Below are positions 1 through 64,000 of a stretch of 64,000 bases of DNA, in pieces. Numbering within the stretch: the first letter of the stretch is position 1; each line of letters starts with the position of its first letter. Position numbers and translations under genes: made by a program. The DNA is from Rubripirellula sp. (GTDB taxonomy: Bacteria; Planctomycetota; Planctomycetia; Pirellulales; Pirellulaceae). The notes beneath the pieces were generated by a model that was not told the DNA's origin, did no database searches, and was given only the letters and a program-made list of their open reading frames with translations. The stretch covers positions 10,602 to 74,601 of the forward strand of contig JAAXIK010000310.1 in NCBI GenBank assembly GCA_012270385.1, read 5' to 3'.

Positions 1-1161
1 GGATGCAGCGGCTAGAGCTTCAGCTTTATCAGTTTTTTCCCAAGTAAAGCCATCGCCATCACGCCCGAAGTGGCCACCCGCCGTCGTGTCTTTGAAGACA
101 GGACGTCTGAGCTGAAGATGATCGATGATACCGCCTGGTGTCAGGGGGAAATGCTCACGCACTAGCTGAACCAGCTGATCATCGGAAACTTTTCCGGTCC
201 CCTCGGTATCAACGTGGATACTAACGGGTTCAGTGACACCGATTGCGTAGGCGAGTTGCACTTCACATCTTTCAGCAAGATCTGCCGCAACGATATTCTT
301 AGCGATGTAGCGGGCCATATAGGCTGCTGATCGATCCACCTTGGTTGAGTCTTTACCACTGAACGCTCCACCGCCGTGTCGTCCCCAACCACCGTAGGTG
401 TCAACAATAATCTTTCGGCCTGTCAGTCCGCAGTCTCCATGGGGCCCACCGACAACAAATTTTCCGGTTGGGTTAATGTGATATTTGATATCACCCTTAT
501 CTAATTCTGATGGAATCGAGGGCTTGATCACATGCTCGATGACAAATTCTCGAATTTCTTCATTGGATACATCAGGACAATGCTGCGCACTGACGACTAC
601 GGTGTCGATTCGAACAGGTGTGTTACCCTCATATTCGACCGTAACCTGACTTTTATTGTCTGGACGAAGCCAATTCACTTCTTCCTTGAATCGTGCTTCG
701 GTGATTCGATTGATAATTCGATGTGACAAAGCAATCGGCATCGGCATCAGTTCAGGTGTATCACGGCAGGCGTAACCAAACATTAAGCCTTGATCGCCTG
801 CACCAATTTCTTTTCCTGAGTCGTTGTCAGCATCAACGCCCTGCGCGATATCAGGGCTTTGGCTGTCGAGTGACACCATCACAGCACAGGTGTCTCCGCA
901 AATACCCATTTGGTCATCTGTGTAACCCACTTCGTTGATTACATTGCGGACAACATCGATGTAATTGAGTTTTGCTTTGGTTGTGATCTCACCTGCGATA
1001 ATCGCAACTCCAGTGGTCACCATGGTTTCACATGCGACCCTACTGTTAGGATCTTCGGAAAGCAAAGCGTCCAGAACGCCGTCAGAAATTCGATCGGCGA
1101 GTTTATCAGGATGCCCCATGCTGACCGATTCGCTGGTAAAGAGATATCGAGCGCTACTCAC
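1..1161 (-). CDS. metK: S-adenosylmethionine synthetase, C-terminus truncated by window edge; probable GTG start
   Basis: Reverse-strand translation begins [27 protein letters not shown] and reaches [25 protein letters not shown] at the window edge in the same frame. Missing from the ORF track because it has no ATG and no stop. Confidence 0.95.
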
Positions 1162-1281
1162 AATGGTTTTCTCCGGAGTTTGCCATTAATATGCTTAACG
1201 GCACATAGATTTAAATTAGGTTCTAGTGAATTACCGTGCCAATAAATTACTTGTCAGACCGCGTTCTGAGAAGCTCCGTGA

Positions 1282-2454
1282 TTGATTGGAGCCCATAATC
1301 TAACAAGGTCGCCGTCTATTTTCTTCCAAAAGAAGCGATTCAGACACTTTTCGGTTTCATTGGAGTGCTCGAGGCGGGACGATAGGGAGCGTCAAACCAA
1401 GGTGGCTCAGATGCGAAATCACTCCAATCCTAGAGCGAAAAAACCGACCTTCGAGCAGGCAGAATTAGGTGCGTTGGAGAGCTCCATGCCAGCTAAACGC
1501 ACGGTTGCTCCGCTCCTCTTATCGTTTGGGTTTCATTTAGTTGTCTTGGTACTTCTTGGGCTATGGTGGGGATCTCAGCCAAAAGGAACAGAGAAATCGA
1601 AAAATGACCGGCCGATCGGAATTGCTGTGGTTCACCAGTTACCTGATCGGCAACGTTACACGGAAGTTCAAAGCTCAATCGAAGAATCCGAGTCGAGCGA
1701 AGACACAACCACTTCGGACGCCTCGAGTTCGTCTCTAGCCCCACCTTCTGACCTTGCACCTCCTTTAGATCTAGCAGGGATCCTAAATTCTCTTCAGTCC
1801 GACCCTTCTCCCGTGGATGGCACAGGGTTAGCCGGAGAGAGTAATTTACCGGGTGATGCGTTTTCCACTGGCTCTTCAGCGCAGAACGGGGAGGGAGAGG
1901 AGGCGACCACCATGGTATTCGGTGTGTCCGGCAGTGGAACGCACTTTGTTTATGTCTTTGATCGATCCGACAGCATGAATGGTTTTTCTGGTCGTCCGTT
2001 GCGTGCAGCCAAATCCGAGCTGATTAGGAGTCTCGGGTCACTCACGGAGCGACAGCAATTCCAGATCATTTTTTATAACGACCAACCTAGGCCGTTTTCA
2101 TTGCCGGGAATGCCTATGTCTATGGTCCGCGCTGAATCCGGAAATCTAGATCTTGCAAGAAATTATATTCGATCGATCGCTGCTTACGGTGGTACGGAAC
2201 ATGAGTCTGCTCTTAAATTGGCACTCCGAATGGGACCCGATGTGATCTTTTTTTTAACGGACGCAAGAGTTCCGCGACTATCGCAGGCTGAATTGAGAGA
2301 GCTTCAGATCCGAGCTAGCTCCTCAGGTACCACGATTCACTGCATCGAGTTTGGTTCGGATGGAGGTACGCCGGTGGATAACTTTCTCACTCAACTTGCG
2401 GCGATGAACCAAGGTCAGTATCGGTATATTGATGTTCGAAAATTGGATAACTAA
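1282..2454 (+). CDS. Membrane-anchored von Willebrand factor type A-like protein (start possibly 1411 or 1486)
   Basis: Hydrophobic segment LLLSFGFHLVVLVLLGLWW, Ser/Pro-rich linker, then VWA-like FVYVFDRSDSMNGFSGRPLRAAKSEL ... YGGTEHESALKLALRMGPDVIFFLTDA. Confidence 0.75.
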   Translation: MIGAHNLTRSPSIFFQKKRFRHFSVSLECSRRDDRERQTKVAQMRNHSNPRAKKPTFEQAELGALESSMPAKRTVAPLLLSFGFHLVVLVLLGLWWGSQPKGTEKSKNDRPIGIAVVHQLPDRQRYTEVQSSIEESESSEDTTTSDASSSSLAPPSDLAPPLDLAGILNSLQSDPSPVDGTGLAGESNLPGDAFSTGSSAQNGEGEEATTMVFGVSGSGTHFVYVFDRSDSMNGFSGRPLRAAKSELIRSLGSLTERQQFQIIFYNDQPRPFSLPGMPMSMVRAESGNLDLARNYIRSIAAYGGTEHESALKLALRMGPDVIFFLTDARVPRLSQAELRELQIRASSSGTTIHCIEFGSDGGTPVDNFLTQLAAMNQGQYRYIDVRKLDN

Positions 2455-2543
2455 CGTGTTGATTCTCTTTAGAGCATCATGCGACTATAGTTGAACATAA
2501 GCACAGGTTTAGCTGGTAACACTTCTCAAGGTTTTGGGGCTGA

Positions 2544-3455
2544 TTGGGTTTGGTGAACATACTTGCAATTTTTTTCCCGATCATTGTTTTATTCAGTGGT
2601 GCTTTGAATGTTGGATTCGCATCAACCATTTGGTTAGCGCCCTCAACTTCAGAAACCCGGGGCTCCAATTGGTATCCAGCCGCAATACAAAAGCAGCAAG
2701 GTCAAGTTGTTCAATTTGACCGGGATGCAATTGTTATTACTGATCCAAAAACCTCTCGGTCGAGGCGATTGGCTTCGTCGCGAGTACTATGGATTGAGGC
2801 AGATGATCAGACAGATCGTGAAAAGAACATACGATCTTTTTTTGAAGAAGGGCGGGATACAGATGTTCTTTCAGGTCTATCTGATGTTCTCAATGAGCGT
2901 CCGCCCGTTTGGCGGCAGCAGTGGCTAACCATGGTTGCGGCAGTTTCGGCTTGGCGGACCAAACGTGGCAAGGTAGCACTCGAACTGATAAGTCAACTCG
3001 ACCAAAGACCATTGCCCTTGATGATCTTGGCGTGGTTACCCATTGCCTGGACTAATCAGATTACGGCGGAGCCGTTAGTGGCGGATGCGTTAGCCCGACT
3101 ATCGGATCCTTCTCCAATTGTTCAATTAATTGCAAGTAGTTGGTTGCTGTCTTCTGTGCATCGAAATATTGCTTCGGAGAAGATCAAGGAGTTAATCACG
3201 TCAGATCGGACAGAGGTAGCACAATTGGCATCCGCGTTGCTGTGGCGGGTTGCAACACCTGAACAGGTTAAGAAATCAGCTGAAGACTGGCGGGACGAAA
3301 TAGACAGAATGCCACTTATGCTGCAGGGTGGACCTCTGGTTTTGCTCAAAAGTAAATTGCGATCCTCCGGCGAGGCGACAGCGGCTGAGCATCTTCAATG
3401 GTCAATTGATGTCGCGCCACTCATGACACAGCTGCGCTGGCTTGATGGTCGCTGA
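2544..3455 (+). CDS. Hypothetical secreted/membrane protein, lineage-type
   Basis: Complete 303-aa ORF with N-terminal hydrophobic signal-like segment; no family recognised. Confidence 0.6.
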   Translation: MGLVNILAIFFPIIVLFSGALNVGFASTIWLAPSTSETRGSNWYPAAIQKQQGQVVQFDRDAIVITDPKTSRSRRLASSRVLWIEADDQTDREKNIRSFFEEGRDTDVLSGLSDVLNERPPVWRQQWLTMVAAVSAWRTKRGKVALELISQLDQRPLPLMILAWLPIAWTNQITAEPLVADALARLSDPSPIVQLIASSWLLSSVHRNIASEKIKELITSDRTEVAQLASALLWRVATPEQVKKSAEDWRDEIDRMPLMLQGGPLVLLKSKLRSSGEATAAEHLQWSIDVAPLMTQLRWLDGR

Positions 3456-3542
3456 TTTGATCGAAGGATTGTCCTTCGGAAAGGAACGAAGGATCCACAT
3501 ACAAAAGCTAGTTTTCCCACAGCGACAAAATGGAAAAGTAAG

Positions 3543-3881
3543 ATGAGTAGTATTTTTTCAAAGATCATTTCCAAGCAGATCCCTGCGGATATTTTGTACG
3601 AGGATGACTTATGCATGGCTTTTCGTGACATCAATCCTCAAGCTCCAACACATTTTCTGGTGATACCCAAGAAGGAGATTCAGTCGATGGCCGATTTGAC
3701 CGCCGATGATCAGGCGATCGTTGGTCAGTGTCTTATTGTCGCGGCTCAAGTGGCCTTAGAGGAAGGTTTAGCCAACGGATACCGACTGATCGCAAACACG
3801 CTTGAAGACGGTGGCCAAGAAGTACCTCATCTCCATTTCCACATACTTGGCGGACGCAAATTGAATTGGCCGCCAGGTTGA
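3543..3881 (+). CDS. HIT (histidine triad) family protein
   Basis: IFSKIISKQIPADILYEDDLCMAFRDINPQAPTHFLVIPKK ... GGQEVPHLHFHILGGRKL (HxHxH motif). Confidence 0.93.
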   Translation: MSSIFSKIISKQIPADILYEDDLCMAFRDINPQAPTHFLVIPKKEIQSMADLTADDQAIVGQCLIVAAQVALEEGLANGYRLIANTLEDGGQEVPHLHFHILGGRKLNWPPG

Positions 3882-3931
3882 TGAGCGATGCCTTTAGGTC
3901 TCGTCATTCCTATCTCGGGATTAAATGAATT

Positions 3932-5062
3932 ATGCGTGCCTTCGATGATTTTGATGGAGAGATAAATCGACTTAAAACTTTAGGACGTCTGCGCTCATTG
4001 ACGCCGCGACGCGCCGAAGGGATTTATCTATACACCGACCATGGTGAAAGATTGTGCAACTTTAGCAGTAACGATTATCTAGGGTTTGCCAGTCGTCACT
4101 GTGACCCGGATCGTCAAGGTGCGGGAGCCAGTGCTCTGGTGAGTGGTTGGACAGAGTTGCATCAAAGTTTGGCAGATGACCTCGCTGGTTTCGAGCAGAT
4201 GGAGGCGAGCTGTTTGTTCCCCAGTGGGTATGCAGCATGTAGCGGAACTGTAGCCACGTTGGCCCGCGAAGGTGACATCATTTTTAGTGATGCGCTCAAT
4301 CATGCATCTCTGATAGATGGTTGTCGTTTATCCAGGGCCACATGTGTGGTTTATCCTCATCGTGACATGCCCGCGTTAAGAGCATTATTGGGTGAACAAC
4401 GGAGACGATATCGGAATGCGTGGCTTGTTACCGATGGTGTCTTTAGCATGGATGGCCATGTTGCTCCCTTAGTGCAAATATGCGATCTGGCAGAAGAGTT
4501 TGATGCTAGTGTGATCGTGGATGAAGCACACGCAACGGGCGTTCTAGGAGACCGCGGCGCTGGAGTTGCGGAATTGCTTGGTGTTAAGCACCGGGTGGAT
4601 GTCATTATCGGAACACTTAGCAAGGCTTTGGGGGCCCACGGTGGTTTTGTTGCATCCAACTCGCAGGTGGTTCGATATTTAATCAATCGATGTCGGTCCT
4701 TGATCTATAGCACAGCATTACCTCCAGTTGTGGTTGATGCTGCACGGGCTTCGCTCAATAGAATTGCTACCACCGCTGCCGATAGGCAACGTGTGAAATC
4801 GCTCGCAAGGTCTGTGCGTGCAAAGTTGGAACAAGTTGTCAGCGTTCACGAGATGGATGTTCCTATCATCCCCGTGATTGTCGGAGCGGATAATCAAGCT
4901 ACGTGTTTGGCAGAGAAATTACGTAAACATGGATTTTTTGTTCCTGCTATACGACCACCAACTGTCCCTGAGGGAACGGCAAGACTCCGGATTTCTCTCT
5001 CGGCTCTCCATACCGATCAGATGATTGAAGATTTAATCCGTTGTATGCAAAAAGTGCTTTAA
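3932..5062 (+). CDS. bioF: 8-amino-7-oxononanoate synthase-like (alpha-oxoamine synthase, PLP-dependent)
   Basis: NDYLGFASRH, FPSGYAACSGTVATLA, DALNHASLIDG, VDEAHATGVLG, IGTLSKALGAHGGFV (PLP lysine). Confidence 0.88.
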   Translation: MRAFDDFDGEINRLKTLGRLRSLTPRRAEGIYLYTDHGERLCNFSSNDYLGFASRHCDPDRQGAGASALVSGWTELHQSLADDLAGFEQMEASCLFPSGYAACSGTVATLAREGDIIFSDALNHASLIDGCRLSRATCVVYPHRDMPALRALLGEQRRRYRNAWLVTDGVFSMDGHVAPLVQICDLAEEFDASVIVDEAHATGVLGDRGAGVAELLGVKHRVDVIIGTLSKALGAHGGFVASNSQVVRYLINRCRSLIYSTALPPVVVDAARASLNRIATTAADRQRVKSLARSVRAKLEQVVSVHEMDVPIIPVIVGADNQATCLAEKLRKHGFFVPAIRPPTVPEGTARLRISLSALHTDQMIEDLIRCMQKVL

Positions 5063-5298
5063 CCAAAAAATTTGTAGTTAAAGAAGTAGAAGCGAAGAAA
5101 GACACGAGAAATATCTGCTTTTTTTCAGGGTTAGCAATAATCGAGGAATCTTTTCTTCATTTGTATCGTCATATCGCTGGAAATATGCAGCGTATCTGGT
5201 TCTGAGCACTGCTGCTGTCGTCACTATCGACTCCGAATGCTAAAACCTCTGCTGAGCGGTAAATGGATTCCGAGAGTTTGTTTTGAAACGAGAAAAAA

Positions 5299-8200
5299 AT
5301 GGTCCAACAAAAAATCATCTTACACGTTCAAACAGATTGTAATTTGTTTTGGAAACTCTTTTTGGTCTGTGCGTGGGTTATCAGCTCGTCACTGTCTCCC
5401 TCCCGAGTCGATGCACAGTCAATTAGTTGGATGGAAGATTTTGCGCTTTCGAAGGATCGCGAATCGAAGTTAGCTGAGTTAATTCCTGGTAGTGATGATT
5501 ACTTTTGCTTTCACTGCTTGCATTATCAGAATACAAATCAACTGGATCAGAGCGAAGTCATGCTAACGCAATGGCTCGCTGAACACAGTGGTCGAGAGAC
5601 GGCATCCATCAGGGCGATGGTCGATCGACAACGTCTCTTAACGTATCAAGAGAATCCCCGCCGAACGATTGATCATTTTGTGCGCCGCCTTGGGATCCAA
5701 TTAAATCATCCCGCTCCTCCGGCAAAAAATGAGCAGCGCTTTCCTGCGGAATTAGATCCAGCAGTTTTGCAGCCACAGAGATTAGTCATCGATGCTCTCC
5801 GGCGAAGGCAGCAACTCAAGCCTTTAGCGTTAGATTTTCTTGCTCAACGTTTCATGGCAAATCAGAATGCTGGTTTACCGATTCAACTTAGCGATTTGCT
5901 TCAAAGAGTGAACGCGCCGATTGTTGATGGACTTGAAGAATTAGTGATTCGGGAGTTGCGATCAAGGAACCCCGCGGATCAAAAGTTCGGGGACCGCGCG
6001 GCTCATCAACTATTAACACGGGAACAACTGGGGAAAGTAGCGGAAGCTCTTCCTCGTTTGGCGCAGCAGAATTCTTTCGTCACGGCCTTGCTCCGTCGAC
6101 TACGGCCGCCAACTGGAGTCGATATCTCGGTCAATGATGAGGAGCGATTACGTTACCTTTTAGAAGTAGATGCATATGTCAATCAACTCCCAGCCACTTT
6201 TAATCATCTCAAGGCCGCCTCCATTTATCGACTGCTAGAGTTTAATCATGGCCGAGGTGATTATGACCTGCAGCTGTTTTTACGTTACTTGAATCTGCCG
6301 CGGGTCAGTCCCATCGTTCCACGTGAATGGTCGGGCAAACCCAATCGAGCTGATCTCAATCAAGATTTTCAGCAGATGGCCCTTCTCTCACGAATAGGGA
6401 ACGAACAGCCGTTGGTTCGAGCTTACCTTGAGCATTTTCTCAAGGATGCGCCGAATACAAATGAATTTAGTGGACTGATTTTGGAGGATTACCTGCAGAG
6501 GGTTTTCGCCGAAACCAAGTTGATGAACGGGATCGGTGATGAGCAAGTCTGGTATCGCGTTCTCAAACCCGCAGAGCGACAGCAACTTAGAGATCGGAAA
6601 GAACTTCGACTTTCAGCGAATAATATTCGGCTTCTCAACGCGGAGGCAAAATCTGTCTTACGGGTTGATTTGAAGAATATTAGCGAATTGATGGTTCGGG
6701 TTTATGAGTTGAATACAGAATCCTTCTATCGAACTCACGAGGAAGATCTTGATACAGATCTCGATCTGGATGGATTAGTCGCAACCAGTGAACGATCGCT
6801 CAAGTTCTCGCAGCCCGCAATCATCAGGCATCGTGAGGAGATTGACCTAAGCAGCATCACAGGGCGTGGCGTGTGGATAGTGGATTTAGTTGGGGATGGT
6901 CTTCGTGCTCGCGCTTTACTCCGCAAGGGCTCCATTGATCATGTGGATGGTTTCAGTGCAGATGGAATGAGCTTCACCGTCATTGATGAAAATCGCAAGG
7001 CAATTCCTAGAGCGGTCATGTGGGTAGGCAAACAGTTATTTCGTGCAGATGAGCAAGGAAAAATAGTCATTCCTCCCGTGATGAAAGAAACGCAGCGTCA
7101 TGGAGTCATCAGCGATGGGAAAATCTCAAATCGCTTTCATTTTCCACACCTTGAGGAAAAGTACTCTCTACAGGCTGGAATGCATATTGATCGAACGCAG
7201 ATGCTTAGCGGTAGGAAAACAGAGATTGTCATCCGTCCGAGATTGCTCTTAGGCGAAAAAGTCATCGATCCACAGATTCTTGAGAACGTGAGTCTCCGTG
7301 TTAGAGCAACTGATCAAAGTGGCCTTCCCATTACCTTTGAAGAGAGCGAATTGGAGCTTGATCAGAATTCCGAACTCGTTGTCCCAGTCCGAGTTCCGCA
7401 AAGATTAGCATCGCTAACGGCTGTTCTATCAGGCACGGTGCCATCATTGATCGATGGCAGCAATAAACGTTTAGAAATACAGCATGAGTGGCAGGTTTCT
7501 GAAATCCGTAAAACGGATCAAGTGCATGATTCTTACCTCACTCGAAATAACAACAATTTTCTGATTGAAGTACGCGGTCGAAATGGGGAATTGGTACCGG
7601 GAGTCATGGTAAGCATCGCCTTGACGACAGAATATTCGACAGGTGACATTAATTTAACGCTACAGACGGCACCCAACGGTCGGATCAATCTTGGGGAGTT
7701 GGCCAACGTCTCCGAAGTAAGGCATGCTGTGGTGGGTGGCATTCAGCACATTCAGAGTATGAGTTTTGATCAACTGTCGTGGCCGAATCAACTCAATACG
7801 GCCTCCCAATCCACGATAAAGTTGCCCTGGCCGAAATCCGATGACCGGGTTTTATCACGGTTCAGGCTTTCGGAACTTAGGGAGACCTCGATCGCTGCGG
7901 ATCGTTCAGCAATCATCAAACAACAGGATGGATTCTTGGTGATTGAGGGATTAACAACCGGGGACTATTCCCTCGTGGATCGGCATACGGGGGTAAATGT
8001 TTCTATTTCAGTGACTGAGGGTCCCGTTTTCAGTGGGGTGATTGCAGGAGAAAGTCAACATCGAACGCTGTCCCAATACGTACCGCTGTCAATTGGTGAA
8101 ATTCAACGGGATGAGAAATCACTTCGCATTCAATTAACCGGTGTACTAGAGGGTGCGAGGGTTCATCTATACGCTTCCCGATTCTTGGATTCCTCTTTTC

Positions 8201-11200
8201 CTAGTCAGGCATTACGTTTGCCTGAAACAAGAGCCTGGGGGCGATCGATTGAGTCCCTTCAAAGTGCCTACGTCAGTGATTTGCGATTGGGTGACGAATA
8301 CCGATACGTTCTACGCCGTCGATTTGTGAAAAAGTACCCGGGCGTCATGCTACCCATGCCTGGATTACTGCTAAATCCCTGGGAAACAGAGGAAACCACC
8401 AATCAGACACAGGAGGCGCGACCGGGCGAGGCTGTGCCGCCGAGTAGTAAAATGAAATCAGCTGCGCAGCTGTCCGAAATGATGGATGAGGCGATGTCTG
8501 CGCAGCTGATTGGATCGTCAGAATATGATTTTCAGGCGGATCCCGGAGTGATCCTTTCGAATTTGAGACCCGACCAGGACGGTTGGGTGACGGTGGACGC
8601 GAAGTCCGTCAACGGGCTGCCGATAGTTCGTGTTGTCGTGAGTAATGCCACAACCATCTTGGAACGGGAAGTACCAGCTCCACTTACGGATGTCGAGACG
8701 GTGGATCTGCGATTGGCATCGAGTCTAGATATCTCGAATGCCTACACGATGGAACGGAGTGTCACGATAGCCGGTCCAGAGCAGCCCTTGGATTTGACAA
8801 GTCTGGGGTCTGCACAGCTTCAAATTTATGGGACCGTGCAAGATCTTCTAAAATTGTATCTAACACTCGTTCCGGATCCTCGGCTGGACGATTTCTCAGA
8901 GTTGGCTTCTTGGGGATCAATGGCACAGAGTGAAAAAATCCAGATATACGATCAATTAGCCAGCCATGAACTTCACTTATTTCTAAGAGCTTATGATCCC
9001 GATTTTTTCCAAGAAGTGGTCCGACGGCACCTCGCTAACAAGAAAGAAAAACAGTTTATCGATCATTGGTTGTTAGAGAATGATCTATCTGCCTATCGTT
9101 CAATAGGTCGCTATCACCAACTCAACATCGCTGAGAAGGTACTTTTTGCTTTTCGAGATCCGCAAATCCGCGATACGGTAATCTCAGAACTGGAACAGAG
9201 TTTGGCTAACGAGCAAGCTAAATTTGACCAGGTGGCGCGTAATATCGATATTGCACTCGCGGGCAAATCCATGGAAGCCGGAGGAGGCATGGGTGGTGGG
9301 GCAAATGCCTTTAGAGGGCGGTTGAATTCGAATTTTTCCGAGTCCCTATCAATGGATCAACAGCGACGAGGACTCGAGAGAATGAGACGCCGAGTTGAAT
9401 CGGCTTCCGAGGATGCGGACATGGATATGGCCGATCCGGGTATCACTGGAGGGAGAAAGGTATTTCTGGGAAGAGAGTTGCAGGGCGGCCGGGGTGGTGA
9501 GACCTTCTACCAAGATGTGGATCGCACCAAGCAGTGGGCAGAGAGTCAGTGGGATCAGGTAAGAACCGTTGGACCGTCCGAACCAAAATCCTTGGTCAGC
9601 CTCAACTCGTTTTGGTTAGATCTTGCAAAGCAAGCTCAGCAGAACCCCGAGTTTGTAAGAATGTCAAAACATTTATTACTGCCTGCCGAAAATCGACACG
9701 CTGCTCTCGTGGCTGTGGCTATGAGTGGCTTACCTCGCGAAGCTGGGGAAATAGGTCTACCAACTGATGAAGCGGTTCGTTACCAGCCTGCACATGAAGT
9801 TGCAGTCGTGACGAAACGTCTCAAAAAACTGGAGGTCGAAGAGACAGATCAATCTGTTTTGATTGGACAACGTATAAGTCCCGTTCATGGCGAGCAGGTC
9901 AGTCCAAATGATCGGAGCAAGTCGGAAGAACCAGAGAGTTTTGTTGTTGGTATTCCCTATCGTGGACAGATTGTGATTTCCAATCCGACAGCGAAGAATC
10001 AAATTATTGAACTTTTTTGGCAGATCCCCGAAGGTAGTATTCCCTTGTCGGGAACGGAAAAAACTTCTAACCAGACTCTGAAACTCAATCCCTTCGAGAT
10101 GAGCTCGGTTTCCTATACCTTTTATTTTCCAAACCCTGGTAAATACCAACAATACCCCGCAACTGTATCAAAAAATGAGACCCTCATCGCAAGGTCTGAT
10201 GATCGGGTGATCACAGTGTTGAAAGATTACCCAAAGAATAAGGAGTTGGATTGGAATTACCTTGCCACTCAAGGCAGTCCAACTCAGATAAGAAAATTCT
10301 TAGTCAATGCGAACGTACAAAATCTCGATTGGATGCGGATCGCATCGCGAATGCGGAATCAGGAAATCTATCAGGTAGTGATCGAAAAACTTGCCTCCGC
10401 GAAGTTACCCATTGAAGGTCTTTGGGCCTACGGTTTCTTACATGAAGATGAAGAAGCGATTCAAACCTATTTCTCTTTACTCAATCCTATTCATCGCCAA
10501 GTTGGGCCCGTGCTAAGAAGTCCCTTACTCAATGTGGATCCAATTGAACAACGGTTATTTGAAACACTCGAGTACTCCCCTCTGGTTCGCGCGCGAATAC
10601 ATCGACTGGGAGATCGGCATGAAATTCTCAACCCAACTTTTCGCCGGCAATATGAGGAATTTATTAAGCTACTTGGTTATCAAGATACCATCAAGGATTC
10701 GGATCGCCTGTTACTCTCTTACTATCTATTGATACAGAACCGTATATCGGAATCAATCGAACAATTCTCCGAAGTTCGTCGGGAAAGCGTTTCCGAAAAG
10801 CTTCAGTACGATTACTTATCTGCTTACTTGTCGCTGCATCAGGGTAACCTTGAGGCTGCACAAATCCTATCACGTCAATATGTAAATTATCCCATCACCC
10901 GCTGGCGTGTTCGATTTGATGAATTGAAGCAACTGTTGGGACAAGTGAACTCCTTGATGGATCGAGTGGACCGCAAGGATGAAGGTACAGTTGCTGCGAA
11001 TAATCGCAATGGAGATCTCCGGATCGATGATCGAAACCAGAGGATGAGTGATGCTTCTGAACAAACCCCTGTACTCGTCGTCGGGATAGATGGTAACCAA
11101 GTGCGCCTTGATTACCGAAATACAACGGAGGCGACTGTTAATTATTACGGTGTGGATCTTGAGTTGTTATTTAGCAAGGCTCCATTCGCCAGAGAGGATT

Positions 11201-11640
11201 TACAACGGATGGCCATGGTACGACCAAAATTGAGCCAGCAGCTCCAACTTGAAGAAAACGCAGGAAGCCAAGAATTCTTGATTGACTCTGATCTACAAAC
11301 TCAGACCTTGCTCGTTGAGGTGGAATCGGGTGCGGCGCGTTCTACTGCCTTGTACTATGGAGGAGGTTTAGTGACCTATGTTTCTGAGGCTTTCGGTCAA
11401 CTGCAGGTTAGCCAGCGTAAAAACCAGCTTCCCGTTGCGGAGGCCTACGTGAAAGTCTATGCCAAATACCCCGATGGATCAGTGCGGTTTTTCAAAGACG
11501 GGTACACCGATCTGAGAGGTCGGTTTGACTACGCAAGCATCAGTGCTGATGAGGCAAAGGGCGCAACAAAGTACTCAATATTAGTGCTAAGTGAGGAGTT
11601 CGGTGCTTCGTTGCAGGAAGCGGGTAATCCAACGAGGTGA
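5299..11640 (+). CDS. Giant (2113 aa) exported protein, alpha-2-macroglobulin/MG-like architecture with Gly-rich linker and C-terminal regulatory-like domain
   Basis: Single uninterrupted ORF; N-terminal hydrophobic segment; MG-like stretch LMVRVYELNTESFYRTHEEDLDTDLDLDGLVA...RGVWIVDLVGDGLRARALLRKG; GGGMGGGANAFRGR linker; C-terminal VAEAYVKVYAKYPDGSVRFFKDGYTDLRGRFDY. Confidence 0.75.
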   Translation: MVQQKIILHVQTDCNLFWKLFLVCAWVISSSLSPSRVDAQSISWMEDFALSKDRESKLAELIPGSDDYFCFHCLHYQNTNQLDQSEVMLTQWLAEHSGRETASIRAMVDRQRLLTYQENPRRTIDHFVRRLGIQLNHPAPPAKNEQRFPAELDPAVLQPQRLVIDALRRRQQLKPLALDFLAQRFMANQNAGLPIQLSDLLQRVNAPIVDGLEELVIRELRSRNPADQKFGDRAAHQLLTREQLGKVAEALPRLAQQNSFVTALLRRLRPPTGVDISVNDEERLRYLLEVDAYVNQLPATFNHLKAASIYRLLEFNHGRGDYDLQLFLRYLNLPRVSPIVPREWSGKPNRADLNQDFQQMALLSRIGNEQPLVRAYLEHFLKDAPNTNEFSGLILEDYLQRVFAETKLMNGIGDEQVWYRVLKPAERQQLRDRKELRLSANNIRLLNAEAKSVLRVDLKNISELMVRVYELNTESFYRTHEEDLDTDLDLDGLVATSERSLKFSQPAIIRHREEIDLSSITGRGVWIVDLVGDGLRARALLRKGSIDHVDGFSADGMSFTVIDENRKAIPRAVMWVGKQLFRADEQGKIVIPPVMKETQRHGVISDGKISNRFHFPHLEEKYSLQAGMHIDRTQMLSGRKTEIVIRPRLLLGEKVIDPQILENVSLRVRATDQSGLPITFEESELELDQNSELVVPVRVPQRLASLTAVLSGTVPSLIDGSNKRLEIQHEWQVSEIRKTDQVHDSYLTRNNNNFLIEVRGRNGELVPGVMVSIALTTEYSTGDINLTLQTAPNGRINLGELANVSEVRHAVVGGIQHIQSMSFDQLSWPNQLNTASQSTIKLPWPKSDDRVLSRFRLSELRETSIAADRSAIIKQQDGFLVIEGLTTGDYSLVDRHTGVNVSISVTEGPVFSGVIAGESQHRTLSQYVPLSIGEIQRDEKSLRIQLTGVLEGARVHLYASRFLDSSFPSQALRLPETRAWGRSIESLQSAYVSDLRLGDEYRYVLRRRFVKKYPGVMLPMPGLLLNPWETEETTNQTQEARPGEAVPPSSKMKSAAQLSEMMDEAMSAQLIGSSEYDFQADPGVILSNLRPDQDGWVTVDAKSVNGLPIVRVVVSNATTILEREVPAPLTDVETVDLRLASSLDISNAYTMERSVTIAGPEQPLDLTSLGSAQLQIYGTVQDLLKLYLTLVPDPRLDDFSELASWGSMAQSEKIQIYDQLASHELHLFLRAYDPDFFQEVVRRHLANKKEKQFIDHWLLENDLSAYRSIGRYHQLNIAEKVLFAFRDPQIRDTVISELEQSLANEQAKFDQVARNIDIALAGKSMEAGGGMGGGANAFRGRLNSNFSESLSMDQQRRGLERMRRRVESASEDADMDMADPGITGGRKVFLGRELQGGRGGETFYQDVDRTKQWAESQWDQVRTVGPSEPKSLVSLNSFWLDLAKQAQQNPEFVRMSKHLLLPAENRHAALVAVAMSGLPREAGEIGLPTDEAVRYQPAHEVAVVTKRLKKLEVEETDQSVLIGQRISPVHGEQVSPNDRSKSEEPESFVVGIPYRGQIVISNPTAKNQIIELFWQIPEGSIPLSGTEKTSNQTLKLNPFEMSSVSYTFYFPNPGKYQQYPATVSKNETLIARSDDRVITVLKDYPKNKELDWNYLATQGSPTQIRKFLVNANVQNLDWMRIASRMRNQEIYQVVIEKLASAKLPIEGLWAYGFLHEDEEAIQTYFSLLNPIHRQVGPVLRSPLLNVDPIEQRLFETLEYSPLVRARIHRLGDRHEILNPTFRRQYEEFIKLLGYQDTIKDSDRLLLSYYLLIQNRISESIEQFSEVRRESVSEKLQYDYLSAYLSLHQGNLEAAQILSRQYVNYPITRWRVRFDELKQLLGQVNSLMDRVDRKDEGTVAANNRNGDLRIDDRNQRMSDASEQTPVLVVGIDGNQVRLDYRNTTEATVNYYGVDLELLFSKAPFAREDLQRMAMVRPKLSQQLQLEENAGSQEFLIDSDLQTQTLLVEVESGAARSTALYYGGGLVTYVSEAFGQLQVSQRKNQLPVAEAYVKVYAKYPDGSVRFFKDGYTDLRGRFDYASISADEAKGATKYSILVLSEEFGASLQEAGNPTR

Positions 11641-11655
11641 TGGGATGAATGTGCA

Positions 11656-13620
11656 CTATGGCTTACGAATGAATTCTTCTGCATAGCTACGGACCTCTTT
11701 ACCATTGAGGACGTGAACTCTGCGTAATTGCTGAATACTTTCATCCCCAAAAGATGATAGCGGAACATGAATCAATCTTTTCTTGTAACGCTTGGCAAGT
11801 TTTCGCCATCCACTTCCCGGGGGTAAGGGAGATACCAAAGCAATTTCTCGACCTCGGGAATGTAAACAAGCAGCGGCAATCAATCGTTCTTCCATCGTTG
11901 TAGCGTAATCCAGCTGCGCATCACTCCACACGTCTCGGATTGGGATTGGCGGAAACAAGAAAAGAGCACCACCGTATGTCCCCACGCCGATGCCCGGTCC
12001 AATCATCTCATCCGCGAAGTGTGTGGCGAAGAAGGCTAGGGTCGATTCTTGATCATGTTCTGCGAACCATGTGGTTCGCCAAGGATATTCTCGAGGATCT
12101 GCGGGACAATCGAATAACATAACGCAGGCGTCCAGTTGGCCGCGATTCGGTGGATTCACACGCACATAAATCTCTTTCTCGTGCCAGTGACGCAGTGTAT
12201 CGCGTATATCAATTCCGTCTTTGACGCTGGTAGTGAATTTCTCAGTTCGTGCTAGATCGTTCCCCAGGATTGCCTTAGCTCGGTCAAAAACCCGTGATCG
12301 AAAATTTTCAATCCGTTGATCTTCAGGTGGATAACTGCATTGGGTGTAGGGATTCCATTTGAACTCCCAATCCTTTTTCTGTTTCGAGTTCGGCTTGCGA
12401 TTAAGTTCAATTGTCTTCCATTGGACCGGTGGGTTCGGAAGTCGGCTGACCATTTTGGCCATTCCGCCATCCGGAAATACAGCACGCTCGATACCGAGTT
12501 TTATTGTTGAGTTCGAAGTCCGCTCCTCGAATGGATCGGATCCGTACCGATAGTGATTTGCCAATTCGGCAACCTGCAGCGCAAATTCATCTCCTAATAT
12601 CTGTTGGCAGCCAGTGACAATCGTGACTAGGTCAGGTGTCAGTCTTCTCTGAATGAGAGATAAATTACGAATGTACTGCAAGCATTTAGATAGATGTGTC
12701 AGAGTGATCCGCCTACCGCGATGTCCCATATCACTTTGATAGCTGCTCCTCGCTGCAAGTAACAACTCCTTGATTCCATCGATCGAAGTATCTTCGCTTT
12801 CCACCAGCTCAGACCTGGCCCGTTCATATAGTGAGGTGATAAACGGTAACTCACCCAGCAGAAAAGGATAAGTTCGAGGGTCAACCTTAAAAGTTTCCGT
12901 CACCAGGTCTAGGAATTCTGTACCCTTGAATTCGGCTGGTGATACTGGAGCATCATTTTGAATTGAATCTAGATAAGCTTCGCGAATCCAAGGCCAATAT
13001 TGAACACTGGTGATAAATAAAATTTGTTCGTAAGACTCTTCAAGCTTTTTAAGCTGCGTTGCCATGTAATGAATCTGTTCATTGATTTGTTCGGATTCAG
13101 GTCGTGGTATCGCTGGCAAGACTGCAGTCGCAAATTTATCTGGACTAACTTTTCGGACCGCATAGGGATCCGGTAATACTGATGAGAAAGGGGTGAATTG
13201 TTCGCTTTCAAGATCGATAAAGGCTCGAGGGATATGTTCTCCTAGACATACTCGAATCGCAGCAATGACTCCCTGACATGGATCAATAGGCACGTAATTC
13301 ACGTCTGCATCAATTTGATCCTGTTCTCTGTCTTGGTTTGACCCAGACCAATCTCCATTCATCCACCCATCATCTCGGTTCACGGTCCTCGGACGCTGGA
13401 CGACTACCGAGGGTATCGGCAGGGCGAGGGTTGCGCTTTCCACCTGCGTTTGGAAAGATTGGGGGAGCGGAATAGCAACGCAATCATATTGGTGACTCAA
13501 TAGCCAATTGACAACGGTTTGAGCAAATTGCCCACTCCCATGCACAATGGGGAGTACAGTGATCCTATCACTAAGCTGAAATACTTCTTTTGTGATTCGG
13601 TCGCTGTCATTCGAGGTCAT
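11656..13620 (-). CDS. Hypothetical 654-aa protein; possible TraB/DUF5682-like N-terminal half
   Basis: Complete ORF; ITVLPIVHGSGQFAQTVVNWLLSHQYDCVAIPLP ... HIPRAFIDLESEQF ... QLKKLEESYEQILFITSVQYWPWIREAY resembles the general layout of TraB/DUF5682-type proteins. Weak family evidence. Confidence 0.65.
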   Translation of the reverse strand: MTSNDSDRITKEVFQLSDRITVLPIVHGSGQFAQTVVNWLLSHQYDCVAIPLPQSFQTQVESATLALPIPSVVVQRPRTVNRDDGWMNGDWSGSNQDREQDQIDADVNYVPIDPCQGVIAAIRVCLGEHIPRAFIDLESEQFTPFSSVLPDPYAVRKVSPDKFATAVLPAIPRPESEQINEQIHYMATQLKKLEESYEQILFITSVQYWPWIREAYLDSIQNDAPVSPAEFKGTEFLDLVTETFKVDPRTYPFLLGELPFITSLYERARSELVESEDTSIDGIKELLLAARSSYQSDMGHRGRRITLTHLSKCLQYIRNLSLIQRRLTPDLVTIVTGCQQILGDEFALQVAELANHYRYGSDPFEERTSNSTIKLGIERAVFPDGGMAKMVSRLPNPPVQWKTIELNRKPNSKQKKDWEFKWNPYTQCSYPPEDQRIENFRSRVFDRAKAILGNDLARTEKFTTSVKDGIDIRDTLRHWHEKEIYVRVNPPNRGQLDACVMLFDCPADPREYPWRTTWFAEHDQESTLAFFATHFADEMIGPGIGVGTYGGALFLFPPIPIRDVWSDAQLDYATTMEERLIAAACLHSRGREIALVSPLPPGSGWRKLAKRYKKRLIHVPLSSFGDESIQQLRRVHVLNGKEVRSYAEEFIRKP

Positions 13621-13716
13621 GGATTGAATTCTCTGGACGTCAAATCTATTGCTGTCAGCATCTCTCTTGCCTTAACTACTCCAAGTCATTTTGGTGAAAA
13701 CACTGACTTTGAGATT

Positions 13717-14721
13717 CTAATGTTCTTTAAAGAAATCCGAAGTCATTTTCTGAACCGCTTTATCATCCATCAGGAAACTATGTAGAACGGGTACAGTTTT
13801 GAGCCACTTGGATCCCTCTAACTTTGCCTCATCCACGCTCACAACAAAATCTCCCGAACCTTCAGTCAATGGATTCTGAATGGGCTTTGATGAAACATCA
13901 CCGGCGACAATTGCAAAGGGGAAGCTAGGTGTAGCGAGTTTCTTTTCAAGTTGCTTCCAATCGGGACCCAACTCCAAGCCACCTGCACCGGTAACCCATC
14001 CAAAAATACCAGTGGGTGCCAGTCGTCGAGCAATCATAGCTCCCTGATTTGGAGGTCCCAACATGACCATTGATTTGCAGCGGGGCAGTATTTTTTTGGG
14101 ATCATCCTTCTTTAAATCCGCGATCAAATGTCTCACAACAATATTACCCATGCTGTGCCCGACGAAACGTAATTCGGTATGACTCGGTAAATTTTCAAGA
14201 ACTTCTTTCAACGCTCTAGCGTGATCGGAGATCGATCGGCGCGTGCTCGCATAGGAGAAGCGTATCGTGGAAGGAAAACCTTGGTTCTCTAGATACTTCT
14301 GCATTGATGACATGGAACCCCGAGTCCTCATTAGCCCATGCAACAAAATCACTGTGGATTGGTCAGATTTTTTATCAGGAATATCGGAGCATTTTCGTTT
14401 CAGAACAGATTCACAGGTGGTTCGGCTACCCCAGCTCAAGCGAACATTGTCAGCATCGAGCAATCGCCAATGCCCTGTAACCGCGTTTTGCTGAATGCGA
14501 TATCCCTGCCGATAAAGGTGATCAGTCCAGAATTGCATTCCTCCGCCCGTCTTCCATTCCAGATTGAGAGGGCCCTTTGGTTTCATCTCCTCTCCTTTGG
14601 TGGATCCATCAGCTTTGGTATTGAGTGATGCGTTTTTGTCAGCCACAGCAGTAGAGGCAAATAGAATCATTACGCTGCACGCGACTAGAACGGTTTGTGT
14701 TGACGGGAAGCAATTAGTCAT
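13717..14721 (-). CDS. Secreted alpha/beta hydrolase (lipase/esterase-like)
   Basis: Signal-like N-terminus; STVILLHGLMRTRGSMSSMQKYL; FVGHSMGNIVVRHLI (GHSMG nucleophile elbow). Confidence 0.85.
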   Translation of the reverse strand: MTNCFPSTQTVLVACSVMILFASTAVADKNASLNTKADGSTKGEEMKPKGPLNLEWKTGGGMQFWTDHLYRQGYRIQQNAVTGHWRLLDADNVRLSWGSRTTCESVLKRKCSDIPDKKSDQSTVILLHGLMRTRGSMSSMQKYLENQGFPSTIRFSYASTRRSISDHARALKEVLENLPSHTELRFVGHSMGNIVVRHLIADLKKDDPKKILPRCKSMVMLGPPNQGAMIARRLAPTGIFGWVTGAGGLELGPDWKQLEKKLATPSFPFAIVAGDVSSKPIQNPLTEGSGDFVVSVDEAKLEGSKWLKTVPVLHSFLMDDKAVQKMTSDFFKEH

Positions 14722-14847
14722 TTGGGATGATTCGGGTCAGCGGTAAGTCGGAATTGCAATTTTTTGCAGGTCATGGTTGTCACCTGCTGTGACAGACTTC
14801 CTGTAATGGAATACAACTTTTCGTAGTTTGGCGATCTCGTGGCCGCA

Positions 14848-15933
14848 CTAAGTCATGGAGGAAGATTTCAAATAATGGATTAACTGATGCGCGGATAAAA
14901 CCTTTTGAATCTTCCTTTCATTCAATGCTTCCTTTGATGGCTTGGAAGTACAAATGTCATTGCCCTCAATGATAAAGTCTGGGTTTTCATCTATGTTCTC
15001 TGTAAGGATTGCACCTGATCTAGATACAAGCTGCCTAATCTCTTGGGTTGAGAATTCTCTGAAGGGTCCAGAGACAAATAGTTTTTTTTGGGCTAGTGGA
15101 CGGATGAATTCTAATCGGATCATTAACCTTTGCAGATCGGCTGTTGAATCTGGCTTGGCTGGGTCTGCGTTATCACCTCTAGAGTTATTTTTTTTGCTAG
15201 TCGAGAAACCTGGAAGATCGCTCGGTTTAATGAAAGGTAAATGATTGGTTGTTCTTTGCTCTGATCTTTTTTTTTCGGATCGTTTTCGTTGGGTACTTGG
15301 ACCCTTCATTCCCCAAGATCCCGCTCGTCCGCGCTGAAGGCGCAGTTTTTTTTCTAAATCGGGTAAATCATCACAATCTTGGTCCATGCCTGCTGCTAGG
15401 AGCAATTTGGCACAAGCCAATGCATCTTCTAGAGCGTCATGATGTTGGAACCGAATACCAAGCCAGTCGGATAATGGTTTTAAGCCGAAACGACGGAGAT
15501 GGGGCCAGGTTTTTTTGGCAATGGCTCGCGTGCATGTGTATTCGAATTCCGGAATGGGTAGGCGTTGTGTTCGGAGGGTAGATAACAGCACTCGTAGATC
15601 GAATGAGGCATTATGGGCAACGAGACACCGGCCACCAATTTTCTCCTCGATTTCACCCCACAAGCTAGAAAATTCCGGCTCTTCACACACCTGTTCGGGG
15701 GTGATCCCATGAATTCGAATATTCGATGGGTGAAAGATGAACGGTTTGGGTCGAATTAACCAACAAGATTCTTCCGTCACTCTGCCCTGTTCAACGGTCA
15801 CCAAGCCAAGTTGACAAGCACTGTCCGGCCTGCGACTTGCCGTTTCAAAATCGATACTTGTGAATGTGGCTGGGAACAAGGCTCTATGGTTTTGATCAGC
15901 GTGCGGGGGACTTTTGTGTTTTTGTGAAACCAA
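14848..15933 (-). CDS. DEDDh 3'-5' exonuclease (DnaQ-like) with C-terminal BRCT-like domain
   Basis: FTSIDFETASRRPDSACQLGLV; VAHNASFDLRVL; HHDALEDALACAKLL; C-terminal KKLFVSGPFREFSTQEIRQLVSRSGAILTENIDENPDFIIEGN resembles BRCT. Confidence 0.85.
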   Translation of the reverse strand: MVSQKHKSPPHADQNHRALFPATFTSIDFETASRRPDSACQLGLVTVEQGRVTEESCWLIRPKPFIFHPSNIRIHGITPEQVCEEPEFSSLWGEIEEKIGGRCLVAHNASFDLRVLLSTLRTQRLPIPEFEYTCTRAIAKKTWPHLRRFGLKPLSDWLGIRFQHHDALEDALACAKLLLAAGMDQDCDDLPDLEKKLRLQRGRAGSWGMKGPSTQRKRSEKKRSEQRTTNHLPFIKPSDLPGFSTSKKNNSRGDNADPAKPDSTADLQRLMIRLEFIRPLAQKKLFVSGPFREFSTQEIRQLVSRSGAILTENIDENPDFIIEGNDICTSKPSKEALNERKIQKVLSAHQLIHYLKSSSMT

Positions 15934-16174
15934 TAAAGTACCATGCGAAGTGAGTTCTAGGCTCTACCGATTAATGCGGAACATCTCTGCAACGCTTTTA
16001 TCTTAGATCTAGGTCTGTTTGAGGGGCTTTTCTCGACACATATCCTTCACGATTGCTATTAAATTGTGTCTGGGAAGTAAAATACCTACATTAAAAAAAT
16101 TGCACATCAGTGAAGAAGCATTTGGGATTTGGGTGAGGACTTTGGATTCGAAAACCAAGAAAGAGACACGTTCT

Positions 16175-19100
16175 ATGCGACTGACCGCTCAATTTATCTT
16201 TTGCATGATTCTTGCCCTGTTGGCAAATATGATGCAGGTCAATTTTGGATATGGCCAGGATTGGCCCATGTGGAGATGCGATGCCTCTCGGTCAGCTTCC
16301 TCAGATAATCGTCTTGCCGCTTCCCTCGAGCCGATGTGGTCATTGCATCATTCTCAACGTCAACAGGCGTGGGATGATCCGCTGAATCTCGACCTCATGA
16401 CGTATGATCGAATCTTTGAGCCGGTCATTATCAAGGGAATGGTGATCGTCCCTTACAACGATGAAAGTAAGGTAGTGGCCTATCGTCTAAAGGACGGGGT
16501 GAAGCAGTGGACATTCTTTACCGAAGGACCGGTTCGGCTTCCTGCTGCGGGTAGGGATGATAAGGTCTGTTTCTGTAGTGATGACGGATATCTTTATTGT
16601 GTTGATGTAATGACAGGCCGATTGAACTGGAAATTTTATGGAGGTCCAAGTCAACAACACGCGATCGGTAACCGCAGACTGGTCTCCGCTTGGCCGGCCC
16701 GTGGGGGTCCAGTGGTGCAAGGCGAACACGTTTATTTTTCGTCTAGCATTTGGCCATTTATGGGGATCTTTATTTACTCTTTAGAACTGGAAACTGGCGC
16801 CATTCATTGGGTAAATGATCAGGCTGGGTCGACTTACATCAAACAACCGCATAGTGCACCCTCTTTTGCGGGTGTTGCACCCCAAGGTGCCTTTGCTGCA
16901 ACTCAGAAGCACTTAATTGTTCCAGGTGGAAGATCAGTACCTGCAGTATTTGATCGGGAGACTGGTGTGCTGAAACATTTTGAACTCAATGCAGGTGGCA
17001 AGGGTGTTGGCGGTTCGTTCGTAGCTGCTGAGGAGGAAAGGTACTTTGTACACACCCGACTTGATGGGACTCGATCATTCTCGATGTCTGACGGGAAGAA
17101 GCGAGAGTTTACCGTGAACCGTCCTGTATTAGGTGAGTCACATGTTTATTCAGCAGAAGAGGCGGAGGACGGTTCAAAACGGGTTTCCTGTTACAGCAAA
17201 GACAACGTTCGCCTTTGGGATATCCCCTGTGACGGCTCTGGCGATCTGATTCAAGCGAATCAAGAATTGATCGCCGCTGGTGGTGGTTTATTAACTCGGA
17301 TTTCCATTCCAGATGAGGGTAAAAATCCGGCGATTAAGCAGACTGTCGAAATCCCGTTGGACACACAAAGAGTTCTTGTGGCCGACGAAACACTTTTGTT
17401 GGTCACCAAGAGTGGAGATATTTTGGCTTATGGATCGACCACGTCTTCATCTCAGAACGATGCGATCGAACAACCCATCGATAGCCGAAGTGTGACCCAA
17501 ACGCGAGTGGAACAGCCACAGACAGACGCTGGCATTAAGAAGTTGTTGTTGGATCTGGAGGAAATGAATCAGAATGATGGTTATTGTCTTTGGTTCGGTG
17601 CGGCAGAACACACCGGACTGAAACAATTTATTCACCATTCCGGTTATGAGCAGATCATCGTAGTCGATCCAAGGCAGGAAATAGTAAATGCGTTGCGACA
17701 ATGGCTAGATGCCCGTGGCTTGCATGGCCGTGTAACGGTGCATTGCAGTCATGTTGAGGATTTCCTCGCACCGAATTACGTTGCAAGCTGTGTGGTCTAC
17801 GCGGGTTCATTGGCTGGTAACACAAGTTCGGAAAGCATTTCCACGGCGTATAAATCAGTCAGACCCTATGGTGGAGTTCTTGCTATCCCTACCCTTCTTG
17901 ATGGCGATCCGGTTTTACAAGACGCAGATCTGAAGCAATTGGAGCAGGTTGTAGTCTTAGATAAGACATATGGATTACTACTGAAGAAAGAAGGTGCTTT
18001 GCCTGGTTCAGCTGATTGGACGCACCAATACGGAGATGTGGCTAACACGATCAAGTCGAATGACAGTCGCGTTAAGCTTCCGTTGGGAGTTCTTTGGTTC
18101 GGAGGTAGCAGCCATATGGACGTCTTGCCTCGACATGGCCATGGACCTCCGGAGCAGGTGGTTGGAGGGCGTTTATTCATCCAAGGGATAGATTGCCTGA
18201 GTGCAAGAGATGTCTACACCGGCAGAGTTTTATGGAAGAAAGTCTTTAAAGACTTGGGTACCTTCGATGTCTATTACGACTCGACATTTGAGGACGTCCC
18301 TCTGAATCCCAAATACAATCAAGTGCATATACCTGGGGCGAATGGTCGTGGTACGAATTACGTTGTAACGGAAGATAGGATTTACATCGCAGCAGGAGAC
18401 AAGTGTTATGTGCTTGATTCCACTTCGGGAGAGAAAGTTCTAACGATCCATTTACCGAATCCAAAGGCAGATGATGATGAGGCAGTAGGTGAATCGGAGA
18501 CACCAGAATGGGGTTATCTTGGTGTCTACAAGGATGTGTTAATTGGTGGTTTGGGATTTGCCAATTACAAAGATCGAATGGATTTAGTTTATGACGGAGA
18601 TAAAAAACTAAGTCGTTCAAAAGCAGGATTCGGTGGGAAAAGTATCGACCGTGCTGCAAGTCGCGCTCTTGTGGGGTTCAATCGCTATACGGGTGAGAAG
18701 CTATGGGAGATTCCGTCCAAATATAGCTTTTGGCACAACGGCATTGTTGCTGGTGGTGAACAGATCTATTGTCTCGATCGTTATCCTATTCGTGTTGAGC
18801 AGGCACTGATGCGACGTGGTATTTCACCGCCCGAATCATATCGTATCGCTGCATTTGATTACGAAACCGGTGAGCCAAAATGGCAAGTGAACGAGGGTAT
18901 TTTTGGAAGTTGGCTGAGCTACTCAGAAGAATTCGATCTTCTGCTGCAGGCTGGAGCAGCTGCCAGCGATCGATTGACCGACGAAGTGTCAAAAGGGATG
19001 GCAGTTTATCGCGGAGGTGATGGATCAGTTAAATGGCGTAAAGATGATTTACGATACACGGGTCCATGTATTCTGCATCACGACTGGATTATCACCAATA

Positions 19101-20002
19101 CGAACTCTTACAAGGATTCGGCAGGTGCATTCTTTTTGCACGATGGCCGTCAAAAAATGGTACCGAATCCAGTCACCGGTCAGCCTGAACCTTGGCACCT
19201 GACCCGAGCGTACGGTTGCAATCATATTATTGCCAGTGAAAACATGCTCACATTTCGTTCAGGAGCTGCAGGATATTATGATCTTTTGAATGACGGCGGT
19301 ACTGGTAATTTTGGCGGGTTTAAATCAGGTTGTACTTCAAATCTGGTCGTGGCCAACGGAGTTTTAAATGCGCCGGATTACACTCGGACTTGTAGTTGCG
19401 CTTATCAGAATCAAACTTCACTTGCACTTGTGCACATGCCTCAGGTTGATCTTTGGAGTGTCGATGATTTTGCCTCCAATCATCAATTGAAAGAGCCGAT
19501 TAAGCATCTTGGAATTAATTTTGGTGCACCCGGTGATCGGAGAGATGAGCAAGGTCAACTATGGCTGGAGTATCCTATCATCGCGGGTGCGTCTCCGAAT
19601 ATTGAAGTGACTTGGAATGATGACGTGACGGTTAAGCAGCAGCATACTAGCCGTGTCGGAGATGTTGATCATCCTTGGGTTTTTGCTTCGGGCCTCAACG
19701 GGGTTCAGGAATTGTCGCTGAGCCTTGAGGATTTACCAAAGACGGGTTCAGAGAATTCGATCCATCAATACCAGGTCACTGTCTATCTAAGTCAGCTGGA
19801 GCTGACTCCAAATATGACGGTCGAAATGAGCTTACAAGGGCAAACCAAAAGAATAGAGACACACGATACAAATAGATTTACTGATGGGAAATACGGACGT
19901 GTGACGTTCTCACAGGTTACACTGAATTCAGGTCTAAATTTCACTGTCGCAGGAATGGCCCCGGGATTATGTATTTCCGGAATTGAGATAAGCCATCAGT
20001 AG
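16175..20002 (+). CDS. PQQ-binding-like beta-propeller protein with internal methyltransferase-like segment
   Basis: ORF begins 16019; signal peptide MRLTAQFIFCMILALLANMMQVNFGYGQDWPMWR supports start at 16175. Propeller motifs (DGVKQWTFFTEGPVR, TGRLNWKFYGGP, TGEKLWEIPSKYSFWHNG); segment WFGAAEHTGLKQFIHHSGYEQIIVVDPRQEIVNALRQWLDARG is Rossmann-like. Confidence 0.85.
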   Translation: MRLTAQFIFCMILALLANMMQVNFGYGQDWPMWRCDASRSASSDNRLAASLEPMWSLHHSQRQQAWDDPLNLDLMTYDRIFEPVIIKGMVIVPYNDESKVVAYRLKDGVKQWTFFTEGPVRLPAAGRDDKVCFCSDDGYLYCVDVMTGRLNWKFYGGPSQQHAIGNRRLVSAWPARGGPVVQGEHVYFSSSIWPFMGIFIYSLELETGAIHWVNDQAGSTYIKQPHSAPSFAGVAPQGAFAATQKHLIVPGGRSVPAVFDRETGVLKHFELNAGGKGVGGSFVAAEEERYFVHTRLDGTRSFSMSDGKKREFTVNRPVLGESHVYSAEEAEDGSKRVSCYSKDNVRLWDIPCDGSGDLIQANQELIAAGGGLLTRISIPDEGKNPAIKQTVEIPLDTQRVLVADETLLLVTKSGDILAYGSTTSSSQNDAIEQPIDSRSVTQTRVEQPQTDAGIKKLLLDLEEMNQNDGYCLWFGAAEHTGLKQFIHHSGYEQIIVVDPRQEIVNALRQWLDARGLHGRVTVHCSHVEDFLAPNYVASCVVYAGSLAGNTSSESISTAYKSVRPYGGVLAIPTLLDGDPVLQDADLKQLEQVVVLDKTYGLLLKKEGALPGSADWTHQYGDVANTIKSNDSRVKLPLGVLWFGGSSHMDVLPRHGHGPPEQVVGGRLFIQGIDCLSARDVYTGRVLWKKVFKDLGTFDVYYDSTFEDVPLNPKYNQVHIPGANGRGTNYVVTEDRIYIAAGDKCYVLDSTSGEKVLTIHLPNPKADDDEAVGESETPEWGYLGVYKDVLIGGLGFANYKDRMDLVYDGDKKLSRSKAGFGGKSIDRAASRALVGFNRYTGEKLWEIPSKYSFWHNGIVAGGEQIYCLDRYPIRVEQALMRRGISPPESYRIAAFDYETGEPKWQVNEGIFGSWLSYSEEFDLLLQAGAAASDRLTDEVSKGMAVYRGGDGSVKWRKDDLRYTGPCILHHDWIITNTNSYKDSAGAFFLHDGRQKMVPNPVTGQPEPWHLTRAYGCNHIIASENMLTFRSGAAGYYDLLNDGGTGNFGGFKSGCTSNLVVANGVLNAPDYTRTCSCAYQNQTSLALVHMPQVDLWSVDDFASNHQLKEPIKHLGINFGAPGDRRDEQGQLWLEYPIIAGASPNIEVTWNDDVTVKQQHTSRVGDVDHPWVFASGLNGVQELSLSLEDLPKTGSENSIHQYQVTVYLSQLELTPNMTVEMSLQGQTKRIETHDTNRFTDGKYGRVTFSQVTLNSGLNFTVAGMAPGLCISGIEISHQ

Positions 20003-20117
20003 CAATTTCTTAGTACATTTACCGTTGTACAGATTTCAATGCAGCTTGGACATGCATCCTTAGTGCCACTTAGCGATCGTCATTAATTAGTATTTCAGCA
20101 TAGTTGGTTCTCGTCAG

Positions 20118-21098
20118 ATGGTTCGTCTCCTATTCTCCGCGATTCTCGCAACCACGTTTTCTATCTATCAACAGGTGGAAGCGTGTAACGTTCCTGTTTT
20201 TCGCTACGCACTCGAGCGGTGGCAATCGGATGAATACGAACTGGTCATCCTGCACAATCAGGATTTGACTCCCAGTGAAAAAACAAAGATCGAATCCATA
20301 GCGAAGAGAACAAGAGCAAGGAATGGCTCACTCAATCTGCGGGTGAGGGTCTACGATTTGCGGACAGAATTGGAACCGAAGCTGAACCAGTTTTGGACCA
20401 GCTATGCCTCATCCAACCAATCTACCGCTGCTTTGTTGCTGTATTCTGCTAACGCCCGAGAAGTGCCGGATCGCATCGTTTCCATCACCCCATTTTCAAA
20501 AATCGATGCGGATTCACTCGTGGATTCCCCAGCAAGAAAGTTGTTGCAGGAACGCATTCTTTCAGGAGATTCTGCGGTTTGGATTTTTGTGACATCCGGT
20601 AACCAAGAAGAGGATGAAGAAGCTTACAAACGCTTGGAAGATCAAATAGCTTGGAACAAAGCGAATTTATCTTTACCGAATCAAGATGTTTTGGAAGCAG
20701 ATGAGTTTTTCGATAAAGAGAACCCAATTGAATTGCGATTAGATTTTTCAATCGTCAAGGTGAATCGTAACGATCCTAGGGAACAATTTTTCGTTGATAT
20801 GTTGATGCAGAGTGAGAGTGATCTTGAAGAACTCGACCAACCCATGGCATTTCCTGTAATTGGACGTGGGCGTGTCCTTTACGCCTTGGTGGGAAAAGGT
20901 ATCTACAAGGAAACGATAGAAATGGCCAGCAAATTTGTAGTTGGCCCATGCTCATGTCAAGTAAAAGATCAAAATCCGGGTTTTGATCTGCTCATGAATA
21001 CCGATTGGGATTCACAAGTTACTGGAAAGGAAATTGCGAAACCTCTAGAGAAGAATCAGAAAGCTCCAATTTTGATTCAGATTCCCGCGGGAAAGTGA
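20118..21098 (+). CDS. Hypothetical exported protein
   Basis: 326-aa ORF with N-terminal signal-like MVRLLFSAILATTFSIYQQVEAC. Confidence 0.65.
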   Translation: MVRLLFSAILATTFSIYQQVEACNVPVFRYALERWQSDEYELVILHNQDLTPSEKTKIESIAKRTRARNGSLNLRVRVYDLRTELEPKLNQFWTSYASSNQSTAALLLYSANAREVPDRIVSITPFSKIDADSLVDSPARKLLQERILSGDSAVWIFVTSGNQEEDEEAYKRLEDQIAWNKANLSLPNQDVLEADEFFDKENPIELRLDFSIVKVNRNDPREQFFVDMLMQSESDLEELDQPMAFPVIGRGRVLYALVGKGIYKETIEMASKFVVGPCSCQVKDQNPGFDLLMNTDWDSQVTGKEIAKPLEKNQKAPILIQIPAGK

Positions 21099-21151
21099 AG
21101 CGAGTCCATTTAATCGTTTTTGCATCTTGAAAACGGAAAAGGTTAAAGCGA

Positions 21152-24100
21152 ATGTTACCACGCTTGGTTAATTGTGCCATTTTCTTTGTCTCATTTGTTG
21201 CCCTAGCTTGTGCTCAGCAAGATGCAGAGAAGTCTGTGACGAATGAACCTAAATTTGAGCAAACACTTAAAAAGGAAGATGTAGCAACGTACGGAAATCC
21301 GGCACGGGGTGCGCTGATCTTCTCGTCTCCAACGCAAGCTTGTTTGTCATGCCATCAGGTGGGAAAGGCTGGTGGTCAGGTTGGTCCGAATCTCAGTCAG
21401 ATCGCAACACAACGGAAATTTTCAGAGATCGTTGATTCTCTTTGGAATCCTCAGAATCAGGTAGAAGAAAGTTATCGAGCTGTCGCAGTGCTATTGATCG
21501 ATGGCAAGTTGGTACGCGGTTACAAGGTGATGGAGAACGAAAAAGAGTTAGTACTGAAGGATCAGGGCACCGGAACAAAGCATACCCTCTCCAAGGATGA
21601 AATTGAGGCAGTGAAGGAAGTGGGGTCCCTGATGCCGAATGGTCTCATGGAAGCATTGACTAATCAGCAACGTTATGACTTGCTGGCTTTCCTTGATGAA
21701 CTCGGCAACTATCGGCGGATTGACGCAGGTGCTATAGATGCGCTGTTTTCCCATGCTCACGCACACCACCCTGAATCCTTCGATATGCCAAGGGCTCCCT
21801 TGGAAATCGATCGTTGGTTGAGTTGGGAGGAAGAGGTGAATCGTGATCGTGTTTATGATTTCTACAGGAAGCAGGCACGACACTTCAGGGACATTGAGCC
21901 CAGGCCCAATCTTCTTTCAGAGTTCCCAGGTTTGGATGGTGGCAAATACGGACATTGGGGTAATCAGTCTGAACCCGTATGGGCGGACAGTCGATGGTCA
22001 ATGTCTGATCTCGGATCACTTCAGTCAGGTGTATTTCATGGAGATGGAATATCGATAGCACGCGGGATCTGTGTAAATTTGACTGCAGATAACGAATCCA
22101 TCTCGGTATGTTTTGATCCAGACCAACTAAGTTATCCGCGGGTATGGTCTGATGGTTTTGTGACGTTTACCAGCGTGCGGCATGGATTCATGCAGGGTGT
22201 GCGACAGGTCGGTAAAACACTGCAAGTTAGTGAAAAGATCAGCGGAATTGATGAGCAGATCATTCGAGAAGCTAAACAGAAGAAGTTTCTTGGCTACTAT
22301 CGAGATGGGGATCGTGTTCTTTTTTGCTATGAGATAGATGGCGAACAGTATTTGGATGAGCCCACGTTTCGAAATGGTGTCTTTGAGCGTTTCATTCAAA
22401 AAGTACAGCAACATCCTGCCAGGGATGTGATCAATGGTGGAGCCCCACGATATGAAAAGGAAATCATTACCAAAGGTGCTCTAGGACAGGGTATACCTTA
22501 CGCAGTGGATACCATCACTCTACCCTTTGAAAATCCATGGGGATCGTTGATCTACAGCGGGGGTCATGATTTTATGGAAGACGGATCGGTCATGCTTTGC
22601 ACGATGCAAGGTGACATCTGGCACGGTCGTGGCATCGATCATGATTTGACTGAAATCAGATGGAGAAAATTCGCTTCAGGTTTGCATCAACCCTTAGGTC
22701 TTTATATCGAGCAAGATCAGGTTTATGTCCAATGTCGTGACCAGATTACTCGGCTTCATGATCTCAACGACGACGGGGAAGCGGATTACTATGAGCCATA
22801 TAGTCGAGCACTATCGACTTCGAAGTCGGGACATGATTTTACTTGCGGGCTGCAGCGTGATGCTGCTGGGAGGTTTTATACTGCAAGCGGCTTACAGGGC
22901 GTGATGCGAGTTTCATCTGATGGTGAATCGGCTGAAGTTCTAGCAACCGGCTTGAGGAATTCAGATGGCATCGGTCTTACTCCGGACGGACTGGTCACCG
23001 TTCCCAGCAGTGAGGGTGATTGGATGCCTGCGTCCATGATTGCCGCTATTCGGCCTGATGGTGATGTATTAAATCGCTTCGCAAGAGCCGATGAAGCGGG
23101 TTCAGGATCTCCGAAGCCTTTTTTCGGACGACCGGGCGTCAACCTGACTGATCCACCTGAAATTCCTATGCTGTATCTACCGAGAGGTTTAGATAATTCG
23201 AGTGGTGGACAGGTTTATATTTCAAGTCAACGTTGGGGACCTGTGCATGGAAATCTCGTGCATTTGTCTTTTGGCGCTGGACGCGCATTTTTGTTGCTCA
23301 GAGATGAGTTTGATGGATGGATTCAAGGGGCGGTTGTACCGATCGCAGGTGAGATGCTTTCCGGTGTCCACCGGGCAAGATTCAACCCAGTGGATGGCCA
23401 GCTATATGTTTCGGGAATGGCTGGATGGGGTACGTACACCACTCAAGATGGATGCTTGCAGCGTATTCGATATACGGGTGGAGAAGAGACACAGCTACCC
23501 ATCGACTTTCACATTCATGAGAATGGCATTCGTGTGTCATTCTCACAACCGGTAGATCATTCCGTTGTGGTCCAGACCGCCAATCATTTCGCGCAAGCAT
23601 GGAACTATCGCTACAGCGGTGCTTATGGATCACCAGAGTACTCGCATCGCCAGTTGGGATTGCGCGGGCACGATGTGATTTCCATTCAGTCCGTCACAGT
23701 ATTGGAAGGAAGTCGAGAAATTTTCCTTGAGATGCGGAATCTGCAGCTCGTCAATCAATTACATCTGCTGATCCGTACATCAGAAGATGAGGATCATGAT
23801 CTTTTTTTAACCGTCAATCGCATGGATGTTCCATTCAAACAAATCGACGGGTACCAAGCAGTTGAAAAGGTTCGACTTCCGCATCCAATGCTTGCGGATT
23901 TAGAACGTCCAATGGCGACCAAGCGTAATCCTCACGGCAAGCCAATACCCAATGCTAGAGAAATCACGCTTGCAGCTTCCAAGAACCTGATGTTTGACCG
24001 TGATCATTTTACTGCGCAGCCGGGTGAAGTGATTCGTTTGACCTTTAAGAATCCTGACGCCGTCCCGCACAACTGGGCACTGATAGAACAAGATTCACTA

Positions 24101-24331
24101 GAGGAAATCGGTCTCCTCTGTAATCGTTTGATTTCTGATCCCGATGCGGTTGCTAATCAGTACATACCCGATACTAAAAAGGTGATTGCGTACACCAATA
24201 TCGTAGAGCCCTTTTCAGAGCATACGATCTATTTTCGGGTTCCTAATGAACCCGGTAAATATCCATTTCTCTGCACTTTTCCCGGCCATTGGATGGTCAT
24301 GAATGGTTGGATTGAGGTGCAGAGTCCTTGA
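21152..24331 (+). CDS. Secreted multidomain protein: cytochrome c-like N-terminus, large central domain (DUF6797-like/propeller), C-terminal azurin/plastocyanin-like domain
   Basis: Heme motif CLSCHQ at about 21342-21359; C-terminus DAVPHNWALIEQD ... FRVPNEPGKYPFLCTFPGHWMVMNGWIEV fits a type-1 copper site (H...C...H...M). Confidence 0.88.
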   Translation: MLPRLVNCAIFFVSFVALACAQQDAEKSVTNEPKFEQTLKKEDVATYGNPARGALIFSSPTQACLSCHQVGKAGGQVGPNLSQIATQRKFSEIVDSLWNPQNQVEESYRAVAVLLIDGKLVRGYKVMENEKELVLKDQGTGTKHTLSKDEIEAVKEVGSLMPNGLMEALTNQQRYDLLAFLDELGNYRRIDAGAIDALFSHAHAHHPESFDMPRAPLEIDRWLSWEEEVNRDRVYDFYRKQARHFRDIEPRPNLLSEFPGLDGGKYGHWGNQSEPVWADSRWSMSDLGSLQSGVFHGDGISIARGICVNLTADNESISVCFDPDQLSYPRVWSDGFVTFTSVRHGFMQGVRQVGKTLQVSEKISGIDEQIIREAKQKKFLGYYRDGDRVLFCYEIDGEQYLDEPTFRNGVFERFIQKVQQHPARDVINGGAPRYEKEIITKGALGQGIPYAVDTITLPFENPWGSLIYSGGHDFMEDGSVMLCTMQGDIWHGRGIDHDLTEIRWRKFASGLHQPLGLYIEQDQVYVQCRDQITRLHDLNDDGEADYYEPYSRALSTSKSGHDFTCGLQRDAAGRFYTASGLQGVMRVSSDGESAEVLATGLRNSDGIGLTPDGLVTVPSSEGDWMPASMIAAIRPDGDVLNRFARADEAGSGSPKPFFGRPGVNLTDPPEIPMLYLPRGLDNSSGGQVYISSQRWGPVHGNLVHLSFGAGRAFLLLRDEFDGWIQGAVVPIAGEMLSGVHRARFNPVDGQLYVSGMAGWGTYTTQDGCLQRIRYTGGEETQLPIDFHIHENGIRVSFSQPVDHSVVVQTANHFAQAWNYRYSGAYGSPEYSHRQLGLRGHDVISIQSVTVLEGSREIFLEMRNLQLVNQLHLLIRTSEDEDHDLFLTVNRMDVPFKQIDGYQAVEKVRLPHPMLADLERPMATKRNPHGKPIPNAREITLAASKNLMFDRDHFTAQPGEVIRLTFKNPDAVPHNWALIEQDSLEEIGLLCNRLISDPDAVANQYIPDTKKVIAYTNIVEPFSEHTIYFRVPNEPGKYPFLCTFPGHWMVMNGWIEVQSP

Positions 24332-24934
24332 TGTCCGTGTGATTTTCATGGACCGTTATCGTGTTCATATGCAATGGGAGTTGCATCGGGGAACAGCCGG
24401 TCCGTTAACAAATCTTCGAGTGCGGGCTTACACGATGTTGACAGGCTTAAAAGTTCTTCAAAGAAAGCTTAGGCCGCAATAGGTTATCCGATGTTCCCAC
24501 ATTGCTTTGCAGTCGTACGAGTAGGATCTTTGGTTGATTACCCCGGGGGAGCCGATGAATCTCTGCTGCGATCATCCATCAGTTCCATGTCATCACTCTC
24601 ATTCTGTTTTCTAGATTGAGATTCGGGCGAGATGGTCGCTGCGTGGGGACCGATGTGGTTCGATAAAGTGACTCAGATAGATCGGGAGCTAACGTAGATG
24701 GCGGAAGAAAAATAATTCTGCTGGATCACAATCGAGTAAGTATTGCGCTACAATAGCCTGCCAGCTTAGATTTTGCCGGCAGGATTCAAAGATTCCACCT
24801 GAGTGATCTTTAAGTGACGTCCATCTGCACTTGCACTACTGTGAGTAGGATTGCGATTTCTGCCGCCGGAGGGGTGAGATGAGCTACGTGATTGTCGAGC
24901 ACATTGACGACGCCGAACCAGTAGGAATGAGACC

Positions 24935-26611
24935 TTGAATTTAAAGGCTAATCAGATTCACCACGGGAGCTGTCTCGATAAGCTCACCCAGTTGAGCGAT
25001 CTTTCAGTCGATCTGATCTTTGCAGACCCACCTTTCAATATTGGTTACCAATATGATCTGTATGACGATCAGAAGACGGAGGATGAGTATTTAGATTTCT
25101 GTAAATCATGGATAAGTCAGTGCCATCGAGTACTCAAGTCCAACGGCTCATTTTGGCTGGCTATTGGTGACGAGTATGCGGCTGAGCTGAAGGTGTTATG
25201 TAAACAACTTGGGTTCCATAGCCGGAGCTGGGTGATTTGGTATTATACGTTTGGTGTGAATTGCGCCCGAGGGTTTTCGCGCTCCCACACTCATCTCTTT
25301 CATTTCGTGAAAGACAAAGATGATTTTACTTTTAATGGTGAAAATCCTGCTGTCCGGGTCGCTTCTGCCCGTCAGTTGGTGTACGCCGACTCGAGGGCGA
25401 ATTCTAAGGGGCGATTACCGGATAACACGTGGATTTTACGGCCACAAGATGTTCCCAGCCCCGGTTTTACTATGTCCCACGATACCTGGTGTTATTCGAG
25501 AGTAGCTGGGACGTTCAAGGAACGTGAGGGCTTCCATGGCTGCCAAATGCCTGAGCAGTTACTGGGACGGATCATTCGTATTTCAAGTAACCCCGGTGAT
25601 TTGGTCGTCGACCCTTTTGCGGGAAGTGGTACGACCTTAGCCGTTGCCAAAAAGCTCGGTCGTCAATATTTGGGCGTAGAACTTTCAAAGGATTATGTCT
25701 CTCGCATTCAAGCTCGATTGGATGGATGCAAAGCGGGTGACCTTCTCGATGGTACGGATGGCCCTTCTTCTGGTGTTCCGACTTCCAAGGGAAAAAGACG
25801 AACAAAATTTGTTAATGGACGGCCTGTTATTTCTCTGTCAGGTGAATCGGAGCAGGCGATTATTGACGCATTCATGCAAGCAGCAGATGGCTATTCGGCT
25901 GATTATGTATTGTGCGACCCTGAACGAAGTACCCGATTTTTAAAACGATGCCGGGAAATTGGAATTCCGGGCGATCCGCGTTTGTGGAACTCGTTTTTAT
26001 TGAGGGTAAGAAAAGCCGGAAAACTACCCCGAGCTGAAGCTACTGGCCAGAGACTTTCGTCACAGGAGATGGATCCCTACACCGATGGAAGCGAAGTTTC
26101 CTCGCGCCTCATCACGCTCGATTACGGTTTGACGCTGGATGAGTTGCTTTGTTCGCCCGAAGCCGTTGCTGAGTTCGATAAAATGGCTACTGAGTTTTCT
26201 CCAGGTTTCAAACCGTTCCATTATCGTTGGGCTGCGCTTGCTTTGAGGAAACGAGCTACGACCAAGCGTTTCCGCACAGCAGCATCTGAGCAATTCAAGC
26301 ATTGGAAAGCACAGAAAGCACCGAGACGGAGAGCTTTGAGTCAACTCGCTTCTAAGCAGTATGCTCGCCCAGCTGTGTATGCACTATACGATGGAAAGTT
26401 TCCAGTTTACGTGGGGGAGACGCGCAATCTGAAGCAGAGGATTGAGCATTTGCTCGAGAGTGAAATGTGGTCCCGATTTAATGTGGACACCATTCGCATC
26501 TGGGATGTTGCTCAAGAGTTAGATCAGTTTGCTTTACGCTCATTTTTGGTGACAACGCAGCAGCCATTGTTGAATTCAGATTTTCTTGTATTGGATGCGA
26601 CCAACGGTTAG
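24935..26611 (+). CDS. DNA (N4/N6) methyltransferase, DPPF then FxGxG motif order, fused to C-terminal GIY-YIG-like domain
   Basis: FADPPFNIGYQYDLYDD; VVDPFAGSGTTLAVAKKLGRQYLGVELS; C-terminal AVYALYDGKFPVYVGETRNLKQRIEHLL ... TTQQPLLNS. TTG start at 24935. Confidence 0.92.
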   Translation: MNLKANQIHHGSCLDKLTQLSDLSVDLIFADPPFNIGYQYDLYDDQKTEDEYLDFCKSWISQCHRVLKSNGSFWLAIGDEYAAELKVLCKQLGFHSRSWVIWYYTFGVNCARGFSRSHTHLFHFVKDKDDFTFNGENPAVRVASARQLVYADSRANSKGRLPDNTWILRPQDVPSPGFTMSHDTWCYSRVAGTFKEREGFHGCQMPEQLLGRIIRISSNPGDLVVDPFAGSGTTLAVAKKLGRQYLGVELSKDYVSRIQARLDGCKAGDLLDGTDGPSSGVPTSKGKRRTKFVNGRPVISLSGESEQAIIDAFMQAADGYSADYVLCDPERSTRFLKRCREIGIPGDPRLWNSFLLRVRKAGKLPRAEATGQRLSSQEMDPYTDGSEVSSRLITLDYGLTLDELLCSPEAVAEFDKMATEFSPGFKPFHYRWAALALRKRATTKRFRTAASEQFKHWKAQKAPRRRALSQLASKQYARPAVYALYDGKFPVYVGETRNLKQRIEHLLESEMWSRFNVDTIRIWDVAQELDQFALRSFLVTTQQPLLNSDFLVLDATNG

Positions 26612-26709
26612 AAAACCTTACTGATAAGTTAGAAGCTTTGCAGAGATGTGGCATTTGGATCGGGGTATCGATTCCGATGATCCTCAAGGTGTAGGACGAC
26701 ATTTGGGTT

Positions 26710-27831
26710 ATGAACAAGATTCTAAAAAAACAAACAGCTGTTATTTTTGTCTTCTTAGTGGTCTACGGCATGTTGCCGGTCAATAGTAATGAGAATGATC
26801 AAAATAAAATCAGCTGGGCGGAACTCCCTCCGCTTCCTAACGAGCTTGGTGTAGCAGGTCCCTTTGTGGGGGTTCATCGTGAAAGGCTCATCGTGGCAGG
26901 TGGAGCAAATTTCCCGGAGCCAGTCTGGGAAAATCAAAAGCAATGGTTAGACGATGTTTATGCCTTAAAACGTGAGGGTAGCGAATACAACTGGAGTACA
27001 ATTGGCAAATTACCAAGGAGGATCGCTTACGGTTGTTCAATCTCGGTCGAGGATGGCGTCCTCTGTATAGGTGGCTGCGATGCATCAGCACACTTTAGTG
27101 AAGTATTCCTCATGCGAATTAGCACGGATGGGGACAGGCTAGAAACCATTCCCTATCCATCTTTGCCAGTGAAATCGGCTTATGGTGCAGCGGCTATTCT
27201 GGACAATGTGGTTTATGTAATGGGTGGACAGGTAAATTCAAAATTGGAATCTGCCACCCAGTCTGTTTGGTCTCTTGATTTGAAACAGAGTGATCGACCC
27301 GAAGATTTACAGTGGAAACAATTGAGGGATTTTCCGGCGGCGAATCGTGCTTTTCATCTTTTGGTAGCTAGCGAAGATTCTCAAGGAGGTTCGATGTTTC
27401 TCGTCAGCGGGCGACGGAAGTCATCCGCAGGTGAAGTTGAATTTTTACGGGATGTCTGGCGCTACACGCCACGTTCTGAGCAGTGGACTCGTCGCAGCGA
27501 TATGCCCGCTTGTTGTATGGCGGGTACGGGGTTGGCTTTGGGTAATGATGAATTATTAATTGTTGGTGGTGCCGACGGATCTTTGTTTGATCAAGCGGAT
27601 GTACTCAAGGACCAGCATCCAGGTTTTCCCAAGCAACTTTACTCCTATGACTGCGAAGGTGATCGTTGGACTGGAATTGGAGGTCTCCCCGCGAATCATG
27701 TCACAACCGTCGCTGTTCAGTGGCAGGACTCTATCGTCATTCCGACTGGTGAAATTCGTCCGAGGGTTCGCACGCCGGCGGTTTTGAGGGGCTTTCGTAC
27801 GCCTGTTAAAGAAGCAGGTGCCCTTCGATGA
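26710..27831 (+). CDS. Kelch-repeat protein, NanM/YjhT-like (N-acetylneuraminate epimerase/mutarotase-like)
   Basis: WAELPPLPNELGVAGPFVGVHRERLIVAGGANFPEPVWENQKQWLDDVYAL; repeated kelch GG motifs. Confidence 0.85.
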   Translation: MNKILKKQTAVIFVFLVVYGMLPVNSNENDQNKISWAELPPLPNELGVAGPFVGVHRERLIVAGGANFPEPVWENQKQWLDDVYALKREGSEYNWSTIGKLPRRIAYGCSISVEDGVLCIGGCDASAHFSEVFLMRISTDGDRLETIPYPSLPVKSAYGAAAILDNVVYVMGGQVNSKLESATQSVWSLDLKQSDRPEDLQWKQLRDFPAANRAFHLLVASEDSQGGSMFLVSGRRKSSAGEVEFLRDVWRYTPRSEQWTRRSDMPACCMAGTGLALGNDELLIVGGADGSLFDQADVLKDQHPGFPKQLYSYDCEGDRWTGIGGLPANHVTTVAVQWQDSIVIPTGEIRPRVRTPAVLRGFRTPVKEAGALR

Positions 27832-29054
27832 TGGACGACAAAGAAACGGTCGGTGACTCAATCCAGTCCACGATTCAGCAGGAGTTTTACCGCAATTACT
27901 ATCAAGAAGGACTACTCGAAGATGTCTTGCCATTTTGGATGACTCACGGTGTGGATCATCAATATGGAGGTGTGCTCACGTGTCTGGATCAAACGGGCAA
28001 AGTGATTGACACCGATAAAGCAGTTTGGCAGCAGGGACGGTTCTGTTGGCTATTGGGAGAGCTATACAACACCTATCTGGATTATGATCCTGTTAAGAGG
28101 GAACAGTGGCTTTCTGTCGCCGAAGGGTGTGCAAAGTATTTGGATCAGTACTGCACTGATGACGAAGATGGTCGAATGTGGTTTCACCTCACGCGAGAAG
28201 GTCAACCCATAAGGAAGCGAAGGTATGCTTTCAGTGAAAGTTTTGCAGCAATAGCTTATGCCGAATTAGCGAAGGCCCGTGATGAGAGCACTTATGCTAA
28301 CAAGTCAATTGAGTTTTTTAGAAAATTTATTGAACGCTCTCGGCATCAAGATTTATCTTCGCAGAAGTTTACGAACACTCGACCAAGTCGTAGTATCGGC
28401 TACCCAATGATTACACTCATCACCGCACAGGAGATGCGGGACGCCATCCAATTCGATGAAGCAAATCACTGGATAGACGAAAGCATCGAACAGATCGTTC
28501 AATTTCACTTCAAGCCTGAGCATCGCTGCGTTGTGGAGACGGTCGCACTGGATGGCGAAATAATCGACCACTTTGATGGGCGAACGCTGAATCCGGGACA
28601 CGCGATTGAAGCATCTTGGTTCATCATGCAGGAGGGAATGTATCGGAAGGACCAGGGCTTGATGAATTTGGGCACGCAGATTCTGGATTGGATGTGGGCT
28701 CGTGGATGGGATCAGGAATTTGGTGGGATGCTTTACTTCACAGACCTGTTTGGGCATCCCGTGCAAGAGTATTGGCATGACATGAAATTTTGGTGGCCGC
28801 ATAACGAGGCAATTATCGCCACCCTGATGGCTTATGTGATTACCAAAGATGTCAAATACGCTTCATGGCATAAGCAAGTCCATGATTGGTCCTATCAGCA
28901 TTTCCCGGATCCCACGCATGGCGAGTGGTTTGGTTACCTAGATCGAACGGGTCGCGTAACCTCAACTGCCAAAGGTAACTATTGGAAGGGGCCGTTCCAT
29001 TTACCGAGAATGCAGCTGACTTGTTCCCAACTTTTGGCATCTGAGCAAGTGTGA
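27828..29054 (+). CDS. AGE family epimerase (N-acylglucosamine 2-epimerase-like)
   Basis: FWMTHGVDHQYGGVLTCLDQTGKVIDTDKAVWQQGRFCWLLGELYN ... LNPGHAIEASWFIMQ ... KFWWPHNEAIIATLMAY. Start overlaps upstream stop (ATGA). Confidence 0.92.
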   Translation: MMDDKETVGDSIQSTIQQEFYRNYYQEGLLEDVLPFWMTHGVDHQYGGVLTCLDQTGKVIDTDKAVWQQGRFCWLLGELYNTYLDYDPVKREQWLSVAEGCAKYLDQYCTDDEDGRMWFHLTREGQPIRKRRYAFSESFAAIAYAELAKARDESTYANKSIEFFRKFIERSRHQDLSSQKFTNTRPSRSIGYPMITLITAQEMRDAIQFDEANHWIDESIEQIVQFHFKPEHRCVVETVALDGEIIDHFDGRTLNPGHAIEASWFIMQEGMYRKDQGLMNLGTQILDWMWARGWDQEFGGMLYFTDLFGHPVQEYWHDMKFWWPHNEAIIATLMAYVITKDVKYASWHKQVHDWSYQHFPDPTHGEWFGYLDRTGRVTSTAKGNYWKGPFHLPRMQLTCSQLLASEQV

Positions 29055-29336
29055 ACCCACTCTAGTGAGGTCACAATCAAGTCATCGGTGATTTCTCAGC
29101 GACCGGTTTTCACTACTGTCGATGATCTTTGATCCACTCAAAATCAGGAAAATACCGGGAAAAAACCAACCAAATGCTGAAATGCTCAAACCCTATTTGC
29201 GCTTAAAACGTACTCAAATTTGCAATTTCTATACCGAATACCACAATTAGGTTCTCAGCCTGTTTACAATTTTGGTCGAAGCAATAGAGACAATCTGTCT
29301 ACAAATGACTCGAAATCCCTCTTGAGGTTTTACACA

Positions 29337-30659
29337 ATGCAAAATGATTCAAACCGTCGAAATTTTCTTAAGGGCTCGACGGCGGCTGCAGCTGGTGCTG
29401 CATTGACAAGCACGATCGCACGAACAGCTCATGCTGCAGGCAGTGACGAAATCAAGTTTGTTTTGATTGGATGCGGCGGCCGAGGACTCGGTGCTACCGA
29501 AAACATCATGAACACCAAAGGAAATGTAAAGCTTGTTGCTGCTGCAGATCCTTACACCGAAAAAGCTGCTAATAATCTTGCAAATCTCGGAAAAAAGAAT
29601 CGAGGTAAGTACGCAGAGAAGATCGATGTGCCTCAAGACCGCATCTTTGGTGGTTTGGATGGATACAAAAAAGCTATCGATGTGGATGCTGACCTAGTCG
29701 TGATAGCGACCCCACCTGGATTCAAGCCGCAGCAGTTCGAATATGCGGTGAATAAAGGCCGCCATATTTTCATGGAAAAGCCAGTCGCTTCGGACGCAAC
29801 CGGAGTTCGGCGAGTTCTCAACGCCGTTGAAGAATCTAAGAAGAAGGATTTGATGGTTGCCATCGGTTTGCAACGTCGTCACGAACCACGCTATGTAGAA
29901 ACCATCAAGAGAATTCATGATGGCGCAATTGGTGATGTTATCAATATGCGAGTCTACTGGAACGGGTCCGGTATCTGGTATCGAAACCGCAATGAAACGC
30001 AAACGGAGATGGGTTTCCAAGTTAACAACTGGTACCACTTCAATTGGTTGTGAGGAGATCATTTTAGAGAACAAAGCATTCACAAACACTATCTAGTGTT
30101 TTGGGTAAAAGGTGAGTATCCCGTTGAGTGTAATGGGATGGGAGGGCGTGAGTTACGAGAGGGTGGCGATGCTACAAAATCGCAAATCTTCGATCACACC
30201 TTCTGCGAGTATACTTTTGCTGACGGTACAAAGATGTACAGCCAAGGACGCCATGTTCGTGGTGTTTGGAACAAGGTCGGCGAATTTGTACATGGGTCCA
30301 AAGGTACATCTGATCCCGGAGCGGGTTGGATTGATGGGGCAAATCCTTGGAAGTTTGAAGGTGAACGGCCCAATGGACACCAGCAAGAGCAGCATGACAT
30401 GATCGAGTCATTGATGGCTGGGAAGATTTATAACGAAGGCGAATATGGTGCTAAATCAACCTTCACCGCTATTCTAGGTCGCGAAGCATGTTATAGCGGA
30501 AAGGTCATCAAATGGGATGATCTTCTCGCTAAAGGCACCGAGCTTGCCCCGGGAATTGATAATTACACACTTGATACTCCCCCTCCACCATCAGCGTTGC
30601 CGGGGGAAGACGGAAGTTACCCGTTTGCTGTTCCAGGTAAATATGATCCATTCGCTTAG
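29337..30659 (+). pseudogene. Gfo/Idh/MocA family oxidoreductase with Tat-type signal, interrupted by a single in-frame TGA at 30051-30053 (pseudogene, sequence error or recoding)
   Basis: ORFs 29220..30053 and 30096..30659 are in the same frame (start difference 876 = 3x292). RRNFLKGSTAAAAGAALTSTIARTAHAA; KFVLIGCGGRGLGATENI; after the TGA the frame continues GDHFREQSIHKHYLVFWVKGEYPVECNGMGGRELREGGD. Confidence 0.85.
30084..30101. repeat. Perfect inverted repeat AAACACTA-TC-TAGTGTTT
   Basis: Read directly; 8-bp arms, 2-nt spacer, 30 nt downstream of the in-frame TGA. Confidence 0.95.
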
Positions 30660-30686
30660 TGTGAATGGCCTAATTTAGGAATGACT

Positions 30687-30722
30687 ACCGTCACGGTTCG
30701 TTCGACCGTGACGGTTTTTTTT
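30687..30722 (+). terminator. Rho-independent terminator after the Gfo/Idh/MocA gene
   Basis: Perfect 11-bp stem ACCGTCACGGT (30687-30697)/ACCGTGACGGT (30705-30715), 7-nt loop, followed by T8. Confidence 0.93.
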
Positions 30723-30740
30723 GCGCTGTATCAGACGACA

Positions 30741-33700
30741 CTACTTTCCCGAAATCCGTCGCCGCTGTTCCGGTTGCGTATCAGTAGGGAAATGCAAACG
30801 CAATTTTGGCAACGGATCTTGAGTGCCTGTAGGCATTTCCAATTGAGGAGAATTATCATACGGAACCGTTTCATTCTGCGGAGCAGGAAAGGCTTCTTCC
30901 GAAGAATCGGCAGTCAGGTTGCTGTGATCATGCGTTAGAGGATCATCTCCCTGATCGGGATTCGTCTTCTTTTTATGGTTGCATTTAAACCATCGACCAG
31001 CTGGCCCGGCAAGCAGTGCTGGAAGCAGAATCATATCACCCACCAGCGCGGTAGCGAGCATCACTAACATCAATGATCCGAATCGCTGCGTTGGTGTGAA
31101 GGTAGATAATGCGAAAACAAAAAGGCCTAATCCACCAACGATTGTGGTTTGTGTCATTGCAGGCCCGACACGTCGATAGGTTTCAATGACCGCATCAATA
31201 CGGCTCATCCCTCGGGCGAGGTTCGTGCGAAACCAAGCAAGAAAGTGAATCGTGTCATCAACAGCCACACCCATTGCAACCGATGCGGTCATCATCGTGC
31301 CGATATCAATCTCCATACCAAGATGGCACATCACTCCAAACACCATGATGACGGGAAAGACATTTGGAATCATTGCTACCATGCCCGCCATGAGTCCGTC
31401 TCTAAGATTCGCGGGACGCATCCATGTGGTAGGCAGAGTGCCTGGATTTAACAGGAGAATCATCACGCCGGCGATGAGAATGAAGGCTAGGCCGATGGAT
31501 TCGGTCAAGCTAGTTAGAAGGGTACGCTGAGCTTTGTAAACGACTGGCACAACTCCGGTATAAACTACTCCCAAACTACCGGCTTGTGAGTTTTTGTCTT
31601 CCTCTGGTTTCGATACGGTCATCTTGTATCGAGAGTCAGCTAGGATCGGCTCGGTGTCAATCAAACTCTTTGCATCCGCGAAATCTTCTTTCTTGAAGAC
31701 ATCACTGCCAAGCCATACGACAGAGTCATACCGTTCAACGAATTTTGCCCATTGGCCACTACTTATCAGTTCATTGCGTTTTTCTTTTGAGACATCCAGC
31801 CATGATGGCCTGGCAATCCTTTCACCGCTGATCAGTTCGCCAAGCGTGCTGAGGTACGCTGCTCGTGCATCAATCTCGTCCTCCTCGGTGAGTAGATCTG
31901 CTTTGTCCAGACCGGGAGGGGATTTGGCTCCGACGAGAAGTACGCGTGACTTTGGATTCACGCGACCGGCCCCACTCAGATCCTGAGCTGCTAGATCGGT
32001 TAAGAGAGCACGTCGAGTTTCATAAGCATGAAGTACGGGTTGAACTGCTTCACGAAGGGTGTAAATAAAGTTTCCGTAATCGACATCTGAAAGAGCCGCA
32101 ACACGTAAACTGATCCTCCACAATTCGGTTGGATTCGGGTCAGTGCCCTTTTCCATTTGCAGGTAATCAATCTGCTTCAGGTCCTCGAGCGATGCGGTGA
32201 GTTCACGATTGAATTTTGCGCGAACAGGACTGTAGCTATTCGAGGGAGCAGGTAGTGGTGGTAAAAAGGTGTTGGCGCTCATGGCTTGTCCCACCACGCC
32301 TCGACCAGGCTCACCGAGTGTATTACTCACAACCTTCCGAACTCGCTCTACCAGCTCTGCTCGTTCTAAGATTCGCAAGGAATCGACAGCGAGGGAATCA
32401 TTTTCCTCTGTGGAACCATTGGTGTTGCTGTATTGGCTGTCAGCCTGCATTGAAGCTGGGATACGGACGACCAATTCCATCGGAACCAGTTTCCCGAAAT
32501 TATCTTCTAGCCAACCATAGTCGTGAATGATCCGCGAATCGGAATCAAAAAGTTTAAGTAATTGAACGGAGGTCTTAATCTCCCGCAGTCCCCATGCTCC
32601 GAGAAAGAGAGCTAACAGGCAAACTGTGGTCACGGAAGCGTAATGACTCGTGATCCAACGACCCAAACCTGCCCACCAATCGGAGAGCTTCGATTCTTTG
32701 GCCAGTTCCGCGTTGGGTGAGACCTCTTCTTCTTTAAAGCCAGGAACAAACGTCTGCAGTGCTGCCGGTAAGTAAGAGAAAAGGACTCCGACGGTCATCA
32801 TGACTCCGATACCGGAGTACAAACCGAAATTACTGATGGGAGCTAGATTACTCGTAAATAACGAAACCAATCCGATAGCAGTAGTGGTTGAAGCTAGTGC
32901 ACAAGGTAACAGTGCGTGCCTAAAGGCTCGCCCTGTTGCTCCACGCTCTCCACGAGCTCGCACCTCATCCCGATAGTAATTGATGACGTGAATCGCACCG
33001 GAGAGACCAAGAACATAAACCAATGACGGCCTGCTCATCATAATCGCTTCAACACGACACGAAGTCCACCACACGATCCCCATGCTCAAGCCTGCTGAAC
33101 TGCCACCCACCACGAAAACCATCATGGTGATTTTGAGGCTACGGAAACAGATATAGGAGAGCACGATTCCCAGTAAGATGCTGTATCCAACGAGTCGAAC
33201 AAGGGTCACCGTGCCTTCTTCATCAATTGCCACATTGTCCACGGGAGGACCGCCCATACGCAGTGGCGTTGTCCCCGGAGCGATAATGGAATTACTTTTG
33301 TTAAAAGGCGGAGGTGCCATCGAGGGTGCACTTGGCGCGGCAATTCCTGATTCTTCTGCAAGCACCAGTAGGCGGCCCCTTGCTTGACCCAAACATCCCC
33401 GTCCCAAGGCGAACGGTAAATTATCATTGGCAAGATTGGTGAGGGTAACCATCACACAAGTCAATCGCGGTGGTGGTTCAACTTCGGCTGCATCGTAAAC
33501 GGAGTACCAAATTCGAGTTCGTTGCTCTAAGGATGCCTGTTTCAGGACTTCCAAGGATCCATCAAATTGCGACTGCAGTACTTCATCTACGACCCGTTGG
33601 GCGGTGAAATCAAAATCAGCGGGTAGTTGATTCTGACCACTTTCGGGGAGCATTGATCGGAATGCTTTGGGGCTCCAATCAAATTGTTCATCAATTGCCG

Positions 33701-34517
33701 GTGCAAACAGGCTTCCTGTCAATCTCTCCATCGCTAAACGCTTAGCAACTACGGCTCGTCGCGATTCGTCAGTGAGGTCCACTGGCCAAAGAGATCCGTC
33801 TTTTTGAGCCAGTTCTTCCACGACCATTTCGCCCGTTTGGACGGTTTGAAATAGTGGTGCACATAGCAGTGACAGATCATTGTAGAAAGGATTGGCAGCT
33901 CGCTCGGTTGCAGGTTCGCCGAAGGCGGTGACAAATTGACCTTCGAGTTGGAAGGTTCCCATCGATCTTTGGACACCACGCACCGCACCTGCTACCGCAT
34001 TCATGGCTCCTTCCCAGCGGGACAGTCGACCATCTGGAGTGATGTAGTGCCATTGGCCAGAAGCAGTACATAACCACTTCTCTCGCAATCCTCCCCAATT
34101 GAAGAATTCGTTGCCACTTCTTAGCAGCTGAAGTTCTTCCCCGAACTGGCGAGCACGCTTGTAGGGAATTGCCTCTTCCTCCGACATCCCTTGCCAAGGC
34201 TCATAGGTGGCGCTTTCGTGAATCAGTTTTTCTTGAAAAAGCTTCAGACGCTGATCGTTGGATGAACAACCTGGCCAGGTCGTCAGCACAAAGCTCTCAC
34301 CGGCGAAATGTTCGGCGAACCAGCTTAGTTCGGCCGTTTCTGGAAAATCACTAGGTAGCCAATCTTTGACATCGTTTTCTTTCTTTTCCAGACTAAGCCG
34401 AGCCGCTCGGAAGACCGAAGGCATGCAGAAAAAGAAAACGACGAGTATCAGAAGCGCATACGGAATCCCCAGAGGGCTGCGTCGCTCGAGGAGAGGATCT
34501 TGGTTCATAAGCGACAA
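30741..34517 (-). CDS. MMPL/RND superfamily transporter (1258 aa)
   Basis: Two hydrophobic multi-TM blocks with RND-like motifs: ILLGIVLSYICFRSLKITMMVFVVGGSSAGLSMG ... IDIGTMMTASVAMGVAVDDTIHFLAWFR ... AMTQTTIVGGLGLFVFALSTFTPTQRFGSLM. Confidence 0.92.
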   Translation of the reverse strand: MSLMNQDPLLERRSPLGIPYALLILVVFFFCMPSVFRAARLSLEKKENDVKDWLPSDFPETAELSWFAEHFAGESFVLTTWPGCSSNDQRLKLFQEKLIHESATYEPWQGMSEEEAIPYKRARQFGEELQLLRSGNEFFNWGGLREKWLCTASGQWHYITPDGRLSRWEGAMNAVAGAVRGVQRSMGTFQLEGQFVTAFGEPATERAANPFYNDLSLLCAPLFQTVQTGEMVVEELAQKDGSLWPVDLTDESRRAVVAKRLAMERLTGSLFAPAIDEQFDWSPKAFRSMLPESGQNQLPADFDFTAQRVVDEVLQSQFDGSLEVLKQASLEQRTRIWYSVYDAAEVEPPPRLTCVMVTLTNLANDNLPFALGRGCLGQARGRLLVLAEESGIAAPSAPSMAPPPFNKSNSIIAPGTTPLRMGGPPVDNVAIDEEGTVTLVRLVGYSILLGIVLSYICFRSLKITMMVFVVGGSSAGLSMGIVWWTSCRVEAIMMSRPSLVYVLGLSGAIHVINYYRDEVRARGERGATGRAFRHALLPCALASTTTAIGLVSLFTSNLAPISNFGLYSGIGVMMTVGVLFSYLPAALQTFVPGFKEEEVSPNAELAKESKLSDWWAGLGRWITSHYASVTTVCLLALFLGAWGLREIKTSVQLLKLFDSDSRIIHDYGWLEDNFGKLVPMELVVRIPASMQADSQYSNTNGSTEENDSLAVDSLRILERAELVERVRKVVSNTLGEPGRGVVGQAMSANTFLPPLPAPSNSYSPVRAKFNRELTASLEDLKQIDYLQMEKGTDPNPTELWRISLRVAALSDVDYGNFIYTLREAVQPVLHAYETRRALLTDLAAQDLSGAGRVNPKSRVLLVGAKSPPGLDKADLLTEEDEIDARAAYLSTLGELISGERIARPSWLDVSKEKRNELISSGQWAKFVERYDSVVWLGSDVFKKEDFADAKSLIDTEPILADSRYKMTVSKPEEDKNSQAGSLGVVYTGVVPVVYKAQRTLLTSLTESIGLAFILIAGVMILLLNPGTLPTTWMRPANLRDGLMAGMVAMIPNVFPVIMVFGVMCHLGMEIDIGTMMTASVAMGVAVDDTIHFLAWFRTNLARGMSRIDAVIETYRRVGPAMTQTTIVGGLGLFVFALSTFTPTQRFGSLMLVMLATALVGDMILLPALLAGPAGRWFKCNHKKKTNPDQGDDPLTHDHSNLTADSSEEAFPAPQNETVPYDNSPQLEMPTGTQDPLPKLRLHFPTDTQPEQRRRISGK

Positions 34518-34877
34518 GTGGGGACCAAAAACACTGCGGACTTCACGTAAAGAGAACGGCTTTGCTCGTAAATTACCGATCTATGGCGCAGGGGTCTACT
34601 TCAATCCCGGCTTAACGTGTCCGCAGGACTGGTTTCCCGCATGAATGTAGTAATCACGGTCAGTTTGCGACCTACAATCGACTGTATTATCTCTTTCGAG
34701 GGGTGATCAGAGCCATTTTCGAATCATCTCTACTCGCGAAATCCACATCCTGATTGAGCTCGTGTCGGCGAGCTGAAGGAATGACTTCTCCGACCCGATT
34801 TTAGAGAAGACCAAGAATCCGTGACAACGGATTTTGATTATCAGTTCTCTAGCTATGGGATCTTGAAATCCAATTCC

Positions 34878-35786
34878 TCATTCAAGGTCCATCAGTTCGC
34901 CATCAGCACGGTTACCAAACTGCCTAAACAGAGTGGTATCAATATTGTCAGAGAGAAAACGAGTCGAGCCATCCGCAAAGGTAAACAGAGCACCTCCCGG
35001 GTGATAACTCCCAAATTTTCCTACAACCGTTGCGTCCTCCTCCTCATCATTTATTGACCAATAATCTCTCTGGTCAAAACCGCTCGTGTTTCGAAGAGTG
35101 GAGCGATCACCGACAACCCAACCAAGACTCTGACTGTTCTGTTTACATTCACCTAACAGGATAGTGTGAGCACTTCCGTCGAGGATGTCACTGTATCGCA
35201 CTTCACTATTGAGAAAGAGTAGACCGTTGTTATCTACATCAATTGGAGCTTCGGAGTCATGATGACAGCCAACGTAGTGATTCAGTCCGATTCTTTGTTC
35301 GCCTTCAACCCGAATCTGTTCACCCGGGTTGGATGGACAAAAAAGCGTGGGAATCACTAACGCACGAACTGGTGCATTCACTTCTGCAAAAGCACCAGCC
35401 TCAAGGTCAAACTGCTTGTAAGCGGATTGCTGTTCGATGTACGGCAGAATAGAAACAATCCAGCTCACCACTTTACCTTCGGGCTGATTCGTGATGGGGC
35501 CCTGCGGATTCAAGCTCCCTGCGGGCATGTGCTCCATGCTGAATTCATAATGATGAATGGCTAGACCCAATTGGGTTTGGTTATTCATGCAGGAGACTCG
35601 CCTCGCTGCTTCTCGGGCAGCTTGAACCGCTGGTAGTAATAGACCAACCAATATCCCGATGATGGCTATCACCACCAACAACTCCACAAGCGTGAATCCG
35701 CTTTTGCTATGGTGACGGCTTGGTCGGCTGGTAGTTTTGAGCATATTCATTGACTCCGGTTTATGAATTGAGCAGACGATGTTCAA
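34878..35786 (-). CDS. DUF1559-type prepilin-like protein (type IV pilin N-terminal methylation motif)
   Basis: KSGFTLVELLVVIAIIGILVGLLLPAVQAAREAARRVSCMNNQTQLGLAIHHYE; C-terminal FADGSTRFLSDNID. Confidence 0.95.
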   Translation of the reverse strand: MNIVCSIHKPESMNMLKTTSRPSRHHSKSGFTLVELLVVIAIIGILVGLLLPAVQAAREAARRVSCMNNQTQLGLAIHHYEFSMEHMPAGSLNPQGPITNQPEGKVVSWIVSILPYIEQQSAYKQFDLEAGAFAEVNAPVRALVIPTLFCPSNPGEQIRVEGEQRIGLNHYVGCHHDSEAPIDVDNNGLLFLNSEVRYSDILDGSAHTILLGECKQNSQSLGWVVGDRSTLRNTSGFDQRDYWSINDEEEDATVVGKFGSYHPGGALFTFADGSTRFLSDNIDTTLFRQFGNRADGELMDLE

Positions 35787-36208
35787 TTGTCTTTGATTTG
35801 ATAAATATAGTGATGAGTTCGCTTTGTGACGGATGGATCAAATTGCTCCATTTCGGAGCCTTGAAGACCCAGTTGTGCAGTAATCGTGACCCCAATTTGC
35901 TGCGGGTTCGTCCCTCTCTCGATAGTGATTTTGACATGAGGGTTGAGTCGACTGAGGTCTTGAATCTCGGGCTCCCAAGTCTCACCTGAATATTCGACCG
36001 AGTTTGCAAGCTGTGTTGCAGACCTCAGGATCCCCGCATCGAGTAGGTACTCTGTTTGCCTCATTTGTTGCGAGTGTTTTGCAGCTCTCCGTGCACGAAG
36101 TGCCTCAGCTGTTGAGAGGCTGATGATCGATGTTGCTACACCGATGCATACGAGGACACAAATGACCAGGAACCCATTTCGATTCGATGACCGTGTTCTA
36201 TACGTCAT
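35783..36208 (-). CDS. Small pilus/pseudopilin-associated membrane protein
   Basis: RNGFLVICVLVCIGVATSIISLSTAEALRARRAAK hydrophobic N-terminus; overlaps neighbours inside the pseudopilin operon. Confidence 0.65.
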   Translation of the reverse strand: MTYRTRSSNRNGFLVICVLVCIGVATSIISLSTAEALRARRAAKHSQQMRQTEYLLDAGILRSATQLANSVEYSGETWEPEIQDLSRLNPHVKITIERGTNPQQIGVTITAQLGLQGSEMEQFDPSVTKRTHHYIYQIKDN

Positions 36209-36746
36209 TGTTTACCTCCGCGGCCTGATATTGAAGTAATCGCCCCAAAACTGCTTTGAACTCCCGTTTTGGAGCCGAATTCATGATCTGACCTGTGGTG
36301 TCGGATTGGATGGTGAGGCCGACCTGATTCAAATCACTCTGGATCACAAATTGGCAGTTGATGGCTCTCCTGAATTGATAGGTTTCTTTTCGGATTACCT
36401 TGCCATCAGATAACTGAGTTCTTTCAACGAAATCTTCCTCAGCTGCAAACCGAATGATGGTTTGATCGTTGTATGTCAGCTCCAGTCCTCCGTCTGATTT
36501 GACCTCAGCAGACTTGGCTCGATGAATATCACGGCGAAACTCACCGCTGAAACGGTCCAGTAAGCGATGTTCCAGCGAACGATCACGAGTGACGGAATGG
36601 TAACGCATTGCCTGATGAATCAGACCAACGGATAGAATCATCAGCGTGCTTCCAACGGTCATCGTGATCGATAGCTCGATTAGGGTGTAACCGGCATAGC
36701 GTTTACGGCTCATTGATCTTCCTCTCCCATCCAAGGTTCCATCCAA
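36198..36746 (-). CDS. Prepilin-like protein (GspJ-like)
   Basis: RYAGYTLIELSITMTVGSTLMILSVGLI prepilin motif. Confidence 0.8.
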   Translation of the reverse strand: MDGTLDGRGRSMSRKRYAGYTLIELSITMTVGSTLMILSVGLIHQAMRYHSVTRDRSLEHRLLDRFSGEFRRDIHRAKSAEVKSDGGLELTYNDQTIIRFAAEEDFVERTQLSDGKVIRKETYQFRRAINCQFVIQSDLNQVGLTIQSDTTGQIMNSAPKREFKAVLGRLLQYQAAEVNNDV

Positions 36747-37114
36747 CCAATTAGCTTGACTGGTGCTTTGGGTTGACTGGTGTTCCAGTCGAGTTGAAGA
36801 GCAATCGCAGTTTTGGTTTCATCACACCAAGAAGCCGTGATGGAAGCGTTCGGCGAAATGGATTTCACTAGTTGCGAGGGTTCTAGATTTTCCATCGCGG
36901 GTAGCCTGGCCTCAGGATTCAATCTGGTCAAATGGTCGATTTCCCAACTCAGTTCTTCGATAGCGATCTGTTGATGTCGTGAATCCTGCCATAGCCTTGT
37001 TGTTTTTACAGCAAGCATTGCAATCACGGAGATTGCGACAGCCAGCAATGAGCATGCGACTACAAGCTCCGTGCTTGCAAATGCCATTCGAGTATTCGTA
37101 GTTTTCTTATTCAT
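36710..37114 (-). CDS. Pseudopilin-like protein (GspI/J-like)
   Basis: MAFASTELVVACSLLAVAISVIAMLAVKTTRLWQDSRHQQIAIEELSWEIDHL: pilin-like hydrophobic helix with Glu. Confidence 0.7.
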   Translation of the reverse strand: MNKKTTNTRMAFASTELVVACSLLAVAISVIAMLAVKTTRLWQDSRHQQIAIEELSWEIDHLTRLNPEARLPAMENLEPSQLVKSISPNASITASWCDETKTAIALQLDWNTSQPKAPVKLIGWMEPWMGEEDQ

Positions 37115-37127
37115 GCTTCGGTCGTCC

Positions 37128-38237
37128 CTACACCACCGTTGCTAAAGCTTGTACCAGTTCGGTCAAAAAGCTGAGCATAGCAGCAGCGACAATTAGCGTT
37201 ATCAGGGCGAAAAAAAGTGTAATCGCAGGGTGCAAAATACGAGAACGGATTTTCTTGTTGCGATAGCTCGACCGGCGTTTTTGCTCGGCGAATTCCCGCA
37301 AGCACCAACTCCGGGTATCTGCGTGTTCTAATTGATTAAGCGATTCGGCTTCCTGACGGTTTAGCAAGCCGCAGTCCGCAAGGGATGACCAAATATCGGT
37401 ATCACTTTGCAATTTCGAGTTAGCAAGCTCAAGCTTTCTCCGTGTGCGACGATCAAAATGAAGCTGTGAAAGCGATTCGAGTAACGTATCTGTGGAGTTT
37501 CCAGACTGAATTGTCCACGCGAACAGATCCAAAATCTGACTTTGTGTTATTGCTGAGTAACTCAATGAAACCCTTGCGCGAGCCGCTTTGGACAATCGGT
37601 GTGGTATCGGTATCCAAGTAAGAAGTGCAACGATTACTACGATCAGAAAGCCAAACGGTAAAAATCCGCCGACCCAATCGACCAAGATCGTGAATAGGGT
37701 GTTCGAAAGATTATCATCAGCAAGATTGAATTCCTTATTCATCTGTGCCATGACCGGCACGATAAAGGTAATAATAAAAGAAATTCCAAGTAAGAAAATC
37801 ACCGACAGACTTGCAAAATAGATTTGCGTATTCTTGCGATTGTCTGAATCGTGATCAGCCCGCGTACCATAGCTTTGAATGAGTCGGTCATAGGTTGTCG
37901 TAAGGGATCCAGTATTCATTCCGAGTTGCAAAGCAAGCAAGTCATGGTCGCTGATCGCGTTCGGCACTTGTTCCAAAGCTTTGAGAATGGGTGTCCCGCT
38001 AGCTATCCTGCGGTAGAGTCGATTGAGTCGTCTTCGGTATCTTCCGCGGTGACCTTTTGCAAGGTTTTTGATTAGAGGTTGTGGATCGAGATGTTCGCGG
38101 TGTGCCAGAGCAAGAATCCGGATGAGGCTTCGCTGCTTCACTCGGAGTGTATCCCCGGGCCACCAGGGAGTTGCCAACCATCCCGGCTGTAAATTCAATA
38201 GGGATTGCCCGATCGATGGGAACCACTGTTTTTGCAT
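37128..38237 (-). CDS. Type II secretion system F-family (GspF-like) protein, copy 1
   Basis: IYFASLSVIFLLGISFIITFIVPVMAQMNKEF plus repeated half; C-terminal TM RILHPAITLFFALITLIVAAAML. Confidence 0.8.
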   Translation of the reverse strand: MQKQWFPSIGQSLLNLQPGWLATPWWPGDTLRVKQRSLIRILALAHREHLDPQPLIKNLAKGHRGRYRRRLNRLYRRIASGTPILKALEQVPNAISDHDLLALQLGMNTGSLTTTYDRLIQSYGTRADHDSDNRKNTQIYFASLSVIFLLGISFIITFIVPVMAQMNKEFNLADDNLSNTLFTILVDWVGGFLPFGFLIVVIVALLTWIPIPHRLSKAARARVSLSYSAITQSQILDLFAWTIQSGNSTDTLLESLSQLHFDRRTRRKLELANSKLQSDTDIWSSLADCGLLNRQEAESLNQLEHADTRSWCLREFAEQKRRSSYRNKKIRSRILHPAITLFFALITLIVAAAMLSFLTELVQALATVV

Positions 38238-38253
38238 GCTTGTGATTCCCTAG

Positions 38254-39255
38254 CTATGACAGACCAGAAATGAGACTAACTAACGGAGTGAACAAAACGA
38301 TTACGATAAATCCGATGACAACACCGAGTGCAACAACGGAAATCTGCGCAAATGCTCCGGTAGCCCATTTTACTCGATGATGAACTCTTTCCGCATAGAT
38401 CTCGGAAATTTCACGCAGGAGGGCAACATTGGGATTTTTTAGATTTTGCAGAGCAAGGATCATGTTCGGAGGGAACTGATGGGCTAACTTGCTTTCTTGC
38501 CACAAGGGATCATTATCCATTTGGATGGCAAGTCTCTCGCAAGCACGGCGATACCAATGACTTTTTAGAGCTGAACTCGCAATTGTCATCGCATGGTTTG
38601 GCTTAATGCCCAGATGAATTAACTCCGCGAGCCGGCTCGTGAGTACCGAGATGTCACTCAGGCTTGCCGAATTACCATTGATTAGAAACTTGAACAGTCG
38701 GTGGCTTAGACCGGTGTAGGCCCAAAGCTTTTTTATGGCCAGAATTGCTGTGAACCCAGCTATCAAGGTCGATAGTAAGCGAATTGGATTTGTACGAAGT
38801 TCTCGGGATAATGAAACCACGACCTGAGTCGCTCCGGGTAGCGCAATGCCATAGTCTTCAAACATATGGTCAAACGCCGGTACAACGAAAAGTGTAAGCA
38901 GTGTAAAAACCAACAGAATGCTGAGGAACAGTAGTGCAGGATAGGCCAGAGCGCGACGTCTTTCGACCTGGATTTCATGGTTCCGGGACGCATAGACAAT
39001 CAAATTGGTCAGCCCATTGTTGACCGAATCCCGATTGAATCCCGAAGCAAGAACGGGAAGCCATTGCACGATTAGCGGATTGGACTGTAAGTCCTCAACC
39101 GAGTTAGCCGCTTGCAGCTCCCTGATCAACTCTTGAAGCTGATTTTTACTACTGAGCTCGCCGAGATCATCCAGGACTGCCGCTAGTACCAAAATGACAG
39201 CGTCACGCTCTGCGAAGATAGTCTTCAGTGATTCGGATGAACTTTGGTCTGTCAT
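38254..39255 (-). CDS. Type II secretion system F-family (GspF-like) protein, copy 2
   Basis: RRALAYPALLFLSILLVFTLLTLFVVPAFDHMFEDYGIALPGATQVVVSLSREL. Confidence 0.85.
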   Translation of the reverse strand: MTDQSSSESLKTIFAERDAVILVLAAVLDDLGELSSKNQLQELIRELQAANSVEDLQSNPLIVQWLPVLASGFNRDSVNNGLTNLIVYASRNHEIQVERRRALAYPALLFLSILLVFTLLTLFVVPAFDHMFEDYGIALPGATQVVVSLSRELRTNPIRLLSTLIAGFTAILAIKKLWAYTGLSHRLFKFLINGNSASLSDISVLTSRLAELIHLGIKPNHAMTIASSALKSHWYRRACERLAIQMDNDPLWQESKLAHQFPPNMILALQNLKNPNVALLREISEIYAERVHHRVKWATGAFAQISVVALGVVIGFIVIVLFTPLVSLISGLS

Positions 39256-39383
39256 GTAATCATCAAGTAAATGTTTGTCTGAGAATTCAGTGTCAGACTG
39301 GTAAACCTATGACTTGTAACACTCAATTTCGTTTGGGAGCTTGTCTCGACTGAAACACAATCAACAAGTTCCCTGAATGATGG

Positions 39384-40439
39384 CTATTTACCTAATCCGG
39401 TGAGAGGGTTGGCGAGATCTTCCAAAATCTCAATGACTGGATTGAACAAGCTAAAACTGTATGCAAAGACGATGAGTCCGCCAATGGCCACTCCAACCAC
39501 TGTGGGAAGCATTGCATGCCATCCCTGCGAGTCTCGAGAAGCAGTATTGTTATAGATGTCTGAAATGATAGGTAGAATCTTTTGAAGAGATTCCCCATCG
39601 GAGTCTTCGCGGGTAACCGCCCACTTCATGAGTGGGGGTAATGAGTCCTTTGATCGTTCATTCTGATCTTCCTGAATGGATTGATTGAATTCCCCCAGCG
39701 GAATATCTGTGGAAACTTTGGCAGTCCAATGAGAGGCCGATAAGCTCGTTGCAAGTTTGGTTTCGCAGCCATTCGCGATGAGCTGTGAAAGCAAGTTTGC
39801 GGCGTGTGCTTTACAACTGGCCTCGTAGTAAGCTTCATTACCTGGGATCCAACGCCATGGTTTCTTACTTCCCTTTGTGATCCACCATGTCAGAAGTAGA
39901 AATAAGACCATAGGTGCTGCAATGCTCCAGATAGGAAATAACTCCCGGGATATCGTAAGGAATTGGACACTTGCCGGTGGCTGCTGCTGCACCTGTTCAT
40001 ACATCGCAGCAATTGTCGGAGTTGTGTAAAGACAGATCAGAGCAAAACCCAACAGTACCAGCACCGACAGAATCACCGGGTAAACGATCGCTGAGGTCAA
40101 CTGGCTGGTAATTTGTGCCCGGACCCGTTTAGGGAATCTTAATTGTTCAAGTGCTAAAGAACGCGATCCGGTACTTTCATAGATCGCGATTGCTCGGCAG
40201 TAATTAATCGCGTCTGGAAACTCGGTCGCAATATCTTCCTGAATCGATGACTTGGACTGATGGGACGCCGAGAGATAATCATTAATCTGACCAAGCAATG
40301 CTGAGTCGTCTTGGGATGCACTGGTTAGTCGATTACCTGTATTTTCTAATCCTGCCAAACTGAAAGAAAGACCTGAATTGGATAAAGTCATCAGCTCGCG
40401 ATTCAAGCTGATCAGGTCATCTATGGTCGTGTGTTGCAT
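39384..40439 (-). CDS. Type II secretion system F-family (GspF-like) protein, copy 3
   Basis: SQLTSAIVYPVILSVLVLLGFALICLYTTPTIAAMYEQVQQQPPASVQFLTISREL; C-terminal TM with FNPVIEILEDL. Confidence 0.85.
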   Translation of the reverse strand: MQHTTIDDLISLNRELMTLSNSGLSFSLAGLENTGNRLTSASQDDSALLGQINDYLSASHQSKSSIQEDIATEFPDAINYCRAIAIYESTGSRSLALEQLRFPKRVRAQITSQLTSAIVYPVILSVLVLLGFALICLYTTPTIAAMYEQVQQQPPASVQFLTISRELFPIWSIAAPMVLFLLLTWWITKGSKKPWRWIPGNEAYYEASCKAHAANLLSQLIANGCETKLATSLSASHWTAKVSTDIPLGEFNQSIQEDQNERSKDSLPPLMKWAVTREDSDGESLQKILPIISDIYNNTASRDSQGWHAMLPTVVGVAIGGLIVFAYSFSLFNPVIEILEDLANPLTGLGK

Positions 40440-40621
40440 GAAGATAGCTATTGAAAATGTATTTCCATGTTAGAAGGCAGCGTCATTCCGCGGTGGATGT
40501 ATAGTCGAGCCAGCGGGCGATTAAAAGCAAATCACTCATTCAGGTCAGTCGCTGAGTCTGTCGCCAGATCATGAGGGGGACTGTGGTTCGGCTGGATCAT
40601 TGTCATGGGCCATCACATCTG

Positions 40622-42997
40622 TTAATTATCGATGGATTTTGATCCGCCTCGATAAAAACGGTTGCCAACGATTTGCTCCAAAATGAAAAAGATTGAGACG
40701 AGAAGGATAGCGGGTGCGTGAAGCGGGAGGTAAGTCTTATTCGCTGTCTCGGTGAAGCTGATATTTTCGAAGTTATCAATCAAATCGTATTCTTCTGTCC
40801 CAAATATTTCTTGGAGTAGTGAAATATCGATTCGACGGGATCTGGTGGCATTCTCAGCAAGATTGGCAGAAAAGCCGGTCTTTAGTTCCTTACCTCGGAT
40901 CCAGTACGTCCCCGCCGTGGAGACCTCCCTAATTCGCAAGTAGTTACCGCCTTTTAAACCGAGAATAGGAGTAGGGTTATCCAGCTCTGGCTCAAACAAG
41001 AAACCTTGAATGTCGTCATTAGATTTTTTTTCATTTTGTAATTGAAAGGCAAAACTCCTACCAACGACTGCATCAGCTCCAGTGGTAACTCGTTGACTGA
41101 GATACTCGATCGTCTGCCGGCACAGCAACCAGGCTGGCCAAGCATTACTGCCAAAAAGCTGATTCCATGACTTGTTATCATTCGATATTGCAGGGAACGG
41201 TGTTGTAAAAAGAATCATTCGACCCTGTGCAGAAGTAGATTTGCTCGGTCCACCTATGGAACGCTCAATCACAGCTGGATGATCCGTACCCGCATATTTG
41301 ATAAGAATGTTGTCCGAAGTCTCAGGATTTAATTTCCAGTATTGTTGGATCCGATGATCTCCCCAGGGTACGTTTTCTGTAAGAGTACGAAGTGTTGGAT
41401 GCTGAATATCGATCGGTTGAAGAAAGGTCCCAGGTTCGGGACTACGCCATCGTATTGCTTCGGTCGATAGCCAAGGGGAGTTGTCACTTTCCATAGTGAT
41501 TCGACTACCAAGACTTACCAGCATCTGTCCTCCGTTTTTGAGGTACGCGTCGCATAGGCCGTTTACCTGCCTGTTACTCGGCGGATCAATGAGCACAACG
41601 ACTTCATACTGACTCATGCGAACAATGGGGAGGTCCTGATAGCTGATTAAGTCGGTGACATACTCAGATCCAGTGCCAAGGGAAGACGAGACCCCAATGG
41701 CGTTGGCAACTACCTTTGATGCTGCAGGCGTGTTGCTGACGAGAAGCACATTGGATGGCGGTAGAACATTCAAGGAAAAATATCTGGTGTTATCGAGTGG
41801 CATAGCATCATCACTAATGATTCGAATCCGGCCATGATGTTTACCAACCGGTAAGGCAGGGATATTTAGTAGTACCTCCTGCTGTTCACCTTTTTTGACC
41901 TGCGCACTTTTCCGATCTACCGGCTCCGCTTTGGGGAACACGACCTCTCCATTACGGGCCATGGGAAAACCTGGTTGATCGGTGAATATGTCCAGTTCTG
42001 CTGTAATGGACGCATCGCGGGATTGATCCGTGGTTTCATTGAAGACCGAAACCATGACAGGACTCGGTGTACCTACTGGGGGGCTTGGATCTGCGAGTCG
42101 AGGTAAAGAAATGCCCCAGTTGGGTCCACGGAAATCTCCGAGATCAAAAATCGTGAATTTAACTTTCCCAGATGAGTTGGATAATTGAATCTCATCGGAT
42201 TGTAAGAGCGGTTCCCAAGTGTGTTTTGTGAGATCACTCAACAAGAGAATTTGATGATTATCGAGCTTGCTTGTCTCGAGCGCCTGCAGTGCAGTCTTCA
42301 ATTGCTGGTTGATGGGTAGGGCTGATTGCACGACATCAAGTTGTCTTATCCTGGTCAGTGCATTCTTCTGATCGATCGTGAACGATGCATTTTTTGTGGC
42401 TCGATCGATGACGCAGATTTGGCTTGAGGCTGGTAGTTGTTGGATGAAAGCCTCGCAGTGCGTCTTCATCTGTTGCAGCCTCTCACCTTGCTGATCAAGC
42501 CATGCACTCGTCGGCCCATTATCAATAAAGATCACTACCGCTCTTGGGTTGTTTTGATTGAGGGTAACGGTTGGTCCAGCGATTAAGCTCACGATGCCCC
42601 AGACTATGCCACCAAGAAGCAAGATACACGCCGTTGCTGTAAGTCCGAGAATCAACTTGCGATCCATTTGTCGCAGGACCGAGAGACTGGCAAGTAACAG
42701 CATGCTAAGTCCGCACAGGACCAGCAATGAAATGAGAATGGAGGTTGAAGTCAGAGATGTTTGGATAATTGGTTGAGCTAAAGCTAAAGCAAGAAATATC
42801 AGTGCCGCGATTCGCAGCGCCAATAGCCACCATTTCTTAATCCGAACCCGACTCTGCGAAAGAGAGGCTTTAGGTTTTAGCAATCCAATGGAGGGGAAGA
42901 TGACGCGTTGCGGTCGTCGACGAGATAAGAGATGGATTACGATCGGAATCGCAACGCCTATACCTCCAAAAATCAACGTCGCATTTAAAAAATTCAT
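40622..42997 (-). CDS. BatA-type N-terminal domain membrane protein with VWA-like region
   Basis: MNFLNATLIFGGIGVAIPIVIHLLSRRRPQRVIFPSIGLLK; AVVIFIDNGPTSAWL; long periplasmic region; C-terminal TM. Confidence 0.85.
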   Translation of the reverse strand: MNFLNATLIFGGIGVAIPIVIHLLSRRRPQRVIFPSIGLLKPKASLSQSRVRIKKWWLLALRIAALIFLALALAQPIIQTSLTSTSILISLLVLCGLSMLLLASLSVLRQMDRKLILGLTATACILLLGGIVWGIVSLIAGPTVTLNQNNPRAVVIFIDNGPTSAWLDQQGERLQQMKTHCEAFIQQLPASSQICVIDRATKNASFTIDQKNALTRIRQLDVVQSALPINQQLKTALQALETSKLDNHQILLLSDLTKHTWEPLLQSDEIQLSNSSGKVKFTIFDLGDFRGPNWGISLPRLADPSPPVGTPSPVMVSVFNETTDQSRDASITAELDIFTDQPGFPMARNGEVVFPKAEPVDRKSAQVKKGEQQEVLLNIPALPVGKHHGRIRIISDDAMPLDNTRYFSLNVLPPSNVLLVSNTPAASKVVANAIGVSSSLGTGSEYVTDLISYQDLPIVRMSQYEVVVLIDPPSNRQVNGLCDAYLKNGGQMLVSLGSRITMESDNSPWLSTEAIRWRSPEPGTFLQPIDIQHPTLRTLTENVPWGDHRIQQYWKLNPETSDNILIKYAGTDHPAVIERSIGGPSKSTSAQGRMILFTTPFPAISNDNKSWNQLFGSNAWPAWLLCRQTIEYLSQRVTTGADAVVGRSFAFQLQNEKKSNDDIQGFLFEPELDNPTPILGLKGGNYLRIREVSTAGTYWIRGKELKTGFSANLAENATRSRRIDISLLQEIFGTEEYDLIDNFENISFTETANKTYLPLHAPAILLVSIFFILEQIVGNRFYRGGSKSIDN

Positions 42998-43126
42998 TCC
43001 GGTGGCACAGTGTGTGTCAAATGTAATTCAGCTTTTTGCAGCATTGCCTCTATCGCAATCGATTTCAATGTGATCTGCATTCATTGCGTAGACAGCCATA
43101 AAAAATGGTTGAGTGTTTTGTTTTCG

Positions 43127-44032
43127 TCAAAAACGATTTGTCCGCTGAATCAGATATTCCGTCAGAGCTTTATCAAAAGGCATGCTTGTATCCAGTGGAA
43201 CGTAATCAATTCGGAGTCGGTCACATCCTTCACGATATTTACTTCGAAAATCCTCTAAATCCTGACGATATTGCTCACGAAGTCCTGAAGCGTCTACGGT
43301 AACCGTTTGACCTGATTCGGAATCCTCAAATTCAACGGGCCCTTCGTAAGGAAATTGTACCTCGGCTTCATCTAACACATGGAAAACGATCACATCGTGT
43401 CCTCCATGTCGTAGTCGAGATAATGCCGAAATCACTTCTTCAGGTTGGCCCTCATTGTCAGAACTTGGGAGGAGGTCGGTGAGTAACATCACAAGCGAAT
43501 GATGTTTCAGCATCGCTGCGATCTGTGTTAGGCAATTCGGTAAGTCCGTGGCACCTGAAGGTTCCAACTGATTCAACTGACCCAGCACTTCACCGATATG
43601 ACCTCTCCGGCTTCGCGCTGGTAATAGTCCTCTCACCTGATCAGAACACGCCAAGAGCCCTACCGGGTCTTGTTGCATCGTCATCAGGTAGGTCAGCGAG
43701 GCTGCTAAACAAGTGCAATATTCAAACTTGGTCATGCTCTGGTTTTGTGTGAATCCCATGGATTTGGAAAGATCCATCACCAGGTAACCGGTCAGATTTG
43801 TCTCGGCCTCGAATCGCTTAACGAAATACTTATCTGTCTTAGCATATGCCAACCAATCGATGAGTTTAGGATCATCGCCCCGGTTATACCTCCGATGCTC
43901 ACTAAACTGTACCGAGAATCCGTGCAGAGGGCTTGAGTGCAAACCCTGCAGGAATCCGCGAATCACCATCCGTGCTTTCAAATCCAGCCGTTGGATTTGC
44001 TGTAGCGATTCCGGTGAGAGTGAGTTAGGCAT
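43127..44032 (-). CDS. DUF58 domain protein
   Basis: GFSVQFSEHRRYNRGDDPKLIDWLAYAKTDKYFVKRFEAETNLTGYLVMDLSKSM. Confidence 0.95.
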   Translation of the reverse strand: MPNSLSPESLQQIQRLDLKARMVIRGFLQGLHSSPLHGFSVQFSEHRRYNRGDDPKLIDWLAYAKTDKYFVKRFEAETNLTGYLVMDLSKSMGFTQNQSMTKFEYCTCLAASLTYLMTMQQDPVGLLACSDQVRGLLPARSRRGHIGEVLGQLNQLEPSGATDLPNCLTQIAAMLKHHSLVMLLTDLLPSSDNEGQPEEVISALSRLRHGGHDVIVFHVLDEAEVQFPYEGPVEFEDSESGQTVTVDASGLREQYRQDLEDFRSKYREGCDRLRIDYVPLDTSMPFDKALTEYLIQRTNRF

Positions 44033-44097
44033 AATGACTGTTGCAGATCTGCAGGTGCTTTCTAGGTCGATACTTTTTAACTAACCGATCCTTGAGC

Positions 44098-45204
44098 TTA
44101 CTTGTTCTGGCGTTTGAGCTTCTCAGGTTCAGGCTCTTTGATGTCTTCCAGTAGACGCTCAATGATCAAATCAGAGTTCATTCCTTCCGCTTGAGCTTGG
44201 AAATTTGTACTGATTCGATGTCTGAGTACTGGCGTTGCAATCCGACGGATATCTTGTGGATCGATGCTGAATCTACCATCCATTGCGGCGATAGCTTTAG
44301 CACCAGCAATCAGGTTTTGCCCAGCACGTGGCCCCGCACCGCAATCAACAAGATTTTGAACGTAATCTGGAGCGGATTCATCTGACGGTCTTGTCGCACG
44401 TACTAGTTGAGTGGCATATCGAATCACGTAGGGATTCACCGCAATACTGGAGACCAGTTTTTGGACATTCAAGATTGCTCGAGCCGATAGAACCTTATTG
44501 ACGCTGGCTTTTTCACCACGAGTCGTCGCCGTGAGTATCTGTTCTTCTTCGCTCGCGCTTGGATAGTCGATTTTTATATTGAACATGAACCGGTCAAGCT
44601 GTGCTTCGGGCAACGGATAGGTTCCCTCCTGCTCAATCGGATTCTGTGTCGCAATGGTGAAGAACGGTGCAGGAAGTGAGTAGGTTTCACGTCCAATGGT
44701 CACCTGGCCCTCCTGCATGGCTTCCAGTAAAGCGGCTTGAGTTTTTGGAGGAGTTCGGTTGATCTCATCAGCCAAAAGAACGTTCGTGAAAATAGGTCCT
44801 TCTACAAAACGAAAAGTTCGCTTACCCGACTCTTCTTCTTCTAACACTTGAGTACCGGTAATGTCCGAGGGCATCAAATCAGGAGTGAATTGAATCCTTT
44901 TGAAAGAGACATCAAGGATGTCTGCCAACGTACTGACCATCAGGGTTTTTGCTAATCCTGGGACACCCTCTAAAAGGCAGTGGCCTCGAGTAAAGATGGC
45001 GGCAAGTAATTGCTCAACCGTTTCCGACTGACCCACAATCACTTTTGCTAATTCATCACGCATTGTTCTTTGATGTTCTGCAAATTCACGCAGTACATCA
45101 GCCAAGTTTCGCGGGGGCGCCTGAGCGGAACTTCCCGTTTTGACCGAACCGTCAGGGGGTTGGGGTGAGGTGGGATCAGGCGTTGGCGGTGGGGAGCCAC
45201 TCAT
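44098..45204 (-). CDS. MoxR-family AAA+ ATPase
   Basis: [82 protein letters not shown]. Confidence 0.96.
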
Positions 45205-45353
45205 AAGACATTATTTTGAAGTGAGGGGAGGAGGAATGGATTCTTTTCGTCATCGACCTTGATTCTGCGCGAAAATAAAAGGACGCTAACATTGGCTGTA
45301 GTGTAACTTTAACGATTTACTTGCTAGCAATATGAATGATCTTTCAATATTGA

Positions 45354-47789
45354 ATGGGGAGTGCTTGGCAGATGGAGAGTAGCGATAGTGTGGCTTCGGC
45401 GTCACGATGGGTTTCGCGTTTTTCCACAGATCTAAATTGCTTTCATCCTTTCCATCGGTTCTGGGTTCGATGGATGCTGCTTCTATGGGTATTGAGTGTG
45501 ACCGCCATGCCCAGTGATGCGGCTGTCGATGCACGGATGGTCCAGCAGGCGATCGACCGAGGGGTTACTTATCTTAAAAAAAGTCAGACGGAGCGTGGTG
45601 GATGGACTGAATATAGCGGCCAGTCATGCGGTCTCTCCTCACTTTGCACGATGGCCTTACTCAATTCCGGAGTTTCACCTGAAGATCCGGTGATTCAAAA
45701 GGCACTGCAGTATCTCCGTGGTTTTGAGCCCGAGGAAACTTACTCGGTGTCCTTGCAGACCCTAGCATTTTGCTACCTCGGGGCAGCTGCAGATCTGCCA
45801 AGGATTCGACGCAATATAGATTGGTTAGTGAGTCAGCAGCGTTTAGGAGATCCACTGAGCCAAAGAGGTGGTAGTTGGGATTACGGTCGGCAACGCGGTA
45901 GTGGGGACCCTTCCAATTCTCAATTTGCTTTACTTGCTTTGAGTGCTGCAGCGGAATTGGGTATCGAGATTGATTCAAATGTATTCCGTCGATCTCTTGA
46001 ATACTGGCAGATTAGACAGAGTAAAGGAGGTTGGAGCTATGGTAATAGTCCTCGACTATCAGGGAGCATGACTTGTGCTGGAATCGCTTCTACCGTTATC
46101 GCTAATCAGTGTCTGAATGCTCAGGGCATTCTAAAGATTGAGTGTTGTGGAGAAAAAGCTGACGGCTCGCAGTCGGTGGAAAGGGGTTTGCAATGGTTGG
46201 GAGAGAATTTCACTTTACAAGTGAACCCCGGCGGTGACTCTCTCACCTTTTTCTATTACCTCTATGCATTAGAACGTGTTGGCAGACTTACCGGCAGGCG
46301 TTTCATCGGGGGCCACGATTGGTATCGCGAGGGAGCCGAGCGCCTGTTAGCCCTTCAAGATAAATTCGTTGGTTTCTGGTCTGGATCCGGGGCCATGGAA
46401 CAGAATCGCGATATCGCGACTTCCTTCGCCCTTCTCTTTCTTAGTAAGGGAAAGCGGCAAGTGGTAATCGGCAGGGTGAAATATGGACCCAAATTAGCTG
46501 AACCAAGTCAACTCTGGGAGCGACATCCCCAAGCTCTGCAGCAGTTGGTGAGACACACGGAACGGGATTGGGGGCGTGATTTGAGCTGGCAGACGATCGA
46601 TTTGGAGTCTGCTCAGCTACAAGATCTACTTCAGGCACCCGTCCTTATTTTAAGTGGCAGTGAATCGTTTCAATTTGGTGACAACGTATCCGCTCGACTC
46701 AAGGAGTACATTGATCAGGGAGGATGTCTTCTTTTTGAAGCTGAAGCTGGTGAGGGATGCGGCGAAGCCAAAGGTTTCGAACAGAGTGTAAGTGAGTTAT
46801 GTGGTAAGTGGTTCGGCAATGTTCCTCTAGAGCGTCTGCCACCAACGCATCTTGTTTGGACAGCGAGGCATAAGGTGAATCCTTCCATGATTTCACCTGA
46901 GTTCTGGGTTTACGGAATTCAGGCATGCTGTCGAACTGCCGTGTTTTACTTCCCTCAGAGTGTTTCTTGCCGATGGCAGTACGGCGACCGTCTTTTACGT
47001 CAAACGCAGAATTCAGAACAGATACAGGCCCAGAAAGCATCACTGGAACAGGTTTCCACCGCGATTCATCTTGGGGAAAACATCATTGCTTATGCCACCG
47101 GGCGCGAATTGAAAGACAAGTTAGAGCAACACGTTGTGCTTAATGGCGAGGCAGTTACTGATGTTCAGCGTGCCGAGATTCGCCTAGCGACTTTGGCACT
47201 TGCAGCCGGTGCGGAGGAGGCGCAGAGAACGGTTCCCAATGCTGCGAGTCTGATCTCTAGTCGTCTTCCCATCCGTCTGGTATCGCCGAGAGAACCTGTG
47301 GGTTTTGACCGAGAAGCGCTCCAGGATGTTCCATTCCTGTGGATACATGGACGACAAACTTTCTCTTTTTCTGCGGAGCAAAGGCAGGTGATGCGGGATT
47401 ACATCGAGAGTGGTGGGATCGTGATCGGTGCGTCACTTTGTGGAAGCGAGGAGTTTACGCGATCTTTTCGAAGTGAGTGGGAAGCTATTTTCCCAGAACT
47501 CAAGTTCGAAAAGCTCCAACCTGAAGATGAATTATTCCAGATCAAAAACGGCTTTGATATCCGCTCTGTGGTCACCAGGCGTTTTGATGGAGCGGGGAAA
47601 TTGAGCAAAAATACAGGTTCACCGGTGCTTGAGCGGATGAAGTACGACGGTCTGGCCGCAGTTTTCTTGTCACCTTTGGACCTGAGTTGTGCTCTTGAGA
47701 GCCCCAATTCTGTCCAATGTCCCGGTTATGAAACGGAAGTCGCCGCAAAGATCGCCGCCAATATTGTCCTATTCTGCCTGCAGCAATAG
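45354..47789 (+). CDS. Prenyltransferase/terpene-cyclase-like repeat protein with C-terminal DUF4159-like domain(s)
   Basis: RGVTYLKKSQTERGGWTEYSGQSCGLSSLCTMALL, GGSWDYGRQRGSGDPSNSQFALLAL, GGWSYGNSPRLSGSMTCAG; APVLILSGSESFQFGDNVSARLKEYIDQGGCLLFEAEAG; divergent from the MoxR gene. Confidence 0.87.
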   Translation: MGSAWQMESSDSVASASRWVSRFSTDLNCFHPFHRFWVRWMLLLWVLSVTAMPSDAAVDARMVQQAIDRGVTYLKKSQTERGGWTEYSGQSCGLSSLCTMALLNSGVSPEDPVIQKALQYLRGFEPEETYSVSLQTLAFCYLGAAADLPRIRRNIDWLVSQQRLGDPLSQRGGSWDYGRQRGSGDPSNSQFALLALSAAAELGIEIDSNVFRRSLEYWQIRQSKGGWSYGNSPRLSGSMTCAGIASTVIANQCLNAQGILKIECCGEKADGSQSVERGLQWLGENFTLQVNPGGDSLTFFYYLYALERVGRLTGRRFIGGHDWYREGAERLLALQDKFVGFWSGSGAMEQNRDIATSFALLFLSKGKRQVVIGRVKYGPKLAEPSQLWERHPQALQQLVRHTERDWGRDLSWQTIDLESAQLQDLLQAPVLILSGSESFQFGDNVSARLKEYIDQGGCLLFEAEAGEGCGEAKGFEQSVSELCGKWFGNVPLERLPPTHLVWTARHKVNPSMISPEFWVYGIQACCRTAVFYFPQSVSCRWQYGDRLLRQTQNSEQIQAQKASLEQVSTAIHLGENIIAYATGRELKDKLEQHVVLNGEAVTDVQRAEIRLATLALAAGAEEAQRTVPNAASLISSRLPIRLVSPREPVGFDREALQDVPFLWIHGRQTFSFSAEQRQVMRDYIESGGIVIGASLCGSEEFTRSFRSEWEAIFPELKFEKLQPEDELFQIKNGFDIRSVVTRRFDGAGKLSKNTGSPVLERMKYDGLAAVFLSPLDLSCALESPNSVQCPGYETEVAAKIAANIVLFCLQQ

Positions 47790-48011
47790 CTCATTCGGGT
47801 GGTTTTTGTGTTTGATTATACTGACTGTACCGCTGGTTTTCGCTAAATCATCTCCACTGCTTTGGCGATCTACTGTTTCATATCCCTCATCTTCAGACAT
47901 CTTCTGATTTCTACTTGTGGGAAATGGGGTCAGGTTGCAATAATTGCCCCTCGCTATTTTCACACTGAATCCAAGAAGTCATCTGATTCACCAAATTTTT
48001 CGAGCCCAGTT

Positions 48012-48176
48012 ATGGCCAAAAGTAAAAAGAAAGCTGAAACCATTTTCCTCGTTTGCGAAGAATGTGGTGACTACAACTACTCCCTGAAACGCAAGCCTGG
48101 CGGCGAGAAACTTCGTCTCAAAAAATATTGCGCTCGCTTGCGTAAGCACACCTTCCACACTGAGAAGAAGAAGTAA
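48012..48176 (+). CDS. rpmG: 50S ribosomal protein L33
   Basis: [54 protein letters not shown], 54 aa, ATG at 48012. Confidence 0.93.
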
Positions 48177-48297
48177 CCAGGTCTGTTCCTGTTGCCTTAT
48201 CGACTTAGTCGTCTCAATCCATTTTCATAGCGTCTTGAGCGAAGGAACGCGTGAGAGGCATCTCGCTCGAGTGAGAGTCAGTGATTTGGGCAACAAT

Positions 48298-48323
48298 GGG
48301 TCCGAAAATGATCATTCGGACCC
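48298..48323. repeat. Perfect inverted repeat GGGTCCGAA-AATGATCA-TTCGGACCC, no T-tract
   Basis: Read directly; 9-bp arms, 8-nt spacer, downstream of rpmG. Confidence 0.95.
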
Positions 48324-48589
48324 TGATGAATCATGGATGTCCAGGCTTTCTTTAACTGGACTTGATTTCTTGGATCGGCTGGGTAGGGAGATTACACCCT
48401 TGTTGTGGCGAACCGCTTTGGTTTCCACCACTTAAACCTTATGATGCAAAGAAGTCAGATGCTATCTGTAGTTGCCCTTGCTGGGTGTGGATAGATCCGA
48501 GCGGGATAAAGGCAGATCAGGAATGATGTTGCAGCTTAGGGTAGATACTTGAAGCTACCTACCTGTTCGCTTTCTGCTTAGTTGGACCG

Positions 48590-50413
48590 TTGCTAAAGAA
48601 ACAAGTGGAGAGGATTCTAGGTATGCGTAGAGAGTGGCGAATCATTCCACATGATGGCTTACGGGTAGAAAACCTAGCTAAGACCGCTTCACTTCCACCA
48701 GTCGTTGCCCAATTGTTGGTTAGCCGAGGTATCTACGACTCAGAGGCAGCTGAAAGATTTCTTGATACGAAGCTGAAGGGATTGAGAGACCCTCAAGAGT
48801 TGCCCGGTATTTCCCAAGCGACTGAGGTACTCGTTCAAGCCATCAATAACCGTTTACCCATCGTGATTTACGGGGATTACGATTGCGATGGAATGACAGG
48901 GACAGCAATTCTCGTCAACGGCTTACGGCTTTTAAATGCTGATGTCAGTTATTACGTTCCTAATCGTCTCGAGGATGGATACGGCCTGAACGAAGATGCG
49001 ATCCGAAGACTCGCAGAGAGAGGTAAGCGACTAATCGTTTCGGTCGACTGTGGTATCACGAGTGTATCTCATGCAGAACTGTGTAAAGAATTAGATGTTC
49101 AGCTGGTCATCACCGATCATCACACCATTGGTGATCAGTTGCCTGACGCGGATGCAATCGTTCATCCCCGATTACCGGGTTCGTCCTATCCGTTTGGCGA
49201 GCTTTGCGGAGCAGGTGTCGCATTCAAGTTAGCTTGGTCGATTTGCCAACATCAATGTGGCGGAAAGAAAGTGAGTGATTCGCTTCGACGGTATCTCATG
49301 CAGTCACTCGCTCTAGCTGCCATAGGTACAGTGGCGGATGTCGTTCCACTGTTGGATGAAAATAGGATTCTGGTAGAGCATGGGATAAGAATGCTGAAGG
49401 AGGAGCCGGTCCCTGGTTTAGCAGAGTTGATGCGAATCACGAAGTTGGATCAAGCAAGCCGATTGGACACGGAGAGTATTTCCTTCACTTTGGCTCCTCG
49501 ACTCAATGCTGCTGGACGACTGGGGCAGGCACAACTGGCAATCGAATTGTTAACAATTGAGGCGGGTGATCGTGCCACACAATTGGCTGATTACATTCAT
49601 CAACTCAACGTGCAAAGAGACAGCTTGCAACGCAGCGTCTATCTGGCTGCGAACAAACAAGCCAAAGAAGAGTTCGACATTGACAATGATGCCGCCTTCG
49701 TTTTGGCGGGTGTCGGTTGGCATCAAGGTGTGATCGGAGTGGTTGCGGGCCGACTGGCCGAGAAATATGCAAAACCGGTCATCGTGATTTCTCTGGACGC
49801 TTCGGGAAAGCCGGAAGCAGTTGGATCCGGACGCGTTGGTGGGACCAATATCAATCTGTATGACGCTCTGAGTGAGTGTGAGGAAAGACTTGTTCGGTTT
49901 GGTGGGCATGCCGCAGCAGCAGGAATCACAATCCTCGAAAATCAGCTTGAGGGTTTTCGGGAAGATTTTTGCGAAGCGGTATCGAGGCAATGGGTTGAAA
50001 AAGAGGTTGTGCCGCAAATCAACATCGATGCAGAGGCAACACTTGGACAATTAACTTTAGAAGTTGTCAGACAGATGGAAACGCTTGCGCCATTTGGTGC
50101 TGGCAATCCCAGACCGATTTTATGCTGTAGAGAAGTTGAATTGGATGAACCTGCTCGAAAGATGGGCAGCGGTGAAAGGCATCTAACGGTCAAACTTCGT
50201 CAAGGAAGCAAAGTGATCAGAGCGGTTGCCTTTGGTGCTGCAGATTGGTGCGATGAGCTTAATGAGATCAATAGCTCAATCGAAATTGCTTACCGTCCTG
50301 TGATCAATGAGTTTCGAGGTTATCGAAATGTTGAGATTCACCTTGTTGATTGGCGAAGACCGTCCGAGTCGCTCAGTGAAGAGCTTTCGGTGAACCAAAA
50401 AAACGGTGGATAG
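48590..50413 (+). CDS. recJ: Single-stranded-DNA-specific exonuclease RecJ (start possibly 48623)
   Basis: IVIYGDYDCDGMTGTAILVNGL; LIVSVDCGITS; ITDHHTIGDQLPDADAIVHPR; RFGGHAAAAGITI; QMETLAPFGAGNPRPIL. Confidence 0.96.
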   Translation: MLKKQVERILGMRREWRIIPHDGLRVENLAKTASLPPVVAQLLVSRGIYDSEAAERFLDTKLKGLRDPQELPGISQATEVLVQAINNRLPIVIYGDYDCDGMTGTAILVNGLRLLNADVSYYVPNRLEDGYGLNEDAIRRLAERGKRLIVSVDCGITSVSHAELCKELDVQLVITDHHTIGDQLPDADAIVHPRLPGSSYPFGELCGAGVAFKLAWSICQHQCGGKKVSDSLRRYLMQSLALAAIGTVADVVPLLDENRILVEHGIRMLKEEPVPGLAELMRITKLDQASRLDTESISFTLAPRLNAAGRLGQAQLAIELLTIEAGDRATQLADYIHQLNVQRDSLQRSVYLAANKQAKEEFDIDNDAAFVLAGVGWHQGVIGVVAGRLAEKYAKPVIVISLDASGKPEAVGSGRVGGTNINLYDALSECEERLVRFGGHAAAAGITILENQLEGFREDFCEAVSRQWVEKEVVPQINIDAEATLGQLTLEVVRQMETLAPFGAGNPRPILCCREVELDEPARKMGSGERHLTVKLRQGSKVIRAVAFGAADWCDELNEINSSIEIAYRPVINEFRGYRNVEIHLVDWRRPSESLSEELSVNQKNGG

Positions 50414-50462
50414 AACATTCACTGACTGGGATGGAGACTCGTTGTGAAGGAGAGTTGATTTG

Positions 50463-51194
50463 ATGATTGAGCCAAAAAGACGACAATATGGGAAGCTCGA
50501 CTGCATCGTGGTGGATTCGGGTAATCAACCGGAGACCCTTGTGGTGATCTGTCATGGTTACGGTGCGAACCATGAGGATCTTGCTCCCCTCAGTTTTGAA
50601 TGGATCGGAATGCTTGGAGAGAGTGAATCAAGCTACCGTTTTATTTTTCCTGATGCACCCAATTCGTTAGCGGAATACGGAATGCCATTTGGCAAAGCTT
50701 GGTGGCCAATCAACATGGCACAGCTTGCTGAAATGGTGGAAGCTTCCGCGTTCGATGAATTACACCGACATGAACCACCGGGAATCGACGCAGCACGCGG
50801 TGATCTCTCCGACATGATCCATGCAGCATATGATGAGATCGATTCCGATCAAGTCAACTTAGTAATCGGAGGGTTTTCCCAAGGTGCAATGCTCACCATG
50901 GATGTAGCTTTGAGGGGTGAGATTCCAATCCCCGCTGCTTTGATGCAGTTTTCAGGCACAATGATCTGCAAAGAAATATGGATGGACTTGGTAAGTAAGC
51001 GGTTGTCTAAAACAAAAGTGTTTCAGTCGCATGGCACACTGGACCCTATTCTTCCCTTCACAAGTGCTGAGGTGGTTAGGGACATGCTGATCGGTTCTGG
51101 GGTATCAGTGGATTTCCACTCTTTTGCTGGACCACATACAATAGACGTCGAGTCGATTGCAAAAAGTGGTCAATTGATCAAAGCAGTTGTGTGA
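50463..51194 (+). CDS. Alpha/beta hydrolase, phospholipase/carboxylesterase family
   Basis: LVVICHGYGANHEDLAPL; VIGGFSQGAMLTMDVAL; HGTLDPILPF; AGPHTI. Confidence 0.9.
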   Translation: MIEPKRRQYGKLDCIVVDSGNQPETLVVICHGYGANHEDLAPLSFEWIGMLGESESSYRFIFPDAPNSLAEYGMPFGKAWWPINMAQLAEMVEASAFDELHRHEPPGIDAARGDLSDMIHAAYDEIDSDQVNLVIGGFSQGAMLTMDVALRGEIPIPAALMQFSGTMICKEIWMDLVSKRLSKTKVFQSHGTLDPILPFTSAEVVRDMLIGSGVSVDFHSFAGPHTIDVESIAKSGQLIKAVV

Positions 51195-51838
51195 ACCAAA
51201 TTCTGGCTAACTCGAATTTCACTTCATACATTCGGAAAAAGCAGAACCTTACTCACCAAGAAACCATGAGCCGAATTGTAAGCCGTAGACCCTGTGGATC
51301 AGAGCTGTCCTCTGAAGAACATCAAATGCTGATTCAAGCACTTGAAGGGGATTGCGTACTCACTTTACTCAACGAGCAGATGTATTGGCTTTGCGAGTTG
51401 GCGAGTCATCTTAGTACTGAACAAATTGATAAAATTCATCGACCTTATCGTTGGACAGTGAGGCAGGTTTTTGCACACTGTGTTGATGCTGAACGTTTTC
51501 TGGGTATGTGCTTGACCCAATTTGCGGCAGGTGAATCTTCACGCCTTACACAACCCGACTACGACCAATATGTCGAAACACGTTTTGGCTTGGGGAATTT
51601 CTCCGGCCTGGTCACTGAATGGGGATATCTCAGGCAGTCGAATATCTTACTGTTGAGGCGTATGGTCCCACGAGTGTGGGACCATCAAGGTGAAATCGAT
51701 GAAAGCTCTCTCACCACTAGAGGTCTGGCGTGGTTAATTGCGGGGCATATGCATCATCACCTATCGATTGTAGAAGAGCGTTGTAACCTTTCTATTCGAA
51801 GAGATTCGAGTAGCGGTTCCAGTGAAAAAAATATGTAG
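51191..51838 (+). CDS. DinB-like (DinB/YfiT superfamily) protein (start possibly 51266)
   Basis: YRWTVRQVFAHCVDAERFLGMCLTQFAAGE ... LAWLIAGHMHHHLSIVEERC: conserved His pattern. Confidence 0.85.
   Translation: MNQILANSNFTSYIRKKQNLTHQETMSRIVSRRPCGSELSSEEHQMLIQALEGDCVLTLLNEQMYWLCELASHLSTEQIDKIHRPYRWTVRQVFAHCVDAERFLGMCLTQFAAGESSRLTQPDYDQYVETRFGLGNFSGLVTEWGYLRQSNILLLRRMVPRVWDHQGEIDESSLTTRGLAWLIAGHMHHHLSIVEERCNLSIRRDSSSGSSEKNM
51662..51685. repeat. Perfect inverted repeat ATGGTCCCAC-GAGT-GTGGGACCAT inside the DinB-like CDS
   Basis: Read directly; 10-bp arms, 4-nt loop. Confidence 0.95.
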
Positions 51839-51878
51839 GCCAAAGTGCCATTTCATTTGATTACGTCCCTCTCGAAAA

Positions 51879-53432
51879 GTGAATCCTTTGTTCCAAGATA
51901 GTTTTGAAGCACTACTGCAAAATGAAGTCGACCCGGTAGCTGCTGGCATTGGATTAAGAGATCTCTCTGAGAAAGCAGAGGGTAGAGCCTTAGAACTACT
52001 AGAGCAGCTTCTCGTCTCGCGAAGTGAATTAGCAAATACAGATCCGGCTATCGTTGGAACAGTTCTTCGGATCCTACATGCATCATTACTTCGAGAAGGG
52101 TGGTCGTTGGTAGAGAGTTTACCTATAGAAACGATCGTTCAGCTCGAGCAAGCGATACCACCCCGCTCTTCCAATCGTTTTCTACTCCAGCAGCTATATG
52201 CAGTCCATCAAAGTGATCAGGCGCTAATTGCATTGGTGGAATCTTTGTCGCTGCAGCCCCCACAAAAATGGGTCGAAGCAGCTCAAGTCCTGAGCCCACT
52301 GATGCAACGCTCCAACTGGAGTGCTGAAGCGTTCTTCCCTAATGCATTGGGTTTATTGCAACATCCCAGCCTTGCTTCACCGTTGTTGGACTTGGCGAAT
52401 TTTCTATATCGGAAAGAGCTGACCTCCCAGCATCCGGCGAATAATCAAGTTGAAATGTTGAGGATTCTCTTGGGTGAGGTGGTAGGTCGACTTGGTGCGT
52501 TCGAGGACGATCCTCGAACATTTGGAACCGAAGTGCCTATTGTGCAGGCTCGGTTGGCTGAGGCCGTAGCTTTGGCCGTATCGTTGTGCGATGCGTTGGC
52601 TCTAATGGGTGATTTGTCGTCCATTGGAAAGTTACATCAAGCCATGGAATTGCGCCATCGACGGGTTCAGAGTGAAGCTGCTGGAGCATTAGCACGCTTG
52701 GGTGATGATCAGGGTAAAGCTCGCTTATTGGAATTGCTCAAAGAACCCGCGGCGAGGCTACGCGTCATTCAGTACGCTGAGGAGCTTGGATTTGGTGAAG
52801 AGGTTGAATCGGAATTTCGCACTGCCAACGCAACTTCTGAAGCTGAATTAGCACTGTGGTTAAGTCAGCCTCAGCAGATGGGAGTTCCACCCACTCATGT
52901 AGAAGTCGTACACACTACACGATGTCTCTGGCCCAGTTACCACGATCCAGTGGATATCTCTCTTGTAAAATTTGAGTACAACTTTGGCGAAAAATCGTAT
53001 TCGAATATTGGAATGACCGGACCGGTGACATTTGCGATGTCGGTGGATGTAACTGACCTGTCACTCGAAGATACCTATGCTATTTATGCGGGGTGGCATG
53101 CGGAGCATGACGAGATCTTTACATTGGCACCGGAAAATTGGAATGATCTCCAGAGAGAACAACTTGATCAATGGAAGAAGCATTTAGAGCGATGTGGTTT
53201 CGAGCAAGTGAAAGCGGTTTTGTTGGGCAGATTTCTAGATGAGACTGCTGGCATTTACACAGCCTCGCGGCAGGAAAGATCTTGCCTTGTGATTACTGAC
53301 GGTCTTGAAAGCATCGAACACCTAAGTGATGGCGCCGAGCGTAGCATGGGACCGTTGGATATTTTCAACTTATACAAGGGGCGAAAAATGCTGAGGACTT
53401 TTAATCCCGATCGCGATCTGGTTCCGGAATAG
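51879..53432 (+). CDS. HEAT-like repeat hypothetical protein adjacent to the type VII-like module
   Basis: 517-aa ORF; helical repeats MELRHRRVQSEAAGALARLGDDQGKARLLELLKEPAARLRVIQYAEELGFGEEV. Confidence 0.7.
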   Translation: MNPLFQDSFEALLQNEVDPVAAGIGLRDLSEKAEGRALELLEQLLVSRSELANTDPAIVGTVLRILHASLLREGWSLVESLPIETIVQLEQAIPPRSSNRFLLQQLYAVHQSDQALIALVESLSLQPPQKWVEAAQVLSPLMQRSNWSAEAFFPNALGLLQHPSLASPLLDLANFLYRKELTSQHPANNQVEMLRILLGEVVGRLGAFEDDPRTFGTEVPIVQARLAEAVALAVSLCDALALMGDLSSIGKLHQAMELRHRRVQSEAAGALARLGDDQGKARLLELLKEPAARLRVIQYAEELGFGEEVESEFRTANATSEAELALWLSQPQQMGVPPTHVEVVHTTRCLWPSYHDPVDISLVKFEYNFGEKSYSNIGMTGPVTFAMSVDVTDLSLEDTYAIYAGWHAEHDEIFTLAPENWNDLQREQLDQWKKHLERCGFEQVKAVLLGRFLDETAGIYTASRQERSCLVITDGLESIEHLSDGAERSMGPLDIFNLYKGRKMLRTFNPDRDLVPE

Positions 53433-53518
53433 AAGATGTATTTAACACTCCGATTTGCTTACCGTGGGGTTCACGGTGACTCAAGTGGGGGTCAGATCGG
53501 AGTGTATCCAGATTCAAT

Positions 53519-53776
53519 ATGGAACCATTTACTTTTAAAATGCTAAATTCAAGAAGTCAGTTCACCGAATCCAACAACCGACTGAAAAAGGTTTTCACCG
53601 ACTTTTCCAAAGTTTGGCAAGATACAGGAGAGTTCTGGCTAGATGACCGAAGATCACAATTTGAGCGAAAGCACCTCACAACGATTGGTCCAAGCCTCCA
53701 GCGTCTTTCCAGCTTACTGAGTCAGTTGACGGATACAGTTGCGGATGCTGAGAAAGATTTAAGTGATGGCGAGTGA
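53519..53776 (+). CDS. Small helical WXG100-like protein
   Basis: 85 aa; SKVWQDTGEFWLDDRRSQFERKHLTTIGPSLQRLSSLLSQLTDTVADAEKDL: two predicted helices around a W-x-D turn; immediately upstream of an FtsK/EssC-like gene. Confidence 0.6.
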   Translation: MEPFTFKMLNSRSQFTESNNRLKKVFTDFSKVWQDTGEFWLDDRRSQFERKHLTTIGPSLQRLSSLLSQLTDTVADAEKDLSDGE

Positions 53777-53919
53777 TTGCTTGCCTGCTTCGATATCAAG
53801 TCTTGCAAGTTAGGGCAGGCTATATCAAGGGTTACGATTGGTTCGCAAGTACAGCACGTTAAACGCGACATTCACTGATTATCGGAAGTTCATTCAATTG
53901 AATCATAAAAAAGAATGCA

Positions 53920-56900
53920 GTGGGACCGCTTGGGAGTCGTGGCCTCCATCGACAAGAGAGAGCAATTGATGGATTGGAAAAACGTTTCAAGCTTTGCCAA
54001 GATGACTTGAAGCAATTGGTATCGGACCATCAGGAGCAACTTCGTGAGAGCGACAGTGAATCGGAATGTCTTAAGAACCAGGTGTTAGTCGATTGTCGTT
54101 CAGCACGGCGGGAAATGCTGGAGAATTGGGATCTGGAGCAGGAGACATGCATTTCTAAGTATGAATTGCAAGTGGAGGAGAAGAGAAATCAGCTCAGCAG
54201 ATTGTCCATTCTTTACCGGCGAGAGTTAGAGGCACAGAGCACAAAGATAAAAAAAGAGGGAGACCGGCGTCGAGCACTAACTCAGACCGGTTTCGAACAA
54301 AATAAAAAGTCACTTTTAGTGAAGCAGCGGCGGCATTATCAGCTTATCGATGCGGAAAGAGTCAAGTTTGATCGGCGGTTTAAGGAGATCGACGCTCTGG
54401 TTGTTCGTCGTTTGGAACGTCTTCCCAGCGCGGATCCATCTGTGCCCAAAATCGATGATGCACCTCCACTCTCTTTCGAAGAACATTTTGACCTGAATAG
54501 TTATGTGGAGAGTCAGGCCATTGAGATTGAACGCCAGATTAAAGATTTAGCAAGCACGCGAATTGCCAAGATCGTTGAGTCTTGGGTATTGCCGATGACG
54601 GGCTTCCTTCTGGCAGCTATTTGGATTTATTTAAGCTCTTTTCATTTCCCAGCACCGGGAGAAATACCGCAATTCGTCTGGGTGGTCGGAGGTGTGGTCA
54701 CTGCTGGTGTTTTGGTATTCATTACCTACGTTGGGCTAATGTTTCCACTCAAGAGGCAAACGCTTCAACGTTACCCCAGATTGCGGGAGATTGCCTCTAG
54801 ATTTGACAGCGAACTTAGATCCTATCGCCAATGGATAGATGACAAGACCATCGAACACGAAAAGCAAATGATCTCAGATCGGGATAGATCATTGGATGCG
54901 ACGAAACAATGGCAAGATCAGAAGCTTATCGAGGTAGAAAGGCAGCTAGAGAAGGAACAATCACTCAAACGAGAGCAGCTCCAACTTTCGCTTGAAACAC
55001 TGGATCAAGATTTTACAACAACGTACGGAGAGATAGATTCTAGAATGAGGGAGAGAGCGGACCAATTGGTATCGGAGATCTCCACTCGAATCGCAACAAC
55101 TGAAAACACTACGCAAATTCAACGTGAATCTTTAGTTGCCCGTCAAACGCAGCAAACAAAGCGATTGAAGGAACGAGTGAAGGATGGGTTCGAAGCGATC
55201 AATCAGCGAATCGTTGAAGCGAATCAGTCTGATGATTCCTTATTGAGGGATTGGCGCTCTTTAGATGATGGAAACCCAGTAATTAGGAGTCATCTAGATT
55301 ATCTCCCCATCGGTAAGTTGAACATACAACCGTGGATCGATTCAATCACACAAGAAATGGATGAAACCGTTCATTCCATTTCCAAAGGCACGGATTCCGA
55401 CAGTACTGAGCATCAAAATCCAGTTTGGGAGTTCGGGTTACCGGGTAGCCTGCCCGTTGTGTTGCACCGCCGTTTGCATTCCGGTCTTTTCATCCGCGCT
55501 GATGAGTCTCAGATGGAGCGAGTTGTTGAGTGTGTGCATCAAATCCTGTGGAGATTATTAACTGCTGTGCCTCCATCTCGGGCGAAATTGTTATTGATTG
55601 ATCCACTAGGTCGCGGTCAAAACTTTGCGAATTTCATGCCGCTCGCCGACTTCGATCCGCGAATGGTGGGGCATCGTGTTTGGACAACCGAAGAAACGAT
55701 TGAGAAGCGTTTGGGAGAGCTCGCACATCATGCCGAGGACGTCATGCTCTCATGCTTACGAGATCGATTCGAAAGAATTGAAGATTACAACGAGATTGCT
55801 GGAGGACTTGCAGAACCCTATACCATCGTGGCTGCTGTCGGTTTACCTGTCGGACTCAGTCGCTCTTCCCATCGTTATCTCAACGCACTGATTGAAAGTG
55901 GTTTACGGTGTGGTAACACAGTGATCATTGTCAGTGATCGGGCGACACAATGGCCTTCTGATTTAACCGAACCCAACAGCAGTAAAATCCTACACATTGA
56001 CGTGAGTGAATCCGAGGGTTGGCGTATCGAATCGGAATACCTTGGAGGGTTCCCTGTCCAACCACATCAAGCACCAAATTCCTCCGAACGACGATTACTT
56101 GTTGATCATATCGGTAGCCAAGCTGCGAAGGCATCTCGTGTGGAAGTGCCTTTGAAGCAATTGATTGATGATCACGCAGATCCTGTTTCCATAACCGACG
56201 ATGGCTTGTCAATTACGCTGGGTACTCAGGGAGCTGGGCGACCTACGGTTCTCTCCATTGGAGAAGGGGTAAAGCAGCATGTTTTGATTGCGGGGAAGAC
56301 AGGTTCTGGAAAGAGTACTCTCCTACATACATTGATCACAGCCGGAGCGATTAAATATAGACCAGACCAGCTTCAATATTATCTCCTGGATTTTAAGAAG
56401 GGAGTCGAATTCAAACCGTACGCTGATATCGGCCTGCCCCATGCGCGGGTAATCGGAATTGAGAGTGAGCGAGAGTTCGGAAAAAGCGTTCTTCAAAAAA
56501 TGGATAGAGAGCTGCAGGAACGCGGTGAAATTTTCCGATCCTACGGTGTGCAGAGCCTGGCACAGTATCGAAAACAGAGCGACAACCCGTTACCCAGGAT
56601 TATGCTCATTATCGATGAGTTCCAAGAACTATTTGTCCGTGATGATCGACTAGCCAGCGAGTGTGCTATGTTGCTCGACCGAATCGTACGGCAGGGTCGA
56701 TCCTTTGGGCTCCATGTGGTTCTAAGTAGCCAATCCCTTGCGGGAGCGTATTCGTTACCTCGTGCGACCTTGGGACAGATGGCGATTCGTATTGCAATGC
56801 AATGTTCGGAATCCGACGCGGCACTCATTCTCGCGGACGACAATACAGCAGCTAAATTGATCCAGCGTCCGGGTGAAGCGATTTACAATGATGCAGGCGG

Positions 56901-57840
56901 CTTGATTGAGGGGAATCAGCCTTTTCAAGTGGCCTGGCTTTCACCCGAGGAGCATCACCGAATCCTTTCGAACACTACCTCACGTGACACGGACTTGGAG
57001 AGTCAATTCTCACCCAAAGTAGTTTTTGAGGGAAATCGACCCAGCCAATGGAATCCAGTAATCGCCGATCAAATTTTGGCATCGGCCCCCAAGGGATCCG
57101 TTTCTGCTCTGCTTGGCGAAGCTGTGGAAATCGGTCCTCCGGTTTCGATCGATTTTCGTGATGATCCTGGAAGGAATGTATTGGCGATTGCTTCCGAATC
57201 CATTCGGGCGTCAATGCAAAATACTCTTCTGGCATCGGTGCTCAAGGCACATCCCAAAGCGGAAATTCGTATTTTCGATGGTCATCGAACCCGTGAAAAT
57301 CAGCCAATATGGCAATCCGTTGATGTGAGTTCTTTCGATTTCAAAGTCATCAAACCGAGGGATTGCGAAGATGCAATTCGTGAGATCGAGGAGCTGGTTG
57401 TGTCGCGTTCGGAATCGGATCAGCAAGGTCCTCCAGTATTTCTCTTTATAGATCCATTGGAACGTTATCGTGAATTACGACAGGAAGATAGTTTTAGCTT
57501 TTCATTGAACGGGGAGTCCGAGAAGAAAGCACCGAGTGTTGCGTTGCAGAATGTTCTCAGGGATGGGCCTGCTGTTCATGTATTTACTATCATTTCCTGC
57601 GCATCGGTTGAGACACTTTCACGCTGGTTGCCGCGCGCATCACATCGAGATTTGGAGTTGAGAATTCTCGGGCAAATGAATCCATCCGATTCAGCATTCT
57701 TGATGGATTCATCAGAAGCTTCTCAGCTTAATGCAGCTACCGCCCTGTTATATGATGATGCTGACGGTAGCGTCCAAAAATGCAGAATCTTCGACCAACC
57801 CGATGCGGAGCTGCTCTCAAGTTGGCTCGCCATCAATTAG
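53920..57840 (+). CDS. FtsK/SpoIIIE-type (EssC/EccC-like) membrane ATPase with coiled coils, two TM helices and apparently three tandem ATPase-like domains
   Basis: TMs MTGFLLAAIWIYLSSF and FVWVVGGVVTAGVLVFITYVGLMF; Walker A HVLIAGKTGSGKSTLLHTLI; LLDFKKGVEFKPYADIGLPHARVIG; Walker B PRIMLIIDEFQELF; VVLSSQSLAGAYSLPRATLGQMAIRIAMQC. Flanking P-loop-less ATPase-like regions. Confidence 0.93.
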   Translation: MGPLGSRGLHRQERAIDGLEKRFKLCQDDLKQLVSDHQEQLRESDSESECLKNQVLVDCRSARREMLENWDLEQETCISKYELQVEEKRNQLSRLSILYRRELEAQSTKIKKEGDRRRALTQTGFEQNKKSLLVKQRRHYQLIDAERVKFDRRFKEIDALVVRRLERLPSADPSVPKIDDAPPLSFEEHFDLNSYVESQAIEIERQIKDLASTRIAKIVESWVLPMTGFLLAAIWIYLSSFHFPAPGEIPQFVWVVGGVVTAGVLVFITYVGLMFPLKRQTLQRYPRLREIASRFDSELRSYRQWIDDKTIEHEKQMISDRDRSLDATKQWQDQKLIEVERQLEKEQSLKREQLQLSLETLDQDFTTTYGEIDSRMRERADQLVSEISTRIATTENTTQIQRESLVARQTQQTKRLKERVKDGFEAINQRIVEANQSDDSLLRDWRSLDDGNPVIRSHLDYLPIGKLNIQPWIDSITQEMDETVHSISKGTDSDSTEHQNPVWEFGLPGSLPVVLHRRLHSGLFIRADESQMERVVECVHQILWRLLTAVPPSRAKLLLIDPLGRGQNFANFMPLADFDPRMVGHRVWTTEETIEKRLGELAHHAEDVMLSCLRDRFERIEDYNEIAGGLAEPYTIVAAVGLPVGLSRSSHRYLNALIESGLRCGNTVIIVSDRATQWPSDLTEPNSSKILHIDVSESEGWRIESEYLGGFPVQPHQAPNSSERRLLVDHIGSQAAKASRVEVPLKQLIDDHADPVSITDDGLSITLGTQGAGRPTVLSIGEGVKQHVLIAGKTGSGKSTLLHTLITAGAIKYRPDQLQYYLLDFKKGVEFKPYADIGLPHARVIGIESEREFGKSVLQKMDRELQERGEIFRSYGVQSLAQYRKQSDNPLPRIMLIIDEFQELFVRDDRLASECAMLLDRIVRQGRSFGLHVVLSSQSLAGAYSLPRATLGQMAIRIAMQCSESDAALILADDNTAAKLIQRPGEAIYNDAGGLIEGNQPFQVAWLSPEEHHRILSNTTSRDTDLESQFSPKVVFEGNRPSQWNPVIADQILASAPKGSVSALLGEAVEIGPPVSIDFRDDPGRNVLAIASESIRASMQNTLLASVLKAHPKAEIRIFDGHRTRENQPIWQSVDVSSFDFKVIKPRDCEDAIREIEELVVSRSESDQQGPPVFLFIDPLERYRELRQEDSFSFSLNGESEKKAPSVALQNVLRDGPAVHVFTIISCASVETLSRWLPRASHRDLELRILGQMNPSDSAFLMDSSEASQLNAATALLYDDADGSVQKCRIFDQPDAELLSSWLAIN

Positions 57841-59208
57841 CTTTAGTTTTCTGTATAGTGTTTTACGGTCCAGACCAAGGATTTTTGCTGCGGAGGTGCG
57901 ATTCTGCTTGGTGACCTTCAGTACATGTTGAATATATTGATTTTCAATGGTTGACAGTGGAACGAGTTCGTCAGGATCGCTTCCTCCAACATAGACAAGT
58001 TCAGTTTCATGCTTAATGATCTTTGGAGGAAGGTCTTCGACTGTGATTTGATTCAGCCGAGTAAGCGTCACGGCACGCTCAATGACATTTCTTAGCTCTC
58101 GAACATTACCTGGCCATGAATAGGCAAGCAGTTTTTCCGCCGCCGGTTGCGAGATTCCAACTAATGCCTTTCCAATTTTTTTAGCGAAATGATTCAGAAA
58201 CAGTGTGGCGAGTTGCAGAATATCGCTGCCCCGTGACCGGAGTGTGGGTGCGAAGAGTTGAATGACATTGATTCGGTAATAAAGATCTTCGCGAAATTCA
58301 CCCTTTTCTACCGCTAATTCAAGATCTCGGTGGGTCGCAGCAAGGATACGGACGTCGAAATGAATCTCCTTGTTACCACCGACTGGTCGAAGTGTGTTTT
58401 CTTCAAGTGCTCTGAGCAATTTGACCTGCATCGCAAGTGGCATTTCTCCGATTTCATCCAAAAACAAGGTTCCGCCTTCGGCTTGCCGCAATAAACCCGT
58501 TCTATCTTCATTTGCACTGGTGAAAGCACCCTTTACATGTCCGAAAAGTTCACTCTCTATAAGGCTCTCTGAGAGTGCACCACAATTGACAGCTACAAAT
58601 GGTCGATCGCTTCGAGCACTATGGTGATGGATTGCCTGAGCAATCAGTTCTTTACCAGTACCACTTTCACCAGAGATGAGAATTGAAGCATCACTTTTAG
58701 CTACCTGTAGGATGGTTTTGCGCAGACCGCACATCGCTTCACTATCGCCAGCTAATTTCTTTGTTTGTAGTGAGTCACCATTCTGTTCTTCAAGGAACTC
58801 GAGTTTTTGCTTGAGCTGATGATGCTTGGCCGCTCGTTCGATTGTGATTCTCAGCAAATCTAATTCGAATGGTTTGGTAACAAAGTCATAGGCTCCGCGT
58901 CTCATGGCCTCAATCGCTGTCTCCATGGTGCCGAAAGCCGTCATTAGGACCACTGGTAAATCGGGGCGTGCAGCCTGGATCTGTTGGCAGAGTTCTAATC
59001 CCGATACTTTTGGCATTTTGATGTCGGTCAGTACCACGTCATAGGAACTAGTAACGAGAGCGGATAGAGCCTCTTCGGCACTTTGAGCCAATGTGCACTG
59101 GAATCCAAAAGGTGTGAGTGCTTCCTTGACTAATTCACACATCGAATCTTCGTCGTCGACAATTAGAATTTTTGCAATGAGTTCAAGCTTATTCATATGG
59201 CAAATCAA
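57817..59208 (-). CDS. Sigma-54-dependent response regulator (NtrC-like: REC-AAA-Fis HTH)
   Basis: [91 protein letters not shown]-terminal [20 protein letters not shown]. Confidence 0.96.
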
Positions 59209-60656
59209 TTTGCTGGGATGAAAAGACGAAAGATGCTTCCCTCACCCGGAGAGCTATCGACGGTAATCCAACCCTGATGTTCTTTAATGATCCCATGTGC
59301 GATCGAAAGTCCGAGCCCAGTCCCCTGCCCTACACACTTTGTGGTGAAGAAAGGATCAAAGATACGGCTAATGTCATCCGCCTCTATACCGGTCCCGTTG
59401 ACTTGAATGGTAAGGACAGAGCAATCCTCTGGATTTGTCTCGGTATCAGGATTCTCTTGTTTTGGGCAGAAATCCAAAGATATCTCAATATCACCAGATT
59501 GCTCAATGCTTTGAATACCATTAATAAGAATGTTCGTAATCACTTGGGCTATTTGCCCGCAATCAAGGAAGGCCGTGCATGCTTCTGAGGGCACCTTCAG
59601 CTTGACTTCTACTTGCCGACTATCGGCTAATGGATGCATGGTTTCGCAGGTTTCTTCCAATAGTTTAGAAAGTGAGATCGCACTTCTCTGTGGTGTTCGT
59701 TCTCGCGAAAAATCAAGTAAACTTCGTACGATGCTCGAGATGCGTTGCGATTCTTGCTTGATACTCGTTGCGTTCTTCACTATTTCATGTGGCGAGAGCT
59801 TTCCACTGGAAATTAGCTCGGCGCGTCCTAGGACAACGTTAAGTGGCGTTCCGATTTCATGCGCGAATCCCGCTGCCATTTTGCCAACACTTGTTAGTCG
59901 ATCTGAATGACGCAGCTGCTCAATCGCATCGAGTTTGGATTTAGTTTCCTGTTCAATGGTTTCTCGTTGTACCTGTAGCTGGCTGCACATCTCGTTGATC
60001 GCGTAGCCAAGATCAGCTAACTCATCTTTTGAGTTCAGGTGCACAGGACCAGAGAAATCACCTTCGCCAATACGCCTAACTTTGTCGGTCAGTGCGCTGA
60101 GTGGCCGACCGACCATTCTTAGGCCACCAATCCATATAATCATGCCGGACAATGTCGTTGCTCCAACAAACACCAGAATGGATGATATCAAGGATCGGCG
60201 AATGCGTTGTGAAGATTCACTGTCTGGATCCGATACTTCAATTTGCTGGTTTGCAGCTGCGTTTTTGTCACCATTTGAGAGTGGTAAATAGGAGTAGAAT
60301 CTTGGTTGTCCAGATTCATCCATTCGGGTGACTGTAGTGATTTCCTGCTGAGAAAAAATCAGACCGCTTGGATTTCCATGGGTCGTTTGAGATGCCGTAC
60401 CCAGTTCTATAATTCGGATTTGTGTGCGTGTTTGAAAGGGCTGTAGGAAGGGTTTGTTTTTGTACCCGATTATTTCTTCTCTGGATGTTCCCAGTTCTTG
60501 ATCACTCTCGATCGCCTGAGCGATTGCTTTGGCACGTTGTTGGTGTTCAAGAATTGCTAGTCGTCTATCCGATTCAATAGTGGAGTAAGCAAAGACACTG
60601 ACAACTAAAAAGATTCCGACGAGAAATAAGAGAATGAGCTTAGCTGCTAGTCGCAT
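59205..60656 (-). CDS. Sensor histidine kinase (HAMP-HisKA-HATPase)
   Basis: Two TMs; GRPLSALTDKVRRIGEGDFSGPV; SVGKMAAGFAHEIGTPLNVVLGRAELI; QVITNILINGIQSI; IFDPFFTTKCVGQGTGLGLSIAHGIIKEHQG. 4-nt overlap with response regulator. Confidence 0.95.
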   Translation of the reverse strand: MRLAAKLILLFLVGIFLVVSVFAYSTIESDRRLAILEHQQRAKAIAQAIESDQELGTSREEIIGYKNKPFLQPFQTRTQIRIIELGTASQTTHGNPSGLIFSQQEITTVTRMDESGQPRFYSYLPLSNGDKNAAANQQIEVSDPDSESSQRIRRSLISSILVFVGATTLSGMIIWIGGLRMVGRPLSALTDKVRRIGEGDFSGPVHLNSKDELADLGYAINEMCSQLQVQRETIEQETKSKLDAIEQLRHSDRLTSVGKMAAGFAHEIGTPLNVVLGRAELISSGKLSPHEIVKNATSIKQESQRISSIVRSLLDFSRERTPQRSAISLSKLLEETCETMHPLADSRQVEVKLKVPSEACTAFLDCGQIAQVITNILINGIQSIEQSGDIEISLDFCPKQENPDTETNPEDCSVLTIQVNGTGIEADDISRIFDPFFTTKCVGQGTGLGLSIAHGIIKEHQGWITVDSSPGEGSIFRLFIPAN

Positions 60657-60846
60657 AGTTACACCGATCTAACCGCGGAATACATGTCTTCGACGTTTTA
60701 GCGGAAGGCGAAATGGACCTTATGCTCCACCAAGGACACAGAGAATGATATACAGTTTTGGATTCAATGAGATAGTCAACTTAGGATCATGGAGGATGAC
60801 GACCTAAATCATCTTCCCCCATGAACTCTTCAATCTTATCTCACGA

Positions 60847-62403
60847 TCAAGACATGGGAACGACTAGAAATTTTCTTGATCCCTCAAACGAAACCAGGAG
60901 TAGAAGTGAGTCAGACTGATTCTCTTTAGCACGTTTGCAAGCTTGATGAAGATCTTCCGGACTATCTAGGATTAGATGATTAGCTCTGAGAATCACCATT
61001 TCTGGCCGGATTCCAATTTTCTCGGCAACACTGTCTTCGTCAACGCTGACCACACGAACGCCAAGGTTGCTTGCGTTTTCTGTTGCTTCCGTATTTTTTA
61101 CGACTCGGATTCCAATCATCTTTTCGTGGATCGCTGAGACCTCCTCTACCGCAGGAACCAAAGCCGATGACAATGATTCCGGTTTGGGCAATGCAATGTA
61201 GGTGAGCTGGATCACATCACCATCTCTTCTAACATGAATGGTTTTTTTTGAGTTAGGCTCGGATTTTTCAACAGCAAATTGCAAATCCTTTGGACTGCCT
61301 ATTTTGCACTCGCCGAGGTGAGTGATGATGTCGCCTGTCTGCAACCCAGCCCTTTCTGCAGGGCTCTCCGGTAGGACTTCGGTGACCATCACTCCTTCAC
61401 TCGGTTTCACTCCCAAATATTCCGCAAGATCCGCGGTGATCGGCTGCATTGCAATCCCTAGATAGGCTCGACTTACACTTCCTGTGTCTAGCAGTTGATC
61501 GGCAACCCACTGAGCAAGATTCGAGGGGACAGCGAATCCGATACCATTACTTCCACCACTTCTGGAATGAATGGCAGTGTTGATGCCAATCACTTCGCCT
61601 TTCAGGTTCACGAGTGGGCCTCCACTGTTTCCTGGATTAATTGCTGCGTCTGTCTGAATGAAGTTTTCCCTATCTGTGATTCCGATTCCTCGTTGTTTCG
61701 CGCTAATAATACCTGCCGTCACCGAGTTTTCCAAACCAAAAGGTTGTCCTAAAGCAAGCACCCACTCACCAACACCGGATTCATCGCTATCGCCGAACGT
61801 TGCTGCCTTGAGTCCATGGGCACCTTCAAGTGACAGGATTGCGATATCGGTTTTTGGATCCGATAAGATCTTCGCAACAGGATATTCTCGTCCGTCAAAT
61901 GCTCGCACACGTACTTCGTCCGCACCGGCGATGACATGGTGATTTGTCATAATGGTTCCAGATGCGTCGATGATAAGTCCTGTGCCAATACCGTTGACAC
62001 GGCGTTGTCGGCTTGATTCCTGATCACCCCCAGGTGTGACACCACGATGAAAGCGCTCGAGCATTTCTTCAAACGGTGTACCTTTGAAATGATCCAGTGG
62101 GATCTCGCTCATCGGTGAGTCAGGGAGTCGAATCGCGCCCACCTGTGTAGGGTGTCTTTTGCTGGATTCAATGGCGACGACTGATGGTAGTAAATTGTCG
62201 GCAATGCATTGAAAAGCTTCAGATAATTGATTGGCGTGACTGATGGCTGTTTGTTGAGAAGGTGTGAGTGTTTCTAACGGGTCCCTATTGGCATCACCCG
62301 CAACGGAATCTCTATGGAAGAAGAGTGAGGTGGTCACGCAGATTCCCGCGGCGCAGAGAAGAGCATTCAGATACTTCTTTTGTTTAGGTGTCATTTTCTT
62401 CAT
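60847..62403 (-). CDS. HtrA/DegP-like serine protease with PDZ domains
   Basis: GTGLIIDASGTIMTNHHVIAGADEVRV; DPKTDIAIL; FIQTDAAINPGNSGGPLVNLKGEVIGINTAI; PDZ GVMVTEVLPESPAERAGLQTGDIITHLG. Confidence 0.96.
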   Translation of the reverse strand: MKKMTPKQKKYLNALLCAAGICVTTSLFFHRDSVAGDANRDPLETLTPSQQTAISHANQLSEAFQCIADNLLPSVVAIESSKRHPTQVGAIRLPDSPMSEIPLDHFKGTPFEEMLERFHRGVTPGGDQESSRQRRVNGIGTGLIIDASGTIMTNHHVIAGADEVRVRAFDGREYPVAKILSDPKTDIAILSLEGAHGLKAATFGDSDESGVGEWVLALGQPFGLENSVTAGIISAKQRGIGITDRENFIQTDAAINPGNSGGPLVNLKGEVIGINTAIHSRSGGSNGIGFAVPSNLAQWVADQLLDTGSVSRAYLGIAMQPITADLAEYLGVKPSEGVMVTEVLPESPAERAGLQTGDIITHLGECKIGSPKDLQFAVEKSEPNSKKTIHVRRDGDVIQLTYIALPKPESLSSALVPAVEEVSAIHEKMIGIRVVKNTEATENASNLGVRVVSVDEDSVAEKIGIRPEMVILRANHLILDSPEDLHQACKRAKENQSDSLLLLVSFEGSRKFLVVPMS

Positions 62404-62485
62404 GGTTTTATCTTATGAATGTGTGTCAGATCAGATCATTAGGGTCGTGAAAAAATCGGCGGATGGGTGATATGAAGCGGTTCAT

Positions 62486-62686
62486 CTAACTAAGTTGATC
62501 AAAGAGAACATCTATCTCTGCGAGATTGATGCGTGGTGGAGTCCACGATTGCTCTTGGCGGTTCTGTCGGCGATGCTTGACCACATCACTCCATCGTGAA
62601 CGAATCGAAGCCGTTCGTGATTCGATCTGTTCCCGTGTGGGGATATGAGTTCTACAACGTGATTTTCCAGCCTTTTTCTTTGGCAT
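62486..62686 (-). CDS. Small hypothetical protein (basic)
   Basis: MPKKKAGKSRCRTHIPTREQIESRTASIRSRWSDVVKHRRQNRQEQSWTPPRINLAEIDVLFDQLS; plausible composition, in an otherwise empty interval. Confidence 0.5.
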   Translation of the reverse strand: MPKKKAGKSRCRTHIPTREQIESRTASIRSRWSDVVKHRRQNRQEQSWTPPRINLAEIDVLFDQLS

Positions 62687-63003
62687 TAGACTTCTCCTGG
62701 TCATTGATGTGTTTCTTCAATTTTGAAACAGTTACCAAGATGAAACGCATATCGCGTGCCAAAGTGATTTCACACGAGTGAGGCTGATGATCGCTTGGAT
62801 TGCCGGGGCATCATGACCCACTGGGGCAAAATGCCCTGATGACGACTCGGTGTAATTGAGCGCTCGCTACCTGCCAGCGAGAGATGTTTGTCGAGTCAAT
62901 GCTTGGGACGGAAATACGAAATTACAGAAGGTCAGTGAGTAGAACAAAATTGGATTACGCACTAGATTGGGGGAAAGTAGGCGAGACCTTATCTCCCTGC
63001 TGA

Positions 63004-63756
63004 ATGATTACCGTAAGAGTACAGTTGAATTGGATCCGAATGATGACAGACGGTAACGAGAGAAATACCACTCGAGACTACGTCGCCGCAGCAAATCGCA
63101 GAGAAGCGATGTCGAAGCTGGTATCTGCTCACCCAACGCTGAGAGCCATCTATGAGTCTGGATCGCAGAAGGATGGCAAAGCAGGATGGGTTAATGCGAT
63201 TCGAGATCAGCATGATCCAGCTTATCGCTTGTTGTTCTATCTTGTTCGTCTACCCATTGCAGATGAATATCAGGATCTCGATCTGCATGAGCTTTTTTTC
63301 GGTCCATACGATGAGTATGCAGAACCCAATTATCAAAGGGTGCTTTTTACGACCACTGGAGGGGTAAATTTACTTTTGCAGGATTTACCTGACCCAACCT
63401 TTGGAACTGCTTTGGCAACGGATTCCCTCGAAGTAGTACCACTATCGATGGATCGTGATCTCCGTATCGAGCATCTTGTTAAAGAGCGTTTTGCTTACGT
63501 ATGTGCGTTTGATGAAAACCGAAATGGGATGTGGATTTTACCCTTGCAGGATTTTCATGAAATTTACGTGAGTCGTCAAAATCAAGAGATACAAGTGCGA
63601 GACGAGGAGAGGATCTTCGTTGGTGACACCACTGTCATGCAGCCGTTCCTGCTGAGGTATGTCGTCAAAAAATCAGATAATCGAGCCACAGATTCTCGAA
63701 CGGCCGCCCATGATAGACTTAACGAAAATAATTCACGATTTACAGCAGGAGATTGA
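63004..63756 (+). CDS. Hypothetical 250-aa protein (start may be 63043)
   Basis: Complete ORF in an otherwise empty interval; no family recognised. Confidence 0.65.
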   Translation: MITVRVQLNWIRMMTDGNERNTTRDYVAAANRREAMSKLVSAHPTLRAIYESGSQKDGKAGWVNAIRDQHDPAYRLLFYLVRLPIADEYQDLDLHELFFGPYDEYAEPNYQRVLFTTTGGVNLLLQDLPDPTFGTALATDSLEVVPLSMDRDLRIEHLVKERFAYVCAFDENRNGMWILPLQDFHEIYVSRQNQEIQVRDEERIFVGDTTVMQPFLLRYVVKKSDNRATDSRTAAHDRLNENNSRFTAGD

Positions 63757-63845
63757 CCCTGAAGCAGGGGGTTAGAACCTGAAGCATTGAGGGCAATCAC
63801 GATAATTTTTCAGCCACTGACCATTGAATGGATAAGTCTGTATCG

Positions 63846-64000
63846 ATGAATCACAAACCTCACACGTTCAGTTGGGCATCAATTGCCAAATGTGTACCGG
63901 TGTCCATATTCCTCATGTCCATCATTCTGCCTCGAGAGCTCTTGGGTCAAGATAAAAGCGTAAAACCATTCATGGCCTATGTGGGAACCTTTAGTTCTCC
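63846..64000 (+). CDS. Lactonase/6-phosphogluconolactonase-like beta-propeller protein, truncated by window end
   Basis: MNHKPHTFSWASIAKCVPVSIFLMSIILPRELLGQDKSVKPFMAYVGTFSS: signal peptide followed by AYVGTFSS typical of the first blade. Confidence 0.6.
   Translation, partial: MNHKPHTFSWASIAKCVPVSIFLMSIILPRELLGQDKSVKPFMAYVGTFSS

Follow-up and report, generated by a model that had tools for sequence, protein, structure and literature searches.

A planctomycete DNA methyltransferase with a C-terminal MID and GIY-YIG arm, probably the modification half of an old restriction–modification-like pair

The stretch of Rubripirellula sp. DNA analysed here (64,000 nucleotides of contig JAAXIK010000310.1, referred to as the window) encodes a DNA methyltransferase that continues at its C-terminus into MID, a DNA-associated domain absent from Pfam and defined here, and a GIY-YIG fold (Table 1). 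We favour the reading, and consider it probable, that this protein is a conserved solitary beta-class methyltransferase forming N6-methyladenine (m6A), that its C-terminal arm of MID and a catalytically dead GIY-YIG domain binds DNA, and that it represents the modification half of an old restriction–modification-like pair. The openly accessible papers searched gave no account of planctomycete methyltransferases with a GIY-YIG tail.

Table 1. Features of the methyltransferase gene and its product, in window coordinates.
Feature	Position	Strand	Basis or remark
Whole gene: fusion of methyltransferase, MID and predicted dead GIY-YIG	24935..26611	+	558 aa, TTG start
DNA methyltransferase domain, residues 1-266	24935..25732	+	PF01555; MboIIA and CcrM PDB matches by sequence and fold
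Motif IV DPPF, residues 31-34, catalytic	25025..25036	+	direct reading
Motif I DPFAGSGTT, residues 226-234, AdoMet binding	25610..25636	+	direct reading
MID domain, residues 303-460, two all-helical repeats	25841..26314	+	predicted structure, hhalign
GIY-YIG fold, residues 476-550, predicted catalytically dead	26360..26584	+	profile, predicted structure
Arg535, at the metal-binding glutamate position of GIY-YIG nucleases	26537..26539	+	UvrC alignment, residue counts

Many close homologues have a TTG or GTG start at the same place. A 19-codon open reading frame with a good ribosome-binding site (window 24879–24938) overlaps the TTG start with its stop codon; no sign of its conservation was found across close homologues.

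The methyltransferase domain

Residues 25–258 matched the N6_N4_Mtase family of Pfam (PF01555) at 1.4e-55, and motif IV (DPPF) lies N-terminal to motif I (FxGxG-type), which is the beta-class order. Residues D31, P32 and P33 of motif IV and D226, P227, F228, G230, S231 and T234 of motif I were invariant among 69 homologues, bearing out the N-terminal methyltransferase that had been proposed from these motifs (DPPF ... DPFAGSGTT). The first part of a full-length model (pLDDT 83, pTM 0.85) matches CcrM, MboIIA, M.BceJIV and RsrI by fold; confidence is low at residues about 164–198, the presumed target-recognition region. The window methyltransferase is beta-class by sequence and fold, and most likely forms m6A at a specific motif, adenine being the predicted base because both the motifs and the relatives of the protein point to it. 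The domain would flip and methylate the adenine, its own target-recognition region being the main determinant of the motif.

YhdJ (M.EcoKII) of Escherichia coli is a solitary m6A methyltransferase with the motif ATGCAT. It has the same beta-class fold and motifs as the window protein, with 36–38% identity over the methyltransferase domain, but is without the C-terminal arm and has a different target-recognition region; the window protein scored 166.5 bits against a cut-off of 292 for the YhdJ equivalog NF008572. Reading the recognition motif from homology to YhdJ was dropped, as the target-recognition region aligns only with large gaps and the YhdJ motif is not transferable to the window protein. 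The closest solved structures are those of CcrM (GANTC) and MboIIA. CcrM, like the window's enzyme, is a class-wide conserved solitary methyltransferase and carries a DNA-binding C-terminal domain, although this extension is of another kind, and the window protein reached 122.6 by comparison with 830 for the CcrM equivalog.

Family spread and genomic setting

A scan of genomes from 84,980 species gave 409 confirmed relatives. The best 80 were retrieved; these had full or near-full query coverage and open frames, and their records all named planctomycetes. Homologues of full or near-full length (46–79% identity) were found in dozens of independent planctomycete genomes, including isolates and complete chromosomes; strains Pan216 (CP036279.1), SV_7m_r (CP036272.1) and TBK1r (CP036432.1) have the fused gene on a complete chromosome. 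The search for the same architecture that had been called for in the original prediction therefore rules out an assembly or sequencing artefact as the origin of the fusion.

Within the class of the window organism the methyltransferase was present in 346 of 398 sampled genomes and in 308 of the 339 of good quality (91%), or 166 of 186 genera; one strain of the same genus (G737) gave no methyltransferase match at E 1e-60. The MID–GIY-YIG module, in any protein, was present in 107 of the 398. Elsewhere the same methyltransferase ends shortly past the catalytic domain, or continues into a Lys/Ala-rich tail or into MID and a dead GIY-YIG, and the fused state changed at least eight times on a methyltransferase-domain tree with many weak branches. 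Many relatives lack the arm, by loss or otherwise, which shows that the methyltransferase does not depend on it in every lineage. In two such methyltransferases (L217:1480-3597 and L218:1737-3716) the Lys/Ala-rich tail runs to nearly 400 amino acids and resembles histone-H1-like sequence. Plasmid and phage records gave no match with 80% query coverage, and those listed are to the methyltransferase domain. A short methyltransferase with 45–62% identity is encoded on IMG/VR contigs (L153–L167); in four such contigs that were checked, a dUTPase gene lay near the methyltransferase in two and a ribonucleotide reductase gene in one.

The neighbouring genes encode a plastocyanin/DUF6797 protein, a NanM-like kelch protein, a GlcNAc 2-epimerase and a Gfo/Idh oxidoreductase, and the original prediction was right for the window in describing metabolic flanks and no adjacent restriction gene. 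The NanM-like kelch protein and the GlcNAc 2-epimerase (window 26710–29054) are likely to form a sialic-acid cluster. The window's own assembly, which is about 90% complete, has the fused methyltransferase gene only, with no cognate nuclease gene adjoining, and no free-standing nuclease of the MID–GIY-YIG family was found in it. The adjacent cognate nuclease gene of a Type II restriction–modification system is therefore absent from the window genome, as, by sequence, is the active nuclease domain that a Type IIC/IIG enzyme has in the same chain. Conserved solitary (orphan) methyltransferases are recognised by the lack of a cognate nuclease and by presence in more than 50% of the species of a class (PMC4752239), a description that fits an enzyme found in 308 of 339 good class genomes with no family nuclease in its own assembly.

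A marking or regulatory role has been proposed for other conserved solitary methyltransferases (PMC4752239), and without a nuclease partner the methyl mark made by the window protein would serve genome marking or regulation. Because the methyltransferase is near-universal in the class and relatives have a separate intact nuclease (see below), the window protein is probably not a defence enzyme in this genome but a housekeeping-type solitary methyltransferase. Its presence in nine of ten good class genomes makes it a candidate CcrM-like regulator in organisms with an unusual cell biology; the literature searched gave no role for DNA methylation in planctomycetes.

The C-terminal arm

On the window protein alone the GIY-YIG profile PF01541 scored 14.7 bits, below the Pfam cut-off of 22.6. 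A family profile built from 67 homologous C-termini found the UvrC GIY-YIG domain at 1.2e-9, and an AlphaFold model of residues 293–558 (pLDDT 94.8) matched the UvrC GIY-YIG structure 1yd3 (probability 1.00, TM 0.68 of target, 2.2 Å, 76 columns), so the C-terminal GIY-YIG-type domain of the original prediction is present as a fold. The middle region, described there as uncharacterised, is predicted to be all-helical with two repeats, at about 303–362 and 375–444, which align to each other with an hhalign probability of 96% (E 2.1e-9). This MID domain matches nothing in Pfam, and the PDB gave no clear match to its fold; Cys339 and Glu387 are invariant among homologues.

The N-terminal GIY-YIG domain of UvrC has the same fold, but its metal-binding glutamate is replaced by Arg in the window protein and by Gln, Lys or Arg in most of the family: the glutamate of UvrC LEANLI aligned to lqslLi of the family, the same column being Arg535 in the window protein. 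In GIY-YIG homing endonucleases this conserved active-site glutamate is a metal ligand (E74 in I-BmoI; PMC3161791). Among 69 fused proteins, 67 had Gln, Arg or Lys in this column and none had Glu. When 114 fused proteins were collected, the 111 that were scorable at this position, which are related rows with some repeating one genome, had Gln (48), Lys (29), Arg (24) or other residues (10) and again no Glu. Most fused members keep both Tyr, the Arg and the Asn of GIY-YIG; the GIY Tyr is Phe in 17/69 and the Arg is replaced in 13/69. The fold is present without the full catalytic set, and the domain is predicted to be catalytically dead.

These residues bear on whether the protein could be a single-chain restriction–modification enzyme (Type IIC/IIG-like), its C-terminal GIY-YIG cutting unmethylated DNA. 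Such an enzyme would account for the fold and for the Tyr, Arg and Asn residues kept in most members, and an engineered protein joining the GIY-YIG enzyme Eco29kI to its methyltransferase was active (PMC3039593); however, because none of the fused homologues scored has the metal-binding Glu (0/111), an active fused nuclease is unlikely, and given also the Tyr and Arg replacements and the separate intact nuclease gene kept by relatives, we regard a single-chain enzyme as highly improbable. Two of the three functions originally suggested, a fused restriction–modification-like enzyme and a methylation-guided nuclease, need an active nuclease and are unlikely on the same grounds. The third, a methyltransferase using a dead GIY-YIG fold as DNA reader, is the best supported: the dead fold is predicted from the residues above, and its binding to DNA is a step that we infer.

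The same module was found on a methyltransferase of a different class. Three proteins (L226–L228) consist of an Eco57I/DrmMI-like methyltransferase, classified by Pfam and PADLOC runs on L228, followed at the C-terminus by MID and a degenerate GIY-YIG, so that MID and the dead GIY-YIG apparently joined DISARM/Type IIG-like methyltransferases in a separate fusion event. The dead module is thus shared by two unrelated kinds of DNA methyltransferase, whereas most scored free-standing copies keep Glu. Because of this recurrence, and of the Lys/Ala-rich tails found in its place, the arm is most likely an accessory DNA-binding and positioning module and not a nuclease; MID and the dead GIY-YIG would hold the methyltransferase on DNA. 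For MID itself, which is without a solved relative, DNA binding is suggested by association.

Against the nearest homologues, with synonymous sites near saturation, pN/pS was 0.09–0.13 for the methyltransferase, 0.19–0.23 for MID and 0.26–0.34 for the GIY-YIG part; closer homologue pairs gave omega values of 0.01–0.04 for the methyltransferase and 0.03–0.21 for the arm. The arm is under purifying selection, weaker than that on the methyltransferase. It could instead be a decaying, functionless remnant, with the methyltransferase alone of importance, as its faster evolution (pN/pS 0.19–0.34) and its absence in many lineages would allow. We consider this rather unlikely, as pN/pS in the arm is well below neutral, the frames are open in the best 80 of 409 homologues, MID has its two invariant residues and the module was separately fused to another methyltransferase class.

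A separate nuclease gene in relatives

In eight lineages a second gene encoding MID and GIY-YIG lies directly after or overlaps the fused methyltransferase gene. In L190 it starts 6 bases past the methyltransferase stop codon, and in the other seven its start overlaps that stop codon by 1–4 bases. The partner has MID and a GIY-YIG with Glu and a KHLDHSDNK-type loop in L041, L067, L079, L188, L189, L190 and L192; in L197 the contig ends before GIY-YIG. Glu occupies the metal position in all seven complete partner copies and in 15 of 18 scored rows of free-standing MID–GIY-YIG proteins (two rows repeat another), and the paired GIY-YIG scored above the Pfam cut-off in 4/4 paired proteins tested. 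The contrast with the fused proteins is clean, although a Fisher value computed over such related rows is no fair probability. In every such pair the methyltransferase's own GIY-YIG is already dead.

Since the partner gene in relatives encodes the same MID with an intact GIY-YIG, the ancestor appears to have been a two-gene restriction–modification pair. A MID tree split 40 methyltransferase rows from 17 free-standing nuclease rows on one branch (support 99/92.6), which argues that the pairing is old and rules out the nuclease gene as a recent duplicate of the methyltransferase's own tail. The GIY-YIG Type II restriction enzymes Eco29kI, Cfr42I and Hpy188I illustrate the use of this fold in restriction–modification (PMC4081073), and the relatives' paired nuclease would be of such a kind; we saw no MID-like domain described for these enzymes, whereas here a further copy, a dead one, is part of the methyltransferase itself. 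The restriction partner would have been lost in most lineages, surviving in a few planctomycetes.

A working pair would be the alternative to such loss: the window protein would be a modification subunit, with its nuclease encoded at an unlinked site or within the tenth of the genome missing from the assembly, and its dead GIY-YIG would pair with an active one. The overlapping genes in eight lineages and the free-standing intact MID–GIY-YIG proteins elsewhere in the class lend this some weight, as does the incompleteness of the genome, which leaves room for an unlinked nuclease; but no free-standing relative was found in the assembled genome or beside the gene, and paired-type partners adjoin the methyltransferase directly and are so placed in only 7 of the 398 sampled class genomes. 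We judge a working pair unlikely. It is also improbable that the dead GIY-YIG or MID reads methylated or hemimethylated DNA, the enzyme acting as a maintenance methyltransferase. Modified-DNA-dependent GIY-YIG fusion enzymes are known (PMC11037411), and in other defence systems a sensor role has been proposed for dead nuclease folds (PMC12839542), but unmethylated DNA is the expected substrate of the paired nuclease.

On the favoured reading, a solitary methyltransferase derived from an old pair, the arm offers a traceable case of passage from a restriction–modification pair to a solitary methyltransferase, with the intermediates still alive. More tentatively, it is possible that the two subunits of one restriction–modification family shared a MID–GIY-YIG recognition module of which the methyltransferase copy is dead, that loss of the nuclease in most planctomycetes left the methyltransferase as a class-wide epigenetic marker, and that the dead module was re-recruited by DISARM/Type IIG-like methyltransferases.

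Five free-standing proteins with MID and an intact GIY-YIG have no adjoining methyltransferase (L142:2895-3917, L229:2613-3539, L230:2479-3402, L232:2502-3599 and L233:2730-3683); by eye they have hydrophobic N-termini resembling export signals and may be exported nucleases. A further type of free-standing MID–GIY-YIG protein is encoded at L195, L198, L204 and L205, with the Glu missing in three.
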